In this document: positions 1 to 64,000 of the stretch, one piece after another
Layout of the letters: every line of letters begins with the position of its first letter
Position numbering within the stretch: position 1 is the first letter of the stretch
Translations under genes and position numbers: made by a program
The notes under the pieces: model-generated
Databases searched by the model: none
The model's input: the letters and a program-made list of their open reading frames with translations, nothing else
What the model was told of the DNA's origin: nothing
Source of the DNA: an uncultured Poribacteria bacterium
Lineage (GTDB): Bacteria; Poribacteria; WGA-4E; PCPOR2b
Assembly: GCA_958296125.1 (NCBI GenBank)
Contig: OY282444.1
Span: forward strand, 310,001-374,000
Reading direction: 5' to 3'
DNA length: 64,000 nt

Positions 1-39
1 GATATTGGTTACAATGCCGAGTTTTTCAAATAGTGACAT
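1..39 (-). CDS. 5' end of an unidentified gene (partial)
   Basis: On the minus strand an ATG at 37-39 opens a frame reading MSLFEKLGIVTNI before the window ends. A GGAGAGG ribosome-binding site lies 2-8 bases upstream and a good promoter lies about 80 bases upstream, so this looks like a true start. Thirteen residues are too few to assign a family. Confidence 0.5.
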   Translation of the reverse strand, partial: MSLFEKLGIVTNI

Positions 40-120
40 CCTCTCCACCTTTGTCTCATCTTCATATACTGCATGAATACACTAATTTTCACTAGGGTTT
101 TCGTTTTGAACTATCACACA

Positions 121-149
121 AGTATAAAACAAAAAGGGGCACATGGCAA
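121..149 (-). promoter_or_regulatory. Predicted sigma70-type promoter
   Basis: Read on the minus strand, TTGCCA (144-149) and TATACT (121-126) are separated by exactly 17 bases. This leaves a leader of about 75 bases before the start codon at 39. It faces away from the Crp/Fnr gene and would serve the partial gene at the left edge. The rest of 40-231 shows nothing else recognisable. Confidence 0.5.
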
Positions 150-231
150 TTAATTTCTATCGCTCGCTTCTCACACTTCTGGGACTAACGCTCTCGTTCT
201 AACATCTCAAATCAAAGGGAAAGGCGTATCA

Positions 232-984
232 TTACTGGACAACCGTTGCGCTTTCATCTTCGCTGTCAACCTCAATTGGAAACTCCCCCATCTTTGCGTC
301 CGCAATTTTTTTGAGTCGCCACTGCTCTAAAATCTTGATTCGCCGGTTTCGGATGTCTATAAAACCGAGCCGTTTGAATTCATTGAGGATGGCACTTGTC
401 GTCTCGCGTGCTGTCCCGATCAAATTGGCTAATTCCTGCTGCGAAAGCTTCACGTCCAAGATAATTCCTTGGCTATCCCGCACACCGTGCTTTTCTGCTA
501 AGGACATCAGCAGGATGGCAAGCCGAGACGGTGCATTTCGGAATACTAAGTTTTCAAGTTGATTTTCGACCGCCCGCCGTCGCAGCCCAATCAACTTGGT
601 CACGTGCATCGCCAAGTCTGGCTTCTTCTTCAATAGCAATTCAAAATCCCGACGACGTATCATGCAGATATATGAATCCTCCAGTGTCTCCGCGATGGTG
701 TCACGGGGCCCCTCGTCGACCAATCCCATCTCACCGAAGATTTCGCCGTGTTCAAGAACTGCTAGCGTCAACTCCTTGCCATCGGGCGACAGTTTGTAAA
801 TCTTGACCCGCCCCTCTTTGAGTAGGTAAACTAGATCCCCCGGATCGTCTTGACCGTAGATCCGTTCACGGCGGCTGTAATGTTTCATGTACGAAATGCG
901 GTCAATCACATCGATTTCTCTGTCGGTCAAATCTTTGAAAATATCAAAATGTTTCAGATACCAAATTTTTTCTAGTCTTTTCAT
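232..984 (-). CDS. Crp/Fnr-family transcriptional regulator
   Basis: A 250-residue cytoplasmic DNA-binding regulator. Residues 15-130 form a cyclic-nucleotide-binding-type beta roll, with the FGEMG loop at 83-87 and R94 in the phosphate-cassette position. Residues 150-215 form a Crp-type winged helix-turn-helix, with the helix pair near 180-207 (LSQQELANLIGTARETTSAI). There is no N-terminal Cys cluster of the Fnr kind, so oxygen sensing by an iron-sulfur cluster is unlikely; the ligand cannot be told from sequence. The ATG overlaps the stop of the upstream glycosyltransferase by four bases, so the two are probably translationally coupled. A TGTGA-N6-TCACA palindrome upstream of nuoA is a possible target for a regulator of this family. 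Confidence 0.9.
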   Translation of the reverse strand: MKRLEKIWYLKHFDIFKDLTDREIDVIDRISYMKHYSRRERIYGQDDPGDLVYLLKEGRVKIYKLSPDGKELTLAVLEHGEIFGEMGLVDEGPRDTIAETLEDSYICMIRRRDFELLLKKKPDLAMHVTKLIGLRRRAVENQLENLVFRNAPSRLAILLMSLAEKHGVRDSQGIILDVKLSQQELANLIGTARETTSAILNEFKRLGFIDIRNRRIKILEQWRLKKIADAKMGEFPIEVDSEDESATVVQ

Positions 985-1682
985 GGTGGTAAACTGTAGC
1001 GAAGGATTGTTGTGAGGATCTTATATCCGGCTAAAATTGTTCCTTTAACCGTCCCCGTAATTTTCGATTGTCCAATCCGCTTCCGGTAACTGACCGGCAC
1101 TTCGCACACACGCAACCCCATCTTTGACGCTTTAACTTGCATCTCAACCGTCCATCCAAAGGTTTTGTCCCGCATATCCATCGCTAACAACTGTTCATAG
1201 CGAATAGCACGGAAAGGCCCCAAATCAGTGTAGTGAACGTGAAATAGCAACCGAATCAGAAAGGTGGCAAGTGCATTGCCAAAGCGAGCCTGCGGAAGCA
1301 AAGCCCCTTTCTCACGCACGCCACGAATCCGCGAACCGATCACCAGCTCCGCGGCCCCGGCAAGAATCGGTTGGATAAGCAACGGCATCTCCGACGGGAA
1401 GTCGCTATAGTCGCCATCAAGGAAGACCACAATTTCTGGTGCGTTTAGCGCGGCGATGCCAGCGAGACACGCAGAACCGTAACCTCTGCGTTCTTCTCTT
1501 ACCACCCGCGCCCCTGCAGCACGAGCCACCTCAACCGTTAGATCGAGACAACCGTTGTCAACAACAATAATCTCTTGAACACACGTTTTGGGAATGTCAG
1601 CAATGACTTTGCCGATGGATTCCTCTTCATTGAAAGCGGGAATGATGACGGATACGTTCATCTGATGTATTTCCAAACCCAT
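981..1682 (-). CDS. Family 2 glycosyltransferase (DPM/DPG synthase-like)
   Basis: 233 residues with a GT-A fold. The N-terminal stretch VSVIIPAFNEEESIG is the nucleotide-sugar binding start of GT2 enzymes, VDNGCLDLT matches the VDNGSTDGT motif, and LDGDYSDFP (D89/D91) is the metal-binding DxD-type site. Proteins of this size without C-terminal membrane helices resemble dolichyl- or undecaprenyl-phosphate mannose/glucose synthases; the acceptor is unknown. Either the ATG at 1682 or an inner ATG at 1661 (MNVSVIIPAF) could be the start; neither has a strong Shine-Dalgarno sequence. It lies 18 bases after the YceI-like gene and overlaps the Crp/Fnr start, so the three are probably co-transcribed. 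Confidence 0.88.
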   Translation of the reverse strand: MGLEIHQMNVSVIIPAFNEEESIGKVIADIPKTCVQEIIVVDNGCLDLTVEVARAAGARVVREERRGYGSACLAGIAALNAPEIVVFLDGDYSDFPSEMPLLIQPILAGAAELVIGSRIRGVREKGALLPQARFGNALATFLIRLLFHVHYTDLGPFRAIRYEQLLAMDMRDKTFGWTVEMQVKASKMGLRVCEVPVSYRKRIGQSKITGTVKGTILAGYKILTTILRYSLPP

Positions 1683-1700
1683 TTCGCCCCGCCCTAAGCC

Positions 1701-2492
1701 CTACTTTCCACAGGGGTTACACGGATTGCACGGATTCGCTCCCCCACACGGATTACGCGGATTACAAGGATTACACGGATTGACATTCCCCATTGTCGCT
1801 GTCGAACCGGTCAAATCTACGCTCACCTTTATGGTCTCTGCTAATTTGAGAAAGATGAATTTGGGCACCTCGATATTGTAATCGGGAAGATTCAGTGAAA
1901 AATCCCCATTAATTATCAGGAGATCTCCCGGCATCTTGCCCTTGGTGGCTTCACTCTCGTCGAAATAGGTGACCATAATATCTTTGAGTTGGACGGTGTT
2001 CTTAACCCCATGTAGTGATAAAGTGCCCTCGGCATCCACCGTGAGCGACTTTCCATCCATGAGCATCTTATCAGAAGCGTCGGTCACCTTGTCTATGATG
2101 AGCATCGCCTTGGGATACTTCGCTGTCTCCAAGAAGTTATCCCGCAGATGTTCATCGCGTTTATCAATTCCTGTTTTCAAGCTGGCAAGATCTAATTCAA
2201 AGGTTGCTTTCAACCCCTTCGTGACATCCTTTGGATTGACCTGAACGCGCCCCATAATTTTATTGGTTGTTCCGACGATTTTTTCCAGCGGTGCCTTGGA
2301 ATCGAAGGTGAGTACATCTCTGCCTCCGGGGTCATTGATTCCAAAGTGTTTCATCCCCGAACAGGGATTACAGGGATTCGTTGCTTCACCAGCGCAAGGG
2401 TTGCACGGATTCTCGGCAGCGAAAACCCCCGTTGATAAAATCATCAAAGTTACTATGCCCACAATTAGGGTATAACGGTTGAATCTTTTCAT
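1701..2492 (-). CDS. Exported YceI-like protein flanked by Cys-rich NPC repeats
   Basis: 263 residues beginning with a clear signal peptide (MKRFNRYTLIVGIVTLMIL, cleavage near AFAAE). The centre, about residues 50-230, matches the YceI lipocalin-like fold that binds isoprenoid or amphiphilic ligands in the periplasm (FDSKAPLEKIVGTT, DLASLKTGIDKRDEHLRDNFL, the FDLNL-like FSLNLPDY). Unusually, the domain is bracketed by Asn-Pro-Cys repeats: NPCNPC near residues 28-33 and 39-44, and a C-terminal tail of NPCNPCNPRNPCGG followed by NPCNPCNPCGK. The Cys-rich ends may bind metal or cross-link, which is inference. It is probably the first gene of an operon with the downstream glycosyltransferase. Confidence 0.85.
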   Translation of the reverse strand: MKRFNRYTLIVGIVTLMILSTGVFAAENPCNPCAGEATNPCNPCSGMKHFGINDPGGRDVLTFDSKAPLEKIVGTTNKIMGRVQVNPKDVTKGLKATFELDLASLKTGIDKRDEHLRDNFLETAKYPKAMLIIDKVTDASDKMLMDGKSLTVDAEGTLSLHGVKNTVQLKDIMVTYFDESEATKGKMPGDLLIINGDFSLNLPDYNIEVPKFIFLKLAETIKVSVDLTGSTATMGNVNPCNPCNPRNPCGGANPCNPCNPCGK

Positions 2493-2531
2493 GAGACTTC
2501 TCCTTATTTTAGGTTAAATTGATGAAAGAAA

Positions 2532-2671
2532 TAGGACTTACGCAGTTGAACGCTCAAAGCCAACCCCTCTGATAAGAGAAAGCCCCCTTGTTAAGGGGAG
2601 TCACAGGGGGTAGTTCGGCGATTTATCGCCCGTCCGAACGCGCAACTACAAACTAAAGTGCGTAAGTCCTA
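2532..2671. mobile_element. 140-bp MITE-like element with 13-bp terminal inverted repeats
   Basis: The ends TAGGACTTACGCA (2532-2544) and TGCGTAAGTCCTA (2659-2671) are perfect inverted repeats. There is no coding capacity inside. A second, partly decayed copy with the same left end lies at 33724-33886. This is what a miniature inverted-repeat element moved by an external transposase looks like. It fills the gap between the YceI-like and TPR genes. Confidence 0.7.
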
Positions 2672-2684
2672 AGAGAATTAATAA

Positions 2685-3929
2685 TTATCTCTCTCTCAAC
2701 ACATTGAGTTCTTCCTCCCAACGTGTTTTCTGTTGCTTGTCCGCCTGAGAGCGGACAGCTTGGTGTAGCGCAGCAAGTGCCAATTTCGGCTTCAAAGCCG
2801 CGCGATAACCCTCGTAAAGTGCGTGCAGTGTTTCTGCGTCGTCCGGATTTGTGTCAACCAAGCCCTCCAGAATCGTTATTGCCTCTTGAGGACGACCCAG
2901 TTTGGTCAACGCCCTTGCTTTATATAGCAAGCCGTAATGGTAATTTGGAGCAATGTTCAGCGCGATTTCGGCGGAGTCAAGTGCCTTTTCGGGTTCCCCT
3001 AATTCGGCATAACAGAGGGCTAAAAATGCGTGCGCGTCAATTTTGGGGGCCGCCTCTGGATTCCAACCCTGGGCCTGTCGCCAAACTTCGTCTGATCGGA
3101 TAAACGCGGGGACCGCTTCATCGTATTTCCGTTGCCGAGTCAACGCCCAACCCAAATTAAAATACGACTGATACATCCCCGGATCCGCTTCGATTGACTT
3201 CCGATAATAGATTGCCTCTTTGACCGGGTCGGTGGTGTGTCTGGCTATCTCAAAGTAGCGATTGGTCCGCATATCCCCATCGCCGATGCCGCCGATAGCT
3301 TCACCTTTTTCATTGTATCGCGTATTCCCATCGTCTTGATAGGTGCCCATTGTTAAATGGAGTTCGGCAATCTGATCTTTAATCTTAGGGATCCACACAC
3401 TTCGCGTTTCACGTTTCAGTGCCATCTGATAAGCCTCCATCGACTCTTGGAGACGTTCTGTTCGGGTATAGACCTCAGCAAGGTTCTCCAACGCATAGAG
3501 CGAGAAGGGATTCTCGTGTTGCGGATCGAGTACAACCGCTTTTCGGTAATTTCTTATCGCCCCTTCTGCCCGGCTCTTTTTCCAATATGCACCCCCAAGC
3601 CAGTAATAAAGTTCAACCTTATTTGACATTTCCACGCTCGCGCTTTCCAAGAAGGAGATGGCAGCCGAATAATTATTGTCGCTATATGCCATCAATCCGA
3701 GTTGATAGTTCGCACCAGCGTGGTCGGGATGTAGGTAGATTGTCATCAAGAAATACCGCCGAGCCAGTGCTCTATCCCCGTCGTCATTGTAAGCCTTGCC
3801 CTTTTGAAAATGCAGCTCATACAATTTTGAATCCAGCTCAGAGTTTGCTGCTGGTTCTTGAGCCAAGCTGATAGAAATCGTAGCGACTGTTACCATCGCA
3901 AGAATGAGGAGATATTTGATCGTATTCAT
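2685..3929 (-). CDS. Exported TPR-repeat protein
   Basis: 414 residues with an N-terminal signal peptide (hydrophobic core about 5-22, cleavage near SLAQE) followed by tetratricopeptide repeats through most of the chain. Examples are ALARRYFLMTIYLHPDHAGA, AIRNYRKAVVLDPQHENP and EKALDSAEIALNIAPNYHYG. No enzymatic domain is visible, so it is probably a periplasmic or outer-membrane-associated scaffold. It is transcribed alone, with a MITE downstream and a repeat-rich region upstream. Confidence 0.85.
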   Translation of the reverse strand: MNTIKYLLILAMVTVATISISLAQEPAANSELDSKLYELHFQKGKAYNDDGDRALARRYFLMTIYLHPDHAGANYQLGLMAYSDNNYSAAISFLESASVEMSNKVELYYWLGGAYWKKSRAEGAIRNYRKAVVLDPQHENPFSLYALENLAEVYTRTERLQESMEAYQMALKRETRSVWIPKIKDQIAELHLTMGTYQDDGNTRYNEKGEAIGGIGDGDMRTNRYFEIARHTTDPVKEAIYYRKSIEADPGMYQSYFNLGWALTRQRKYDEAVPAFIRSDEVWRQAQGWNPEAAPKIDAHAFLALCYAELGEPEKALDSAEIALNIAPNYHYGLLYKARALTKLGRPQEAITILEGLVDTNPDDAETLHALYEGYRAALKPKLALAALHQAVRSQADKQQKTRWEEELNVLRER

Positions 3930-3959
3930 GGTAAATTATTATAACCTAAGTGCTAGTAG

Positions 3960-3978
3960 CGGCATACTCCGTATGCCG
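3960..3978. repeat. Short perfect hairpin
   Basis: CGGCATAC and GTATGCCG pair perfectly around a TCC loop. It sits 31 bases upstream of the TPR gene and has no T-run, so it is more likely a repeat or operator than a terminator. Confidence 0.45.
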
Positions 3979-4051
3979 TAACCCCGTCTCTATCCTGTAA
4001 ATCCTTGAATCTTGAGTATCCTGATTCGGACATCAGTTCAGCAGTTCAAGG

Positions 4052-4078
4052 AACCAATGAACCTCTGAACTAATGAAC
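4052..4078. repeat. Dispersed 27-bp repeat, copy 1
   Basis: The stretch beginning AACCAATGAAC and ending CTAATGAAC is repeated with one mismatch at 12487-12513. Both copies are intergenic. Function unknown. Confidence 0.5.
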
Positions 4079-4164
4079 TTTCTATAATTATCTCACACCT
4101 AACACCATTCTTCAACAAAGATTTTCTGAAGATCCGCTGTAATCGCATTCGGCTGCAAAAGAAC

Positions 4165-4193
4165 TTGCTTGATAGTGGAGCGTGTGTTATCAT
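4165..4193 (+). promoter_or_regulatory. Possible promoter for the VOC gene
   Basis: TTGCTT (4165-4170) and TATCAT (4188-4193) are spaced by 17 bases, about 60 bases before the VOC start codon. Each box has two mismatches to consensus. Confidence 0.35.
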
Positions 4194-4253
4194 TATTTAC
4201 AGCATTTCTGTCCTAACTAATTCATCCAAAACCGGTAACAGAAAGGAAACCAA

Positions 4254-4643
4254 ATGGCTGTTTTTTTACACACCCGTGTTCGAGTGAGTGACCTCGATAA
4301 ATCAATTAATTGGTATTGCGAACATTTAGGCTTTGTTGTGAAAAGTCGAAGTGATAAATCGCCTGCCGGCAATCAGATTGCCCATCTGGAATTACCAGGT
4401 AACCTGCATACCCTTGAGTTGACCTATTCGCCCGATTACGAACTCAACGTCCCAGAGGATTTGATGCACTTCGCCATCGGTGTGCCGGATCTCGTCGCTT
4501 GCTGTGACACGTTGGAGCAAGATGGCATTGTGATTTGGCCCGACGGTTGGCACGAGCAGTTCACATCAGGCGGCATGAAGATGGCGTTCATTGATGATCC
4601 GGACGGCTACGAAATTGAATTGCTAGAACGTCAGGAGGCATAG
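4254..4643 (+). CDS. VOC-family protein, glyoxalase I-like
   Basis: 129 residues forming two beta-alpha-beta-beta-beta modules of the vicinal oxygen chelate fold (SDLDKSINWYCEHLGF; ending FIDDPDGYEIELLER). The four metal ligands of glyoxalase I have good candidates in H6, E55, H72 and E122, the last in the diagnostic DPDGYEIEL motif. It may therefore be a lactoylglutathione lyase acting on methylglyoxal-thiol adducts. Other VOC enzymes share this frame, so the substrate is not certain. An AGAAAGGA ribosome-binding site precedes the ATG. Confidence 0.85.
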   Translation: MAVFLHTRVRVSDLDKSINWYCEHLGFVVKSRSDKSPAGNQIAHLELPGNLHTLELTYSPDYELNVPEDLMHFAIGVPDLVACCDTLEQDGIVIWPDGWHEQFTSGGMKMAFIDDPDGYEIELLERQEA

Positions 4644-4650
4644 AACAACA

Positions 4651-4916
4651 ATGAAGGTTGGATGTGCCGCCTATTCATTGCGCCAGTATTTGACAAGCGG
4701 TGAAATAAGCCTTGAGGATTTCTTCAGAAGGCGGGCGCAACGTTGGTAGATCTTCAGGATGTCGCTCGATGGAAGTCGTCAGAGATACCGGCATACTACA
4801 CACGGAAGCAAGCAGCGCAACAGAACGCTATTGCAAGATTTAAGCATGGCAGTTCGTGCCTCCGTTCCGCCTGGTCTCCCGCGAACGGGGAGGGCAGGCG
4901 AGACCAGGGGAGGTGA
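4651..4916 (+). pseudogene. Remnant of a sugar isomerase/epimerase-like gene joined to unidentified coding sequence
   Basis: An ATG at 4651, just after the VOC stop, opens MKVGCAAYSLRQYLTSGEI and stops at 4749. This resembles the N-terminus of TIM-barrel sugar phosphate isomerase/epimerases. A second frame overlaps it and stays open from about 4734 to the TGA at 4914-4916 (ATLVDLQDVARWKSSEIPAY and following). I do not recognise that part. Together they look like a frameshifted and deleted gene. The end of the second frame runs into a palindromic repeat at about 4866-4910. Confidence 0.4.
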
Positions 4917-4921
4917 TACTT

Positions 4922-5368
4922 ATGGATTTTGGGTCATGGTCTCCATCACACACGATACTAGTTCTATTTATCGGCTTAGGTTTCATCGGGCAGTTGGCGG
5001 TCTATTTCTATCGGACAGCACAGAATGACAAGAAGATAGAACGCCTCGAGGAACGGATGGATAAGCGGTTCACTGATATCCTCAATACGATGGATAAGCG
5101 GTTCGTTGAGGGCAACCAGCGAGTTGACAGCTTGCGTTCTGATATGAATCAGGGCTTTTCTGATGTCAGATCGGAGATGAATCAACGGTTGTCTGATATG
5201 AATGCTGAAATCGCTAATGTGCGTGGTGAAATCGCTGATGTGCGCGGTGAAATCGTTGATGTGCGCGGTGAAATCGCTGATGTGCGTGGTGAAATCGTTG
5301 ATGTGCGTGGTGAAATGCGTCAACTCAACCAGAATCATATCGAACATCTGAATCGGCATCACGGTTAA
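4922..5368 (+). CDS. Small membrane-anchored coiled-coil protein with heptad tandem repeats
   Basis: 148 residues. I chose the ATG at 4922 because a textbook GGGGAGGTGAT ribosome-binding site precedes it, whereas the longer frame from 4856 has none. Residues 11-30 form one transmembrane helix (TILVLFIGLGFIGQLAVYFY). The rest is charged, heptad-periodic coiled coil: repeats of MDKRF, then five consecutive seven-residue units of the type EIADVRG encoded by a 21-bp tandem array. No catalytic domain is present. It could be an oligomeric membrane tether; DUF1640-like and phage-like coiled-coil proteins look similar. Confidence 0.7.
   Translation: MDFGSWSPSHTILVLFIGLGFIGQLAVYFYRTAQNDKKIERLEERMDKRFTDILNTMDKRFVEGNQRVDSLRSDMNQGFSDVRSEMNQRLSDMNAEIANVRGEIADVRGEIVDVRGEIADVRGEIVDVRGEMRQLNQNHIEHLNRHHG
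5207..5311 (+). repeat. 21-bp tandem repeat, five units, in coding sequence
   Basis: Five adjacent units of the type GAAATCGCTGATGTGCGTGGT (20 of 21 bases vary little) encode E-I-[AV]-[ND]-V-R-G. The period keeps the reading frame and the coiled-coil heptad, so copy number can change without a frameshift. Confidence 0.9.
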
Positions 5369-5393
5369 AAGAAAAAGCCCTGACCGTTGTTAT

Positions 5394-5486
5394 GTTGTAT
5401 GCAACATGGGCATAGCCACAGTGTTGAGCCAACTGTGTCGCCATGACATGGTTTGGATCTAAAGCGATTTTGTGGGTTTTTAACAT
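5394..5486 (-). pseudogene. tnpB: N-terminal fragment of an IS200/IS605-type TnpB
   Basis: On the minus strand the frame from the ATG at 5486 reads MLKTHKIALDPNHVMATQLA and continues to VAYN. This matches the start of TnpB/OrfB proteins (K-x-ALDPN...A-x-x-CGYAR-x-AYN). After about 31 residues the similarity ends and the frame runs into the neighbouring gene, so only a stub is left. TnpB is the RNA-guided nuclease of these elements; nothing functional remains here. Confidence 0.6.
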
Positions 5487-5565
5487 TGGATTGTCTTTCC
5501 GTTTCCGCAAAGCGAGAATGCTCGGGCTTGCCTAAATGACTGTCAAAAAGACAAGGAGGATACTG

Positions 5566-6525
5566 ATGTCAACCAATCAAACAAGAGTCGGACTTGCCCG
5601 GACCGGCGAGCGACACCAAAACATTTTCACCGCTTTGGACCTCGTGCGCGACGATGTCACACCCAAGTTGCGCGAGCAGGTGATGTTGAAGCCGAATTTC
5701 CTTTCCAGCACAAATCAACTCGCCTCGACACACGTTGACGCAATCCGGGGCGTAATGGATTTCTTGTTGACTGTGCCGATGCCACCAAAAGAGATTCTCA
5801 TCGCAGAAGGTGCTAACCAAGCGTTTTCGGGGGAGGCTTTCGAGAATTTCGGTTACAACTCTTTGGTCGATGAATATTCCATTCCGATTCGGTTAATAGA
5901 TCTTCATCAAGATGAGCATTGGGAAGAGAGCCCCGTCGTTCTTGCCGATCGCAGCGAAGTAACCGTGCGGATGCCCAAAACCGTTCTCGATTGTCCGTGC
6001 ACCATTTCAGTCGCGGTTGCGAAAACACATGATGTTGACGTGGTGACACTTGCCCTCAAAAATATGATTATGGGAACGCTCCATCTCTCAGATCGCATCA
6101 AGATGCACGGCTACCATAGCCATGCCGATAGGGAATTGCCGCGTGAAGCCCAAACGTTGAACATCAATCTAATCCGCCTGTCCCGCCATCTGTGCCCTGA
6201 TATCTCGGTCATCGACGGCACCCTTGGTTTGCAAGGGAACGGTCCTGGGGGCACAGATTCGATTCCGCTCGGAATTGCCGTTGCCAGCACCGATGTGTTC
6301 GCTGCAGACGCTGTAACTGCGAAGACAATGGGGTTTGAACCGTCGGAGATTGGTTTGTTCCATTATGCCAATGAGATGGGCTATGGGGTAGCGGATCTTG
6401 AGCAGATTGATGTGTTAGGCACCCCTATTGATGAGGTTATAAAACCCTTCAAGCCGCACGAAACAACACACCTACAATTCCAATGGCAGGAAACCGATGC
6501 AGCGCGTTATTTGAATATACGCTAG
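5566..6525 (+). CDS. DUF362-family protein
   Basis: 319 residues from the ATG at 5566, which follows an AAGGAGG ribosome-binding site seven bases upstream; an in-frame ATG at 5536 lacks one. Family hallmarks are LKPNFLSSTNQLASTHVDAI, the alanine/glycine-rich IAEGAN segment, the central VAVAKTHDVDVVTLALKNM with its conserved Lys and Asn, and VIDGTLGLQGNGPGGTDSIP. DUF362 proteins often carry ferredoxin domains; this one has none. The family's biochemical role is unsettled. The gene stands alone on the plus strand. Confidence 0.85.
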   Translation: MSTNQTRVGLARTGERHQNIFTALDLVRDDVTPKLREQVMLKPNFLSSTNQLASTHVDAIRGVMDFLLTVPMPPKEILIAEGANQAFSGEAFENFGYNSLVDEYSIPIRLIDLHQDEHWEESPVVLADRSEVTVRMPKTVLDCPCTISVAVAKTHDVDVVTLALKNMIMGTLHLSDRIKMHGYHSHADRELPREAQTLNINLIRLSRHLCPDISVIDGTLGLQGNGPGGTDSIPLGIAVASTDVFAADAVTAKTMGFEPSEIGLFHYANEMGYGVADLEQIDVLGTPIDEVIKPFKPHETTHLQFQWQETDAARYLNIR

Positions 6526-6848
6526 GTGCTTCATCGGTTTGGATTTGGCAGATCAGTACGCTGCCGACATTTATGCTGCGTACTGATTTTGCAATGTATC
6601 CCAGAACGCAACATTGTGAGAATCAAACATCGGCCACGGGTCATCCGGTGCTATCAAGATCGGATGGATTTCGATCCAGTGCCTGCCGATGCACACCATC
6701 TTTGCTCTCCGCGTAAGCCGCACACTAGTCTTCCCATACCGGACCGCACCCCCGATACTAGAGTCGATAGCGTTCACCATCCTTTATCACCACCGGGTCA
6801 TAACTAATCGATCCCTCCCACGGTCGGTTGAACTCAAGGACAACCTCT
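6526..6848 (-). pseudogene. Decayed glycosidase-like gene
   Basis: On the minus strand, from about 6846, the frame reads REVVLEFNRPWEGSISYDPV...DGERYRL, then TAG, then YRGCGPVWED, TAG, CAAYAESKDGVH. Two stops sit in what is clearly continuous coding sequence (RLYYRG and AAYAES are typical strands of five-bladed-propeller glycosidase-like proteins). Further on, in another frame, FDSHNVAFWDTLQNQYAA continues the same kind of protein before ending. The original gene therefore carried nonsense mutations, an internal deletion and a 3' truncation. It fills the 323-base gap between the DUF362 and metalloprotease genes. Confidence 0.55.
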
Positions 6849-9215
6849 CTAATTTTCGCCATCAAATAACCGTTCGACACTCAAACTGTCGGTGTCTAAT
6901 TCCTGAACCCAACCCATGACCGCTCTCATCTGCTGAAGCGCATTCTTTTTTTGCAACGCCAATGTCAGATGCCTCCCGGTATCTCTCAGTAAGCCTTTCA
7001 CTTCCTTTGCCGTCGGTGCTATCTCTAGGGCTCTACGATACTCCCCTACAGCGTCCAAAACTGCGTCGCGACCGATATAACACACGGCGAGACTATTTCG
7101 CGCACGGGCGAGGCGATTCCTAATGCGTGGTGAATGTCGGTCATCGACAAACTGCCGCTCAAATTGGGATTCAATTGACAGCAGATTTTGGAAAGCGACA
7201 CTGTTGGTCGGTGCCAGAGCTAACGCGGACTCAAATGCCGCTATCGCTAAAATCGGCTGTTTTTTCACCAGATAAAGATAGCCGATTATGTTGTAAATTT
7301 CTGCGCTTTTCGTCGAGGTGTCGATCCGTTCAAACTCGGCAAGCGCAGCCGTATATTTTCTTTGATTCATGAGTGCATTCCCACGTGCAACGTGAAGATT
7401 TTTTGAGACACTTTCGGCTTGTAAACCCTGAGGTGCATCTTCCGAAAGGCTTGCTAGCTCTGCCTCAGCACTTGAGAAATCGCCAGCACGTTGATAAGTG
7501 TTGATGAGGCTCAAACGGAGGTTCACCTGCTCAGGAGACAGCGCAAGCGCGAGCCGTAACTGATCAATTGCGTCATTGAACTGCCCCTTGGCATCGAGGT
7601 GCTGTGCATAATGGTGGTAGGCAGCAACGAGATTCTTACGAGATTGCCTATCATCAGGCTTCACGGAAAACGCCGACTGGAATGCTCTAATTGCCTGTGG
7701 ATATGCCCCTGTTTTCAGATACAGTTCGCCGAGTAGACTGTGTGCATCAGCGGCATCCGCATCCACCTGAATAAGTTGGAGATAGGCATCGATCGCCTTG
7801 TCGGTATGCCCCGATTCGCGGTGCGCGTTGGCTCGCTTCCACAAAACATCCACCAAGTTGGTATGTGCGACGGTCAGCGTTGGCATCCATTGTAGGGCTT
7901 GCTGATATGCAGAGATTGCCTCTTCCCAACGTTGGGTGTCCGTCAACTGTACACCGTAGTTGCTCAAATATCCTGCGAGATTCTGTTTGATTTCCAGATC
8001 AGCAGGATCGAATTCAAGTGCCTTGCGATACTGCACAATGGCGTTTTTGAGGTCGCCGTCCCTAGCATAACTGTCGCCCATAAGGCGGTACAAAAGCGCA
8101 TCACTAGGCTTGAATTGGAGGGCTTCACCGAAGTATAAAGCCGCTTTCCCATACGCTTTAACGCTCAAAGCCTTAATACCTCGTTCCCGAAATATCTGAT
8201 AAAGGTTATTCCGGGGCATCGGATCGTAGGGGTTCATTTCGAGCGATTTTCGGAAGGCCGCTATGGACTTGTCGGTTTCTCCGTTCCGATAGTACATCAC
8301 GCCCATTGTGTTGTAGTCATTGGACGAAGGCATTTGCTTGAGTGTTTCCTTAAGTAGGTCCACAGCTTGTTGGGAGCGACCAACTCTCTGGTATACTTGT
8401 AGGAGGGTTTCTCGTGCCGGGTGAAAGTCTGGGTTGATTTCAAGACAGGTTTTGAAGCTAGCAGTCGCTGACTCGGTATCTCCTTTGTCGTCGTAGATTG
8501 TCCCTAGCAGGTAATGTGTGCGTGCGTGCGTCGGGTTGATTTCGAGCTGCTTTTTCAAGATGTGAATGGCGATGTCATGTTGAGGCGTGTCTTGCGGCGT
8601 GGCATAGACTTTCAGCAATGTTGCCCGATCCCGAGCGGTTGGACGTTGCGCGATTGATGCCCCAAAACTCACGTCAAGCGGATCGGGACTATGCCCCCAC
8701 AGTCCGAGGGCGTGCCCAAATTCATGCAGGCAAACCGTCCGAATTTCTGCCTGCGGGAGTTTTCCCACCACTGAGGAATCGGGTGGCGAGAGAATGATTT
8801 CGACCGAAAAATCACCGGCAGGGTGACGTGTGAGTTCCGCCTTTCCATAGGGCATATCTGTATTCACCACCCCGCCATATCCCCAACGTACCCGAATGTC
8901 AGCCTCCTCGCTCACTTGCGATTCCTGAAACTGAACCGTTCCATCGGAGACCGTTTCCCATTGCCGCATCGCATACTGTAGCGCGGGAAGATATGCCGCT
9001 GTCTGTAACGCCGGTGTAATGTAAACGGTTATCGGCATATCGACAAAGCGGGTAATCCTACCGTGAGAGAAGACCGTAATTTGATCGAAATAGTCGAGCG
9101 TCCGATCGGTCACCATCCGGCGATGATTGATCGGACGCTCAGCCAAAGCCGAAACGGCGAAAATCAGAAATATGACAGAGAGAACAACGGCTCTAAATGA
9201 GTCATGAATTTTCAT
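6849..9215 (-). CDS. Exported matrixin-like zinc metalloprotease with long TPR array
   Basis: 788 residues from the ATG at 9215, which has AAGGAA upstream and is followed directly by a signal peptide (hydrophobic 9-24, SALAE cleavage). An upstream TTG start at 9278 would hide the signal. Residues 55-180 form a metzincin-type domain with the complete zinc motif HEFGHALGLWGHS (H164, E165, H168, H175). Residues about 215-770 are at least ten tetratricopeptide repeats (for example AIAAFRKSLEMNPYDPMPRN). The protease part suggests cleavage of an extracytoplasmic protein and the TPR part partner binding; the target is unknown. It follows copA on the same strand. Confidence 0.85.
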   Translation of the reverse strand: MKIHDSFRAVVLSVIFLIFAVSALAERPINHRRMVTDRTLDYFDQITVFSHGRITRFVDMPITVYITPALQTAAYLPALQYAMRQWETVSDGTVQFQESQVSEEADIRVRWGYGGVVNTDMPYGKAELTRHPAGDFSVEIILSPPDSSVVGKLPQAEIRTVCLHEFGHALGLWGHSPDPLDVSFGASIAQRPTARDRATLLKVYATPQDTPQHDIAIHILKKQLEINPTHARTHYLLGTIYDDKGDTESATASFKTCLEINPDFHPARETLLQVYQRVGRSQQAVDLLKETLKQMPSSNDYNTMGVMYYRNGETDKSIAAFRKSLEMNPYDPMPRNNLYQIFRERGIKALSVKAYGKAALYFGEALQFKPSDALLYRLMGDSYARDGDLKNAIVQYRKALEFDPADLEIKQNLAGYLSNYGVQLTDTQRWEEAISAYQQALQWMPTLTVAHTNLVDVLWKRANAHRESGHTDKAIDAYLQLIQVDADAADAHSLLGELYLKTGAYPQAIRAFQSAFSVKPDDRQSRKNLVAAYHHYAQHLDAKGQFNDAIDQLRLALALSPEQVNLRLSLINTYQRAGDFSSAEAELASLSEDAPQGLQAESVSKNLHVARGNALMNQRKYTAALAEFERIDTSTKSAEIYNIIGYLYLVKKQPILAIAAFESALALAPTNSVAFQNLLSIESQFERQFVDDRHSPRIRNRLARARNSLAVCYIGRDAVLDAVGEYRRALEIAPTAKEVKGLLRDTGRHLTLALQKKNALQQMRAVMGWVQELDTDSLSVERLFDGEN

Positions 9216-9278
9216 CTGGTTTTTTCCTTGTGGAATCGAACTTTCACAAAGGCAGAATAACAGTAAATCAACCATCAA

Positions 9279-11672
9279 TCACCGTTTCATTCGTAAACTA
9301 TTCGCGACGACGGTCACACTGCTAAAGGCCATGGCGAAGGCAGCCAACACCGGATGTAGGGCGCGCAGCATCATCGGTAGGAAGGTGAGCGGGTGAAGCA
9401 CGCCCACTGCTACCGGGATAAGGAGGACATTGTAAAAAAAAGCCCAGAACAGATTCTGCCTGATGACGCGCATCGTTGCCTTGCTAAGAGCGATTGCTTG
9501 CGGCACCGACCGGAGATCACCGCGTATCAGGGTAACATCAGCCGCTTCCATCGCCACATCAGTGCCTGTGCCGATGGCAATGCCCACATCAGCCTGGGCT
9601 AACGCCGGTGCGTCGTTGATGCCGTCACCGACCATCGCCACGCGTCCGATAGCTTGAGATTTCTGCGTTGGGTTCAGCGGATCACAGCCGGGTGAACGGT
9701 ATAGTGTCGGGTCGTTTTGTAGTTTCTTCACTTCCGCCGCTTTATCCTCCGGCAAGACTTCAGCGAGGATCCGGTCAACTCCGAGAGCGTTGCCAACTGC
9801 TTCAGCCGTGGCTCGATTATCGCCTGTGACCATCACAACTTGCAAACCCAGACGGTGCATCTGGGCGATGGCTTCTTTGGAGCCCGGCTTGATGGTATCC
9901 GCGACAGCAATCAACCCCGTAGCCTCGCCATCAATAGCGATCCAGATTGCGCTCTTTGGGTGCGCCTGTAGCTTTTCAGCTTCGATCTCCAAACCGTTGA
10001 GATTAATACGCTGCTCGTTCATCATTTTGAGATTGCCCAAGGCGACTTGATGCCCTTCGACTTGAGCGATAACACCATGTCCAGCTAAGGCTTCAAACCG
10101 CGAAGGCTCTGTCAGTGACAGTCCGCGTGCCTGCGCCGCCCGCACGATGGTTTCACCGATCGGATGTTCGCTCCCTCGCTCTGCCGAAGCGGCCAGCCAT
10201 AGGATTGCAGCTTCGGCTTTCTGCCTTTCTTCCATCCTTCCTCCGGTCCCTGACTGAGAGTCCAAGCCCTCTCTTGTATTCTCTAATGCCTTAATGATAA
10301 CGTTTGGAGCATTACCTTCAGCAATCACCACGTCCGTCACCGACGGCTCACCGGCAGTAATTGTGCCGGTCTTATCGAGGATAACCACCTTGAGCGAATG
10401 GGCGAGTTCAAGTGCCTCGCTATCTTTGAAGAGGATGCCCTGTTCTGCCCCTCTGCTTGTGCCGACCATAATGGCGGTCGGTGTGGCGAGCCCAAGTGTG
10501 CAAGGGCAAGCAATGACCAGCACCGCTACCATCCGGATCATTGATGGCGTAAAACCAGCGTCCATGACAAACCACCAGACTAACAGCGTGAAAGTTGCAA
10601 TTGCAATGACAGCTGGCACAAAGATGCCCGCTACCCGATCGGCAAGTCGCTGAATTGGTGCTTTGCTCCCTTGTGCCGCTTGGACGAGCCGGATAATCTG
10701 TGCGAGCGCGGTCTCTGCCCCGACCTGGTTTGCTTCAAACTTGAGCCTGCCCTGTTTATTGATAGTTGCACCAATCACCGCATCACCCTTCCCCTTATCC
10801 ACTGGTATGCTCTCTCCGGTAAGCATACTCTCGTCAACAGCGGAGTTGCCCTCAATGATAACCCCATCAACAGGAATCTTTTCCCCTGGGCGCACGATGA
10901 CTACATCACCGACAACCACCTGCTCAATGGGAATGTCAATCTCTTCACTGTTACGCACAACGCGGGCTGTTTTCGCTCGCAAACCCATCAACTTTTTGAT
11001 GGCGGCACCGGTCCGATCCTTCGCACGGACCTCTAGCAATTTACCGAGTTTGATAAGGGTAATAATAACCGCCGAGGTTTCAAAATAGACATGGCTGCCT
11101 AAGGCGGTGCTGCCCAGCGTCAACGCAATGGTGACAGGCAAGCTGTAAAAGAAGGCAGCGGATGAACCCATCGCAACCAGCACGTCCATGTTGGCCGCAC
11201 CGTTGCACAGTGCTTTGAAGCCACCTGTGTAATAGTCCCAACCGACGTAAAATTGCACCGGCGCAGCCAAGGCGAACATCAACCAGCTACCCCAAAGGGC
11301 ATCAGACCAAGTTCCCAGCAGCGCAAAGTCGCGAGCCATGCTGAAAAGGAAGAGGGGGAGAGAGCAAGCGACACCGGTCCAAAACTTGCGCGTTTGATCG
11401 TGGATTTCGGTTTCGCGGGCAGCCTGCTCGGCCTCCGCTAGTTGGTCTGCCTCCGCTTTGATGACACCGTAGCCTGCCCCTTTAATGGCGGCAATGAGAT
11501 CCGTGGATGTCACCTGACCGGGGAGGTAGGCTATCTGTGCCTGCTCTGTAGCGAAATTTACCCTCGCAGAGACGACCCCCGGTTGCATCTTGTTAAGCAC
11601 CTTTTCGACCGTCGCCGCACAGTTGACGCAGTTCATCCCTGTTATGGGCAGTGTCACCTGTTTTTCAGTCAT
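9279..11672 (-). CDS. copA: Copper-translocating P1B-type ATPase
   Basis: 797 residues. It has an N-terminal heavy-metal-associated domain with GMNCVNC (C15, C18), eight predicted membrane helices, the CPC metal site ([12 protein letters not shown], about 388), the phosphorylation motif DKTGTIT (about 432), the SEHP nucleotide-binding motif and [12 protein letters not shown] (about 677). The CPC and HMA sites fit Cu+ export from the cytoplasm. Start: GGAGGATAATGCT precedes the ATG. Two segments look inserted relative to the family: about 26 residues before [14 protein letters not shown], and about 25 residues ([14 protein letters not shown]) just before VAMVGDG. The second contains a dispersed repeat also found between gspG and gspH. 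Confidence 0.95.
9675..9713. repeat. Dispersed repeat inside copA
   Basis: CAGCGGATCACAG (9675-9687) and ATAGTGTCGGGTC (9701-9713) both recur near 37611-37655, there in the other relative order and with the second motif inverted. It lies in the segment of CopA that looks inserted before the VGDGIND motif. Confidence 0.5.
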
Positions 11673-11744
11673 AGCATTATCCTCCTACGCTTCAGCGGGG
11701 AATTGACACAGCACCAGCTTTGATTCTCTCATCAGTTCAGTCTG

Positions 11745-12329
11745 CTAAATTCGCCCTTCATACGCTGAAATTTGCTCATCGAACTGCAACGTCCAGTCGA
11801 TTTCATCCAGCCCATTCAACAAGCAGTGCTTCTCAAAATCACCAACCTCGAAAGGGTGAGAGGTCCCATCAGGTTGAACCACTTGCTGTGCTTCCAAATC
11901 AATCATCAACCTATACCCTCCCTGTCCTTCAATCTGCTTCATCAGGTCCGCAGTAACCTTGTCCGGTAGGGAGATGGGTAGGATGCCATTTTTATAGCAG
12001 TTGTTGCGGAAGATGTCCGCGAATGAAGGCGCGATAATCGCCTTGAACCCGTACTGCTGAAGTGCCCACGGCGCGTGTTCCCGCGAACTACCGCAGCCAA
12101 AATTTGCCCCAGCAACCAGAATACTCGCCTCTTGATAACGGGGTTCATTCAGGACAAAGTCTGGATTGGAGTCCCCATTATCCAGAAAACGCCAGTCGTA
12201 AAACAGGAACTGCCCAAACCCGGTGCGCTCAATCCGTTTGAGAAACTGTTTGGGAATAATCTGATCGGTGTCCACATTCAGCCGATTCAACGGTGCTGCA
12301 AGTCCAACATGCTCTTTGAATGCTTCCAT
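11745..12329 (-). CDS. leuD: 3-isopropylmalate dehydratase small subunit
   Basis: 194 residues, the usual length. [20 protein letters not shown] and [13 protein letters not shown] are the LeuD start, [14 protein letters not shown] is the substrate-binding swivel-domain motif, and [17 protein letters not shown] is also diagnostic. With LeuC it isomerises 2- to 3-isopropylmalate in leucine synthesis. I chose the ATG at 12329 because AAGGAGAT stands just before it; the ATG six codons upstream lacks a site. No leuC is adjacent, so the two subunits are encoded apart here. Confidence 0.93.
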
Positions 12330-12423
12330 GATTTGTATCTCCTTCAAAGGTATCAGTTATAATTAACCCAAGTTGCTATCTATCGGTTTTCTGTTAAAGC
12401 TGAAGTACTCTGCCTTTCGCTCT

Positions 12424-12450
12424 AGTTGCTTTGAATCCCGACCTTGTCGG
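12424..12450. repeat. Palindromic element, intergenic variant
   Basis: Shares AGTTGCTTTGAATCCCGA with the copy inside the flavoenzyme gene at 49934, but has the palindrome core CCGACCTTGTCGG in place of CCCGATGCAATCGGG. Confidence 0.6.
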
Positions 12451-12486
12451 AGAGGAGCGATATGTATAGGGTTCGCCAGTTCAATT

Positions 12487-12513
12487 AACCAATGAACTTC
12501 TGAACTAATGAAC
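12487..12513. repeat. Dispersed 27-bp repeat, copy 2
   Basis: Matches 4052-4078 with one base difference. Confidence 0.5.
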
Positions 12514-12665
12514 CAACAAAAAGTCCCAGCAGGGCGACAAGTGTATAGCAATCCTGTAAATCCAGATTCAGATGTGCAGCGTAGCGAGAAGTTTCTTCTT
12601 ACGCTTCACGCTTTATTTGGTTATTATATCAGCTTTCAGGTAGAAAAGGTAGAGAGCGGTGATAT

Positions 12666-14717
12666 TTACCGACTGAACTGCTGGGCGACAAAGACCAAAT
12701 CCAGAATGTTGACAACCCCATCGCCATTAGGGTCAGGGGCGGATTCACCCAAGCCGTTGGCGACCTGCACCAAATCCAAGATGTTGATGTTTCCATCGCC
12801 GTTGACATCGGCGAAACTTTTGCCCTTGAGGTAGATTTCGCCATCGAGGTCGGGGAGCAGATGGGTGGTGCTTCGTTTGCTACTGGATATCCCTGCAGTC
12901 AATTGAGGGAGGGAGATAGTTTGGGCGTTCCCACTGCGGTTATAGACCGCCCAACCGTTGGTGAACTCGCGGATAAAGATGCCGGGAATGTTTTGATACT
13001 GTTGGGCTTTCTGGCCAATAGGGCGACCGAGGTCGGCATCCCAGAAGGAATACCACCAGTGTTCATGCCCAGGCCCCCACGGGTAAGGACAATCATCGCA
13101 TACGCGGACGGCACCCATCCCAGTATTGTACATCACATACCCGTCGGAATGGGTCAGGCTCATCGTGGTAAACACCCGCATCCAGCGGCGATTCTCTGGG
13201 CTGTCCGGCGGTTCTGTAGGGATGCCCCACCCCTCCAAGCAGTTAATCTGTGGGGGTCTTAAGTTTTGCTCTGACCAGAGGAGGGTGCTTTCAATTTCAG
13301 CAAGCCCCTCGTGGACGTATCCGCCGGGAGATTCAAATAGATACTCGTTATCAGAGCCAGTCTCCATGAAGGTGCCGTTGATATACGCTGTATAACGTGT
13401 TGCTTTGGATCTGTTGGTATTGATTAAAATTAGAAAGTCATCACGAACTGATGAACGGACGGAGCGGAAAATGTTGAGGTTTGCACTAATAATTTCTTCA
13501 TCGGAGACGGGATAATGCTCTCTTCCTACGAAGCCGGTCCCATTGTGGTTGAAACCATCAAACATGACACCATCGTAAAAACCGCATTTCTCCGCAGCAA
13601 CGATACGCTTTACAATCAGATCTTGGACTTCGGGCTTCAAGAAATTGATGAGAGGACTGCCGCTTACTCTTCTGGCAATTTCGCCGTTCTCATCCTTCAA
13701 CCAGAAGTCAGAATTGGGTGGAAAAGCGTCATCTGTAAAATGGGAGTGGAGGTCAATGGTCAATAAAAAAATCATATTGGGGTTTAGGTCAATCCGTCGC
13801 TGGTGAGTTTGGCGCGCATTGGAAAGGCTACCCGCCAACGACGTGGCGAGCCCCTCAGCGGGTTCCCTTGTGGTGATAGCCCAACTCAACCCAAAATATG
13901 GGCTGAAATGCAAGTCATGAAGGGCAACGCGTTGGTCCTCTGTCAGGGAGTCTAATCCAACGACATGATCCCACGCCTGGAAGACGGAAGGGAAAGTTCG
14001 ATTTTCGATTCGCTCTCTAACGGGTGGGAGGAGTGGCGGGATGTCGCACACTTCATCGTAGTGGAATTCAATGAGGTTAAGTCCCAGGAGGGGAGTGAAA
14101 TCGGCGACAAGGTTCCCCGTTATGTAGAGGTTTTCAAGGTTGGGGTGGTTGGCAAGTGGCGTGAGGTCGCCGACTTGATTGTGCGTTAATATCAGTGTTC
14201 TTAATTCTGTCAAGTTGGCAAGTGGTGTGAGGTCTTTTATTCGGTTGCCAAACAGATCTAATGTCTGCAACTGAATCAAACCCGCCAACGGCTCAAGGTT
14301 TTCTATAGCGTTAGCAGCCAAGTTTAAGTGGGTGAGGTTTATGAGGTTGGCAAGCGGGGCGATATCCTTCACCTGAGTGTTATAGAGGCTCAGCGCGGTG
14401 AGATTCACCAAACTGGCTAACGGTTGGATATCCCAGATTTGATTTCCACCTAAGTCTAAGAAGTCTAAGTTTGTGGCAGACTCAAGACCTGAGAGGTCTT
14501 GGATACCCTGGTCCACAGCGTATAACCCCGTCAGTCGTAACATCTGCTGTTTTGTAATCGGATTATTTGGGTTTAAAACCACTGGGAGTTGGAGTTCTTC
14601 TCGGATGGCGGCTTTGAGGTTAGGGTCGGGGATTTCGACGACCTGAGCGGAGGCATGGGTAACAGTAACGAGAAGGGTTACTATCACCAAGAGGCGCAGG
14701 GATTCATGGTAACTCAT
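12666..14717 (-). CDS. Secreted LRR / glycosidase-like / dockerin protein
   Basis: 683 residues with a signal peptide (hydrophobic about 8-20, HASAQ). Residues 25-215 are leucine-rich repeats of the 22-residue internalin kind (LTALSLYNTQVKDIAPLANL, LTHLNLAANAIENLEPLAGL). Residues about 230-600 resemble a TIM-barrel glycosidase of the hypothetical family 15 type, including GFYDGVMFDGFNHNG as a likely strand-4 acidic motif. The C-terminus carries two dockerin type I repeats, DVNGDGNINILDLVQVA and DPNGDGVVNILDLVFVA, each a Ca2+-binding F-hand loop. Dockerins dock to cohesins, which suggests assembly at the cell surface or in a matrix. Catalysis is unproven. No cohesin is encoded in this window. 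Confidence 0.8.
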   Translation of the reverse strand: MSYHESLRLLVIVTLLVTVTHASAQVVEIPDPNLKAAIREELQLPVVLNPNNPITKQQMLRLTGLYAVDQGIQDLSGLESATNLDFLDLGGNQIWDIQPLASLVNLTALSLYNTQVKDIAPLANLINLTHLNLAANAIENLEPLAGLIQLQTLDLFGNRIKDLTPLANLTELRTLILTHNQVGDLTPLANHPNLENLYITGNLVADFTPLLGLNLIEFHYDEVCDIPPLLPPVRERIENRTFPSVFQAWDHVVGLDSLTEDQRVALHDLHFSPYFGLSWAITTREPAEGLATSLAGSLSNARQTHQRRIDLNPNMIFLLTIDLHSHFTDDAFPPNSDFWLKDENGEIARRVSGSPLINFLKPEVQDLIVKRIVAAEKCGFYDGVMFDGFNHNGTGFVGREHYPVSDEEIISANLNIFRSVRSSVRDDFLILINTNRSKATRYTAYINGTFMETGSDNEYLFESPGGYVHEGLAEIESTLLWSEQNLRPPQINCLEGWGIPTEPPDSPENRRWMRVFTTMSLTHSDGYVMYNTGMGAVRVCDDCPYPWGPGHEHWWYSFWDADLGRPIGQKAQQYQNIPGIFIREFTNGWAVYNRSGNAQTISLPQLTAGISSSKRSTTHLLPDLDGEIYLKGKSFADVNGDGNINILDLVQVANGLGESAPDPNGDGVVNILDLVFVAQQFSR

Positions 14718-14847
14718 TTATTTGGCTCATTCGTTTACTGATTCATTATTATCTTGTTAATCCTTCAATTCTGAAAATCCTGATTCAGATAATTGCACGT
14801 AGGTTGGGTTGAACAGAAGAATAAAAAAATGACAAGCCTTCCCCTTG

Positions 14848-15000
14848 CTTGACACCAGCCTCGGCGCAGGCGATTACCACATCGGGATGGTGCGCTGTCG
14901 GAAGGATTGCCGAAACAGTGTCGGGAACTGCTCTGGCGAACAGGTCATTTAGTGTATCAAAGACGGTTTCGACACCGTATCGGTCGGCAAATAGGCGAAA
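14848..15000 (-). pseudogene. Fragment of a Gfo/Idh/MocA-type oxidoreductase gene
   Basis: In one minus-strand frame, FADRYGVETVFDTLNDLFAR is followed by ILPTAHHPDVVIACAEAGVK. This is the end of the NAD(P)-binding half of Gfo/Idh proteins, up to the point where the EKP motif should follow. The start with its GxGxxG loop and everything after are missing. It abuts the 3' end of the 448-residue gene, so a deletion probably fused the two loci. Confidence 0.55.
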
Positions 15001-15019
15001 CGGAGACAGGGGGGACTCA

Positions 15020-16366
15020 CTACGATCGGGAAGGTTTTCTGCCGCCGCTGAACGCATCTGGCTTCTGGGTGTCGGAGGGCCAATATCCGCTGGGATCTTC
15101 CTGCCACAGATTCCCGCACAACCCGGAAATGACCCGCCATTCTGTCGCACCGAGGTCTGGATCTGGGTGAAAGAGAAAGCGCTTCAAGCCGGCACGTTCC
15201 GAGGTCGTCAAGATGTTGTGAAGGTCTCTTGCTGTCATCGCGTCACCGGCGTGAGGGCTGCGGCCGGTAGACACCCAAGCGACCACTTTATCATCGTCCC
15301 CAATCGCCTCTAGTGCACGTCGGGTTTCACCCCACACGACCTCTGAGAAGAACGCCTCAGGGAACCCCAACTCCATATCCATCAGCGAGTGCACGCCTGG
15401 CAGTTCAATGCCAAATAGCGATGTTACCACCGCAAAACAATCTGCTTCTGTTAATGTGGGATTCCACTCGGACAGTTTCTGGACCCAACGTGCAATCGTT
15501 CCGTACATCCCATCAAAGCCTCGGTGCCAGAAGTAGTGCTTGGGGAAGATGTAGTCAAAAAGCGATGCCATCTGTTGATAGTTCTGTGCGGTGAGCGAAG
15601 AAAAGGTCGCCGTGCGCGGGATGCCTCCCAGTTCCACCTTGCGGTTCAATTGGTTGAGTTGAGCGCGTACAGCCTGCATATAACCCAACGCGGTTTGTTG
15701 GCGGGTCCGCAGCCAGTAGAGCATCTCCTCATTGATGTCAAATAACGTCAGTGCTGCCAACATCCCACCCGGTGCATGATACCGCACCAGCGACGGTGTC
15801 AGGTTGTGAAGCCGCTCCCGTAAGTGTGCGATGCCCCGCTCCAAACGGGGGATATCCTTTCCTAAAGCCGCGAAACGATGCCGCTCATGCTCACGGATTT
15901 CAAGCAACTCTCCGCCGTGATGGAAGGCTAATTCGTAGTGTTGTTCCCCGGGCCCATCTATGATAACACCGTGTGCTTGGGGGTAAGCGTTCATCGTGTC
16001 CTGAACGCTGGCGGCAAATCCCGCCGCACCATAAGGATCTTCTTCCAACGGGCGTGTTCCGCCACCTCCGGGGACGCTGAAGGTCATAATATGCCAATCG
16101 CGCGAGGCAGCATCGTCTAACATGGCGTGCAGTTGCTTCTCTTTCTCCAAATCACGTGGGGCTTCCGGCGGTGGGCTCACCCCGAACGATTTGTACACCT
16201 CCAGATCAGGGGCAAAAGTCGGAATCGATGTGCCATCATCCTGCATGAACTGCAAATAACCGAACACGATGCCACGTACACCCCCATCCTCCCAAGCGTC
16301 GAATGTCCGTCGGTAATCGGGGAGCCAATGTTCGAGTGGGCTATGGGTAAAAATCCACGGTATCAT
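15020..16366 (-). CDS. Uncharacterised 448-residue protein
   Basis: No signal peptide or membrane helix. An AAGGAGA ribosome-binding site precedes the ATG. The alternation of strands and helices with short acidic motifs (GVIIDGPGEQHYEL, FDYIFPKHYFWHRGFDG, VVAWVSTGRSPHAGDAMTA) suggests a TIM barrel of the kind seen in carbohydrate-active or amidohydrolase-like proteins, but I recognise no family. The last residues after about 430 (PSGYWPSDTQKPDAFSGGRK) may be altered, because the sequence just downstream is a fragment of a different gene. Confidence 0.6.
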   Translation of the reverse strand: MIPWIFTHSPLEHWLPDYRRTFDAWEDGGVRGIVFGYLQFMQDDGTSIPTFAPDLEVYKSFGVSPPPEAPRDLEKEKQLHAMLDDAASRDWHIMTFSVPGGGGTRPLEEDPYGAAGFAASVQDTMNAYPQAHGVIIDGPGEQHYELAFHHGGELLEIREHERHRFAALGKDIPRLERGIAHLRERLHNLTPSLVRYHAPGGMLAALTLFDINEEMLYWLRTRQQTALGYMQAVRAQLNQLNRKVELGGIPRTATFSSLTAQNYQQMASLFDYIFPKHYFWHRGFDGMYGTIARWVQKLSEWNPTLTEADCFAVVTSLFGIELPGVHSLMDMELGFPEAFFSEVVWGETRRALEAIGDDDKVVAWVSTGRSPHAGDAMTARDLHNILTTSERAGLKRFLFHPDPDLGATEWRVISGLCGNLWQEDPSGYWPSDTQKPDAFSGGRKPSRS

Positions 16367-16408
16367 AGAGAATCTCCTTCGGTTGAACGATTTACTTACG
16401 GAGCACTA

Positions 16409-17866
16409 TCACCCCATCAATTTTCCAAGGGAGGCTCTGGACAGTTCGTATAAGGGGTTCCAATAGATACCGAGCAGGAGGGTCGGAACTACAAAAACGA
16501 GGAGTAGGACCAGACTGCCGGGCGAGAAAGAGAGGGATTCGGTGTCATCGGATGTGTCAAGGAACATTGCTTTGACGATTCGCACGTAGTAGTAAAGTGC
16601 CACGACGCTGTTGAGCAATCCGATAATTGCTAACCAGTAGAACTTCTCTTTAATGACAGCGGCAAACAGAATCCATTTCCCCGCGAAGCCCGCAAGTGGC
16701 GGCAGCCCGGTCAAAGAAAAGAGGAAGATTGCCATTGATACTGCGATAAGCGGCGCACGGGAAACCAGCCCACGGTAGCCGTCAATTGTTTCACTACCGA
16801 CCTCGTTTGCGATGAGGATCACGACAAAGAATGCTCCCAGATTCATAAACAGATAGATAATCAGGTAGATGAGAATTGCTTGAAGCCCTTCGCTTGTCAG
16901 CAACACCCCTCCCATGAGCAGGAAGCCGCCATGCGAAATACTTGAATAGGCGAGGAGTCGCTTCACATTTTGTTGTGGGAGTGCGGCAAGATTGCCCACG
17001 GTCATCGTTAAGGCGGAGACAACAGCTAGCATCATTGACCAATCAAGGGGATCATCCGCCGATTTAAGACCTGAGTAGAAGAGACGAATGAACAGGGCGA
17101 AACCAGCCGATTTGGATGCCACCGATAGAAACGCTGTGATTGGAATTGGGGCTCCTTCGTAGACATCGGGAGACCACATGTGAAAAGGCACGGAGGCAAT
17201 CTTGTAACCGACACCTGCTAGGATAAACGTAATCGACAACAGGACAGCCAGTGGATAAACGTTGCCTTGACTGAACATCTCCTCCAATCGGATGCTAATT
17301 AGCATAATATCCCCTGTGCCGGTCATGCCAAACAGGAGAGAGATACCAAATAGCATCGTGCCCGACGATATCGCGCCAAAGGTGATATATTTGAAGGCCG
17401 CTTCGCTCGAACGGGGACTATGCGTCAAGAACCCGGCGAGGATGTAGGAGGTCAGGCTGACCATTTCGAGCGAGAGGTAGATCATCAGGAGATGGGTTGA
17501 CGATGCCATCAGATACATGCCCAGCGCCACTGCAAGCAGAAGCGCGTAGTATTCACCTTTTGTCTCCGGATCGAGTTCGGCAGAACGCACCGAAAAGAGA
17601 ATCGTTGCAGCGGTAGCGACTGAGATAATAATTTTGAAGAACATGGCGAAACTATCGAGGCGAACCATGCCGAGGAACAAGGAGCGGTCTTCAGATCCAA
17701 TCACGATTGCTGTGATCACCGCCACCACCAATCCGACCAGTGACAGATAGGCGGGCCCGTTACTGCCTCTTTTCTTCGATGCCAGGTCATATAAGATGAC
17801 GACCACCGCAAAGATAATTAAAACGATTTCTGGTATAAAGTAAGGAATGCTTGCAATATTTGTCAA
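16409..17866 (-). CDS. nuoN: NADH-quinone oxidoreductase subunit N
   Basis: 485 residues with about 14 transmembrane helices: one of the three antiporter-like proton-pumping subunits of complex I. Typical stretches are LMIYLSLEMVSLTSYILAGF, FKYITFGAISSGTMLFGISL, VKRLLAYSSISHGGFLLMGG and FLFSLTGLPPLAGFAGKWI. The key membrane Glu (LEMVSL) and the Lys in the VKRLLAYSS region are present. The start is TTG at 17866 with AGGGGAG upstream; no in-frame ATG precedes the first helix. It is the last gene of the nuo operon, 12 bases after nuoM. Confidence 0.95.
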   Translation of the reverse strand: MTNIASIPYFIPEIVLIIFAVVVILYDLASKKRGSNGPAYLSLVGLVVAVITAIVIGSEDRSLFLGMVRLDSFAMFFKIIISVATAATILFSVRSAELDPETKGEYYALLLAVALGMYLMASSTHLLMIYLSLEMVSLTSYILAGFLTHSPRSSEAAFKYITFGAISSGTMLFGISLLFGMTGTGDIMLISIRLEEMFSQGNVYPLAVLLSITFILAGVGYKIASVPFHMWSPDVYEGAPIPITAFLSVASKSAGFALFIRLFYSGLKSADDPLDWSMMLAVVSALTMTVGNLAALPQQNVKRLLAYSSISHGGFLLMGGVLLTSEGLQAILIYLIIYLFMNLGAFFVVILIANEVGSETIDGYRGLVSRAPLIAVSMAIFLFSLTGLPPLAGFAGKWILFAAVIKEKFYWLAIIGLLNSVVALYYYVRIVKAMFLDTSDDTESLSFSPGSLVLLLVFVVPTLLLGIYWNPLYELSRASLGKLMG

Positions 17867-17878
17867 TGGAATCTCCCC

Positions 17879-19363
17879 TTATTGGACAAGCGGCAGTATG
17901 CTCACAGCTTCTCTAAACATATCAATAGCGATTGAGGGCCAAATCCCCAGTACAATCGTAAGAATACCCAACGGGACCAATGTTGCGATTTCGCGCCCAT
18001 TGATTTCGGTGATACCTTCGTATTTCGGATTCAACTCTCCTAGAAAGACACGCTGTAACGTCCAGAGGAAGTAAGCCGCCCCAACAACAATACCGATGGT
18101 CGAAAGGATTGTCAGCACCTTGAATTTACTGTATGCACCTAGTAGAGCCAAGGCTTCTCCCACGAAACCGCTGAGCCCCGGCAATCCCAAGGATGCCATA
18201 AACGCCAGCGTTGTAATGCCGGTGTATATCGGCATTTTGCTGCCGAGTCCACCGAAACCGTTGATTTCGCGGTGGTGCGCTCGGTCATACACAACCCCCA
18301 CCAAGAGAAATAGCATCGCGCTAATCACACCGTGGTTGAACATCTGAAGAATTGCACCGGTTAATCCGCTCTCGTTCCGTGCCGCAAGCCCTATCAGGAC
18401 AAACCCCATGTGGCCAATACTGGAGTAGGCAACAAGTTTCTTGAAGTCGGTCTGCGCCAACGCACAGAGTGAGCCGTAAACAATGTTAATAAAGCCAAGG
18501 ATTGCCAATGAGTTCCCCCACCTGCCTTCGCCATTGCAAAAGAAATCCATCCCTTCAGGCAACATCGCAAAGTTCACACGAACCAGTCCATAAGTCCCCA
18601 TCTTCAAAAGGATGCCCGCAAGGATGACGCTAATCGCGGTCGGTGCTTCTACGTGAGCGTCGGGTAGCCACGTGTGGAAGGGGAAGATTGGCACTTTAAC
18701 CGCAAAGCCGATGAAGAAACCGAGAAATGCCCAGATCTGGAATGTGGGATCGGCGAGGGGGTGGTCTGGGGTTTTCGCAAGTTCAATCAGTCTGGGAATA
18801 TCAAAGGTGCCGCCCTTGAGATAAACGGCAATCATGGCGATAAGCATCAGTACACTGCCGAAAAGGGTATACAGGAAAAACTTAATTGCCGCATACTCAC
18901 GTCTCGGCCCGCCCCATACCCCGATTAGGAAGTACATCGGAAGCAATGTAACCTCAAAGAAAACATAGAATAGGAACATATCCAGAGCGCAGAAGAAACC
19001 AATCATCCCCGTTTCCAAGAGCAGAAACAGCGCGAGGTAGGCTTTGATCCCCTTCTCAATCTTCCACGATGCCAGGACACATATCGGGCCTAACAGTGCT
19101 GTTAAAAGCACCAGTGTAACGCTCAGTCCGTCAATTCCAACGTGATAGCGGATATTGAATGCGTTAATCCACATCATGTCTTCTTCAAACTGATGTCCCG
19201 ACGCGGATCGATTATAAGTAATGAAAAGAAATACTGCAATCAGCAGCGGGATTAGCGTGACAACAAACGCCACACGCTTAGCGAGCTCCTCCTGCTCCCG
19301 CCGAATAGCAAATAAAATCAAAAGCATCCCTAGCAGGGGGATAAAAATCATCAAAGATAACAT
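17879..19363 (-). CDS. nuoM: NADH-quinone oxidoreductase subunit M
   Basis: 494 residues with about 14 helices: antiporter-like pump subunit. Diagnostic stretches are FFEVTLLPMYFLIGVWGG with the essential Glu, the KVPIFPFHTWLPDAHVEAPT motif, ILLKMGTYGLVR and FKKLVAYSSIGHMGFVLIG. The start has AAGGAGG upstream. It is preceded by a 602-base gap holding an IS630 remnant, then nuoL. Confidence 0.96.
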   Translation of the reverse strand: MLSLMIFIPLLGMLLILFAIRREQEELAKRVAFVVTLIPLLIAVFLFITYNRSASGHQFEEDMMWINAFNIRYHVGIDGLSVTLVLLTALLGPICVLASWKIEKGIKAYLALFLLLETGMIGFFCALDMFLFYVFFEVTLLPMYFLIGVWGGPRREYAAIKFFLYTLFGSVLMLIAMIAVYLKGGTFDIPRLIELAKTPDHPLADPTFQIWAFLGFFIGFAVKVPIFPFHTWLPDAHVEAPTAISVILAGILLKMGTYGLVRVNFAMLPEGMDFFCNGEGRWGNSLAILGFINIVYGSLCALAQTDFKKLVAYSSIGHMGFVLIGLAARNESGLTGAILQMFNHGVISAMLFLLVGVVYDRAHHREINGFGGLGSKMPIYTGITTLAFMASLGLPGLSGFVGEALALLGAYSKFKVLTILSTIGIVVGAAYFLWTLQRVFLGELNPKYEGITEINGREIATLVPLGILTIVLGIWPSIAIDMFREAVSILPLVQ

Positions 19364-19406
19364 CCAGCGAAATCCTCCTTAATTGAAATCATAGTGGATT
19401 CTATAA

Positions 19407-19914
19407 TTAACGATACATATTGATAATACCCTCAAGGGGCTTATCAGCATTGTATGACCGTAGCCGCTTGAGATTGGCAAAATCGTGTTCAACGGGATTA
19501 TCATCCGTCGAATAAGGTGGCAAGTATACCCCCGCCGCGCCACACCGTTCTGTTTGCTGCCGAGAGGCTGCCCGTTTTTTGGGACATTGCTCCTTATATC
19601 CAAGCGTTCTTTCTTCGCGTGTGCTCCAACCTCCGCAGTCCATAGGCAATACAGGACTTTGAAACCCCAAAGTGTCTGGCGCGTTCGTCAAGGGTTTGGC
19701 CGGGGTATGCCCTGACATGGTCAGCGAGTGCCGTTGGGTCAAGGAGTCTTGGGTGTCGGGGTCCGGGTTTTCCGCACGCGAGCGGGTCGGGTGCGTTGAT
19801 CCATTGGTAAATCGCAGCGCGCGCGACGTTAAAGCGTTTTGCGGCTTGTGTTTTACTCCCACCCTTTTCTATAAATGCAAGGACGCGTTTGCGTAAATCT
19901 GCTGAATGTGCCAT
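19407..19914 (-). pseudogene. IS630-family transposase remnant inside the nuo operon
   Basis: The frame from 19914 encodes an IS630 N-terminus with a helix-turn-helix (MAHSADLRKRVLAFIEKGGS, AAKRFNVARAAIYQWI), ending after KNAWI. A shifted frame then gives the IS630 C-terminus, LPPYSTDDNPVEHDFANLKR, with the last Asp/Glu region of the DDE site. Most of the catalytic core between is deleted, so the copy cannot transpose by itself. It lies in the same direction as nuoL and nuoM. I could not define its terminal repeats. Confidence 0.75.
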
Positions 19915-19965
19915 AATCTCAAGGGTATATGCCCCCTCTGGCTCACCGGTTTGGCTGGAAAAAAC

Positions 19966-22158
19966 TTAGAATAAAGCACGGAAAATCAAAATCAGCAGCA
20001 CAACACCGCCCAAAACCGCTAGCAGATAATTTTGGATCATACCTGTTTGAACCCGCCTGACTCTGCCACCAATTGACCATGTAATTCGGGCGACTAAATT
20101 GACCAATCCATCGACAAAGGTGTTATCGAACCACCCTGCGACTCGAGCACACCCTGCCTGTATAACGATACTAACCCCGTTGACAATTCCATCGATGACA
20201 CGCAAATCAAACAGTCCGAGCACTTTTGAGCATGCAACGGTAAATGCAACAATCACACCGTTGTAAAATTCATCAAAATAGTATTTATTCCAAAGCAGCG
20301 TGTAAATTGGTCGCAGCCTCGCTGCAACAACGTCAGGCGAGATTTTCCTCCAGTAATAGAAAAGCGCAGATAACCCAATACCGAAAATAACGATAACAAA
20401 CGATAACGGTACGACGATGTTATGCGCCTTATCGTGGTCTGGGTCATGATGTGCTGCTGCATCGTCATGATGTGCATCTTCTGCGGCGGCATGTGCATCG
20501 GACAGTCCTAACTGTGCATATAGGACCTCTTGATTTGAATCGTGTATCGCATGTTTCGGTGCATGGATGTGGGGTTGCTCCGGTTGTTTCACATATTTTT
20601 CAAACGACCATTTGTTGACGATTGGAAAACTGAGAACCGCTAAAATAATCAGTGGAATCGCCATCTTCAAAGGCGATTCGTGGGCATGGGCGTGCATTGC
20701 TTGGTTGCGGGGTTCCCCGGTAAAGGTCATAAAGATGAGGCGGAACATATAAAATGCGGTGATAACGGCTGCGAGTGCTGCCATGCCAAACAAAATATAG
20801 TGATGAACCGAGTTCCAAGAGATTGCCCTATAGAGCACCTCAACGAGGATAGCATCTTTGCTCCAGAATCCTGAGAAGATATAAGGCACGCCAGCGATTG
20901 ACAATGTTGCGATCAACATCGTCACAAAGGTGATGGGCATCTTATGTCTAAGCCCTCCCATGTGGCGCATATCCTGTGCAGGGTCAATGCCGAAGCTATC
21001 GAATGAGGCTGCGTGTGCGTCGGTATGCCCATGGTCGTCATCGTGAGAATGATGGGCGGCATGGAAGGCGTGGATGACGCTGCCGGATCCGAGGAACAGT
21101 AGGGCTTTGAAGAATGCGTGCGTCGTGAGGTGAAAAAGCCCGGCGACATAACTCCCTGCCCCAATTGCCAACATCATATAGCCCAGTTGGCTAATGGTTG
21201 AATAAGCGAGGACCCGCTTAATATCAAACCGAACGATGGCAATCGTTGCTGCGACTATCGCCGTGATGCCTCCGACATACGCAATGACCAAGGATGAATC
21301 CGCGGTAAGGATTGGGAACATTCGTGCGGTCAGATAAACCCCTGCGGCGACCATCGTCGCAGCGTGAATCAAGGCACTGACAGGTGTGGGGCCCTCCATT
21401 GCATCCGGCAGCCATGTGTGCAAAGGGATTTGCGCCGACTTGCCAACGGCACCGCAGAAGATTAGCACCCCGGCAATCGACAACCAAGTCATATCACCGG
21501 CGGTCAAATTACTTGCGAGTGCGAAAATACCCTCGTCGCCGTAGAGCGATAAAGTGCGAAATTTAGCAAAAAGCATCATCATGCCGATGAACATCCCAAC
21601 ATCCCCAACGCGGGTCGTCATGAACGCTTTTTTACACGCATTCGCCGGGGCATCTCGTTCAAACCAGAATCCAATGAGCAGATAAGAGCAAACACCGACA
21701 AGTTCCCAGCCAATATAGATACCGAGTAGGTTGTCAGAAACAACCAAGAAAAGCATCGAGAAGGAGAACAACGACAGGAAGGCAAAGAAGCGTGGGTAAC
21801 GGGGATCTCCGTGCATATAGCCGATCGAAAAGATATGGACAAGGCTACTGACAACCGTGACAACAAGGAGCATGACGGAGGTCACACTGTCAAAGAGGAA
21901 GCCCATTGAAAAATTGACCGATCCTAGCGGGAGCCAGGTGAGCGAGTGTATCTCTGCGCCATCGTGCGAAAACTTATCCGGATCGGCGATAACGTTTGTA
22001 AACAGGAGGACAGAGCAGACAAATGCCACAAGCATTGCTGCGGTTGAAACCAAATCTTGGCGGGGATAATTACGTCCGGTCAGCGATAGGAGACCGAAAA
22101 ACGCGAATGCAGCAAGGGGGGCAAGTAAAATGATGCTAATGAGAGGTATAACAGGCAT
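19966..22158 (-). CDS. nuoL: NADH-quinone oxidoreductase subunit L with His-rich insertions
   Basis: 730 residues, longer than the usual 610-660. It is the distal antiporter-like subunit with the long lateral helix. Motifs: FIGWELVGVCSYLLIGFW with the essential Glu, KSAQIPLHTWLPDAMEGPTP, IHAATMVAAGVYL, DIKRVLAYSTISQLGYMML. Two loops are unusually rich in His and Asp: one around HSHDDDHGHTDAH (21005-21075) and one around HAAAEDAHHDDAAAHHDP (20420-20505). An AGGAG site precedes the ATG. It is followed by the IS630 remnant and then nuoM. Confidence 0.95.
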   Translation of the reverse strand: MPVIPLISIILLAPLAAFAFFGLLSLTGRNYPRQDLVSTAAMLVAFVCSVLLFTNVIADPDKFSHDGAEIHSLTWLPLGSVNFSMGFLFDSVTSVMLLVVTVVSSLVHIFSIGYMHGDPRYPRFFAFLSLFSFSMLFLVVSDNLLGIYIGWELVGVCSYLLIGFWFERDAPANACKKAFMTTRVGDVGMFIGMMMLFAKFRTLSLYGDEGIFALASNLTAGDMTWLSIAGVLIFCGAVGKSAQIPLHTWLPDAMEGPTPVSALIHAATMVAAGVYLTARMFPILTADSSLVIAYVGGITAIVAATIAIVRFDIKRVLAYSTISQLGYMMLAIGAGSYVAGLFHLTTHAFFKALLFLGSGSVIHAFHAAHHSHDDDHGHTDAHAASFDSFGIDPAQDMRHMGGLRHKMPITFVTMLIATLSIAGVPYIFSGFWSKDAILVEVLYRAISWNSVHHYILFGMAALAAVITAFYMFRLIFMTFTGEPRNQAMHAHAHESPLKMAIPLIILAVLSFPIVNKWSFEKYVKQPEQPHIHAPKHAIHDSNQEVLYAQLGLSDAHAAAEDAHHDDAAAHHDPDHDKAHNIVVPLSFVIVIFGIGLSALFYYWRKISPDVVAARLRPIYTLLWNKYYFDEFYNGVIVAFTVACSKVLGLFDLRVIDGIVNGVSIVIQAGCARVAGWFDNTFVDGLVNLVARITWSIGGRVRRVQTGMIQNYLLAVLGGVVLLILIFRALF

Positions 22159-22182
22159 ATAATAATCTCCTAATGGAATCGC

Positions 22183-22329
22183 TCACTCGATTTCTGAGAT
22201 AATATGATTGAGGTCACGGGGCTGTAATTTTTCTGTGGTGCAATCTACAAGCCGATCAAGCCCTTCGAGGACAGTTGCTCCGATGAGTGCAGAATCTCGG
22301 TTAGGCAAAACGCCCCATTCGGTTAGCTC
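22183..22329 (-). pseudogene. C-terminal remnant of a clan AA (retropepsin-like) protease gene
   Basis: Between nuoK and nuoL a 49-codon frame without a start reads ALIGATVLEGLDRLVDCTTE and ends HIISEIE. It resembles the C-terminal flap and strand of small bacterial retropepsin-like proteins (LIGxTxLExLxLxVD). The catalytic DTG half is absent and a stop bounds it upstream. A short unrelated coding relic cannot be ruled out. Confidence 0.4.
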
Positions 22330-22350
22330 CTAATAGTTAGGCACCGGAAA

Positions 22351-22659
22351 CTATCCCTTCAAAGTGTCGGTCTCGTCGGGACTGATGGTACTGAACTCTC
22401 TATAAATTGCCAAAATAATAGCTAAAAAGACAGCAGCTTCAGCGGCAGCAAGGACAATTCCAAAGAGGGCGATGATCTGACCGCTGATGTCGTCAGGTGG
22501 CGTTACGAAGCGGGAAAAGGCAGCGAAATTGAGGTTACAGGAGTTGAGAATCAATTCGATTCCCATCAAGATACTGATAGCATTCCTGCGCGTCAAAACA
22601 CAGAAGATTCCGAGACTAAACAGTATAATACTGATGACAAGATAACTCTGTAGGTTCAT
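22351..22659 (-). CDS. nuoK: NADH-quinone oxidoreductase subunit K
   Basis: 102 residues with three transmembrane helices. The conserved membrane Glu residues are present in ISILMGIELILNSCNLNFA and in AAAEAAVFLAIILAIYR. This small subunit links the quinone site to the antiporter modules through the membrane proton axis. Its ATG overlaps the nuoJ stop (ATGA), and GGAGGT lies within the end of nuoJ. Confidence 0.95.
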   Translation of the reverse strand: MNLQSYLVISIILFSLGIFCVLTRRNAISILMGIELILNSCNLNFAAFSRFVTPPDDISGQIIALFGIVLAAAEAAVFLAIILAIYREFSTISPDETDTLKG

Positions 22660-23174
22660 TCGTTCCTGACCTCCTTACGGGAAATTAGTGCCGCCCCAAT
22701 CAACGCGACCAATAACAGAATCGACGCGATCTCAAATGGCAGTAAGAACTCTTCCTTCATAATCATCTCGCCAATCTTGCGCGTTGTCGGTTCCTGCGAT
22801 GCCCCTGCGTCCACGTTTTCCCATTGTGGCGTGTTTGTAATGACACTCAAAAGCAAGCCGAAGATGGTTAGCGATACGACACCTCCCCAGAAAAGCTGTC
22901 CGCGTTCCAGCTTGAGCTTCAGGTCCAAGCGGCCACTTGTCATCATAACCCCAAATAGAATCAGGACCAGAATACCGCCGACATAGACTATCACTTGGGT
23001 AGCGGCAAGGAAATCCGCTTGTAAGAAAACATAAAGCCCCGCAACGCTGAAAAGCGTAACCATCAGTGAGAAGGCAGCGTAGACGATATTTTTTATCGTC
23101 ACAACAATAACCGCCGATCCAATGGTCAACAGGGCAAAAAGGTAAAAAACTAATTGTTGAGGATTAAATTCCAT
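22656..23174 (-). CDS. nuoJ: NADH-quinone oxidoreductase subunit J
   Basis: 172 residues with five transmembrane helices. VYVGGILVLILFGVMMTS carries the characteristic pi-bulge helix of NuoJ. A hydrophilic loop (about 110-140) separates helices 4 and 5. It overlaps nuoK by four bases and lies 20 bases after nuoI. Confidence 0.95.
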   Translation of the reverse strand: MEFNPQQLVFYLFALLTIGSAVIVVTIKNIVYAAFSLMVTLFSVAGLYVFLQADFLAATQVIVYVGGILVLILFGVMMTSGRLDLKLKLERGQLFWGGVVSLTIFGLLLSVITNTPQWENVDAGASQEPTTRKIGEMIMKEEFLLPFEIASILLLVALIGAALISRKEVRNE

Positions 23175-23194
23175 AGGGGGACTCAGTTACTCAA

Positions 23195-23866
23195 TTAGTC
23201 TGCGGCTTCCGCCTCAGTGGATTCATCAGTTGGTTGTTCATACATCTCTGGCTTCGCAAATTCGTAAATTAGGTCTGTCCGATCGAAGGTTGAGTACTCA
23301 ATCCCATCGCTAAGATTATCGAACATAATCAGGCATTCCGTTGGACAAACTTCAGTGCAAAGACCACAGTACATACAGAGCGACATATCAATGTCAAACT
23401 GGTCGAGGTAGAAAATCACCGGCTTCCGCTCAACGACATTAGCGATTTCCTCACTCGCAACAGCAACGGTTCTATTGTCGCGTGTCTGAATGGTAACAGC
23501 TGTATTGGGTGCTGGTTTCTCGGCTCCCTCAATATTACCGACAATTTCCGTCCTATCTTTGAGATGGACTACATTCATACTATCCCAAAGTCGCTCGCCT
23601 TTGGGCAGTTTTTGGGTGGCAATGGTAATGCAGTCAACGGGACAAATCATCTCGCATTTTTTACAACCGATACAATCCTCAATGCGGTTGTGTAGCTTTC
23701 CTCGATACCCCTTGGGGATCTCGCGGATATTTTTCTTCTGCTCAAAGGATCGGTCGTAAGGATATTGGTGGGTGACGGAGGGTTGTAACAACTGTTTGAA
23801 GGTGATACGCATACCGACGAGGGCTGTATAAACCCCCAGATAGATATTTGACAAATAGTGGCGCAT
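23195..23866 (-). CDS. nuoI: NADH-quinone oxidoreductase subunit I with an enlarged inter-cluster region
   Basis: 223 residues carrying two [4Fe-4S] clusters that pass electrons to NuoB. Cluster 1 ligands: C65, C68, C71, C75 (CIGCKKCEMICP). Cluster 2 ligands: C164, C167, C170, C174 (CMYCGLCTEVCP). The two motifs are separated by 88 residues, against roughly 30-35 in the Escherichia coli and Thermus proteins. The extra piece, about residues 88-145, is hydrophilic and includes VVHLKDRTEIVGNIEGAEKP. All eight Cys are intact, so the subunit should work. Start: AAGGGGG upstream of the ATG. Confidence 0.95.
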   Translation of the reverse strand: MRHYLSNIYLGVYTALVGMRITFKQLLQPSVTHQYPYDRSFEQKKNIREIPKGYRGKLHNRIEDCIGCKKCEMICPVDCITIATQKLPKGERLWDSMNVVHLKDRTEIVGNIEGAEKPAPNTAVTIQTRDNRTVAVASEEIANVVERKPVIFYLDQFDIDMSLCMYCGLCTEVCPTECLIMFDNLSDGIEYSTFDRTDLIYEFAKPEMYEQPTDESTEAEAAD

Positions 23867-23910
23867 GATAAAAACCCCCTTAGAGGTAAATTTGTGTGCC
23901 TTTGGCTTTT

Positions 23911-25224
23911 TTAGGTTGTCGCAGAAACTCGCCGCTCCGCCGAACTTGGCGGTGGTTCAGGCCCCTGAGATAAACTCTTACCTAGCACACCGAACGTGAA
24001 AATGAGTCCAAGTATAATAACGGCAATACTAATAATAATACTTAATAGCGAATCTTTCGGGAAAATCAACCCCCAGATTCCGACACCCAGAATATTGAAA
24101 AATGAAATCGGTATAAAATACTTCCAACATAGACTCATCAACTGATCCACACGCAAACGCGGTAGCGTCCAGCGCAGCCACATCATGACGAACACTAAGA
24201 GCAGCGTTTTGATAACGACCCCCAAAAGTCCACCAAGGGTAACCGCTCTCAGGAGGAAGCCAAGGATGCCGGATTGAGGTAACATTTCTGCAGGGACAAT
24301 CCCGTGCCAACCGCCGAGGAATAGCGTTGAAGCGATTGCACTGACTGCAAACATATTCGCATATTCCGCAATGAAGAACAGCGCAAAACGCATACCGCTA
24401 TACTCGGTATGGAAGCCAGCGACCAGTTCAGATTCTGCTTCGGGAAGGTCAAACGGGGTCCGGTTGACTTCAGCAATCGATGAGATAAAGAAAACGAAGA
24501 ATGCAATAAAGGTGAACGGTGTCCGAAAAATTAACCAATTCGCTATCCCGTCTTGGCCTTTGACGATTTCCTGCATATTCAGGGTCTGCATGAGCATAAC
24601 AACTGTCAAAATGCCGAGCCCGATCGGGATTTCATAGCTAACGATTTGGGCGGCAGATCGCATCGCCCCAAGCAGGGACCATTTGCTATTGGAAGCCCAA
24701 CCTGCCATAATCACGCCCATCACGATAACGGAGGAGATTGCCATGATATAAAAAATGCCGATATTTAATTCACTCACCAGAATGGATCGACCAAACGGAA
24801 TCGCAGCAAACACGGCAAAGGAGCAAGCGAAGATAATGTATGGGGAAACCACAAAGAGGAATTTATCCCCCTCTCGTGGGATGTGGTCTTCCTTGAAAAT
24901 GAGTTTAACCCCATCGGCTAAGGTTTGAAGGATACCGTGCGGTCCCACCCGCATCGGTCCAACCCGGTCTTGGATATGTGCAGAAACTTTCCGCTCTGCT
25001 AAAACCAGACCGAGTGGGAGTAAGGGGACAACGGCAACGAAAATTACGCAACAGACGAGCATAATTGCGAATTCGCCGAGCGGAGCGGGGAGATGTTCCA
25101 GAAATGGCGCGTGATTTTGGACATATCTTTGCGCCCAGCTTTCGGAGGATTGGACGAAAAATTGATGTAAGTTTTCAACCCCGATTGCATCGGGATTCCA
25201 AGCAACTTGTAAACCGAGTGGCAT
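23911..25224 (-). CDS. nuoH: NADH-quinone oxidoreductase subunit H with a palindromic-element peptide at its N-terminus
   Basis: 437 residues with eight or nine helices; it forms much of the quinone chamber. Typical stretches are ERKVSAHIQDRVGPMRVGPHG, LADGVKLIFKEDHIP, EVNRTPFDLPEAESELVAGFHTEYSG (written in two halves in most alignments) and RWTLPRLRVDQLM. The N-terminus is about 40 residues longer than usual. It begins MPLGLQVAWNPDAIGVEN, where VAWNPDAIG is encoded by a copy of the palindromic repeat. The ATG at 25224 has AAGGAG upstream; no better internal start was seen before the first helix. Confidence 0.95.
   Translation of the reverse strand: MPLGLQVAWNPDAIGVENLHQFFVQSSESWAQRYVQNHAPFLEHLPAPLGEFAIMLVCCVIFVAVVPLLPLGLVLAERKVSAHIQDRVGPMRVGPHGILQTLADGVKLIFKEDHIPREGDKFLFVVSPYIIFACSFAVFAAIPFGRSILVSELNIGIFYIMAISSVIVMGVIMAGWASNSKWSLLGAMRSAAQIVSYEIPIGLGILTVVMLMQTLNMQEIVKGQDGIANWLIFRTPFTFIAFFVFFISSIAEVNRTPFDLPEAESELVAGFHTEYSGMRFALFFIAEYANMFAVSAIASTLFLGGWHGIVPAEMLPQSGILGFLLRAVTLGGLLGVVIKTLLLVFVMMWLRWTLPRLRVDQLMSLCWKYFIPISFFNILGVGIWGLIFPKDSLLSIIISIAVIILGLIFTFGVLGKSLSQGPEPPPSSAERRVSATT
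25176..25207 (-). repeat. Palindromic element inside nuoH
   Basis: The core CCCGATGCAATCGGG (minus strand, 25180-25194) and its left arm AGTTGCTTGGAAT match the copy at 49934-49961. It is translated as VAWNPDAIG. Confidence 0.8.
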
Positions 25225-25275
25225 TCAAACTCCTTATCCGTGAAACGTGATGCGTGAAAATCATTGGTTCATTGA

Positions 25276-25307
25276 TGCAGTCGGGCTAGGAAGCCCGACC
25301 TACGGGG
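25276..25307. repeat. Dispersed hairpin repeat, copy 1
   Basis: GTCGGGCTAGGAAGCCCGAC folds as a hairpin, followed by a C/T-ACGGGG tail. The same 32 bases recur with two differences at 31199-31230. It lies between nuoD and nuoH, preceded by an ACGTGATGCGTGAAA motif that also recurs near 35783. Confidence 0.65.
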
Positions 25308-25341
25308 CACATAAGAAAAAGAAAGAAAACCGGCATCGAAT

Positions 25342-26520
25342 CTAGCGATCAACCTCTCCCATGACAATATCAATGCTTCCGATGATTGCGATAATATCTG
25401 CGACCATTAATCCTCGACTCAGCTCTTGCAACGCACTTAACGCTGTAAAACAGGGCGACTTGGCTTTCAGACGCACCGGCTTCGGGGTCCCATCACTCAC
25501 AATGTAAAATCCCAATTCCCCACGAGGGGCTTCACTTCGGGAAAAGATTTCGCCTTTGGGGGGACGCACGGCTTTCATCTCTGCCTGAATTGGCCCATTG
25601 GGAAGACCGGACTCAAGAATCTGCCGGATGATCTGGATCGACTGTTTCATCTCATCCATCCGGACTTTATAGCGATTCCAGCAATCACCGGCGACCACGC
25701 CAAGCTCCGGAATATCTTTGCCAACCGGAACGTCAAAGTCGAATCGGTCATAAATGGAGTAAGGCTCATCTCTGCGTAGATCCCATTGTAGCCCTGCCCC
25801 ACGTAGGTTGGGACCCGTCACGCCGTAGTTAATCGCCATTTCTGTATCCATGACCGCGACCTTTGCTGTCCGCTCAATGAAGATACGGTTGGCGGTGAGC
25901 AGTGCGTTATACTTATCGATCTGCGGCTCGAAATAGTCGATAAATTCCTTAACCTCATCAATAAACCCCGGCGGCGTATCCCTTGAAACCCCACCGACAC
26001 GGATATAATTGTAGGTCAATCGCGCACCGCAAATCTTTTCAAAAAGCAGAAGGATTTTCTCGCGATCTCTAAAGGCGTAAAGAAACGGCGTGAACGCACC
26101 GAGGTCCATGCCATAGGTGCCGAAAGACAATAGATGGCTCCCAATTCGATTTAGCTCACCGATGAGGACACGGAGGTATTCCCCCCGTTCAGGAACGCCG
26201 GAAAATTTCTTCTCATCCGTCGCCAGCAATTCTTCAACCGCCAGACAGAATCCCCAATTCATATTCATCGCTGCAATATAATCCATCCGGTCGGTAAACG
26301 GGATAATCTGCTGATAGTTCAGATTCTCGGAATGTTTTTCAAAGCAGCGGTGCAGATACCCAATATGCGGGATTGCATCCCGAACAATTTCCCCATCCAG
26401 TTTCAACTCAAGTCTTAACACGCCATGGGTGCTTGGGTGCTGCGGGCCCATGCTAACAATCATCTCATCTGAAAATGGCTTCAGTTCAATAAATTTGCTT
26501 TCCGGTTGTGGTGCTGCCAT
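25342..26520 (-). CDS. nuoD: NADH-quinone oxidoreductase subunit D
   Basis: 392 residues, the 49-kDa subunit that lines the quinone-reduction site. MGPQHPSTHGVLRLEL near the start carries the conserved His for quinone binding, and GYLHRCFEK, LTYNYIRVGGV, GPNLRGAGL and the C-terminal GSIDIVMGEVDR are all standard. It is separate from nuoC, not fused. AAGGA precedes the ATG. Between nuoC and nuoD lie two accessory genes. Confidence 0.97.
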   Translation of the reverse strand: MAAPQPESKFIELKPFSDEMIVSMGPQHPSTHGVLRLELKLDGEIVRDAIPHIGYLHRCFEKHSENLNYQQIIPFTDRMDYIAAMNMNWGFCLAVEELLATDEKKFSGVPERGEYLRVLIGELNRIGSHLLSFGTYGMDLGAFTPFLYAFRDREKILLLFEKICGARLTYNYIRVGGVSRDTPPGFIDEVKEFIDYFEPQIDKYNALLTANRIFIERTAKVAVMDTEMAINYGVTGPNLRGAGLQWDLRRDEPYSIYDRFDFDVPVGKDIPELGVVAGDCWNRYKVRMDEMKQSIQIIRQILESGLPNGPIQAEMKAVRPPKGEIFSRSEAPRGELGFYIVSDGTPKPVRLKAKSPCFTALSALQELSRGLMVADIIAIIGSIDIVMGEVDR

Positions 26521-26564
26521 GATAAATTTCCTTAAAGTTTCGGCTACGTTTAGCTGTGCACAGT

Positions 26565-28421
26565 TTATGCTGGTGTCCCGTTGAAGTTGTCAGCAGAGGG
26601 CCATATCTGCATAATTATTTTTGCCAAGTCACCGCTACGCTTTTCGATAGCTGCTTCATCCCAGACATCGGGTGCACCCTCTAGTAATGTCTTATTCAGA
26701 AACAGGCTACTATGGTCGTCCAACGTCTTTCGTTTTTCATTCCATGGGTTGTTCGAGAGCTTTGCGTTCAACTTGGCAGTTGTCAACGTGAAATTCCCTA
26801 CTAATTTGACAACCTCATCTCTGTCATTGGTGGCTTCGGTCTCATCTTTATCTGGCGGCAGTGGCCAATTCTGCTGCCACTTTTCTGGCATAATATGCTC
26901 GACAGTCAATTTATCGGTGTCCCCAAGCGGCTCAGCTTTATCGCCCCTTAAATACGTTTCAACGGCTTCAAGCACCATTCTTTTACGAGCGACTGCGCCT
27001 CGCATTGGCGTGGTAGTAAGGTGATCATACAGCATTCGGTCATTAGGCCACGGCATTCGGTTATTAGGCCATTGTGATAATAGGCGTAAGTATTTTACGA
27101 TGATGTCGCTGGGATGCAAAACACCATCATCGTCTAGTTTCAACAGTTCTTTGAACATGGAAACTTTCCCCAGCACTTTCAGCGTACTCGGGTTCTTCAG
27201 AGAGTGCAGGATGGCAATGAAAATTTTGAGTAGACCATGAGAACCTATACCACAGAGCATCCGTCTCACCAGACAACTTTCCAACGCCTTGACACTTCTC
27301 AAACGCTGTTCTTCAGATACCCCAGATGTGTATAACCAGAGCAGCAGAGGTGTGACCACGCCCAGTTTCATCACTTTCATCCGCTTTAAGAAGGTCTCGA
27401 TTTCAGGAATTTTGATCGTCTCCAGGTCTTTGTAAATCTCTCCAGTCTTCCTGATGTCTTCCGCAACGACCTCAATAGGCTCTCGTTCATCTACCCTGTT
27501 TTTCCTTTCTATGTAATCTCGGAACCTCCGTGCGACTTCATCTACGGCAACTTCTCTCTGCGTTCGTATAACCATCCAATGGTTGAGGAATCTGTCAATG
27601 TGGGGCCTCTTCAACTTCTCGTCGGCCTCTTCCCGCCACCATCGATCTCCAAACATCCCCCAAAGCTCTTTCGCCTTTTGAGCATCATCTATGACCCGAG
27701 CCTCGTACATCACCGTGTTCTTGATGAGGTCAGATTGTTTCAGTGGCTCGCCTCGCGCATTCAACGTTTCAAATATGATATGGGGTTTTTCGTCTTGATC
27801 TAAATCAATTACCACTATCTGCAAATACTTAGTGAGCGTTTCTTCTAGGGCATCCGCTCTGGCGATTCGGTTTTCCATTTCCATTTTCAGCCAATCGTCC
27901 ACAGCACCCTTAAAGTACTCGTACGCTTCATTAATAGCCCAATCCTGACTCTGATGATTACTGTCAGAATCTCTGATAGCTGCGTGGAACGCTACCTGGT
28001 CGTAGTAGTTGGACTGCCGTATTTTGGTCTCGTTTTTGCCATCTCCGCCCCAGTGACTGTCCTGATTCGTTGTTAGTTTTGATAATCGGGTTGCTCTTAC
28101 CGTATCATCTTGACTTTGAAATACTTGCTCCGTTGCCCTGATGAGTAGTTGCAAAGTAGTAAGTCGCTGCTGTCCATCTATTACCAGTCTTTTTGTTACC
28201 TCTCCAGTATTGCTTTGCTGCAGTTGTAGGACGATGGCTCCCATAAAGTGTGGTCGTATTTTTTCTTTGTTGAGAAAGTGCTCCGCAACACTGCGTATAT
28301 CATCCCAGAGGGGTTTCCATTGAATCTCCTCTTTCCATGCGTAGGGTCTCTGGAATTGAGGAATTAGATATGAGACCTGCTGTTCAAACAGAGTTTGCAG
28401 ATTAACTATCTTGGCTTCCAT
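26565..28421 (-). CDS. DUF262/DUF1524 protein, GmrSD-like type IV restriction enzyme
   Basis: 618 residues. The N-terminal half is a DUF262 (GmrS, ParB/Srx-like NTPase) domain with IPQFQRPYAW and VIDGQQRLTTLQLLI. The C-terminal part has the DUF1524 (GmrD, His-Me finger nuclease) signature LTVEHIMPEKW with LVGNFTLTTAKLNAKLSN. In the characterised GmrSD enzymes these two domains cut glucosylated hydroxymethylcytosine DNA of phages; many single-chain relatives are thought to restrict other modified DNA. Here it lies within the nuo operon on the same strand with its own AAGGAGA ribosome-binding site. That position suggests horizontal insertion. Confidence 0.85.
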   Translation of the reverse strand: MEAKIVNLQTLFEQQVSYLIPQFQRPYAWKEEIQWKPLWDDIRSVAEHFLNKEKIRPHFMGAIVLQLQQSNTGEVTKRLVIDGQQRLTTLQLLIRATEQVFQSQDDTVRATRLSKLTTNQDSHWGGDGKNETKIRQSNYYDQVAFHAAIRDSDSNHQSQDWAINEAYEYFKGAVDDWLKMEMENRIARADALEETLTKYLQIVVIDLDQDEKPHIIFETLNARGEPLKQSDLIKNTVMYEARVIDDAQKAKELWGMFGDRWWREEADEKLKRPHIDRFLNHWMVIRTQREVAVDEVARRFRDYIERKNRVDEREPIEVVAEDIRKTGEIYKDLETIKIPEIETFLKRMKVMKLGVVTPLLLWLYTSGVSEEQRLRSVKALESCLVRRMLCGIGSHGLLKIFIAILHSLKNPSTLKVLGKVSMFKELLKLDDDGVLHPSDIIVKYLRLLSQWPNNRMPWPNDRMLYDHLTTTPMRGAVARKRMVLEAVETYLRGDKAEPLGDTDKLTVEHIMPEKWQQNWPLPPDKDETEATNDRDEVVKLVGNFTLTTAKLNAKLSNNPWNEKRKTLDDHSSLFLNKTLLEGAPDVWDEAAIEKRSGDLAKIIMQIWPSADNFNGTPA

Positions 28422-28528
28422 ATAAGTTTCTCCTTACTGCTGTTTTCTTATTAGTCTTTCATAGAATTCCACGCATCAATACGGCATTCACCCAAAATCA
28501 GGGGTGCTGAACATTAATTAATGTTTCA

Positions 28529-28765
28529 TTATATTGCTTTTGTATCAAGATGGTGCCATATCTCTTTTCGCGCCTCTTGAATTTCCTCATCAGTCGGTTC
28601 AAACCCTTCCCATAGACCGCCAAGTTTGACTATATTTTTCTCTGCACAAGGTTGAGATTTGTCCTTTAAGAATGTCACAAAATCAACAACCACGGCTAGT
28701 TTTTCCTCTGGCAATTCTTTAATCGCATTAATAATCTGTTGTTGATATTGTTCGGACAACCCCAT
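28529..28765 (-). CDS. Small DUF2281-like, antitoxin-type protein
   Basis: 78 residues from the ATG at 28765, which has GGGAGGAAAAACG just upstream. AIKELPEEKLAVVVDFVTFL is typical of DUF2281 and VapB-type antitoxins. The tail GLWEGFEPTDEEIQEARKEI matches the toxin-binding tail of such antitoxins (LGG-x-x-x-G...T-x-E-[ED]-I-x-x-A-[KR]-[KR]-x-[MI]W). No PIN-domain or other toxin gene is adjacent: nuoC lies 25 bases upstream and the GmrSD-like gene about 108 bases downstream. It is either an orphan antitoxin or a partner of the restriction gene. Confidence 0.65.
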   Translation of the reverse strand: MGLSEQYQQQIINAIKELPEEKLAVVVDFVTFLKDKSQPCAEKNIVKLGGLWEGFEPTDEEIQEARKEIWHHLDTKAI

Positions 28766-28790
28766 CGTTTTTCCTCCCTCTCCATGTACA

Positions 28791-29276
28791 TCAATAGGGC
28801 ACTCGCATCCCTCGATAGAACTCAGGTTCTTTATAATCCTTACGCATAGGGTAGCCTTCCCAATCATCGGGAAGCAGGATGCGTCGCAAATCACTGTGAC
28901 CATCGAAGATAATCCCGTACAGATCATACGTCTCCCGCTCATGCCAGTTAGCGGTTTTCCAGATATGCTCAACGGTGGAAACGTGGAGTTCTTCTTCTTT
29001 GGGGAGAACGACTTTCAGGACCAATTTGTGACGGTGGGTCATTGAGTAGAGGTGATATACAACGTAATAGTTGGGATCTTTCGCGCCGAGATCAACCCCG
29101 CTCAAACACATCAAGAAATCGAAAGCCAACCCTTTATCTTCGGCGAGGTATTGTGCGACATCAGCAATCGACTCGGTGGCAACGATAATAAAAGGATTCG
29201 CAATGTCTTCTTCAAACGAGGCGATTGATTCTCCAAATTTATCTTTTAGATTTTCGTAAATTTCTTGTAGTGTCAC
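28791..29276 (-). CDS. nuoC: NADH-quinone oxidoreductase subunit C
   Basis: 161 residues, the 30-kDa subunit. HIWKTANWHERETYDLYGI and RRILLPDDWEGYPMRKDYKE are the family signature. The start is GTG at 29276 with a weak GAGG upstream; the first in-frame ATG would remove part of the domain. It is separated from nuoD by the antitoxin-like and GmrSD-like genes. Confidence 0.95.
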   Translation of the reverse strand: MTLQEIYENLKDKFGESIASFEEDIANPFIIVATESIADVAQYLAEDKGLAFDFLMCLSGVDLGAKDPNYYVVYHLYSMTHRHKLVLKVVLPKEEELHVSTVEHIWKTANWHERETYDLYGIIFDGHSDLRRILLPDDWEGYPMRKDYKEPEFYRGMRVPY

Positions 29277-29357
29277 GGAAAAGCCTCAACGCTTTTGGCT
29301 AACTACCAATAGCGTTATAATTCCCCTTTCTTAAAATTTGAACCGTCATTCCTCAGT

Positions 29358-29960
29358 TTAACCGGCGGCTTCTTCCTCTTCTTCATGCGCTGCCAAGTGT
29401 TCCTTTGCTTCAGCCATCGCCTCTGCATTGTTTTCCAAGTCCGTCTTCGTGAAGAGTTTCTTCAAGAAAGGCACACTTGTTCGTTTTGCGACCGTCTGTG
29501 TTTTAATCTTTTCCTGCAGCTTCATCAAGCCTTCAAGCACAGCCTCCGGACGCGGCGGGCAACCGGGAACATAAACATCAACAGGAATAATTCGGTCCAC
29601 ACCCTTCAAGACGTGGTAGCCGTGCTGCCAATAGGGACCCCCGCTCGTCGCACAACTTCCCATGGAGATGACATATTTCGGTTCGGGCATCTGTTCATAA
29701 AGGCGTTTAATCCGAGTCGCCATTTTCAGTGTGACTGTCCCCGAAACAATAATCAGATCGGATTGACGGGGTGTCGCACGGGGAACACCTGCGCCAAAGC
29801 GGTCTAAGTCATAATTTGAGGCGGCGGTCGCCATAAACTCAATAGCGCAGCAAGCAAGCCCAAAGGTCATGGGCCACAAAGAAGATGCCCGCGCCCAGTT
29901 GGCGACAGCATCAATAGAAGTTACGATGATATTCTTGTCCAGCTTTTCCTCAATTATCAT
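29358..29960 (-). CDS. nuoB: NADH-quinone oxidoreductase subunit B
   Basis: 200 residues carrying the terminal N2 [4Fe-4S] cluster. The four Cys ligands are in LACCAIEFM (C37, C38), [10 protein letters not shown] and [10 protein letters not shown]. The C-terminus has an acidic tail (about 165-200) that is longer than in many homologues. The ATG overlaps the nuoA stop. Confidence 0.97.
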
Positions 29961-30358
29961 TGTTCAATTTCCTCCCTTACAGACTGAATCGATCGAATCC
30001 ATTGGAGGTCCCCTTTTACCCAAACATAGGCGAGACCGACCAACAGTATAAAGATGAACACCAGCATTTCGACAAATGCGAGCAGCCCAATTTCACGGAA
30101 AACAACACCCCACGGAAATAGAAACACAATCTCAACATCAAAAATTAAGAAGATAAGCGCAATGACGTAGAAGCGAGCATTAAACTTAATACGAGTATCA
30201 CCGATTGGATCTTCACCGCACTCATAAGGCATATACTTTTCGTCGGTGAAAAGTCGGGTCTGAAGCAGGCGAGAGAGGACGAGGTTCAGTGTGACAAATA
30301 AACACCCAACCACGAGAAAAAGTAGCACATTCGCGAAATTAAAAAGCATTGGTTCCAC
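29957..30358 (-). CDS. nuoA: NADH-quinone oxidoreductase subunit A
   Basis: 133 residues with three transmembrane helices and the conserved loop [20 protein letters not shown], followed by [19 protein letters not shown]. It is the first gene of the operon. The frame can begin at GTG 30358 or at ATG 30349 ([11 protein letters not shown]); the ATG looks as likely. A TGTGA-N6-TCACA palindrome lies about 65-80 bases upstream. Confidence 0.95.
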
Positions 30359-30419
30359 AGGGCAAATTTTCTTGTAGTTCTCTATATGAACCCAAAATTT
30401 GCCTCATCCTTTCGAGGGC

Positions 30420-30441
30420 GTTTGTGAAATTTCTCACAAAC
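30420..30441. promoter_or_regulatory. CRP-type operator palindrome upstream of nuoA
   Basis: GTTTGTGA-AATTTC-TCACAAAC is a perfect inverted repeat whose core is TGTGA-N6-TCACA, the consensus half-sites and spacing for CRP-family proteins. It lies 62-83 bases upstream of the nuoA start. The A-run follows it on the plus strand only, so it is not a terminator for either neighbour. Confidence 0.55.
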
Positions 30442-30792
30442 TGAGGGCTAAAAAAAAGAATCGCGTCAAAAGATGTAATCAACGCAACGATACAGTTTAG
30501 TGAACACCTATATCCTAAAGTTTATCTATTATATATCAGATCCAGATTATTTGCAACAAAAAATCTAGCAGACGGATGCCCCCAACGGCTGCAACTTTTT
30601 CCCGCTCCATCCGCACCAACACTGGGATTAAGCCAAGTTAGCGAGCTAATCGGTCAATTCTAAATTTGAAACGGTCACGGAATTCCGTAACCTTACCGAG
30701 TTAGTTCATGTCCATCCAACCGACGCAATGCTTAGGTGTTGATTCTGTTTGTGTCAGTAGGGAATAACGGCTGCGCTTTGACCGGAAGCCAT

Positions 30793-30825
30793 AAAAAAAG
30801 CCCTGCTGGATGGGCCAACAAGGCT
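30793..30825 (-). terminator. Intrinsic terminator of an unassigned minus-strand transcript
   Basis: On the minus strand AGCCTTGTTGG pairs along its full 11 bases with CCAGCAGGGCT (two G-U pairs) around a CCCAT loop, followed by seven T residues. No minus-strand gene lies directly upstream, so it may end a small RNA. Confidence 0.7.
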
Positions 30826-31078
30826 TAGTTTCGATCTGGTTTGGTTAAGTTCTTGGAAACGTACTTACCTTAGCGTCTGTTTGCAAAGCTGTTATCGGGA
30901 AAAGGATTTCCCTCCTACCGAGTGGATCCGATGTGCGGCGGTGGGAGAGGCATCCTTGCCTCGATGCCGTTATTGGGAACTAGAAATCAGCGCAGATGCC
31001 TGCCTATTACGCCCGCGCTGAATTGGCAGATCGGGGCGCGATTGCACGGTTCAAATATAGGAGATGAAATTTTCGGTA

Positions 31079-31106
31079 TTGTAATTACACTGTGTTGTGA
31101 TATACT
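31079..31106 (+). promoter_or_regulatory. Possible promoter for the ThDP-enzyme gene
   Basis: TTGTAA (31079-31084) and TATACT (31101-31106) with a 16-base spacer, about 215 bases before the start codon at 31321. Confidence 0.4.
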
Positions 31107-31198
31107 ACGGGCTTATTCGTAAAATTGTTGGCTCATGTAAAAAAGTGCAAAACGCAAAGTGCGTGATACGCGAAACGTGAAAACCTTATGTTCATGGG

Positions 31199-31230
31199 TG
31201 CAGTCAGGCTAGGAAGCCCGACCCACGGGG
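31199..31230. repeat. Dispersed hairpin repeat, copy 2
   Basis: The same 32-base element as 25276-25307 with two base differences, again preceded by an ACGTGAAAA-type motif. Confidence 0.65.
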
Positions 31231-31320
31231 TGTCAACTGTGAGTTGTAATGGGGTGTTTAGGGTGCCGGGGCTCATAAAAAATTGTTTTACAAATCAATT
31301 AACATGTAGGAGGAATACTT

Positions 31321-32949
31321 ATGAGAGGTGGAGATATTCTTATTGAGTGTCTGAAAGCGCAAGGGGTGCGTTGTGTTTTCGGAATGCCAGGGACACAGAA
31401 CATACAGATCTACGACTCGCTCCTTCGTTGTGGAGCAGGCGTTATTGAACACTATCTTGTCCGTCATGAATATGCTTCAACGCAGATGGCAGATGGCTAC
31501 GCGCGTTCTACCGGGGAAGTAGGTGTCGCGCTGACGGTCCCCGGGCCCGGCGCAAGCAACGCATCGACAGGAATCTTGGAGGCATTCACAGACTGTGTCC
31601 CTGTGTTGCTAATCACCGGACAAAGCGACTCCGAATTCTACACAAGAGATCCGAGCAAGATGTTTCACGGTTTGGATCAGATGAGTTTCTTTGAATCTGT
31701 CACGAAGTATTGTGCAGTTGCACAGACAGTAGAGGACATCCCCAAGGTTGTCGAAAATGCGTTCCGCGCCATGCGATCGGGGCGTCCCGGGCCCGTCGTG
31801 CTGGAATTTCCGATGGATGTGGTCACTGGTGAGGGAGAAGTTCCCATCCCACCGCGTGTCGAGCGACAGCCAGCCGCCCCACCCCATCCTGCTGACCTCC
31901 AATCTGCGGCGGAAGCCCTCAGAAACGCAGAGCGGCCAATCCTGTTTGCAGGGTCAGCGGTCATTCATTCCGATGCGCGTCAGGAATTGCAGCAACTCGC
32001 TGAGAAACTGAACGCTCCCGTTGTTGTGGCGCGATGTGCAAAGGGTGCTTTGCCTGAAGATCATCCACTAGCGTTACAGATTGTTTACGGCTTTCCAGGC
32101 CATCAAGCGATGCAGATTGCGGATTGCACACTTGCCATCGGTCCCCGTTTTACATCAATTGATACGCGGACTTGGAGCTTTCAACCGCCACGCCCATTAA
32201 TCCAACTCGATGAGGACACGAAGGAAATCGGGCGGGAATATCCGTGCGACGTTGGGGTCGTTGGAAATCTTAAATTGACCTTGCAAGCGTTAATCGAAGA
32301 GGTTGATGGAGGTAAAGATTCATGGACGCAGCCGCTGGATCGGATTCGAGAGAGATTTGCCGCTCAACCCCCCTTGCCCTTGTTGCCGGAAATACGCGCA
32401 GTCCTGCCAGATGATGGAATCATCTCTGTCGATGTTCACGGCATCGGCTACGCCTCATTCGCCGAGTATCCGGTGTTGGATCCGCGAACCTTTCTCTATC
32501 CGAACATCGGTGTCGCACTCGGATACGCTTTCCCTGCGGCAATCGGTGCAAAGATTGCACATCCAGAGAAGCCGGTTGTGTGCTTCAGCGGGGACGGCGG
32601 ATTCATGATGGGCTCACCTGAGTTAGCCACCGCAATGATGTATGGCATCAACGTCGTAACGATTGTTGTGAACGATGACGCGTTGAGCGCAATCAAGGGA
32701 TCTCAGCAGAAGGACTGTAACGGACGCACTATTGATACCGACTTGAGCAATCCGGATTTTATCCAGTTTGCCAAATCCTTCGGTGCTTACGCGATACGAG
32801 TTGATGAGATAGCAGACTTCAAGGGCGTGCTACAAGACGCGCTCGCCGCAGATCGACCGGCTCTGATCGAAGTGTCAATGCAAGGTCGGCAGGAAGAGGT
32901 CATCGGTATGATTGGCTGGTTGCAGTCGGATCCACTACGCAAAGCGTGA
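31321..32949 (+). CDS. Thiamine-diphosphate-dependent enzyme, acetolactate-synthase-like
   Basis: 542 residues with the three-domain layout of the family. The N-terminal pyrimidine-binding domain has the catalytic Glu in VRHEYASTQMADGYARSTG; a central domain spans about 190-320. The C-terminal diphosphate-binding domain has the GDG motif GDGGFMMGSPELATAMMYGI ending in NDD. Large catabolic-ALS-like enzymes of this kind also include sulfoacetaldehyde acetyltransferase, benzoylformate decarboxylase and glyoxylate carboligase. With no small subunit gene and no leucine or valine genes alongside, the substrate is open. GTAGGAGGA precedes the ATG. Confidence 0.85.
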   Translation: MRGGDILIECLKAQGVRCVFGMPGTQNIQIYDSLLRCGAGVIEHYLVRHEYASTQMADGYARSTGEVGVALTVPGPGASNASTGILEAFTDCVPVLLITGQSDSEFYTRDPSKMFHGLDQMSFFESVTKYCAVAQTVEDIPKVVENAFRAMRSGRPGPVVLEFPMDVVTGEGEVPIPPRVERQPAAPPHPADLQSAAEALRNAERPILFAGSAVIHSDARQELQQLAEKLNAPVVVARCAKGALPEDHPLALQIVYGFPGHQAMQIADCTLAIGPRFTSIDTRTWSFQPPRPLIQLDEDTKEIGREYPCDVGVVGNLKLTLQALIEEVDGGKDSWTQPLDRIRERFAAQPPLPLLPEIRAVLPDDGIISVDVHGIGYASFAEYPVLDPRTFLYPNIGVALGYAFPAAIGAKIAHPEKPVVCFSGDGGFMMGSPELATAMMYGINVVTIVVNDDALSAIKGSQQKDCNGRTIDTDLSNPDFIQFAKSFGAYAIRVDEIADFKGVLQDALAADRPALIEVSMQGRQEEVIGMIGWLQSDPLRKA

Positions 32950-33018
32950 AACAGAGGAAGTTCTTGGTTCACGTTCTACGCAATAGGCACCATCTTTACC
33001 GGAATGAGGCTTTAAGCG

Positions 33019-33723
33019 ATGATGGAAATTCGTGCCTTGTTGTTTGATTTTGGCGGCACACTCGATGGAAATGGCATTCATTGGCGAGACCGAATATATC
33101 GGTTCATCCAGCAAGTGTATCCAGATATTGACCGAGAAACGTTTGATCGGGTGGATCGTGCCGCCGTTGATAGACTTATCAACAGTGGGAGAGGTCCCAC
33201 ACTTACACTACGCGAAACGATGGATGTCATTGCCACCGGCATCTACGAAGCACTCGGTTTGGATCGGGACGTTAAGGACCAGTATGTAGACCTCTTCTGC
33301 GAAGGTGCAAAGGAATCCCTTGACCAAAACCGGCGGTGGATTGTAACGTTTCGAGAGCAATACCAGCTTGGCGTTATCAGCAACAACTTTGGAAACACAC
33401 AAGGCTGGTGCGATGAATACAACCTCTCACCTTTGCTTGATGTCGTCGTCGATTCAACCGTTGTTGGCATATCGAAACCGGAGGCAGGAATATTCCACGC
33501 GGCGTTATCAAGATTAGGGGTCTCCCCTGAAGAAGCAATCTATGTCGGGGATACATATTCGGACGATGTAGTCGGTGCAAAGGGCGTAGGGATGTGGGCT
33601 GCTTGGTTGGTAGGTGAAGAAGACAAGGCGTGCCCCGACGCATCACTCGTTGATATTCAACTTACAGCCCTTCAGGGACTCAAGGATTTTTTGGAATCGG
33701 AGGACCAAACTTCAAGAAATTAA
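33019..33723 (+). CDS. HAD-superfamily hydrolase
   Basis: 234 residues, subfamily IA with an alpha-helical cap. Motif I is FDFGGTLD (nucleophile D10), motif II VISNN, motif III the Lys in SKPEAGIF, motif IV YVGDTYSDDVVGA. The residue two after the nucleophile is Gly, where phosphatases of this superfamily usually have an acid/base Asp. That is common in FDFGGTL-type members and leaves the chemistry uncertain. It follows the ThDP-enzyme gene by 69 bases on the same strand and may share its transcript. Confidence 0.85.
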   Translation: MMEIRALLFDFGGTLDGNGIHWRDRIYRFIQQVYPDIDRETFDRVDRAAVDRLINSGRGPTLTLRETMDVIATGIYEALGLDRDVKDQYVDLFCEGAKESLDQNRRWIVTFREQYQLGVISNNFGNTQGWCDEYNLSPLLDVVVDSTVVGISKPEAGIFHAALSRLGVSPEEAIYVGDTYSDDVVGAKGVGMWAAWLVGEEDKACPDASLVDIQLTALQGLKDFLESEDQTSRN

Positions 33724-33886
33724 TAGGACTTACGCCCTTCGCTAGGGAATAGCAATCGTTGTTCCCTAGGGGCACCTTGAGGGAGCCCCTGCTGTAGTTG
33801 CTCGATTCATCGGGCGTTGAGAGGCATGTTTACCGGCGACGAATCGCCGCATCGGAGACTTGGGGCGTTCAACTGCAAAAATTCTA
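33724..33886. mobile_element. 163-bp MITE-like element, second copy
   Basis: It begins TAGGACTTACGC (33724-33735) like the copy at 2532. Its right end GCGTTCAACTGC (33865-33876) is the reverse complement of the other copy's sub-terminal left end, followed by a decayed terminus. Inside are two hairpins, CTAGGGAA/TTCCCTAG (33742-33769) and AGGGGC/GCCCCT. The left end starts within one base of the HAD stop. Confidence 0.55.
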
Positions 33887-34027
33887 ACTAAATTGAAATT
33901 TCGTTAAGATTATGTTAAGAAAGGCTTACACTCATCAGATCTCTAAACCTCACCTACCCTTCTGCGTCTACCTATCCACAGATGGAATCACCAGTTAGAG
34001 ATTGGAAAGATGGAGAGGTGTTAAATC
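33887..34027 (+). promoter_or_regulatory. Upstream region of the type II secretion operon
   Basis: GTTAAGA occurs at 33903-33909 and 33914-33920, exactly 11 bases apart. That is one helical turn, a spacing used by OmpR/PhoB-type regulators. AT-rich sequence around it probably contains the promoter of the gsp operon, but I cannot fix the boxes. Confidence 0.35.
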
Positions 34028-35773
34028 ATGTTCAATGCAGTGGGTAGGTCATTAGTCCAACTGATGCTAGATTCAGAGTTAATCTCTCAAGATGAGCATC
34101 AACAAGTTCTTGAGGAAATCGAAACAACAGGTGTGACCCACACCCAAGCACTCTCAAAGTTTGTGGACTCCAAGTCCCTCGTGCTCGCTAAGCAGGCTCT
34201 GGAGTCCGGAGTGCCGTGCGTGCTGCTTGAAGATATTGTTCCAGAGAATGAGGCAACTGAGCGAGTTTCAGCAAGTTTTGCTTACCGGAATAGGGTCTTG
34301 CCAATTCGTCTGAGTGAAGGAACGCTCACTGTCGCGATGGCGGATGTGTTGGACATCATGTTAATTGATGAGATGCGATTGGTCACGGAATGCGAGATCG
34401 AACCAGTCCTTGCAGCCGAAGGGGACATCGAAGCAGCCATTATTCGTGCCTACGGAAAGACCGCCTCCGCCATTCTCAGCGAAGGAATCAAGGGCCCCGT
34501 TGGCGCAGTCGCCACGCTTGAACGTGAAACGATTGACGATTTCGGCATCAGCGAACAGGACTTGAGCCAAGATCCGACGGTTATCAACGCTGTAGATCAG
34601 ATTATCATTGATGCCGTCCGACTCGGTGCCAGCGATATCCATATTGAACCCTTCCCCGGTGAGCTCAAAATCCGTTATCGGATTGACGGTGTTTTGGAAG
34701 ACCAACCCAATCCCTCACCCCATCTCCAGGCCGCAATTACCTCCCGTATCAAGATTATGGCGAGCATGAATGTAGCAGAACGGCGGCGGCCTTTGGACGG
34801 AAAGATTGGTGTGACCGTCCAGAGCGTTGGCAACCGCCAAATCGATTTGCGGGTTTCGACCGTGCCTACCGTCCATGGCGAAAGTGTCGTTCTCCGAATC
34901 CTCGATAGGCAATCTATCTCATTTGGTTTAGAGCAGCTCGGCTTGCTGGAGGAGAATCTGGATCAGTTTTACCGAATGATTCAGAAACCCCACGGCATTA
35001 TCTTGGCAACGGGCCCAACGGGCAGTGGGAAAACGACAACACTCTACGCCTGTTTGAAAGAGATTCACACCCCGGAGGTGAAAATCATCACGATAGAAGA
35101 TCCCGTTGAGTATGAGTTGGAAGGGATAAACCAGATTCAAGTGAATCCTGAGATTAATGTGACCTTTGCAGCGGGGTTGAGGCACATCCTTCGTCAAGAC
35201 CCGGATAAAGTGCTGGTTGGTGAGATCCGAGACTATGAAACAGCAGAGATGGCGATCCATACCTCTTTGACCGGGCATCTTGTCTTTAGCTCACTGCACA
35301 CGAACGACGCAGCAAGTGCGGTGACTCGCTTAGTAGATATGGGAGTTGAACCTTACTTAGTTGCCTCAACGCTGGAGGGCATCATTGCCCAACGGCTTGC
35401 ACGTCGGGTGTGTCCCCATTGCTATGAGATGTACACGCCGGAACCAGAGCGCATCCAAGACCTGCTCGGCACCCAAACAGGAGTGATTACCGCCAATCTG
35501 CTTATCCCACGTGCGGTTGGTTGCAAAGAGTGTCGAGACCGTGGATATAAAGGGCGAATTGGTCTCTTTGAGGTCATCCTAATGAGCGAGGAACTGCGCG
35601 AGATGACCATTCAAAGTGCGTCTGCCAACCAACTGAAACGCGCTGCGATGCAGTTGGGGATGAAAACGTTGCGAGAGGATGGGTGGAGAAAAGTGGTCGC
35701 CGGCTACACAACCATCGAGGAAGTTGTCCGCCTCACCCAAGAGGACGAATTTGAAATCGGCGAAGTGGTATAA
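34028..35773 (+). CDS. gspE: Type II secretion / type IV pilus assembly ATPase
   Basis: 581 residues, a cytoplasmic hexameric ATPase that powers pseudopilus assembly. The N-terminal MshEN-type domain (about 1-150) is followed by the core: Walker A ATGPTGSGKTTTLYA, the Asp box TIEDPVEYELEGINQIQVN, Walker B LRQDPDKVLVGEIRD and the His box SLTGHLVFSSLHTND. A zinc-binding tetra-Cys motif, CPHC and CKEC, lies near 460-505. GspE and PilB are alike; the neighbours gspF-K and a secretin favour GspE. GGAGAGGTG precedes the ATG. Confidence 0.93.
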   Translation: MFNAVGRSLVQLMLDSELISQDEHQQVLEEIETTGVTHTQALSKFVDSKSLVLAKQALESGVPCVLLEDIVPENEATERVSASFAYRNRVLPIRLSEGTLTVAMADVLDIMLIDEMRLVTECEIEPVLAAEGDIEAAIIRAYGKTASAILSEGIKGPVGAVATLERETIDDFGISEQDLSQDPTVINAVDQIIIDAVRLGASDIHIEPFPGELKIRYRIDGVLEDQPNPSPHLQAAITSRIKIMASMNVAERRRPLDGKIGVTVQSVGNRQIDLRVSTVPTVHGESVVLRILDRQSISFGLEQLGLLEENLDQFYRMIQKPHGIILATGPTGSGKTTTLYACLKEIHTPEVKIITIEDPVEYELEGINQIQVNPEINVTFAAGLRHILRQDPDKVLVGEIRDYETAEMAIHTSLTGHLVFSSLHTNDAASAVTRLVDMGVEPYLVASTLEGIIAQRLARRVCPHCYEMYTPEPERIQDLLGTQTGVITANLLIPRAVGCKECRDRGYKGRIGLFEVILMSEELREMTIQSASANQLKRAAMQLGMKTLREDGWRKVVAGYTTIEEVVRLTQEDEFEIGEVV

Positions 35774-35821
35774 AATGTAAAACGTGATGCGTAAATTGCG
35801 TATTACGGGAGAGAGCTCCTG

Positions 35822-37045
35822 ATGCCAAGATTCCGTTACGAAGCCCTCACGAACACCGGAACAGTGATCACCAACACACAAGAGGCAAGCGATAAGGCTG
35901 AACTTGTGTCGAAACTGAAGGTGATGGGGTATTGGCCGACGAGCATTATTGAGGACAGCGCGGAAACTCAAGATAGAAAAGGAATTCAGATTCCGTTTCT
36001 GTCTAATCGGATTAAGCCGGCAGAGGTCGAGTTTTTCACATACCAAATGGCGACGCTGACCAACGCCCACGTTCCGTTATCTCGCGCGTTGGGAGTAACT
36101 CTCGAACAGATTACCAATGTTGAACTCAAGCGGGTGGTCGAACAGGTCAAATATGATGTCGAACACGGTTCACCCCTTAACGACGCGCTCGCACAGCATC
36201 CGAAGGTGTTTTCCGAGCTGTATGTCAATATGGTAAAAGCGGGCGAAGCGGGCGGGGTGCTCGGGGTTGTGTTGGAACGCCTCGCTGAGTTTGCTGAGAG
36301 ACAACGGCTTCTTAAAACTGAAGTGACCTCCGCACTGTTCTATCCCGCAATTCTGCTGGTGTTAAGCATCAGTGCGGTGGCGATCTTGATGACCTTCGTT
36401 ATCCCTAAATTCACCGGCATGTTCGCTGAGCTAGATGTTGAATTACCCGGTCCGACCCGGTTTCTTATTAGCGTTACCAATTTCTTGAGCACTTACTGGT
36501 GGATAATTTTAATTGCGGGGGTTGGCGGCGGGTTGGCACTCAGACAGTATGTTCGCACGGAAAGTGGACGACTGACTTTTGATCGAGTGAAGATTAAACT
36601 CCCGATTATTGGGGTAATCTTCAGCAACTTTGCGCTGGTGCGGTTTACCCGAACCATGGCGACGCTGCTGGAAAATGGCGTTATACTTCTGCCGGCCCTT
36701 CGCGTTGTCAAGGATACCATTGGGAATTTGGTTTACGGAAATGCGGTTGCCAGCGCGGAACAAGAAATCGAGCGGGGTTCGACTTTGTCGCGAGAATTGG
36801 AGAGCAGTGCGGTCTTTCCACCCCTGCTGACCCACATGGTCGCGATTGGTGAGGAATCCGGCGAGCCCGAACAGATGCTGACCAAACTATCGATATATTA
36901 CGATCTGGAAATCAAGAAAAACCTAGAACGGCTTACCAACTCAATTGGCCCGCTGGTGATTCTAGTCATGGGGTTGCTGATCGGATTTATTGCTGTCGCC
37001 ATGATACTCCCAATCTTTGAAGCCAGCACATCGATCGGTGAATAA
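35822..37045 (+). CDS. gspF: Type II secretion inner-membrane platform protein
   Basis: 407 residues with two T2SSF domains (about 70-195 and 275-395) and three membrane helices. MPRFRYEALTNTGTVI is the usual start, EFFTYQMATLTNAHVPLSRA the cytoplasmic domain signature, and the end LVILVMGLLIGFIAVAMILP is the last helix. It anchors the GspE ATPase to the assembling pseudopilus. GGAGAGAGCTCCTG precedes the ATG. Confidence 0.95.
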   Translation: MPRFRYEALTNTGTVITNTQEASDKAELVSKLKVMGYWPTSIIEDSAETQDRKGIQIPFLSNRIKPAEVEFFTYQMATLTNAHVPLSRALGVTLEQITNVELKRVVEQVKYDVEHGSPLNDALAQHPKVFSELYVNMVKAGEAGGVLGVVLERLAEFAERQRLLKTEVTSALFYPAILLVLSISAVAILMTFVIPKFTGMFAELDVELPGPTRFLISVTNFLSTYWWIILIAGVGGGLALRQYVRTESGRLTFDRVKIKLPIIGVIFSNFALVRFTRTMATLLENGVILLPALRVVKDTIGNLVYGNAVASAEQEIERGSTLSRELESSAVFPPLLTHMVAIGEESGEPEQMLTKLSIYYDLEIKKNLERLTNSIGPLVILVMGLLIGFIAVAMILPIFEASTSIGE

Positions 37046-37080
37046 CCACTATCTTATCATTATCAATTAAGGGGTAAAAC

Positions 37081-37530
37081 ATGCTAAAACGGTTAAAATC
37101 AGATGAAGCAGGGCTGACACTTATTGAAATTACAATCGTTATCGTCATTCTCGGTCTGTTAGCGAGTTTTATTGCGCCGCGGGTCCTGAATGCACCGGAT
37201 AAGGCAAAGGTTGCCAAAGCCAAGTTGGAGATTGGGGCTTTGGAAAACGCGTTAGAGATGTATGCGATAGAAGTCGGGGACTACCCAACGGTGGAACAAA
37301 ATTTACGGGCACTTTGGGAAGCCCCCAACCCGGAACCTGAAAATTGGAACGGTCCTTATCTAAGAAAGCAAAGTTTCACAGATCCATGGGGCAACAATTA
37401 CGTTTATGCCTATCCCGGTATTCACGCAGGTTACGATTACGACCTCTACTCGTTTGGCAAGGATGGCAAGGAAGGTGGCCAAGGCTTCAACGCTGACATC
37501 ACAAGCTGGATTCAGGAGGTAGATCAGTGA
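37081..37530 (+). CDS. gspG: Major pseudopilin
   Basis: 149 residues. A class III prepilin signal (SDEAG, then LTLIEITIVIVILGLLASFI) is cleaved after Gly, leaving Leu rather than the usual Phe at +1, with Glu at +5 conserved. The C-terminal domain has the GspG features LRALWEAPNPEPENWNGPYL, DPWGNNYVYAYPG and a Ca-binding-type acidic loop near YDLYSFGKDGKEGG. It is the main subunit of the piston-like pseudopilus. Confidence 0.95.
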   Translation: MLKRLKSDEAGLTLIEITIVIVILGLLASFIAPRVLNAPDKAKVAKAKLEIGALENALEMYAIEVGDYPTVEQNLRALWEAPNPEPENWNGPYLRKQSFTDPWGNNYVYAYPGIHAGYDYDLYSFGKDGKEGGQGFNADITSWIQEVDQ

Positions 37531-37716
37531 GATGGATTAACGCGCATTGTTGTTTTTTTATCTAAACCGACAATTTTCCTCAACTCTTAAGAAAAGGGAT
37601 GCACCTGATAGACCCGACACTATGAAAGCTCATTGCCTTGATCAGCGGATCACAGTCAGTAACGCCGCCTATTGCTTGGTCATTCGGATTTTGCGTTCAG
37701 AAAGGGGTTCGTCCCG
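37531..37716. other. Gap between gspG and gspH carrying a dispersed repeat
   Basis: 186 bases break the otherwise tight pilin gene order. GACCCGACACTAT (37611-37623) and CAGCGGATCACAG (37643-37655) match the insertion inside copA at 9675-9713. AAGGGG near 37702 is the likely ribosome-binding site of gspH. Confidence 0.5.
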
Positions 37717-38364
37717 ATGCTGCGATCGTTGAACCCTACTAAATGGGATTTACAGCCGCTCGCCTCGAAAGGCTTTACGCTGATTGAGATTATGCTCGTG
37801 CTTGCGTTAATCGCGATTCTCTCCTCTATCGCGATGCCATCTCTACGCGGATTCGCCGCATCAACGCGCTTAAAATCCACCGCCCATGCTATCCGAGACA
37901 TGCTCAACTTTGCGCGAGATATGGCAATCACTGATCGGGCAGCTTACCTCGTTGTGTTTGATTTGGCGGCAAATCGCTATTGGCTTGCCTCCAGCGAAAC
38001 CTTCAATCTCGCAGACCCCTCCACTCCCCAACCCACCCAACAACCAACGACCAATCAAGGAACTACAGAATTGGCGCAAACATCCCCCTTACGGACGAAT
38101 GCAATCCTCGGTATACCCCAGCAACTGGGTCACAATGTCAGTTTAGCACGCATGATAACGAATCACAACTTGCAGCATAATCAAATAGATACCGGCGTGG
38201 ATTATATCTATTTCTCTCCAACGGGCTCGTCGGAGGATACTGTTCTCCATATTCAAGATCAGCAAGGGCAAGCGATGTCCATCACAGTTGAAAATGCAAC
38301 AGGACGGGTTCGACTTCAAAAAATCAACTCGCAGCAACTGGAAGTGTTAGGACTGGGTATATGA
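37717..38364 (+). CDS. gspH: Minor pseudopilin GspH
   Basis: 215 residues from the ATG at 37717, which gives a normal short prepilin leader (MLRSLNPTKWDLQPLASKG) before FTLIEIMLVLALIAIL. The ATG at 37672 would add 15 residues. The body has the GspH/FimT pattern with STAHAIRDMLNFARDMAITD and an Asn/Gln/Thr-rich loop. It overlaps gspI by four bases. Confidence 0.85.
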   Translation: MLRSLNPTKWDLQPLASKGFTLIEIMLVLALIAILSSIAMPSLRGFAASTRLKSTAHAIRDMLNFARDMAITDRAAYLVVFDLAANRYWLASSETFNLADPSTPQPTQQPTTNQGTTELAQTSPLRTNAILGIPQQLGHNVSLARMITNHNLQHNQIDTGVDYIYFSPTGSSEDTVLHIQDQQGQAMSITVENATGRVRLQKINSQQLEVLGLGI

Positions 38365-38783
38365 ACCTTCTGAATAACCTAATCTCACCGTTCCATCGAT
38401 CGGCAGCTGACAACAATGGTTTTACCCTGGTCGAAATCGTCGTCGCGTTAGCCATTTTGTCGTTAGCCCTACCGACGTTGCTCCGTTCCTTCACGGAAGG
38501 GGCGAAAGGGCAAGCACTGGCAGAAAACAGAACAACTGCCTTGTATCTCCTTAAATTTCGGATGGCGGCAATTGAACTGGAAGGCTATCCGGATATTGGC
38601 GAAGAAGATGGTGAATTTGGAGAGAACTCACGATTCCGTTGGCATTCGGAGGTTCAGGATGTAGAATCGGAGGAGATTGAAGGGATGCGCTTGGTCACAG
38701 TTACGGTCACGTGGCAAGACGGTGGGAAAGAGAGGTTGATTTCAGCAAGCACCTATCTCGCAGACCGTCAGATACCACAGTAG
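38361..38783 (+). CDS. gspI: Minor pseudopilin GspI
   Basis: 140 residues. Prepilin signal NNG followed by FTLVEIVVALAILSLALPTL with Glu at +5. The short C-terminal domain includes RWHSEVQDVESEEIEGMRLV, as in GspI. Together with GspJ and GspK it forms the pseudopilus tip. The ATG overlaps the gspH stop. Confidence 0.88.
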   Translation: MNLLNNLISPFHRSAADNNGFTLVEIVVALAILSLALPTLLRSFTEGAKGQALAENRTTALYLLKFRMAAIELEGYPDIGEEDGEFGENSRFRWHSEVQDVESEEIEGMRLVTVTVTWQDGGKERLISASTYLADRQIPQ

Positions 38784-38821
38784 CAGACGCAGGGTAGTCA
38801 ACACGGACAAGGGGGCGACAG

Positions 38822-39730
38822 ATGAGGGCTCACATTTCACGGCTTGCGCTTCACGCCCACGGTGTTACCCTACTCGAATTACTTGTCGCTGTCAGTATTC
38901 TGGTCATCATTGGAGGTGCCTCCTACACCGCGTTCAATGCTGCACTTAATGTTTACCAGAAATCTGAATCGCGAATTGTGATGATACAAAAGTGTCGGAT
39001 CGCGTTAGAGCGCGTCGCCACAGACTTGAGCAACCTGCAAGCTATACAGGGCGATGAATCTCTCGTTATCGTGTCGCAGGATAATCCGATTCAGGAAGGG
39101 ATTGACCGGGATTTAATCAGTTTCGTGACGTTGATTCATACCGATCCAGACCCGTTTCTTGCCGAATTGAATGCGGCCAATCAAACGGTCTTAATAGATG
39201 AGACGGAAAATCCGGGCGAACTTGTGAGCGATATTCAACGCATCGCTTATTACATCGGATCGGATGTCGCCCAACAGCTTGGGGGTGAGCAAGCGGAGGA
39301 AAGAGATGGGGGTGGGGAATTGTTGACAGCAGATAGTGAAGTAGATAGAGGATTAGCCCTTTTCCGACTGTCAACGACAGCCTTGGATGTGGAAACCGTT
39401 ATTCAACCTCTCCTTGAATCGGAGACCCTGCCCACCGAGGATGAAGCGGGAAATCCAATCCATATAAATATTGTCCCGATCCTCGATCAGATTACCTCCT
39501 TCAATGTGAAATACTACGATGGCGAAGAATGGTATGAGTCATGGGAGGACACCGAAATGATTCCGAAATCCGTTGTCGTTTGGGTGACAGTCGCGGGTGA
39601 AAACGGTCAGCAGCGTCAGAATACTAGCACTACTACCCTAACTCAATCAACAATGGTTTATCTGCCAATGAGTGCGAATTTCAGCGAACAACCGCCCGGC
39701 GAAGGTGCCGCCGCTGGACCAGGCGGATGA
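38822..39730 (+). CDS. gspJ: Minor pseudopilin GspJ
   Basis: 302 residues, longer than typical GspJ (about 200). Prepilin signal HAHG followed by VTLLELLVAVSILVIIGGAS with Glu at +5. The body has the conserved RIALERVATDLSNLQAI and a C-terminal KSVVVWVTVAGENGQQ. It ends in a Pro/Gly/Ala-rich tail. ACAAGGGGG precedes the ATG. Confidence 0.85.
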   Translation: MRAHISRLALHAHGVTLLELLVAVSILVIIGGASYTAFNAALNVYQKSESRIVMIQKCRIALERVATDLSNLQAIQGDESLVIVSQDNPIQEGIDRDLISFVTLIHTDPDPFLAELNAANQTVLIDETENPGELVSDIQRIAYYIGSDVAQQLGGEQAEERDGGGELLTADSEVDRGLALFRLSTTALDVETVIQPLLESETLPTEDEAGNPIHINIVPILDQITSFNVKYYDGEEWYESWEDTEMIPKSVVVWVTVAGENGQQRQNTSTTTLTQSTMVYLPMSANFSEQPPGEGAAAGPGG

Positions 39731-39741
39731 GGAAGTGACAG

Positions 39742-41268
39742 ATGGAAGCTTCATTATCTCACGTCAGAAGCAAATTTCCGCTACAATTCGGGTTGAGCGC
39801 GTGTAAATTGTGCACCAATTCAACTAGCGCACCTCTACACACCTGCGAGCGCGGACTCTCTCTTATTTCGACGCTCTGGTTGGTGACGATTCTCTCAGTC
39901 CTTGCAACCCAGTTTCTTTATTCGATTCGACTTGAACAGCGGGCGCAGGCAAACTTCGCTGACCGAACAAAGTTCCACTATGCGGCAAAGGCAGGCTTTG
40001 AGCGAGCTGTCGTGATGCTGCGTGGGGATGAAACACCTTACGACTCAATCGGCGAAAATTGGGCGGAGGGACTAGAGGAACAGATTGGAGCTAGTATTAA
40101 AGCTACAAATGCCCTTACTTATCGTGTTACAATCACCGACGAAGGTGCCAAGGTCAACATCAACACCGCAGGTGTAAATATGATACAGGGGCTGCTGGGC
40201 CTCATGGGTTATCAAGATGCACAAATGACAGAACAGCCCCTTGCTGAGGCAATCGAGCAGGGACGACCTTACCGCACTGTGCGGGACCTCGCGCGAGTCC
40301 AAGGTATGACACCAAATCTTCTCTATGGGCAGCGGGTGGCTTCCAATCCCAATGCAACCGAGGCCGCAAGTATTGGGATCGGAACGGACCAGACGGGGAC
40401 GCAGCAAAACGTTCCCGGATTGGTAGATCTGGTAACAGTCTATTCAATCGACAAAAATACCGACGCGAGCGGAAATGCGCGCGTCAGCATTAACAGCGCG
40501 GAGGCACAGCAGCTAACGCAGATCCAAACGAATAACAATCAATCCGTTTTTTCTCAAGGGGAAGCGGAAGCACTGATCCAAAAACGGGAGTTCGGTAGCA
40601 TCGGTGATCTGATTGATGTGCCGGCGGTCACGGAACAGGTTTTTAACAACATCCGCGACCAAATCAGTGTGGACAGCGATGAAAAAGAAGACAACTCGGT
40701 TAATATCAACACCGCCGATGCTGCACAGTTGCAGACGCTGGACGGTATTGATGAGGGCATCGCCGAGCGGATTATCGACCACCGTAACAGTCAAGGCAAC
40801 TTCCAAAATGTTGATCAGATCCAAGAGGTCAAACTGATAACAGAGGAGGAGTTTAGTAGCATCGTAGATCGGATTACCACAACGGATGACCCAACAATCA
40901 GCGGGTTCATCAACATTAACACAGCACCACAAGAGATATTGCAACTTTTGCCGGGTATGGACACGGACAAAGCCCAAGCAATTATCAACCGTCGTGAATC
41001 GGAACCGGAAGACAGTCAGAAGGCTGAAGCGTTGGCAGAAGCTGGGGTTGAGGGGAATCCTTTTGAGAATGTCAGCCAACTCCTCGACGTGGACGGGATT
41101 GATATGGACACCTTCCGCCAGATTGCCGAGTTGGTTACTTATCGCTCGCACGGTTTTCTCGTCGAAGTTGATGGCGTTGATAACCTTGGCAAAACCCTCG
41201 CCTCTTGCGTCGGTGTCCTTGATCGCACCGGAGAACAGATTGTGACCAAGTATTGGAGGCAAAATTAG
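39742..41268 (+). CDS. gspK: Minor pseudopilin GspK with multiple helix-hairpin-helix motifs
   Basis: 508 residues, well above the usual 320-350. The prepilin segment is ERG followed by LSLISTLWLVTILSVLATQF and lacks the +5 Glu, as GspK normally does, which lets it cap the pseudopilus. The GspK domain then carries several helix-hairpin-helix or ComEA-like repeats, such as VNINTAGVNMIQGLLGLMGY, VNINTADAAQLQTLDGIDEG and ININTAPQEILQLLPGMDTD. The start at 39742 gives a rather long leader of about 36 residues. A large antisense frame here is a shadow. Confidence 0.85.
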   Translation: MEASLSHVRSKFPLQFGLSACKLCTNSTSAPLHTCERGLSLISTLWLVTILSVLATQFLYSIRLEQRAQANFADRTKFHYAAKAGFERAVVMLRGDETPYDSIGENWAEGLEEQIGASIKATNALTYRVTITDEGAKVNINTAGVNMIQGLLGLMGYQDAQMTEQPLAEAIEQGRPYRTVRDLARVQGMTPNLLYGQRVASNPNATEAASIGIGTDQTGTQQNVPGLVDLVTVYSIDKNTDASGNARVSINSAEAQQLTQIQTNNNQSVFSQGEAEALIQKREFGSIGDLIDVPAVTEQVFNNIRDQISVDSDEKEDNSVNINTADAAQLQTLDGIDEGIAERIIDHRNSQGNFQNVDQIQEVKLITEEEFSSIVDRITTTDDPTISGFININTAPQEILQLLPGMDTDKAQAIINRRESEPEDSQKAEALAEAGVEGNPFENVSQLLDVDGIDMDTFRQIAELVTYRSHGFLVEVDGVDNLGKTLASCVGVLDRTGEQIVTKYWRQN

Positions 41269-41281
41269 GCTGGAGACCGTT

Positions 41282-42259
41282 ATGGAGAAAGCCCCACAAA
41301 ATCGAACAATAACGCTATCAGATCGGGAGAGAGCGGACTACCAGCGACATTTATTAAAAATCGCTAGTCCGGTTTCAGTGAATGCCATCCTGAACAGAGT
41401 CATCAACCAAAATCTGCACCATATCCTTGATTGGCTTCCCCCACGTTTTATCGATCTCCTCTTTCTCGATCCGCCGTATAATTTGACCAAGCATTTTAAC
41501 ACCTACTCTTTTAAGCAAAAATCTGTTGAGGAGTACATGAAGTGGCTGGAATCTTGGTTTCCCAAAATGATACGGTTGCTAAAGCCGGGGGCATCAGTTT
41601 ATATCTGTGGCGATTGGCGGTCTTCTACCGCAATTCAGCTCGTTTGCGATAAGTATCTGATTGTCAGAAACAGAATCACTTTTGAGAGGGAAAAGGGGCG
41701 CGGGTCAAAAAAGAATTGGAAGAATAATTCTGAGGATATTTGGTTCTATACAGTTTCAAACGATTACTGTTTTGATGCAGATATTGTAAAATTAAAGCGG
41801 CAGGCACTCGCGCCCTATCGAGAGGATGGGAAACCGAAAGATTGGACTCAAGCAGAAGAGGGCAACTTTCGACTCACTGCACCATCAAACATCTGGACAG
41901 ACCTCACCATTCCTTTCTGGTCCATGCCGGAAAATACACCCCATCCAACGCAAAAACCTGAAAAGCTGCTAGCGAAACTGATTCTTGCAAGTTCGAGAAA
42001 AGGGAACATCGTTTTTGATCCCTTTGCAGGGAGTGGGACAGCAGGGGTTGTGGCAAAGAAACTAGAACGGAATTTTGTTATGGTTGAAATTGACGAAGAA
42101 TATTGTTTTTATGCTCAAAAAAGGCTGCAGATGGCTGAGACTGACGCAACGATTCAAGGATATACCGATGGGGTTTTCTGGGAGCGAAACACATTGCGGG
42201 ATATAAAGAAAAAGCAACAAGAAAAAGCAAATACGCTTCAATTATTTCCAAACAACTAA
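41282..42259 (+). CDS. DNA methyltransferase (N6-adenine or N4-cytosine, DPPY type)
   Basis: 325 residues. Motif IV DLLFLDPPYNLTKHF is near residue 65, and motif I VFDPFAGSGTAGVVAKKL near 245, followed by VMVEIDEEYC. This IV-before-I order is that of beta-class amino-methyltransferases. HPTQKPEKLLAKLI is motif X. It modifies a short DNA site; the target cannot be read from sequence. It lies within the type II secretion cluster, next to a restriction-enzyme-like fragment. Its sequence looks more AT-rich and Lys-rich than its neighbours, which suggests acquisition. Confidence 0.88.
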   Translation: MEKAPQNRTITLSDRERADYQRHLLKIASPVSVNAILNRVINQNLHHILDWLPPRFIDLLFLDPPYNLTKHFNTYSFKQKSVEEYMKWLESWFPKMIRLLKPGASVYICGDWRSSTAIQLVCDKYLIVRNRITFEREKGRGSKKNWKNNSEDIWFYTVSNDYCFDADIVKLKRQALAPYREDGKPKDWTQAEEGNFRLTAPSNIWTDLTIPFWSMPENTPHPTQKPEKLLAKLILASSRKGNIVFDPFAGSGTAGVVAKKLERNFVMVEIDEEYCFYAQKRLQMAETDATIQGYTDGVFWERNTLRDIKKKQQEKANTLQLFPNN

Positions 42260-42264
42260 TCGGG

Positions 42265-42384
42265 GTCAGAGATGTAAAAACTCATCGCTTAGAAACAAAA
42301 TTTGATATGTCGAATCTTACTTCTGTAGAGAGACTGGCGCATTTCTATGAGGATAATCAGAATGATTTTGTGTTGTTAATGGTA
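42265..42384 (+). pseudogene. Probable restriction-endonuclease remnant downstream of the methyltransferase
   Basis: Directly after the methyltransferase stop, a frame without a proper start reads VRDVKTHRLETKFDMSNLTS, then VERLAHFYEDNQNDFVLLMV. It then runs on through unrelated sequence into gspL. It is strongly protein-like. I recall similar segments in type II restriction endonucleases, but this is from memory and not certain. If right, a restriction-modification pair lost its nuclease and kept the methyltransferase. Confidence 0.4.
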
Positions 42385-42439
42385 GCCCAATGGTCACATG
42401 CTATCCCCCTAAGTTCAGTGAGCCGATCCAGGAAAAATC

Positions 42440-44143
42440 ATGACAAAGAACCAAATCGTATCCATTGATATTGGGACGAGCACCATCAAGTTGGTCCAGC
42501 TCGAACAAACTGCGTCCGGAATTCGTCTCATGGGCGCGGGGGTAGAGGCGTATCCCCATGCAGATTCAACGGCGGAAATTTCGACCGAAGCAATTTCCGA
42601 GACCTTGCAGCAGCTCTGGAGGCAGGTAGGCGGGCGAAACACTCCAGTGGTCCTGTCAATTCCCCGCTTGTTAGTTACGTCGCGTCGATTGACAAATCTT
42701 CCCGCTGCTGCAACAGATGACCAACTCTCGAACCTAGTTGCCATGCAGGCAGAGACGGAACTTCCATTCCGGATAGAAGGGGCTATCTACGACCACCATG
42801 ACGTGTATCGTTCGGAGGATGGCATTTCCGTCGAGCTGATTGCTGCAAGACGCGAGACCGTGCAACAGCAGATCGATTATCTAAAGCCACTCGGTCTTAC
42901 ACCTAAAAGTATCATACCTTCGACCCTCGCGACAAGTGTGTTGGCGGGAATGGTAGATCGCAAGGACCGCTCGTCAACCGAAATGACGATGGTTGTGGAT
43001 ATTGGTGCGGGGCGGACAGACCTTTGCTTGATGGCTGGAGATGCCCTACGGTTTTCACGGAGTTTTCCTATTGGTGGGAACCAGCTAACGCATCTATATC
43101 AGCAGGAAACGGGGGACAATTTTGAGGTCACCGAAAGGCGAAAAATTACGAACGCTGCGTTGGAGCAGCAGCCTGAAGGTGCTGCCCCGGTGCACAAATG
43201 GGCGGATGGACTTGTTGCAGAGTTGAGGCGCTCTATCAATGGAGCAAAACGGGAACTTAACTTTAATGGGGATAGGATTGTTAGCGAAATTTGGGTGTGT
43301 GGCGGCGGTGCGCGAATCTCCGGACTAACAGGCTATATCGCGGATCGACTGGAAGTGCCAGTCCTGCTTTGGAATCCATTTGATGCCTTTAAGGAGGTGT
43401 GGGGCGAACAACGCTCTAACGCTCAAGCTGTTGACGGTTTCAGCGATACACTGGCTGTCGCATTGGGACTGGGCATCAATGCGTTGACCTCCCAGATCTC
43501 CTTGGACCTCCTGCCCTCAGAAGAGAAGGTGAAACTGACACAAGCTCAACAGCGAAAGCGGACGTTAATGGCTGTCGCAGCTGGATTGGCTCTGCTAGTA
43601 GGCCTTGGGTTTGGTGGACTGACGTGGAACCGAATCCATCAGGCGAAAATTGTCGCCCTGGATGGAGCAATTAGAAACATCAGCCAATCCGAATCCAACG
43701 CCAAAAGAACGCTGGTCAAAGATTTAGCCATGGTGAATCTCTTAACCCCCCGCGCCTCTCCGCTCGATATAGTGCGCGAGTTGAGTGTCCGGTTCGCTGA
43801 CCGCACAAAGATTGCTTGGACAACCCTCAACATCAGCAGATTAGATGATCCTGAAAAAGCGAAGATTACTTTTAATATCGAAGCCCAATCGCATCAAGAC
43901 GTAAGTCAAGCCATCAGCATTATGGCACAATCGGGGGCGTTTACGAACATCAAATCCGGTCAGGTCACAAGCATTGAACGCGATAAGCGGCCAATTTTCC
44001 AAGCACAGATTACCTGCAATCTGGCAAAAGATGCGATACAGACATTTGCCCAAACCCGTCACCTGAATCAGAATCGGTCTCCGAAATCTGAAAATAGCGG
44101 GCAAAAAAGAGAAGCCCGAAAACAAAAGAAAATTGACAAATGA
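42440..44143 (+). CDS. PilM-PilN-like fusion protein in the GspL position
   Basis: 567 residues. Residues 1-350 form a PilM-type actin-like ATPase: SIDIGTSTIKLVQLE (phosphate 1), VVDIGAGRTDLCLMAG (phosphate 2), IWVCGGGARISGLTGYIADR. A single membrane helix lies near 374-396 (TLMAVAAGLALLVGLGFGGL). Residues 400-540 resemble the PilN periplasmic domain. GspL has the same layout in one chain, so this protein probably recruits GspE to the membrane. The Lys/Arg-rich tail (about 545-567) is unusual. CCAGGAAAAATC precedes the ATG, and the gene overlaps the next by four bases. Confidence 0.8.
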   Translation: MTKNQIVSIDIGTSTIKLVQLEQTASGIRLMGAGVEAYPHADSTAEISTEAISETLQQLWRQVGGRNTPVVLSIPRLLVTSRRLTNLPAAATDDQLSNLVAMQAETELPFRIEGAIYDHHDVYRSEDGISVELIAARRETVQQQIDYLKPLGLTPKSIIPSTLATSVLAGMVDRKDRSSTEMTMVVDIGAGRTDLCLMAGDALRFSRSFPIGGNQLTHLYQQETGDNFEVTERRKITNAALEQQPEGAAPVHKWADGLVAELRRSINGAKRELNFNGDRIVSEIWVCGGGARISGLTGYIADRLEVPVLLWNPFDAFKEVWGEQRSNAQAVDGFSDTLAVALGLGINALTSQISLDLLPSEEKVKLTQAQQRKRTLMAVAAGLALLVGLGFGGLTWNRIHQAKIVALDGAIRNISQSESNAKRTLVKDLAMVNLLTPRASPLDIVRELSVRFADRTKIAWTTLNISRLDDPEKAKITFNIEAQSHQDVSQAISIMAQSGAFTNIKSGQVTSIERDKRPIFQAQITCNLAKDAIQTFAQTRHLNQNRSPKSENSGQKREARKQKKIDK

Positions 44144-45627
44144 GAAAACTCACACGACGTGAGATCGCTTTACTTATTGTCGTTGCGCTTGTGCTCTTGA
44201 TCCTCCTCATCGAGCCCATAATGCGACAGGGGTTTCCGGGCGATGAATTCACGACTAAACAAGAGAGACTCCAAACGGCGCAGAATCTGGTCCAACTCGC
44301 TCAAGTCATACAGCAAATTGATCGGGAGATTCAAGCGCAAGTCGGTTTAGAAGGACAGATTATCTCTGATTCCCTGTTTGACGAAATTGCAAACCGGGTT
44401 GATTTAGAAGCCCTCAACCGAGCGCGTCGCGCCTCCACACTGGCATCACTGCACCCTGCCCTTGAGAATAAAGCGGATTCACTGCTTGCCTATAAGCAAC
44501 AGCACGGCGCATTTAGAAGCCTAGACCAGCTAAAAGAGATACGAGGGCCTATTTTCGAGGGGGAGCAGGCGCAGGCGGTAATTTCGCAGCGAATCTCTAA
44601 TCTTGCGAAAAAAGCAGGGCTGCGTCCAAACTATCAACTCAATATTAGACCGATACCGGGGGCGAAATCTGAACAACTCCCACCGCAAACGAAGAAAAAT
44701 TTGGTGTGCCATCTCTACTTGGACGAATTAACGAGCGAACTCCAACAGTTACAATCCCAGCAAAGTGCCATCAAAGAAAACGAGGAGCAGAGGCAGATCG
44801 AAACTGAAGACGCGGCGATGGAGGCGATGTTCGATGCATGGTGGGGAAAAGATGATGTGGAGGATAAGAATAAAGAGGACGCGGTAGAAACCGAATCCAA
44901 AGAACAGTCAGCCAAAGATGACACAGTAGGGACAGGACTTGTGCCTTCCCAATACGGGCAACCACCAGTTGATTTGAATTCCGATCCTATCGGGGGGGTG
45001 CCCCTACAAGATACGTCGTCAACCCCGAAACCTGTCCGCCAATTCGCGGCGTTGCCAGAAGTCATCCCTTTAACGCTGCGAATCGACCTGCTACAGTTTA
45101 TTCAATCAAACCTGAAACAACAACTATCTGGAGTGCTCGAATCCAAGAGGGGATTCCTTGAGGCTCAAATCGCTGTAGAAACCGACGCAGCGAAGGACGG
45201 ATTTTTGGGGATCGGTGGCAAGGAGCAGACGACCGCTATTAAGTTCAAGCCTAACAGTGCACTGCTGTCGAAATTCGAGACGTTAATCAACCGCTATGAA
45301 GCGGAACAGGATGATGGTGCGGAGGAGACGGAGAAGACACTAGATTATGATCAGCAACTCCGTGCACTCACCCAGTATGTCGATCAGATTTTGGAGCAGG
45401 AAGCTACACTTCAAGGTTGGCTTGCAACGGTTCCCGCTACCCATCAGCCCGAGGCTTACATCGTTGACATGCGCTTCAATAATAACATTGATCGAGTTGT
45501 TCAGTTAATTTACGCAATCGAATCCAGCTCGAAATGGTTACAGGTCAGGGATTTGCAAATCACTGTATCGGACAAAAAGGAAACAACCATCAGCGCAAAT
45601 CTCTCAATGATTGCGAAGATTTTCTAA
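44140..45627 (+). CDS. GspM/PilO-like inner-membrane protein with an element-derived insertion
   Basis: 495 residues. A short cytoplasmic start, one membrane helix (about 8-27, EIALLIVVALVLLILLIEPI), a long coiled-coil periplasmic part and a ferredoxin-like C-terminal part with NNIDRVVQLIYAIESSSKWL suit a GspM or PilO role beside the PilM-PilN fusion. The middle has an acidic low-complexity stretch and a 74-bp repeat (44933-45006) translated as GLVPSQYGQPPVDLNSDPIG. The same repeat occurs in gspD. ATGA overlap with the gene before. Confidence 0.7.
   Translation: MRKLTRREIALLIVVALVLLILLIEPIMRQGFPGDEFTTKQERLQTAQNLVQLAQVIQQIDREIQAQVGLEGQIISDSLFDEIANRVDLEALNRARRASTLASLHPALENKADSLLAYKQQHGAFRSLDQLKEIRGPIFEGEQAQAVISQRISNLAKKAGLRPNYQLNIRPIPGAKSEQLPPQTKKNLVCHLYLDELTSELQQLQSQQSAIKENEEQRQIETEDAAMEAMFDAWWGKDDVEDKNKEDAVETESKEQSAKDDTVGTGLVPSQYGQPPVDLNSDPIGGVPLQDTSSTPKPVRQFAALPEVIPLTLRIDLLQFIQSNLKQQLSGVLESKRGFLEAQIAVETDAAKDGFLGIGGKEQTTAIKFKPNSALLSKFETLINRYEAEQDDGAEETEKTLDYDQQLRALTQYVDQILEQEATLQGWLATVPATHQPEAYIVDMRFNNNIDRVVQLIYAIESSSKWLQVRDLQITVSDKKETTISANLSMIAKIF
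44933..45006 (+). repeat. 74-bp composite repeat, copy in the gspM-like gene
   Basis: Matches 46394-46467 at 67 of 74 bases by hand alignment. It contains the palindrome CCGATCCTATCGG at 44981-44993 and is read in the same frame in both genes. Confidence 0.85.
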
Positions 45628-45664
45628 GCGATGTGTTTATGATATATGTGCGATACGCGCCTGG

Positions 45665-45721
45665 CCTGTCCCCGTTCCGAGGGCCCCGCGAACGGGACAG
45701 GCAGGCCCGATGCAATCGGGG
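45665..45721. repeat. Compound palindrome next to the IS200-type element
   Basis: CCTGTCCCCGTTC (45665-45677) pairs with GAACGGGACAGG (45690-45701) with one bulge, and CCCGATGCAATCGGG follows at 45706-45720. A related CCCGCGAACGGG-containing palindrome occurs near 4878-4890. It could be the right-end structure of the neighbouring element or an independent repeat. Confidence 0.6.
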
Positions 45722-45732
45722 TTGGAACGGAC

Positions 45733-46146
45733 TTAGACATTCTTTTGATCCTCAATATACCGCTTGACAACATCAAGCGTCACACTACCTACAGAAAAAA
45801 TGAACTTAGAACGAGTCCAAAGGGTAGGCAGGCGGGATTTGAGTTGTGGAAACTCCTCACGCATGGTCTTAGATGTATAGGCTTTTATCTTCCCAACCGT
45901 TTGGGCAATCGAGACTTTGGGATTGTTCTCGATAACCATGTGAACATGATCGGCCATCACATCAACCGCTCGTATCCTATAGTCCCAATCCGTTTGACGG
46001 GAACAGATAAGGTGTTGGAGGCGTTCCTGCATTGTGTCATCAAACACAGAACGCCGATATTTGGTGCACCAGATTACGTGGTATTGGCAACTGTAAACCA
46101 AAGTATTATCAGAATGCCAGTCTTGCTGATAGTTTTGAATGTGCAT
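45733..46146 (-). CDS. tnpA: IS200/IS605-family Y1 transposase
   Basis: 138 residues from the ATG at 46146 (AGGGGCATAT upstream; the frame opens earlier without a site). TLVYSCQYHVIWCTKYRRSV is the family start, ADHVHMVI is the HUH metal-binding motif, and DVVKRYIEDQK near the end carries the catalytic Tyr that attacks single-stranded DNA. It looks complete. No tnpB follows. The gene is antisense within the secretion operon between the gspM-like gene and gspD, and hairpins lie on both sides (45665-45701 and CCAAT/ATTGG near 46234). Confidence 0.9.
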   Translation of the reverse strand: MHIQNYQQDWHSDNTLVYSCQYHVIWCTKYRRSVFDDTMQERLQHLICSRQTDWDYRIRAVDVMADHVHMVIENNPKVSIAQTVGKIKAYTSKTMREEFPQLKSRLPTLWTRSKFIFSVGSVTLDVVKRYIEDQKNV

Positions 46147-46267
46147 ATATGCCCCTATCATTATTTGATAGCCTGTATTATAACACATTTCTCAAGGCTG
46201 GGCAAGGAAAATCACAGTGCTGGCCCCAATGCTAAAGATTGGGATTGTTTTTAGTTTCTTTCAACTC

Positions 46268-46301
46268 AGTGTAGGAGCAACCATAGTGTAGGAGCAACCA
46301 T
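46268..46301 (+). repeat. 17-bp tandem duplication carrying the gspD ribosome-binding site
   Basis: AGTGTAGGAGCAACCAT occurs twice in a row (46268-46284, 46285-46301), ending two bases before the gspD ATG. Each copy has a TAGGAG site; the second has good spacing to the start. Confidence 0.8.
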
Positions 46302-46302
46302 A

Positions 46303-49300
46303 ATGTGTTTTCAACAATCGAGATTTTATAAATACCTGACCAGACCATTGCGTAAGGTCTGTGGTCCATCGCATCGGAGGCATCAAGACGCAGCAGGTCT
46401 TGTGCCTGCCCAATCCGGACAACCACCAGTTGCTTTGAATTCCGATCCTATCGGGGGGTTGCCCATACTTATCTGCCTCGGACTATTGATATCCATTGGG
46501 TGTATTACCGGACCTTTTACCGCGTCAGTGTTAGCACAGGAAAAAGATCAGCAAGGGATGCAGCAAGGGATGGAAGTCGCCGAGCGCGACGAGGCCGGTA
46601 AAGCCATTCGATTTAATCTTGACTTTCCAAGTGGGAATCTGCAGAGCTTGATCAAGTTCATCAGTGCAGAGACAAACCTGACGATTATTGCATCCGAACA
46701 CGACATCAGAGATAAGAAGTTCGCACTGACTAACCTCAAGAACGTGACAATTGACGAGACGCTAGAAGAGATTAAAACTGTCCTCGCTCAATATGATTTG
46801 ACCATGATTCGGACAAATAATACCTTGCTGATTACAACATTCGAGAAGGCTGTCAAAATGAAAGTGCCTGTGAAACGCATTATGGCAGACCCAAGTCTGA
46901 TTGATCAAACCGACGAGATTCAGACATATATGATTCAACTGAATAGTGCTGTCGCTTCGGAATTGGTGAATAGTCTCAAGCCGCTGTTGAGCAAAGCCGC
47001 GAATATTTTCGCGGATGGAAACAGCAATTCATTAATCATTACCGATGTCGCCTCCAATATCCATCGAATTGCAACCATTTTACAGGCTGCGGATGAGGCA
47101 CCGGAAATCCCGCTCAAAGTGGAAATCATTCCGCTGTATAACGCCACGGCGGGGCCGCTCGCCCAAACTTTGAATGATGTTTTCCAGCAGGAAGGCGAAG
47201 TTGCAAATCTCCTGCGGAAAATGAGTTCGACGAACAAGCCTGAAGAGATGAGGGCGATGATAGAGCGGGCCAGAGAACAAGGCAGAGGCATTGACATGAT
47301 TCGTGGGCGCATCCAGGTTTCCGCCGACGACAGCTCAAACTCGTTGATTCTCAAAGCATCCGAAGCCAACCTGGTTGTGCTGAAAGACCTGATTAGGCAG
47401 CTTGACACCGCACCGAGCATTCAAACGGAGATTAAGATTTTTCAGCTAAACTACGCAATCGCCCAAGATGTCGCACAGACGCTCGAAGAATTAATCACGG
47501 GAGTGAGTGCCGGCAGGCGGCCGGGGAGCAATGCGGAACGGTGGGAACGGCGCGAGTGGGAACGGACCCGTCGCAATCTGATGCAAGAGCGGGCTGAAGG
47601 CGAGGGGGAGTATCAGAATATCATTGGGACCGTAAATATATCTTCAAGCGATCGTTTGAACGCGGTCCTCGTCTCTTCCGATCCGCGAAATTTCCCTATT
47701 ATCGAAAAAATCATCACACAACTGGATCAGGCAGATCCGCAAGAGGAAACCCGAATCCACTTCCTAAAATTTGCCGAAGCGCAAAGCCTATCCGACAACC
47801 TGAGAGATCTCTTTGAAGGAGGCGATTCCGGTCGGAATGAAGACCTACCGTGGTGGTGGCGCCGCGAACAACAACGGGGAGAGAGCCCCGGTGGCTTTGG
47901 GGTCCAAGGGGAGGTTCACATCGTGCCGGATACCCGCTTGAACGCCCTGCTGGTCTCGACCGCTTCCCAAAATTTTGAGACAATTAACAGCCTGATCAAG
48001 CGGCTTGATGTCAACATGCCCGATCAGGAGTGGGGAACCCGCATTTACAAATTAGAACATGCGGACGCGGAAAATATCGCCAATATTATCAACAACGTCT
48101 ATCAAGGCACGAACAATAGCAGCGGCGGCTTCTTCTTTTTTGTCCCCGGACGGGCACGAAATCAGAACCAGGGATCTCTCGCCGGAAATGTGACCGCCGA
48201 GGCTTATCCGACGCTCAACGCAGTGATCATCTCCACTGCGACGCAGCGGAATTTTACACTCATTACGCAGTTCGTCGAAGAACTCGACGCGCCGACCCCT
48301 GAAGGACAGCGAGAGGCCACCAAACTGGTCCGCCTTGAATATGCAACTGCCGAAGATATCGAAGATTTGCTCGAAGATGTGTGGGGTGAAAATGGAGCAG
48401 ACGGTGGCGACAGGTTCAACTTTGGGCGTTTCCTTGCACGTGGAGGCACGCTTGAGCAGAACGATATTAATTCACTACGGGGGCAGGTCCAGATAGAGGC
48501 AGATGAACAGACCAATTCGGTGCTCGTGACGACCGCACAACGGTATATGGGGGAGGTAGAAGCCATGATTCGTGAACTTGACTTTGTCCGGGGACAGGTA
48601 TGGATTGATATACAAATCCTCGAAGTGACCCTCGATGAAAGAACAAAACTCGGCGTGGAGTTGACAGCGCGAGAACGGGGGTTGTTTGGTGCAGAGGTTC
48701 GAGATGGGAATCCACTGACCGGGGAATTTGAGGCAAAACTTGGATTGAGTCAGGAAATCAGTGGCTTCAACATTAGCTTGGCGACACAGGAATATATGGC
48801 TTTGCTCCACACATTGATACGCGAAAACAAGGTGCAAACCATATCGACACCGGCACTACTCACACGCGATAATCGTGAAGCAACATGGAGTTCTGGTAGA
48901 CGCGTCCCGTTTCTGCAAAGCGCCGATGTTACGAGCCTCGCCGATAATCTGACGCAGCCGTTGTTCAACTATGACTTCATCGACCCGCCGGTTGGCGTTA
49001 CCATCACGATTACACCACATATCGCAAAATCGCAAACGGCGGATAATGAAAAGCGCACTATCGGCTTAGACATCTCCCAGATTACCTTGAGTAATTTTGT
49101 CGAGTTCACCGATTTTAACGCACCTATCACGGAGGACAGTTCAATTAGTGCCTTCATTGATGTAGAGGATGGACAACAGATCGTGGTGGGTGGAATGATT
49201 AAGGAAAAACGCCAGAAAATCGAGAGCAAGGTGCCGATTCTTGGAGACATCCCCCTTATCGGTGGACTCTTCAAAAAGATGGAAACCGAGGCAAAAAACT

Positions 49301-49440
49301 CTGAGGTTGTCATCATCATCACACCCCATATCATCGATATTCGGAATCCAGAAGATTACGGCAGGCTCGAGCAGCAATCTGGGGAGTGGCGTTCCAACGG
49401 TCAGGACCAGGAAAACGAAAAACAGCCATCGGAAAAATGA
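46303..49440 (+). CDS. gspD: Type II secretion secretin with six N-type repeats
   Basis: 1045 residues, against about 650-750 for proteobacterial GspD. The N-terminus MCFQQSRFYKYLTRPLRK is followed by an element-derived peptide (GLVPAQSGQPPVALNSDPIG), then the hydrophobic signal (LICLGLLISIGCITGPFTAS, cleavage near VLAQE). An N0 domain spans about 100-190. I then count six N1-type repeats, each of the pattern hydrophobic-L..A.A..[VL]...L......(gap)...D...N[AS][LV][LI][IV]. The secretin barrel begins near VWIDIQILEVTLDERTKLGV and ends with VVGGMIKEKRQKIESKVPIL and GDIPLIGGLFKK. It forms the outer-membrane channel. Confidence 0.93.
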   Translation: MCFQQSRFYKYLTRPLRKVCGPSHRRHQDAAGLVPAQSGQPPVALNSDPIGGLPILICLGLLISIGCITGPFTASVLAQEKDQQGMQQGMEVAERDEAGKAIRFNLDFPSGNLQSLIKFISAETNLTIIASEHDIRDKKFALTNLKNVTIDETLEEIKTVLAQYDLTMIRTNNTLLITTFEKAVKMKVPVKRIMADPSLIDQTDEIQTYMIQLNSAVASELVNSLKPLLSKAANIFADGNSNSLIITDVASNIHRIATILQAADEAPEIPLKVEIIPLYNATAGPLAQTLNDVFQQEGEVANLLRKMSSTNKPEEMRAMIERAREQGRGIDMIRGRIQVSADDSSNSLILKASEANLVVLKDLIRQLDTAPSIQTEIKIFQLNYAIAQDVAQTLEELITGVSAGRRPGSNAERWERREWERTRRNLMQERAEGEGEYQNIIGTVNISSSDRLNAVLVSSDPRNFPIIEKIITQLDQADPQEETRIHFLKFAEAQSLSDNLRDLFEGGDSGRNEDLPWWWRREQQRGESPGGFGVQGEVHIVPDTRLNALLVSTASQNFETINSLIKRLDVNMPDQEWGTRIYKLEHADAENIANIINNVYQGTNNSSGGFFFFVPGRARNQNQGSLAGNVTAEAYPTLNAVIISTATQRNFTLITQFVEELDAPTPEGQREATKLVRLEYATAEDIEDLLEDVWGENGADGGDRFNFGRFLARGGTLEQNDINSLRGQVQIEADEQTNSVLVTTAQRYMGEVEAMIRELDFVRGQVWIDIQILEVTLDERTKLGVELTARERGLFGAEVRDGNPLTGEFEAKLGLSQEISGFNISLATQEYMALLHTLIRENKVQTISTPALLTRDNREATWSSGRRVPFLQSADVTSLADNLTQPLFNYDFIDPPVGVTITITPHIAKSQTADNEKRTIGLDISQITLSNFVEFTDFNAPITEDSSISAFIDVEDGQQIVVGGMIKEKRQKIESKVPILGDIPLIGGLFKKMETEAKNSEVVIIITPHIIDIRNPEDYGRLEQQSGEWRSNGQDQENEKQPSEK
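46394..46467 (+). repeat. 74-bp composite repeat, copy in gspD
   Basis: About 90% identical to 44933-45006, with the palindrome core at 46442-46454. It is placed between the start codon and the signal-peptide core of GspD, and translated in the same frame as the other copy. Confidence 0.85.
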
Positions 49441-49496
49441 TACAGCTACCACTCTGCCACTGTTTAGGTGACAGTTCGGATTAGGACACGAAAACT

Positions 49497-50807
49497 ATGA
49501 AAAGGATGGACGCAACTCAAAACGGAAGTTACGACGTAATCGTTATTGGTGGTGGGCCCGGGGGAAGCACTACCGCGACATTGGTGGCAGAAAAGGGACA
49601 CCGGGTCCTGCTTTTGGAACGTGATAAATGTTCCCAATTCAAAATAGGCGAATCGCTAATGCCAGCGACCTACTGGACATTTAAACGATTGGGCGTTATA
49701 GACAAACTGAAAGCGAGTCAATTTCCCCAAAAGTATAGTGTCCAATTTTATTCAAGCTCTGGTAAAGCGTCTGCGCCCTTCTATTTTTACCGAAACGCCC
49801 CCCACGAATCTTCCGTGACTTGGCAGGTGTTACGCAGCGAGTTTGACCAGATGCTGCTCGAAAACGCGCAGGAAAAAGGGGCACAAATCGAGCGCGGTGT
49901 CAGTGTTCACGAGGTGTTATTTGACAAAGAAACAGTTGCTTTGAATCCCGATGCAATCGGGGCTGTTGGTGTCCGAGCCAAACTTGCGGACGGAAGGATA
50001 GAAGAATTCTCAGCAAAAGTAGTTGTAGATTCGACAGGTCAGAGCACTCTGATTTCGCGGAAGTTGAAGATACGCACAACGGAACCAGAACTGAAAAAAG
50101 CATCAATCTTCACCCACTTTGAGGGCGGGATTCGGGACGAAGGAATTGACGAAGGCGCGACATTAATTCTCCACACAGAGAGCAAAGATTCATGGTTCTG
50201 GTTTATCCCACTCCCCTACGATCGCGTGAGTGTAGGGGTCGTGGGCGACCTGGGGTACCTCCTACAAAGTCGAAGGGAGTGTGACGGCACCCTCTCTCAT
50301 CAAGCAATTTTTGATGAAGAGATCGCGAAGTGCCCAGCCCTGAAGCCACGGATTGCTCGTGCCAAGCAACTGTTTCCGGCCAAGGTTACAAAGGACTTCT
50401 CATATCGCGCTAGTCGTATCGCCGGAAACGGGTGGGTGCTGGTGGGGGATGCATTCGGATTCCTAGATCCCGTCTATTCCTCCGGGTTATTTCTCGCACT
50501 CAAGTCCGGCGAGATGGCAGCGGACACCATCAATGAAGCGTTGGACAAAGAGGATTTTTCGGCAGAGCAGTTGGGACGTTTTGGCACTGACTTTGTGGCG
50601 GGAATGGAAGCGATTCGTAAACTGGTATACGCCTTTTATACAAAAGACTTCAGTTTTGCGAGGTTCTTGAAACGCTTTCCAGAGTGCCAACAAGGCATCG
50701 TTGACATTCTCAGCGGCAATGTGTATCGAACAGATGTCACCGGAATTTTCGGTCCGATGGCGGAGATGTGTCGTCTGCCGGAGGATAAGCATTTTTCAGG
50801 GCCTTAG
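49497..50807 (+). CDS. FAD-dependent oxidoreductase, halogenase / geranylgeranyl-reductase-like
   Basis: 436 residues. The FAD-binding start is YDVIVIGGGPGGSTTATLVA, with IGESLMPATYW at 50-60 and the second FAD motif GWVLVGDAFGFLDPVYSSGL. SWFWFIPLP at 232-240 fits the WxWxIP signature of flavin-dependent halogenases, and K79 in FPQKYSVQF sits where some phenolic halogenases keep their catalytic Lys. The same superfamily includes reductases that do not halogenate, so function is open. A palindromic element adds the peptide TVALNPDAIGAV (about 146-157) in the hydroxylase-like domain. It ends 12 bases inside the convergent TPR gene. Confidence 0.75.
   Translation: MKRMDATQNGSYDVIVIGGGPGGSTTATLVAEKGHRVLLLERDKCSQFKIGESLMPATYWTFKRLGVIDKLKASQFPQKYSVQFYSSSGKASAPFYFYRNAPHESSVTWQVLRSEFDQMLLENAQEKGAQIERGVSVHEVLFDKETVALNPDAIGAVGVRAKLADGRIEEFSAKVVVDSTGQSTLISRKLKIRTTEPELKKASIFTHFEGGIRDEGIDEGATLILHTESKDSWFWFIPLPYDRVSVGVVGDLGYLLQSRRECDGTLSHQAIFDEEIAKCPALKPRIARAKQLFPAKVTKDFSYRASRIAGNGWVLVGDAFGFLDPVYSSGLFLALKSGEMAADTINEALDKEDFSAEQLGRFGTDFVAGMEAIRKLVYAFYTKDFSFARFLKRFPECQQGIVDILSGNVYRTDVTGIFGPMAEMCRLPEDKHFSGP
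49934..49964 (+). repeat. Palindromic element inside the flavoenzyme gene
   Basis: AGTTGCTTTGAAT followed by CCCGATGCAATCGGG (49947-49961). It is translated as VALNPDAIG, matching the NuoH copy in sequence and frame. Confidence 0.8.
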
Positions 50808-52826
50808 TTGAGTCTTGACCGCTTTGAGACGATGCCGCACGCGATGATGCCGATTTGGATTCGGGTTGGCTTTGATAAATCCTTCCCATAACGCCACCGC
50901 CTCATCCGCAAACCCTTGTGATAGGTAGTATTCGCCGAGCGCGAGCGGCGCGACATCTGAATTAGGGTCTTTTTTCATAGAGGCTTCAAAGGCAGCAAGT
51001 GCGGTATCCATCTCACCTTTGAGTGCAGCCGGCTGTCCCTGCCCGTATAGCATCAGCGGGTGTTCGGGATATTCGGCGGCAAGCGTATCTATAATCGTTT
51101 GTGCTTCATCTTCCATTCCACTTTGGTAGGCAGCCGCCGCCGCATGAGCCGTTGCGTAAATGCTCTGGTTATTGAACGTTCGCTCTTTGAATCGGCTCGT
51201 AGCCGCTCTTTTTTTGCGTTGGGCGATACGTGCGGCTACCTCGTATTTTGATTTTGCACGGTGGTAGTTGCCGTGTTTGTAACAAATATCGCCCAGTGCC
51301 TTTTCCGCGGCGTAGGTTGTTTCAACGGTGAAGGTCTTATCGTTTTGCACATCAACAAGCGTTTGGAAGATTTCTGCTTTCGCTGTATCGTTCAGTCGAT
51401 AGTGAAGCACTTCAGCAAGGCTTTGAAGCGCATCGGTGTAGTTCGTGTCAGCGGCAATAGCGCGCTCAAAGTGTTCCCGCTCCTTTTCCACCTCCCCCAT
51501 CCGCTTGTAAACCAGCCCGAGCCGCCAGTAAAGCATCGGCGTTTTGCTGGGGCTCAGTCCTAAGACCGAGTTATAGGTCTCAATCGCTGTTTTATACTCT
51601 CCATTGACATATTGGTTGGCAGCCGATGTGATGATGGAATCAAGTATCTTTTTGTCTTTTTTCAGGGCTTTTTTCAACACATCACGCGCCCGCTGATGCA
51701 GCCCAAGTTTGCGATAGCAGACGGATAAACGCACATAGTGATACGGGTCTACCCTTAGCTCATGCTGTTCCGTGAGCTCAATTCCCCGGTGGTATAACGC
51801 CCCGGCATCGCGATAATTCTCACTTTGGAACATGGAATTGGCAATCATCAGCATGGCATCGTAATAAGCACCCTGCCCATCCAGCCGAATGGGTCCAAAA
51901 GCTTTCATAACTTCTTGAGGACTCACGCTGAAGCCGGAGGCAACAACTAAAGCTGAGTCATCCACTGCGGGGTTAAACCCAACTCTACCTCTCGGCCGGT
52001 CTCGTTCGCGGCGCGCTTTTTGCCTCTCTAACAGGCGATCATACTGCGACACCAACAGCGAATCCGGTTCGGGAATACTTGCCCCCATCAATCGGAGTTC
52101 CCGTTTCGCCGCCTCAATCGCTTCTTCAGTTCCTTCGATTCTACCATACCGCTTGACAAGCAATTGATAAGTTCGCTTCGCTCCTTTTTCATCTTTTAGA
52201 AACTTATTCTGAATTCGGGCTTTATTGATGAGGGCACCCCCTGCGCGCTTCCCATCCGGATGACGGTTTGCGACATTATCATAGACCTCCATTGCCTTCT
52301 CAAAGTTTGCGGCGTTCTCGTGGCTTTTTGCCAGCATAAGTTGGGCGTTATGGCTGAGTTCAAGGTGCGGGAATTGGTTGACAATGGTATCAAAGGATTT
52401 CTGTGCCGATTCATAGGCCTCCGCTTTGAAATGGTAAACCCCCAAATGGTAGTGCGCTTCTGCAGTTTCCTCACCGTTGGGCGTGGCGGCAATCAGGTCT
52501 TGGTAAATCCTCACCCCCACCTCTGGGCGATTCATTTTATCGATATATAGCTCACCAATAGCCAATTTTGCTCTGCGCGCTGCTGACGTTCCCGGCTTTT
52601 CATCGATCGCCGCTTGGTAGATAGCAAGTGCCCCTTGATAGTCCCCCTCTTGGACGTGCCGTTCCGCCAGTTTGTAGGTGTTTGTTGAAAGACAGGCATA
52701 CTGTGTAGTTCCCATTGCGACAACTACAGCCAGTATTTTAAGCCCCCACCCCGATATACATCGATTCGGGTAAGCAGCGTTGCTCCCCCAAATCAAGTTT
52801 AGGGGCGTAAACCAAATGGGTCTCAT
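50796..52826 (-). CDS. Exported or membrane-anchored TPR protein
   Basis: 676 residues. A hydrophobic stretch lies near 29-42 (LKILAVVVAMGTTQYACLST); the Cys there could be a lipobox Cys, though the -3 residue is atypical. Tetratricopeptide repeats fill about 50-660 (YQGALAIYQAAIDEKPGTSA; AIETYNSVLGLSPSKTPMLY), in the style of BamD/YbgF-like proteins. A central Arg-rich stretch (RLLERQKARRERDRPRGR) breaks the array. The last 12 bases overlap the convergent flavoenzyme gene. The start at 52826 gives a long N-terminal region and is uncertain. Confidence 0.78.
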   Translation of the reverse strand: MRPIWFTPLNLIWGSNAAYPNRCISGWGLKILAVVVAMGTTQYACLSTNTYKLAERHVQEGDYQGALAIYQAAIDEKPGTSAARRAKLAIGELYIDKMNRPEVGVRIYQDLIAATPNGEETAEAHYHLGVYHFKAEAYESAQKSFDTIVNQFPHLELSHNAQLMLAKSHENAANFEKAMEVYDNVANRHPDGKRAGGALINKARIQNKFLKDEKGAKRTYQLLVKRYGRIEGTEEAIEAAKRELRLMGASIPEPDSLLVSQYDRLLERQKARRERDRPRGRVGFNPAVDDSALVVASGFSVSPQEVMKAFGPIRLDGQGAYYDAMLMIANSMFQSENYRDAGALYHRGIELTEQHELRVDPYHYVRLSVCYRKLGLHQRARDVLKKALKKDKKILDSIITSAANQYVNGEYKTAIETYNSVLGLSPSKTPMLYWRLGLVYKRMGEVEKEREHFERAIAADTNYTDALQSLAEVLHYRLNDTAKAEIFQTLVDVQNDKTFTVETTYAAEKALGDICYKHGNYHRAKSKYEVAARIAQRKKRAATSRFKERTFNNQSIYATAHAAAAAYQSGMEDEAQTIIDTLAAEYPEHPLMLYGQGQPAALKGEMDTALAAFEASMKKDPNSDVAPLALGEYYLSQGFADEAVALWEGFIKANPNPNRHHRVRHRLKAVKTQLRP

Positions 52827-52854
52827 ACGCTACGCCACCTCCTCACATCAGCGA

Positions 52855-53697
52855 TTAACCCATCTCACTCCAGCGGCTTGGGTTTACACCGGCACCCTCT
52901 CGCCCGAACATGTCCCCCGGACGATGGTCAAGATCCCAACTCCAACCTTTGGTGTTAAGCGGTTGGAGGAAACGACGTGCTACCTCGGGGGCTTTCGCCA
53001 AATCCTCCGCATCCCATTCGTCCACCGGTTGAATGGGGGATGCCCACGCAGGTCGATAGCCGTAAAGTAGCACTCGACGTATCCCACTTGTCCCCTTGTA
53101 TGAATGGGCACCGTGGAAGATACGAGGCCCAAAAAGCACTACGTCTCCCGCCTTAGCCGGAAGCGCAACCTCTTCAGGATGTGCGTCGTATCGGACATAA
53201 GGTTGCGCATCGGGGTGAAGACAAAGGTGTGAGCGGGGGAGGAGACGGAAGGGACCGTTCTCCGGCGTAAGGTCGTCCAGATAGTATGAAGCCCGGACGA
53301 TTACCGGGGCTGTCCAGAGGTAACCACCAAGATTGGAGCCGTAGGGATAGCCGTCGGTGTGCATAGCGACACCAATTGCGCCCGGCTCATAGTATCGGTA
53401 GCCCCCACTGAAGAAGATGATGTCGGGTCCAATGACACGCTCCAGAAATTCAATGACCGGCGGATTGGCAATGAGTTCACCCAAAGCCCGTCCATGCCAC
53501 TGGGGTTGACAGGTAGCATTGCCCTGTCGGTCATGGTAACTGCTATGCTCGGTAGGGAGCCGAGCGGTTTCTGTCCGTAGTTGCTCCAGCTGCTCCGGCG
53601 TAAGCGCATCAGGGAGCACCACATAACCTTCAACTTCAAGATGACGAATCTGTTCAGGCAGAGACAGTGCCCGCCAGTCAGTTGTAACGATGTTCAT
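52855..53697 (-). CDS. Phytanoyl-CoA-dioxygenase-family Fe(II)/2-oxoglutarate oxygenase
   Basis: 280 residues with a double-stranded beta helix. The iron triad is complete: H113 and D115 in VAMHTDGYPYG, and a distal His in IFHGAHSY (H195 most likely). A nearby Arg (IRRVLLYGY, R207/R208) would bind 2-oxoglutarate. It should hydroxylate a small organic substrate, which is unknown. GAAAGGGGAAG precedes the ATG. Gfo/Idh gene 82 bases upstream on the same strand. Confidence 0.88.
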   Translation of the reverse strand: MNIVTTDWRALSLPEQIRHLEVEGYVVLPDALTPEQLEQLRTETARLPTEHSSYHDRQGNATCQPQWHGRALGELIANPPVIEFLERVIGPDIIFFSGGYRYYEPGAIGVAMHTDGYPYGSNLGGYLWTAPVIVRASYYLDDLTPENGPFRLLPRSHLCLHPDAQPYVRYDAHPEEVALPAKAGDVVLFGPRIFHGAHSYKGTSGIRRVLLYGYRPAWASPIQPVDEWDAEDLAKAPEVARRFLQPLNTKGWSWDLDHRPGDMFGREGAGVNPSRWSEMG

Positions 53698-53778
53698 GGC
53701 TTCCCCTTTCCGAAGATTGTATTGCTCGCTGCCTCACCGCAGAAATATGCGGACCGATTGTCTTTTCTCGACTTCAAA

Positions 53779-54810
53779 TCACAGCGGCAGCGGAATCACT
53801 TTACCAGTTGTCATGCTGCGCGTAACGGCTTCGGTAAATTCCATATACTTCACGCCGTCTTCAAAGTTCGTATGGGTAATGACCTCATGCCCACGAATCG
53901 CACTGACGAATTCCTCTTCCACCCGCCAACCGCCTTCCTCTTCAGCGGGGATGGGAAGTTCAGTAAGCGTGTCGTCATCCTGCTGTCCACCGTAGAGATT
54001 GTTATTGGCAAACCGCAAGGTGCCTGTGCTGCCGAATATGAACGCTTCGGGCCCGTCAACCAAACCTGCGACATTGGAAATCTGTACGTGCATCTGTGCA
54101 CCACACGCTAGGGCCGCCACGATATCGATATGCTCCGGAATCCGAGTAGGACGCATGACACCGTCGGCAGCCTTGCGCATCCTGACATACGTTTTTCCCA
54201 TCGCCATGACTTCTGTTGCCTCACCGACCCAACGCAACAACGCCTCATACCAGATTCCCATACTCATGATATTGAAACCACTCAAGTTAAAGTCCTCGCG
54301 CCAGTGCAGGGGAGCGTCAGGGTCCAGGAATGTGCCGCCGGCACGGACTTCAACCGCCAAGACATCGCCGATGTAACCGTCAGCGATGAGGCGTTTGATA
54401 GTGTTGTCCACCCGCAGGGAAAACGGTGATGGGACGATCTGCGTGACCAGATGCGTCTTTCCGCGGGCTGCGTCGCACATCGCATGCGCTTCCTGCGCGT
54501 TCATCGCCATTCGCGCCTCACACATCACGTGCTTGTCTGCTGCTAACGCTGCTAATGTGACGCGGCAGTGCATATAGGGCCATGTGCCGATAACGATTGC
54601 ATCGGTATCCGAGGCAGCAACCAACTCTTGCCAGTTTTCGTAGACTGTCGAGATACCGAATTGCTGCGCGACCCGCTCAGAAGATTCACGGCTGCGGTTG
54701 CAGACACTGATAACTTCGATGCCGTCAATTGCTTGGAGTTTCGGAATATGGTGTGTTGTTGTGTTTGCGCCGGCACCAATGACACCCACGCGAATTGTAT
54801 CGTTACTCAT
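53779..54810 (-). CDS. Gfo/Idh/MocA-family oxidoreductase with altered EKP motif
   Basis: 343 residues. The N-terminal Rossmann domain has GVIGAGANTTTHHIPKLQAI and ends at KHVMCEARMAMNAQEAHAMC. The C-terminal alpha/beta domain contains GTFLDPDAPLHWREDFNLSG and GSTGTLRFANNN. At the conserved Glu-Lys-Pro site, where the Lys helps catalysis in sugar dehydrogenases, this protein has Glu-Ala-Arg. The fold is intact, so it may bind NAD(P) but act differently or on an unusual substrate. AAAGGGG precedes the ATG. Confidence 0.88.
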   Translation of the reverse strand: MSNDTIRVGVIGAGANTTTHHIPKLQAIDGIEVISVCNRSRESSERVAQQFGISTVYENWQELVAASDTDAIVIGTWPYMHCRVTLAALAADKHVMCEARMAMNAQEAHAMCDAARGKTHLVTQIVPSPFSLRVDNTIKRLIADGYIGDVLAVEVRAGGTFLDPDAPLHWREDFNLSGFNIMSMGIWYEALLRWVGEATEVMAMGKTYVRMRKAADGVMRPTRIPEHIDIVAALACGAQMHVQISNVAGLVDGPEAFIFGSTGTLRFANNNLYGGQQDDDTLTELPIPAEEEGGWRVEEEFVSAIRGHEVITHTNFEDGVKYMEFTEAVTRSMTTGKVIPLPL

Positions 54811-55021
54811 CTATATACCCCTTTATCGTTGAACGGGATAGTCCCGCCTTTTCAAAATAAATAAACCGAAGTTGATGGATAATCCGTCGTCCCATTTTAC
54901 ATCCGATTGGCAGGTGAGTCAACGCATTTTTTCCAGAACCTAGGGTTATTTAGTGTCGGGATTCGGAGATCCCTCCCACAAGCGAACTAAATGCCCCTAG
55001 CCAGTGCCTACTAAAAAGGAT

Positions 55022-55050
55022 TTGACAGCTGGGGGGCTTTTTAGTATGAT
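55022..55050 (+). promoter_or_regulatory. Near-consensus sigma70 promoter for the second PhyH gene
   Basis: TTGACA (55022-55027), a 17-base spacer, and TATGAT (55045-55050, one mismatch). It places a start of transcription near 55057 and a leader of about 107 bases, including the hairpin downstream. Confidence 0.7.
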
Positions 55051-55067
55051 GGCGATAGGGAGAAAAT

Positions 55068-55106
55068 GCCCTGCCCCCCATAACTCCCCTGACAAGAGGG
55101 CAGGGC
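55068..55106 (+). other. GC-rich hairpin in the PhyH leader
   Basis: GCCCTGCCC (55068-55076) pairs perfectly with GGGCAGGGC (55098-55106) around a 21-base loop. It begins just after the predicted transcription start, so it would be at the 5' end of the mRNA. No T-run follows. It may be an mRNA-stability or attenuation structure, or another dispersed repeat. Confidence 0.5.
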
Positions 55107-55163
55107 GGAGAGTATGTCAATTAACTCAATTTGGAATTCTGTTTGGTATTGAAAGGAGAACAG

Positions 55164-56009
55164 ATGAACGAACGGGAGAAATTTTTATTTGATTTACAAG
55201 GTTTTCTTGCGGTGAAAGACATCCTAACACCAGAGGAGGTTGATGCCCTCAACGCCGCCGTTGACGCGAATCTCAATAAACAGGTCGAAGATGATAATTC
55301 AGCTACCGGTGACTCTAAAACACTCGCCGGAACACACAAACGCGGCATGTTTAGCGGCATGCTGTCTTGGCCCAAACCGTGGTGCCAACCATTTCGAGAT
55401 ATTATCGTCCACCAGAAGGCGATTCCCTATCTAGACGCTATTCACGGCAGAGGCTGGCGGTTAGACCACTCCCCCTTTATCCTGACCTCCGACCCCGGCA
55501 CCGAAGGCTTGCTTCTTCACGGTGCTACCAATCACCACTTTTTTGGTGCAGCATACCACATTTACACCAACGGACAAATGCGCTGTGGGATGGTGGTGCT
55601 TCAGTATCAACTTGCAGATGTTGAGGAGGGCGACGGAGGACTCTGCGTCATTCCGGGGAGTCACAAGGCAAACTTTCCTTGCCCACAGGAAATCAGGGAG
55701 TGGGAGGCCAATCAGGAGATTGTTTATAACGTCCCCGCCAAAGCAGGCGACATGATTATCTTCAACGAGGCAACAATCCACGGAACGCTCCCCTGGAAGA
55801 ACCACGAGCGCAAACGCCGTTCGTTGCTAGTCCGCTATTCGCCAAAGTATCTACACTATGCAGGTGGTTACTATGATGTGACGTTCCCGGAGTGGGTTGA
55901 TGAGCTAACCGAAGCACAGCGCGCACTCTTGGAACCTCCCTACATCTACAATCGCCCGCTGATCGAAGAAGATGGAGAGACGGTCGTCCGCCCGCGCGTT
56001 GAGTATTGA
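55164..56009 (+). CDS. PhyH-family protein with HxA in place of the HxD iron motif
   Basis: 281 residues from the ATG at 55164 (AAAGGAG upstream; the ATG at 55131 lacks one). The fold matches the phytanoyl-CoA dioxygenase family: GLCVIPGSHKANFPCP, and the distal His and Arg in NEATIHGTLPW (H206) and RSLLVRYSP (R224). The first iron motif reads LLLHGATNHHF: H119-G120-A121. An Ala stands where hydroxylases have the Asp ligand. In known iron/2-oxoglutarate halogenases of this superfamily the same position is Ala or Gly and chloride binds the iron. Alternatively this subfamily uses another acidic ligand or is not a classic oxygenase. Confidence 0.82.
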   Translation: MNEREKFLFDLQGFLAVKDILTPEEVDALNAAVDANLNKQVEDDNSATGDSKTLAGTHKRGMFSGMLSWPKPWCQPFRDIIVHQKAIPYLDAIHGRGWRLDHSPFILTSDPGTEGLLLHGATNHHFFGAAYHIYTNGQMRCGMVVLQYQLADVEEGDGGLCVIPGSHKANFPCPQEIREWEANQEIVYNVPAKAGDMIIFNEATIHGTLPWKNHERKRRSLLVRYSPKYLHYAGGYYDVTFPEWVDELTEAQRALLEPPYIYNRPLIEEDGETVVRPRVEY

Positions 56010-56051
56010 TCCGGAGTATCCAAGCCTCGCGCTGGCATGTGCGATAACACT

Positions 56052-58661
56052 TCATTGTTTGCGCCGATTCCAGACCGCCGAAATTGTGGCGGTCATCGGA
56101 ATGGTCAACACAAGTCCGAGTGTGCCAGCAAGTAAGCGCACGATTTCTGAGGAGGCGATTCCAACACTCAACAGTTCCACTATAGGGGACTGGAAGAAGT
56201 CAAGATTGGGTGCCGCGACCGCCATGATGAATAGTAACTCCACGCCCAGATAAGCGAACACCAATGTATTGACCATGGTTCCGAGGATATCGGTGCCGAC
56301 GTTCATCCCCGACGTGATTAATCTCCAAGTGGGCATGTTAGGATTTGCTCGCCGGATCTCTTCCATTGAGGAGGCGACCTCAATAGCCCCATCAACAGCT
56401 ACACCGAGCACCCCCATTAACATCCCCGCGAGCAGCACCTGTCGGAAATCGAAAGGCGGTGTGCGGGTCGCTTCCATAATGTCCGCTGAGACCGCGTGTT
56501 CCAACCCGGAAAAACGGAGATAGTTTTGGGCGAACATGACAACCAGTCCGGCGACAAGGATGCCGCCCATCGTGCCAAGCACAGCTGAAAAGGTTTTGCG
56601 ACTTGGGCCAATCACGAATACGAGGGACACAAACGCAATCATGCCGGAGGTGAGGGTGACAATCAGCACCGCGTTTTCGCCGCGTGAGATTAACGGGATC
56701 ATGAAGAAATAAAGGATTAGCCCTGAACCGATCATCGCGCAGGCGGTGCGTATCCCCTCGTTGCGCCCCACAATGATGATCAGCACCAGCATCAATCCAA
56801 ACATCCACACCAGAAATCGATCGCGACCATACTCTTGGACGAGATTGACCAAACTGATTTGATCCGGGGTCCCTCCGATGCGGCATAAGACAACATCACC
56901 CGGTTCAGCGGGGATACTCAATAAATCCACTTTATGGTTGAGAATATTCCGCAGAATAATCGTTTGTCCTTTGTAGAGTCCTGATAGCATTTCGATTTTC
57001 AGGATATGATGTTCCGTGGTCGCGTCGTAAACATTGAGTTTGCCTTCCGCCTCGCCAGCCGAAAACATGACCTCGTTCTTTTCATCCCTAATTAGCCATT
57101 TCGTATCTCTCCATTTTTTCATAGAAACGGTGAGGTCGTGCGATAACGGCACGTTATGGTTTTCAAACGCTCGTCGTAAATCTGCGGAGACCTCCCGACG
57201 CTCCAAATCGCTTGTGTCCACCAAATCCACGCTAAACAGGAGGGGCGCGTTGGATTCGAGGAGGCTAATGACCCTGCCTTTGGCATACTCCGATCGAGAG
57301 GTGAGATTACCATCTGCGTCATGATGCTCGACAATGACAGCTGACGCACGGTTGATTCGATGGTAAAAGTATTGTGTGCCCACAAGCACAACAATCAGGG
57401 CTATTGGCACCGCCAAACGTGCTTTGCTTTTCGGGTCGTCAGTGCGGAAAAGCTCCTCAAGTTCCTCCTCCGATGGCAGGTCTTCATCAATTTCCGAAGG
57501 GGTGACTTTCCGATATTTGGTCAGGAAGCCGGCGATGACCGCAGCAATGGGAACGGTCAAAACCAATCCAATCGTTCCGACGATAGCTTGGGTGATAGCG
57601 ACCGCCGTTGCTTCATCATTCGCTAAACGGAGGAATGGGTAAAGGAACCCAACTTCGGGAAATTCAATACGGGGGAGTAGCATCGTGATCATGTAAGCGC
57701 CAAGATAGGCAAAGATAAGGGTATCCGCCATCGTCCCCATGATGTCCCGACCGACGTTCAACCCCGCACGGATAGCCTGCCGCACGGTGATATTTGGGTT
57801 GACCTGCTTGACTTCATACACAGAGGAGGAGATGGACATGCCTACATCCATCATGGCACCGACAGCCCCTAGAATCATGCCCGCTGCGAGGATCCCCTTG
57901 AAATCCCAATAGTGCGAATCGGGGGTCCGCCAGAGCGCAATCCCCAACTCAAGAAATCCAAATTCTTGTGCCAATCCGGTCAAAAGCATCGCCTTTTGGC
58001 TGATGACAGACAGGCTGCCAACGGCGACCAATCCACCGAGGGTGCCTAGCACCCCGGAAATCACCTTAAAGCTGAACCCAGCAATCAGCACAAAGGTTGT
58101 CAGGGTCAGCAGGGCGGCGACAAACAGGGCAACAGCAATCGGATTGAAGCCTTTGAGTGTTAAGGGGACAAGGATATATAAAATACCAAAAGCGGTGACA
58201 AACAGCGTCAATATTGCGCGTATCCCTTTCATACCGGCAACCAAAATTATTAGGATTCCCAGCATTCCTGCAAGATAGAGCAGAAAAGGTGTTCGGAAAT
58301 ATTCAAGCATACGCACATCGTCACGCACATCGTCCAGAGTCGTTTTCATTTGGTGTCTGAGGGCCATTTCAAGGAAAAGCACATCCTTTTTTCGTATCAC
58401 CCGATCGCCGAATGCGCGTCCCGTCCAGATATTGTTGACCGAAACGGTTTCCCCTCGAAATCTCCCTGACAAGATGCGGAAGGTTATAATCTGATCCACA
58501 TCTTCGCTCGTATTCACCTCTGTCACCCGTCCGAGGCAGACCAACGTCTGCAAGGCACCATGTTGGACAATCTCGTTAAATTGGAATAGCTTGATGTGCA
58601 GCACTAGGAGGACAACGAGAATGGTTAGTATCCCGAAGATTTTTAGATTTCTTTCACCCAT
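56052..58661 (-). CDS. Tandem YibE/F-family membrane protein
   Basis: 869 residues from the ATG at 58661 (AGGAAAAGGAAA upstream); the frame opens earlier at 58748 without a site. It holds two copies of the YibE/F unit. Each has an extracytoplasmic beta-type segment (GRAFGDRVIRKKDVLFLEMA; ILRNILNHKVDLLSIPAEPG) followed by about seven helices, with near-identical landmarks: MDVGMSISSSVYEVKQVNPN / VDGAIEVASSMEEIRRANPN, then NVGRDIMGTMADTLIFAYLG / NVGTDILGTMVNTLVFAYLG. Usual family members have one unit of about 380 residues. Function is unknown; a transporter is often suggested. Confidence 0.85.
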   Translation of the reverse strand: MGERNLKIFGILTILVVLLVLHIKLFQFNEIVQHGALQTLVCLGRVTEVNTSEDVDQIITFRILSGRFRGETVSVNNIWTGRAFGDRVIRKKDVLFLEMALRHQMKTTLDDVRDDVRMLEYFRTPFLLYLAGMLGILIILVAGMKGIRAILTLFVTAFGILYILVPLTLKGFNPIAVALFVAALLTLTTFVLIAGFSFKVISGVLGTLGGLVAVGSLSVISQKAMLLTGLAQEFGFLELGIALWRTPDSHYWDFKGILAAGMILGAVGAMMDVGMSISSSVYEVKQVNPNITVRQAIRAGLNVGRDIMGTMADTLIFAYLGAYMITMLLPRIEFPEVGFLYPFLRLANDEATAVAITQAIVGTIGLVLTVPIAAVIAGFLTKYRKVTPSEIDEDLPSEEELEELFRTDDPKSKARLAVPIALIVVLVGTQYFYHRINRASAVIVEHHDADGNLTSRSEYAKGRVISLLESNAPLLFSVDLVDTSDLERREVSADLRRAFENHNVPLSHDLTVSMKKWRDTKWLIRDEKNEVMFSAGEAEGKLNVYDATTEHHILKIEMLSGLYKGQTIILRNILNHKVDLLSIPAEPGDVVLCRIGGTPDQISLVNLVQEYGRDRFLVWMFGLMLVLIIIVGRNEGIRTACAMIGSGLILYFFMIPLISRGENAVLIVTLTSGMIAFVSLVFVIGPSRKTFSAVLGTMGGILVAGLVVMFAQNYLRFSGLEHAVSADIMEATRTPPFDFRQVLLAGMLMGVLGVAVDGAIEVASSMEEIRRANPNMPTWRLITSGMNVGTDILGTMVNTLVFAYLGVELLFIMAVAAPNLDFFQSPIVELLSVGIASSEIVRLLAGTLGLVLTIPMTATISAVWNRRKQ

Positions 58662-58748
58662 TTTCCTTTTCCTATTTACCGATAGTTTTTCCGCTTTCTG
58701 CCTCTGGACCTTATCAGGATTGCACCACTTGGTACACTTTGGTTGCAC

Positions 58749-58909
58749 ACTTAGGGGCGACGATGCAAAATGAAAAGAGGCAGCATGAACCGTGGCCCTT
58801 AATTGATGACAATCTGTCCAGTCACGCTAAGGACACACCCCATATAGGCGCAATTTTCATACCTGCTAACAGATTGTAGAGGCAAATGTTCGCCGCTTGC
58901 CCTTTTGAT
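58749..58909. other. Intergenic region between uvrC and the YibE/F gene
   Basis: About 160 bases with no repeat copy, terminator or coding frame that I can support. Confidence 0.4.
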
Positions 58910-60751
58910 TTATAGCGGCGACTTGCCTCTCGCTTGCCCCTCCCGTTCCCTCAAGTGTTTATGAATTGTGGCTGCGACACCGTGCGGTATTCCTTTTACA
59001 GCCAGCAGCTCATCAAGACTAGCGTGGCGAATCTTTTCAACTGCCCCAAAATGTTGAAGCAACGCTTGTTTTCGTTTGATACCAACGTTCGGAATCTCAT
59101 CGAGAATTGAGTGGCTAAGGGCTCGGCTGCGGCGGTTTTGGTGATAAGTGAGGGCGAATCGATGGGCTTCGTCGCGCAACCGCTGAATGAGATGAAGTGT
59201 TGGATTGTCGCGTCGCAGCACGATTGGATCTGATCGATCGGGGAGAAAGATGTGCTCAAAACGCTTAGCAAGCCCAATAATCGGAAGATGGCTCAAATCA
59301 AGTGTTTCCAACACTTCGCACGCCGCACTCAATTGACCCTTGCCTCCATCGATCAAGATCAGATCTGGGAAACGATTTTCCTCAATAGCCCGACGAAACC
59401 GGCGGGCGACGACTTCCTGCATCATTGCAAAGTCGTTCTGCCCTTCAACCGTGCGGATTTTGAAACGTCGATACTCAGATTTCGCGGGTGCCGCATCCTC
59501 GATCACCACCATCGAAGCGACAGGGAATCGATCGCCCAGATTGGAAATATCAAATCCTTCGATCCGGGACGGGGGCTGAGGTAGATTTAACAACTCCTGT
59601 AACTCAATCAGGGCAGGGTTATCACCAGCTTTGAAGACGACGTGCTGTTCCTTCTGTTCAAGAATAATGCCCGCATTCTTCGCTGCCATCTCTACCAACT
59701 GGCGTTTGCGTCCTCTTTGTGGAATATACAGCGTTACCTGACTACCGCGCTTCTCAGAAAGCCAACTCTGGATGGCTTCCGGCATCTCGATGTTGTCAGG
59801 TAACAGGATGGTTTTCGGAATGAATGACGCATCTTGATAATACTGTTGCACAAATGCGGTCAGTGCCTCGACTGCGGAATCTGACGAGTTTTTCAGGAAG
59901 TAGTGTTCGCGCTCGATTAGCTTCCCATCGCGTATCATCAGCACCTGCACACACGCTTCATCAGTCATTCGCGCCACCCCGATTACATCCTCATTTTCTG
60001 CCGACGGATTATCAAGATTCTGTTTGGCAATCGCCTCTTTGACATTCTCGATCTGGTCTCGATATCTCGCAGCACTTTCAAAATCGAGCGCGGCTGCAGC
60101 AGTCTGCATCTTCGCTGTCAGATCGTGTAAAACCGCCGTTGTGTCTCCGCTCAGAAATCGGCGGGTGTTCTTCACAATCTGATCATACTCCTCAACGCTG
60201 GTGAGATTCGCACAGGGACCAGGGCAGCGTTGAATGTGATAATCGAGGCAAACACGGTGTGGATTTCCTGATGCCTTCAGTTCCAGACTACAGGTGCGGA
60301 TAGGTAAGACCTTCGTCAGCTGCTTGACGGTTTGCCGCGTCGCACGCGTATGCACAAAGGGCCCAAAATACTTCGCCCCGTCATTCTCTTTTCGACGGGT
60401 GATGTAAAGCCCCGGAAACGGCTCGTTGACCGTCACCTTCAGATACGGATAGCGTTTATCGTCCTTGAGTTTGATGTTGTAGCGAGGCTGATGCTCCTTA
60501 ATGAGGTTGTTTTCAAGGAGTAACGCTTCAACATCGCTTGCAGTGAGGATAGCCTCGATATCGTGGACATAGCGCAGCATCGGCTCGGTCAGGGCATGCG
60601 GGGTGGCAGCATTTTGGAAGTAGGATCTGACCCGCTGGCGCAGGGCGGCCGCCTTGCCGACATACAGCACTTTCCCCGCTGCGTCTTTCATCAGGTAGAC
60701 ACCGGGACCGGTTGGTAAACTTGAGAGTTTATCTCTGATCTGTTGATTCAT
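58910..60751 (-). CDS. uvrC: Excinuclease ABC subunit C
   Basis: 613 residues, standard length. The N-terminal GIY-YIG nuclease domain has GPGVYLMKDAAGKVLYVGKA (3' incision). A Cys-rich cluster follows (CLDYHIQRCPGPC), then the UVR domain that binds UvrB (MQTAAAALDFESAARYRDQI). The RNase H-like nuclease domain (5' incision) includes EGFDISNLGDRFPVASMVV and DLILIDGGKGQLSAA, and tandem helix-hairpin-helix motifs close the chain (LDEIPNVGIKRKQALLQHFG). It acts in nucleotide excision repair with UvrA and UvrB, which are not in this window. Confidence 0.97.
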   Translation of the reverse strand: MNQQIRDKLSSLPTGPGVYLMKDAAGKVLYVGKAAALRQRVRSYFQNAATPHALTEPMLRYVHDIEAILTASDVEALLLENNLIKEHQPRYNIKLKDDKRYPYLKVTVNEPFPGLYITRRKENDGAKYFGPFVHTRATRQTVKQLTKVLPIRTCSLELKASGNPHRVCLDYHIQRCPGPCANLTSVEEYDQIVKNTRRFLSGDTTAVLHDLTAKMQTAAAALDFESAARYRDQIENVKEAIAKQNLDNPSAENEDVIGVARMTDEACVQVLMIRDGKLIEREHYFLKNSSDSAVEALTAFVQQYYQDASFIPKTILLPDNIEMPEAIQSWLSEKRGSQVTLYIPQRGRKRQLVEMAAKNAGIILEQKEQHVVFKAGDNPALIELQELLNLPQPPSRIEGFDISNLGDRFPVASMVVIEDAAPAKSEYRRFKIRTVEGQNDFAMMQEVVARRFRRAIEENRFPDLILIDGGKGQLSAACEVLETLDLSHLPIIGLAKRFEHIFLPDRSDPIVLRRDNPTLHLIQRLRDEAHRFALTYHQNRRSRALSHSILDEIPNVGIKRKQALLQHFGAVEKIRHASLDELLAVKGIPHGVAATIHKHLREREGQARGKSPL

Positions 60752-60785
60752 TTTCCGACACTTTAATAGGCACTTGGTCGTCTAT

Positions 60786-60820
60786 GAAAAAAATCTGTAG
60801 CTAACGCATCAATGCTACAG
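60786..60820 (-). terminator. Intrinsic terminator of the 2-hydroxyacid dehydrogenase gene
   Basis: On the minus strand CTGTAGC (60814-60820) pairs with GCTACAG (60795-60801), followed by A and a run of seven T residues. The stem overlaps the stop codon at 60815-60817. The loop of 12 bases is long but acceptable. Confidence 0.6.
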
Positions 60821-61789
60821 CACTATGTTTTGCGGCCTGCCCTCTAAGAAAGCGATGACATTATCGACCACCCCTTCGTTGAGTAGATCAACCCCCTCTG
60901 GTGTCATGTCCGCGCAGTGGGGTGAGAGGATAACCTGTTCACAGGCGAGGAGCGGATGGTCTGCCCGCGGCGGTTCCTCATCATAGACATCGACTGCAGC
61001 ACCGGCGAGATGCCCAGAATTCAGGGCCTCAACGAGTGCGTCCGTATTAACTATATCGCCGCGTGCGACATTAATCAGCAAGGCGTTGGACTTCATCAGT
61101 TCAAACTCCCGTTTCCCAATCATTTCTCGACTGTCATCGGTCAGTTTGACGTGGAGGCTGACGACATCCGACGCTTGCAACAGTTCATCCAACCCGACGT
61201 ATTGGACTCCTAGCTGCGCCGCACGTTCCGGTGAGGGGTTGAAAGTCCACGCGATCACATTCATCCCGATGGATCGACCGAGCCTTGCCATCTCTGCCCC
61301 GATGTGCCCTGTGCCGATAATCCCCAACGTTTTACCCTGCAAGTAGATGTTGTCCATTCGGGGCCAACCCCCAGCTTTCACCGCTGTTGTCATGAAGGCA
61401 GCCCGTTTGGCCGCAGCGAACATCAGTCCGAACCCATGTTCAGCGACAACGGGCGCTGTCCGACCGGGTTGATTGGAGATCACAATCCCAAGCTTCCTTG
61501 CCGCATCCAAATCGATCATGTCTGTGCCGATGGAGCACGTCGCAATCATGCACAGTTTCGGGAGCTGGTGCAAGGCTTCGGCGTGCCATGTCACAATCCC
61601 ACGTGTGTTCATTATAATATCTGCGTCTTTTGCACGGTCGATCTGCTCCGCAAGCGATCCTGGACGATTGGTGTGCAAGGCGACATCGCCGTAAGGCTCT
61701 AGTCGCTTCAGATGGGGCGAACCTTGTATCTGCGGCGGGTTGTCGCCGGGAACAACAATTTTGACTCGGGCTGCGGTCTCTGTTGGCAT
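60815..61789 (-). CDS. D-isomer-specific 2-hydroxyacid dehydrogenase
   Basis: 324 residues from the ATG at 61789 (GGAGGAAGCTGT upstream). The NAD-binding motif is GIIGTGHIGAEMARLG. The catalytic residues are in NVARGDIVN (Arg), DVYDEEPP (Glu) and LSPHCADMT (His). It reduces a 2-keto acid or oxidises a D-2-hydroxyacid such as glycerate or phosphoglycerate. It lacks the C-terminal ACT domain of many SerA proteins, so a broad-range glyoxylate/hydroxypyruvate type role is equally possible. Confidence 0.9.
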   Translation of the reverse strand: MPTETAARVKIVVPGDNPPQIQGSPHLKRLEPYGDVALHTNRPGSLAEQIDRAKDADIIMNTRGIVTWHAEALHQLPKLCMIATCSIGTDMIDLDAARKLGIVISNQPGRTAPVVAEHGFGLMFAAAKRAAFMTTAVKAGGWPRMDNIYLQGKTLGIIGTGHIGAEMARLGRSIGMNVIAWTFNPSPERAAQLGVQYVGLDELLQASDVVSLHVKLTDDSREMIGKREFELMKSNALLINVARGDIVNTDALVEALNSGHLAGAAVDVYDEEPPRADHPLLACEQVILSPHCADMTPEGVDLLNEGVVDNVIAFLEGRPQNIVL

Positions 61790-61859
61790 ACAGCTTCCTC
61801 CGTTCATATTGAAATATTGCACCATTTAGGTGAATCTTCGATTTACATGTGCTCACCCC

Positions 61860-62849
61860 TCAATTCATCACGAATAGGATTTTCCCCTTGCGACGACTCT
61901 GACAAGCATGGATTAGAGCATCCTTGGCATCGGTAAGTGGATATGTTTTCTCAATCGGTGCTCTCAATTTGCCCGCTGCCACGAGAGGGATTAACTGATC
62001 AAACATCTCATGAATCTCCCTGACATCGGCGCGTTTATACCAAGCATTAATCCAAAAGCCGCGGAACCGGAGGTCTTTGAAAATCAGCAAACCGTTGCTC
62101 ACCTGCAACGGTTGGAGTCCCATCGCACCATAAGTGACCAACGTGCCGTGAGTGCCAAGTGACTTGGTGATCTCCCGCGCATTCTCTCCACCAACAGCAT
62201 TCAATCCAAGCGGTATATCAGCGTTGTCCGTCAAGTCCCGAATCTGTTTTGACAGCGGTATCTCATCGGTGACGACGATGTCCGCGCCTTCCGCCTGAAG
62301 TTCGGGAATCAGCTCCTCCCGACGCACAATGTTTACAGTTTTTAAACCGCGGAGACGAGCAATCTGAATAACAGAACGACCGACTCCGGAATTGGCAGCG
62401 TTCTGAATCACCCAGTCCCCTGGCTTGAGGTTGGCAAATGCTTCAAGCATCCGCCAAGCGGTGGGCGGGTTGACCGATAGCATCGCCGCTTGTTCCAGAG
62501 GGAGGTCATCCGGTAAGGGAATTAAGCTGCTGGCATCCGTGATATACGCCTCGCACCAGTTGCCCACCCGATCTAGCGAGATAACGCATTGGCCCACGCG
62601 AAGATTGGAGACAGCACTGCCGATCTGCGCGACAACACCGACACCTTCGTTGCCCACAACCGCCGGTAGCGGTAAACGAATCGGATACTTCCCCTCAAGC
62701 ACGTTGATGTCGGCGGGGTTAATCGGCGAGGCTTTCATCTCGACTAAAACTTGGTTGGGTGCGATGGCAGGAGTGTCCCACACCTCGACCTTGGCAACTT
62801 CTTCAGGGATTCCGTGCTCGTGATGACAGACGACTGTTACTTTTTTCAT
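61860..62849 (-). CDS. MDR-family 2-enoyl thioester reductase (MECR/Etr-like)
   Basis: 329 residues from the ATG at 62849 (GGGGGGT upstream; an ATG four codons earlier is also possible). It is a zinc-free medium-chain reductase: MKASPINPADINVLEGKYPI, VVGNEGVGVVAQIGS, the catalytic-pocket stretch LSVNPPTAWRML, the NADPH-binding NAANSGVGRSVIQIARL, and GLLIFKDLRFRGFWINAWYK, which is typical of mitochondrial-type trans-2-enoyl-CoA/ACP reductases. It may act in fatty acid chain synthesis or detoxify enones; a quinone reductase role cannot be excluded. Confidence 0.85.
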   Translation of the reverse strand: MKKVTVVCHHEHGIPEEVAKVEVWDTPAIAPNQVLVEMKASPINPADINVLEGKYPIRLPLPAVVGNEGVGVVAQIGSAVSNLRVGQCVISLDRVGNWCEAYITDASSLIPLPDDLPLEQAAMLSVNPPTAWRMLEAFANLKPGDWVIQNAANSGVGRSVIQIARLRGLKTVNIVRREELIPELQAEGADIVVTDEIPLSKQIRDLTDNADIPLGLNAVGGENAREITKSLGTHGTLVTYGAMGLQPLQVSNGLLIFKDLRFRGFWINAWYKRADVREIHEMFDQLIPLVAAGKLRAPIEKTYPLTDAKDALIHACQSRRKGKILFVMN

Positions 62850-62954
62850 TTTACCCCCCATTTTGCGTAGTATCTACGAACTCATAATACCAATTAAAAT
62901 TGAGTCAGGAAAACCGAACTCTACCGTTCCTGAGCTGTTCCGAAGGTGTAATAG

Positions 62955-63629
62955 TTATGGAATTATAGGACTGCGCGTTACGCCGGGGTGGAAGGACAAA
63001 AAAATGCCAAACAACGTGCTCTGATCAGCTTTTAGGGGATATATGACGTTCCCCAGCAAACTCATATTTGGCGACAGGTCAACCTCTAAGCCGATCTGTC
63101 CGGAAAAGGCACTGCCACGCGCGGTTTCCACCCCCAGCGTCCACCAACTCATATCATAGAACGCGAGCGCGTAAGGTGTTATGGTCAGTGATGAATCGCT
63201 GACCATCCGATGACACAACCCGAGTCCGACAGAGAACCCCAATGTGCTATTCTCGACACCTGTTCTCTCGCCCGCAAAACTACCGAAGAAACTCGCACTC
63301 GCCAGACACTCCCAATCGCTTTGAATCAGTGGTTGAATCGAACTGATCCCAGAATAAAAGAACGAAATCGGCGATTGCGTGGTTGAGCCCTCATCATTAA
63401 AATAAATCTGTCCTGCTTTCAAAAACCCTTCAATATCCGGTAGCACACCGTATTCAAGGGCCCCGACTGCCGCAACCCTTTCGTTCACGAACTCCGCCCC
63501 TGCCGCGAGGCTTGTCTGACCCATTTTTAATTGACGAAGGTTGAAAGGGTGTTCGTAAAGTTGGGCGTGTGTTTTCGCCAAACTCGCTGTCAATAGGAAA
63601 ACTGTAACCATTGATACCCGCTTTTTCAT
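62955..63629 (-). CDS. Predicted outer-membrane beta-barrel protein
   Basis: 224 residues with a signal peptide (MKKRVSMVTVFLLTASLAKT, cleavage near THAQ). The mature part alternates short amphipathic strands with glycine-rich turns (LGFSVGLGLCHRMVSD, LTITPYALAFYDMSWWTLGV, FSGQIGLEVDLSPNMSLLGN), as in transmembrane beta barrels. I do not recognise the family. Only a weak ribosome-binding site is visible. It starts 12 bases after the upstream dehydrogenase gene and may be co-transcribed with it. Confidence 0.65.
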   Translation of the reverse strand: MKKRVSMVTVFLLTASLAKTHAQLYEHPFNLRQLKMGQTSLAAGAEFVNERVAAVGALEYGVLPDIEGFLKAGQIYFNDEGSTTQSPISFFYSGISSIQPLIQSDWECLASASFFGSFAGERTGVENSTLGFSVGLGLCHRMVSDSSLTITPYALAFYDMSWWTLGVETARGSAFSGQIGLEVDLSPNMSLLGNVIYPLKADQSTLFGIFLSFHPGVTRSPIIP

Positions 63630-63641
63630 ATTGGTTTCCGA

Positions 63642-64000
63642 TTAAAATGACAGCCCAACACGAATCGCTTCGCCATCCTCGGCAAAGGCAAACGCTTCGT
63701 TGATCTGATCGAAGGGGAAGGTATGGGAGATTATCTTGTGGAACGGGTACTTATCCCGCGTCCGTTCCAGGAAATCTAGGCCCCGGGCGATAACCCAACC
63801 CTCATAAACGATTACCCCCCGGATCGTCCTGCTGCATCGCACAATACTGCCCGGATCGATTTCGGTGGGCATACCGAGATTGATATTCCCAATCCAGAGA
63901 TAACGCCCACCCCAGCGGAGCATCTCAACCCCTTCGGCAAGGACGCGCGGCGAGCCGACAAACTCGGCGACAAGGTCTGCTCCAACCCCTCGCGTGTGGT
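63642..64000 (-). CDS. Zinc-type alcohol dehydrogenase, C-terminal part (partial)
   Basis: The minus-strand frame is open to the window edge, so the N-terminus lies outside. Visible are GVGADLVAEFVGSPRVLAEG, the end of the NAD(P)-binding domain of medium-chain dehydrogenases, then MLRWGGRYLWIGNINLG and the C-terminal catalytic-domain strand HTFPFDQINEAFAFAEDGEA. The zinc ligands are in the missing part. It is followed directly by the outer-membrane protein gene. Confidence 0.8.
   Translation of the reverse strand, partial: HTRGVGADLVAEFVGSPRVLAEGVEMLRWGGRYLWIGNINLGMPTEIDPGSIVRCSRTIRGVIVYEGWVIARGLDFLERTRDKYPFHKIISHTFPFDQINEAFAFAEDGEAIRVGLSF

Follow-up and report, generated by a model that had tools for sequence, protein, structure and literature searches.

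A toxin-less DUF2281 gene and a GmrSD-family restriction gene at a nuoC-nuoD turnover site in Poribacteria

The window, by which we mean the whole 64,000-nucleotide stretch of DNA that was analysed, comes from a sponge-associated Poribacteria genome of 5.16 Mb assembled as a single contig (G000 in our comparisons). On its minus strand, the genes run in the order nuoA, nuoB, nuoC, a DUF2281 gene, a DUF262-DUF1524 restriction gene, nuoD, nuoH, nuoI and onward. The insert between nuoC and nuoD is contiguous and 2.27 kb long (Table 1), with 25 nt between nuoC and the DUF2281 gene, 107 nt between the DUF2281 gene and the restriction gene, and 44 nt between the restriction gene and nuoD. The initial annotation had placed both genes between nuoC and nuoD, on one strand and each with a good ribosome-binding site. 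The coordinates, the Pfam domains and our inspection of the ribosome-binding sites (GGGAGG for the DUF2281 gene, AAGGAG for the restriction gene and AAGGAA for nuoD) agree with this. The placement inside the nuo operon stands; the gene order does not, as the DUF2281 gene opens the insert after nuoC and the restriction gene comes second. No terminator-like site was found on the minus strand from nuoC through nuoD, and promoter-like and terminator-like sites overall were about as numerous as expected by chance. A search for RNA elements gave no Rfam match in the insert. From this layout, we infer that the insert genes are co-transcribed with the nuo operon by read-through from it. A second insertion in the nuo operon, an IS630-type transposase fragment (PF01710), lies on the same strand between nuoL and nuoM (window positions 19407-19914).

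Table 1. Features at the nuoC-nuoD junction, in window coordinates
Feature	Position	Strand	Evidence
nuoC, for the 30 kDa subunit of complex I; flanks the insertion site upstream	28791..29276	-	Pfam PF00329, 1.1e-44
DUF2281 gene, 78 aa, probable remnant VapB-like antitoxin	28529..28765	-	Pfam PF10047, 26.7 bits; orthologues at the same junction
PIN toxin gene remnant, first 11 bases ATGAAACATTA	28519..28529	-	DNA alignment with G004 and G005
Second copy of nuoC 3ʹ end and leader, 47 bp	28443..28489	-	85% match to G002, E 2.4e-8
GmrSD-family restriction gene with DUF262 and DUF1524 in a single chain of 618 aa	26565..28421	-	Pfam PF03235 and PF07510, PADLOC, alignment, AlphaFold2/Foldseek
nuoD, for the 49 kDa subunit of complex I; flanks the insertion site downstream	25342..26520	-	Pfam PF00346, 1.7e-98

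Both Pfam domains of the restriction protein are full length and lie in one chain: GmrSD_N at residues 9-237 (2.4e-37) and GmrSD_C at residues 458-602 (4.5e-22). The mREase_IV and related profiles of PADLOC also match. The GmrS motifs (I/V)DGQQRLTT and FxxxN define the GmrSD family (PMC4619093), and their counterparts here are VIDGQQRLTTLQLL and FETLN; D82, G83, Q84, Q85, R86 and N221 are invariant in an alignment of 31 homologues. For GmrD, the same study gives the His-Me/HNH motifs (E/D)HxxPQ, L(G/A)NLxLLxxxN, NxxFxxKK and WxxxxIxxRxxxLxxxxxxIW, and the translation contains VEHIMPE, LVGNFTLTTAKLN (GNFTL...N), NNPWNEKR and the C-terminal WDEAAIEKRSGDLAKIIMQIW. All of the published motifs are recognisable, some with conservative substitutions. 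The AlphaFold2 model has a mean pLDDT of 81.3 and a pTM of 0.81, and all 13 of its Foldseek matches at E<0.001 are DndI, SspE or BrxU, with modest TM-scores of 0.3-0.5 over multi-domain chains. By its motifs and predicted fold, the GmrSD-like enzyme looks intact. It probably acts alone, and is most likely a stand-alone nucleotide-dependent, modification-sensing HNH nuclease directed against phage DNA. Dependence on Dnd phosphorothioation is unlikely because a search of the source genome gave no DndC match, and a phosphorothioate-sensing, DndI-type function is not favoured for that reason. Within the gene, a 21-bp in-frame tandem duplication (window positions 27029-27070) encodes a 7-aa repeat, QWPNNRM/PWPNDRM, where the model has low confidence; its length could vary between strains.

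Where did the restriction gene come from? Only in this genome does it occupy the nuoC-nuoD junction. Its nearest homologue (71%), in G001, is split into two frames on a different contig, where neither DUF2281 nor nuo genes adjoin it. Since dS between the two genes (0.64) is similar to that of nuoC (0.68), the GmrSD gene may have long been present in the genus and have moved within it, rather than being newly imported. Directly upstream of the restriction gene is a second copy of the nuoC 3ʹ end and leader, which resembles the nuoC end of G002; in that genome, a different gene comes after the same leader. Searched as a possible mobile repeat, the leader matched only the G002 nuoC end, apart from the locus itself and 22 nt in G069. 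We take this second copy to mark a probable recombination joint. Because the restriction segment begins with the nuoC copy, the gene probably came by recombination with a relative’s nuoC-leader-GmrSD-nuoD junction, a route that we infer from the joint. No terminal or target-site repeats were found to bracket the insert, and a transposon origin was rejected on this basis. Furthermore, no mobility gene was found in the window insert or in any nuoC-nuoD insert examined.

The DUF2281 match is marginal (26.7 bits against a Pfam cut-off of 26.5), and orthologues of the 78-aa protein are encoded between nuoC and nuoD in G003, G004 and G005 (85-90% identical) and in G008 (76%). In G004, of the same genus (locus L035), and in G008, of another genus of the family (loci L023 and L118), the orthologous gene overlaps a 130-aa PIN-domain gene. 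Near-identical orthologues of the window gene pair with PIN, and many further DUF2281 genes elsewhere in Poribacteria likewise overlap PIN genes. In the window, the DUF2281 stop overlaps ATGAAACATTA, the start of the PIN gene, as in intact modules, and similarity ends there; an intact PIN gene is absent, and the locus is a remnant rather than a module. DUF2281 is an experimentally validated antitoxin that neutralises its VapC toxin in the marine pair tested (PMC12654330); in Synechocystis, it is listed alongside PIN toxins (PMC4963859). Since relatives retain a PIN partner and only the first 11 toxin bases survive in the window, sequence comparison indicates that the window DUF2281 gene is a remnant VapB-like antitoxin whose toxin has been lost. 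The earlier description of an antitoxin without a toxin is true at this locus.

No intact homologue of the sister genome’s PIN protein was found elsewhere in the complete source genome, which has one other PIN-family gene and one decayed PIN copy with a stop. The decayed DUF2281-PIN copy is located at 2.935 Mb, between dipeptidase and M81-type peptidase genes (named by eye, not by family search), and G005 has an intact DUF2281-PIN pair between the same two genes. This interval (L325 and L327) is a third operon position with DUF2281-PIN. The other Pfam-level DUF2281 gene of the source genome (L212:98-7357, ~463-470 kb) has no PIN gene beside it, and a DUF1156 methylase gene starts within it. 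This DUF2281 gene stands behind helicase, AAA and DUF4435 genes, and is another toxin-less copy, in a defence-type operon.

In this Poribacteria family, small toxin-antitoxin (TA) and defence modules turn over at the nuoC-nuoD junction. Eight of the nine genomes of family f1 have an insert or remnant there, mostly of TA or defence type, and the site has undergone repeated loss and replacement. Co-transcription with an essential operon, the initial annotation had suggested, would tie defence expression to respiration and make deletion costly. G001 has a damaged DUF2281 gene, a MazE-like remnant and DarT with a NADAR antitoxin (DarT + NADAR-DarT1), and in G003 DUF2281 is fused to the last 42 codons of a NADAR gene. 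The G005 junction holds DUF2281, a truncated PIN gene and a MazE-like/PemK-like pair, the PemK match being just under the Pfam cut-off. An AbrB-like gene (recognised by eye; Pfam gave no match) and a clan AA protease gene are found in G007, a 140-aa membrane protein gene and a MazE-like remnant in G002, and only 159 nt in G006. In family f2 (G009 and G012), 2.6-2.8 kb are taken up by a gene for a secreted trypsin-like protease together with a MazE-like remnant. In 50 genomes of family f3 and three of family f4, nuoC and nuoD are separated by 8-502 nt, and none of the above modules has a match in this gap. The relatives are mostly metagenome assemblies, and the frameshifts in the G001 GmrSD gene, G005 nuoD and the G060 PIN gene may be sequence errors. 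Beside the occupied junction of G005, a small deletion that changes the frame splits nuoD (L115, ~4330); it represents either assembly error or real damage.

Toxin-first decay has also taken place independently at a second operon position. In the sister family f3, a different DUF2281-PIN module lies between leuC and leuD (L159, L162, L177 and other loci). Among the 58 genomes with both leu genes in reach, both module genes are intact in 20, the antitoxin is intact with the toxin absent or broken in nine, and both are broken in two. None has the toxin only, and the remaining 27, six of them outside f3, have no module match. On the leuC+leuD tree, the nine antitoxin-only genomes fall at nine separate tips. 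Because this series shows a recurrent antitoxin-only state, a toxin-less DUF2281 gene in a core operon is, on this comparative evidence, an expected state of decay that would need no new partner. In G007, a gene for a 172-aa putative lipoprotein with no Pfam match lies between leuC and leuD (L271:1503-2021).

Together, these observations make the following history highly likely in our view. An ancestral, VapBC-like DUF2281-PIN module would have been resident between nuoC and nuoD. In the window lineage, the toxin gene would have been severed after its third codon, and the removed part replaced by a segment with the fused GmrSD-type gene, which would start with the nuoC 3ʹ end and leader of a relative’s junction. 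DUF2281 would have stayed behind as a leftover antitoxin and not as a partner of the restriction protein, which would act by itself against phage DNA and be expressed by read-through from the nuo operon.

Could the DUF2281 protein instead have been recruited to neutralise or regulate the GmrSD-like protein, giving a new two-gene defence unit? The initial annotation proposed this and suggested that such a pairing would be new. Its picture of an intact-looking GmrSD-family gene and a DUF2281 gene in a co-directional, co-transcribable layout holds, but the pairing is not supported: the partner in relatives is the overlapping PIN toxin, the start of which is still present in the window. It is true that the two genes adjoin on one strand, 107 nt apart, that purifying selection on DUF2281 persists without a PIN partner, and that the genome’s only other Pfam-found DUF2281 gene lies directly before the DUF1156 methylase gene, in a defence-type operon lacking PIN. 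Against this, we searched 118 genomes for PF10047 and PF03235 and compared positions. There were 84 DUF2281 matches and at least 121 GmrSD_N matches; among the matches listed (those of GmrSD_N to about 1e-24, thus the stronger family members), none of the 83 other DUF2281 matches lay within 10 kb of a GmrSD_N match. The window pair is the only one in this comparison, and the lack of a recurrent association is an outcome that the initial annotation had named as speaking against the pairing. Similarly, GmrSD proteins compared with the collected DUF2281, nuo and leu loci matched only the window’s own copies. DUF2281 and PIN occupied the junction long before the restriction gene’s arrival, recombination has left its scar where the two genes meet, and the closest GmrSD homologue, that of G001, has no DUF2281 gene. 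GmrSD-family enzymes also function as single chains in the studied cases (PMC4437046). We therefore consider a recruited partner very unlikely. An assembly chimera is exceedingly unlikely: the restriction gene is found at this place in this genome only, but the genome is a single contig, the joint is accounted for by homologous parts of the relatives’ same junction (the PIN start and the nuoC tail), and equivalent swaps occur in other relatives with independent assemblies. It is hardly conceivable that a single mobile cassette brought in the two genes in one insertion at the nuoC-nuoD junction. The insert is indeed contiguous over its 2.27 kb, but neither bracketing repeats nor a mobility gene accompany it, and the distribution refutes a single insertion, since DUF2281 is at the junction without GmrSD in G003, G004, G005 and G008.

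A less improbable alternative concerns DUF2281 only: that it is kept as a functional orphan antitoxin, either as an anti-addiction factor against incoming PIN modules or as a regulator, independently of the restriction gene. Between G000 and its relatives, dN/dS for DUF2281 is 0.11-0.16, from few changes, and the gene is intact in both G000 and G005 after toxin loss, with dN/dS of about 0.1. In leuC-leuD sister pairs of which one member is toxin-less, pooled pN/pS is 0.09 versus 0.13, again with few substitutions; relaxed selection on toxin-less DUF2281 was not detected in these small numbers. The nine antitoxin-only cases at leuC-leuD also fit retention. This constraint could reflect a retained role, or the loss of the toxin may simply be recent. 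The substitutions are few and power is low, and toxin-first decay yields the same pattern without function because loss of the antitoxin is harmless only after loss of the toxin. Furthermore, the DUF2281 C-terminus is already damaged in G001 and G003, and two leuC-leuD copies are broken. We regard an orphan-antitoxin function as possible but doubtful.

What is the significance of this history? A speculative antitoxin-restriction pair gives way to a testable succession in which TA and defence modules took one another's place inside an essential operon, with the swap still readable from the severed toxin start and the duplicated nuoC end. Our comparisons point to a site within an operon where TA and defence modules turn over and decay begins with the toxin, and we consider this a better finding than the pairing. 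They also carry a warning: an antitoxin adjoining a defence gene need not be its partner. The leuC-leuD series, with 20 pairs, nine antitoxin-only genomes and no toxin-only genome in sister species, provides a natural data set for studying TA decay and whether orphan antitoxins retain a function. We tentatively suggest, as an idea with the odds still against it, that the interiors of housekeeping operons are preferred, addiction-protected lodging for TA and defence modules in Poribacteria, with toxins decaying first and the gap refilled by recombination via the core flanks. A resident module would then make deletion of the junction costly, and expression of defence genes would be tied to core metabolism (nuo, leu). 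Our search of the open-access literature for TA modules inside nuo or other housekeeping operons returned nothing relevant.

Several known systems resemble parts of this locus. Single-chain GmrSD enzymes (Eco94GmrSD, BrxU), DndI and SspE have DUF262 and DUF1524 in one chain, like the window protein, and share the motifs DGQQR, FxxxN, EH, N and a C-terminal W..R..L..W. The predicted fold of the window protein matches DndI (9jfl), SspE (7drs) and BrxU (7p9k). It differs from all of these in its location inside a nuo operon, and from DndI in that no dndC was detected in the genome. DUF2281-PIN (VapC/DUF2281) type II TA modules have the antitoxin first, overlapping the toxin start, and the window gene is orthologous to the antitoxin at the same junction; they retain the toxin, whereas that of the window is deleted to 11 bases. 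As with other orphan antitoxins and toxin-first TA decay, the antitoxin has been kept after toxin loss, but here this has happened repeatedly at two fixed places in operons, and the asymmetry can be counted (nine to none at leuC-leuD). Finally, E. coli has defence hotspots between core genes (PMC10121019), and these islands, like nuoC-nuoD, have constant core flanks and defence cargo that differs between genomes. In contrast to such islands, the nuoC-nuoD junction has no integrase or tRNA site, and its cargo is gene-sized, co-directional with the housekeeping operon that holds it, and swapped one neighbour at a time.
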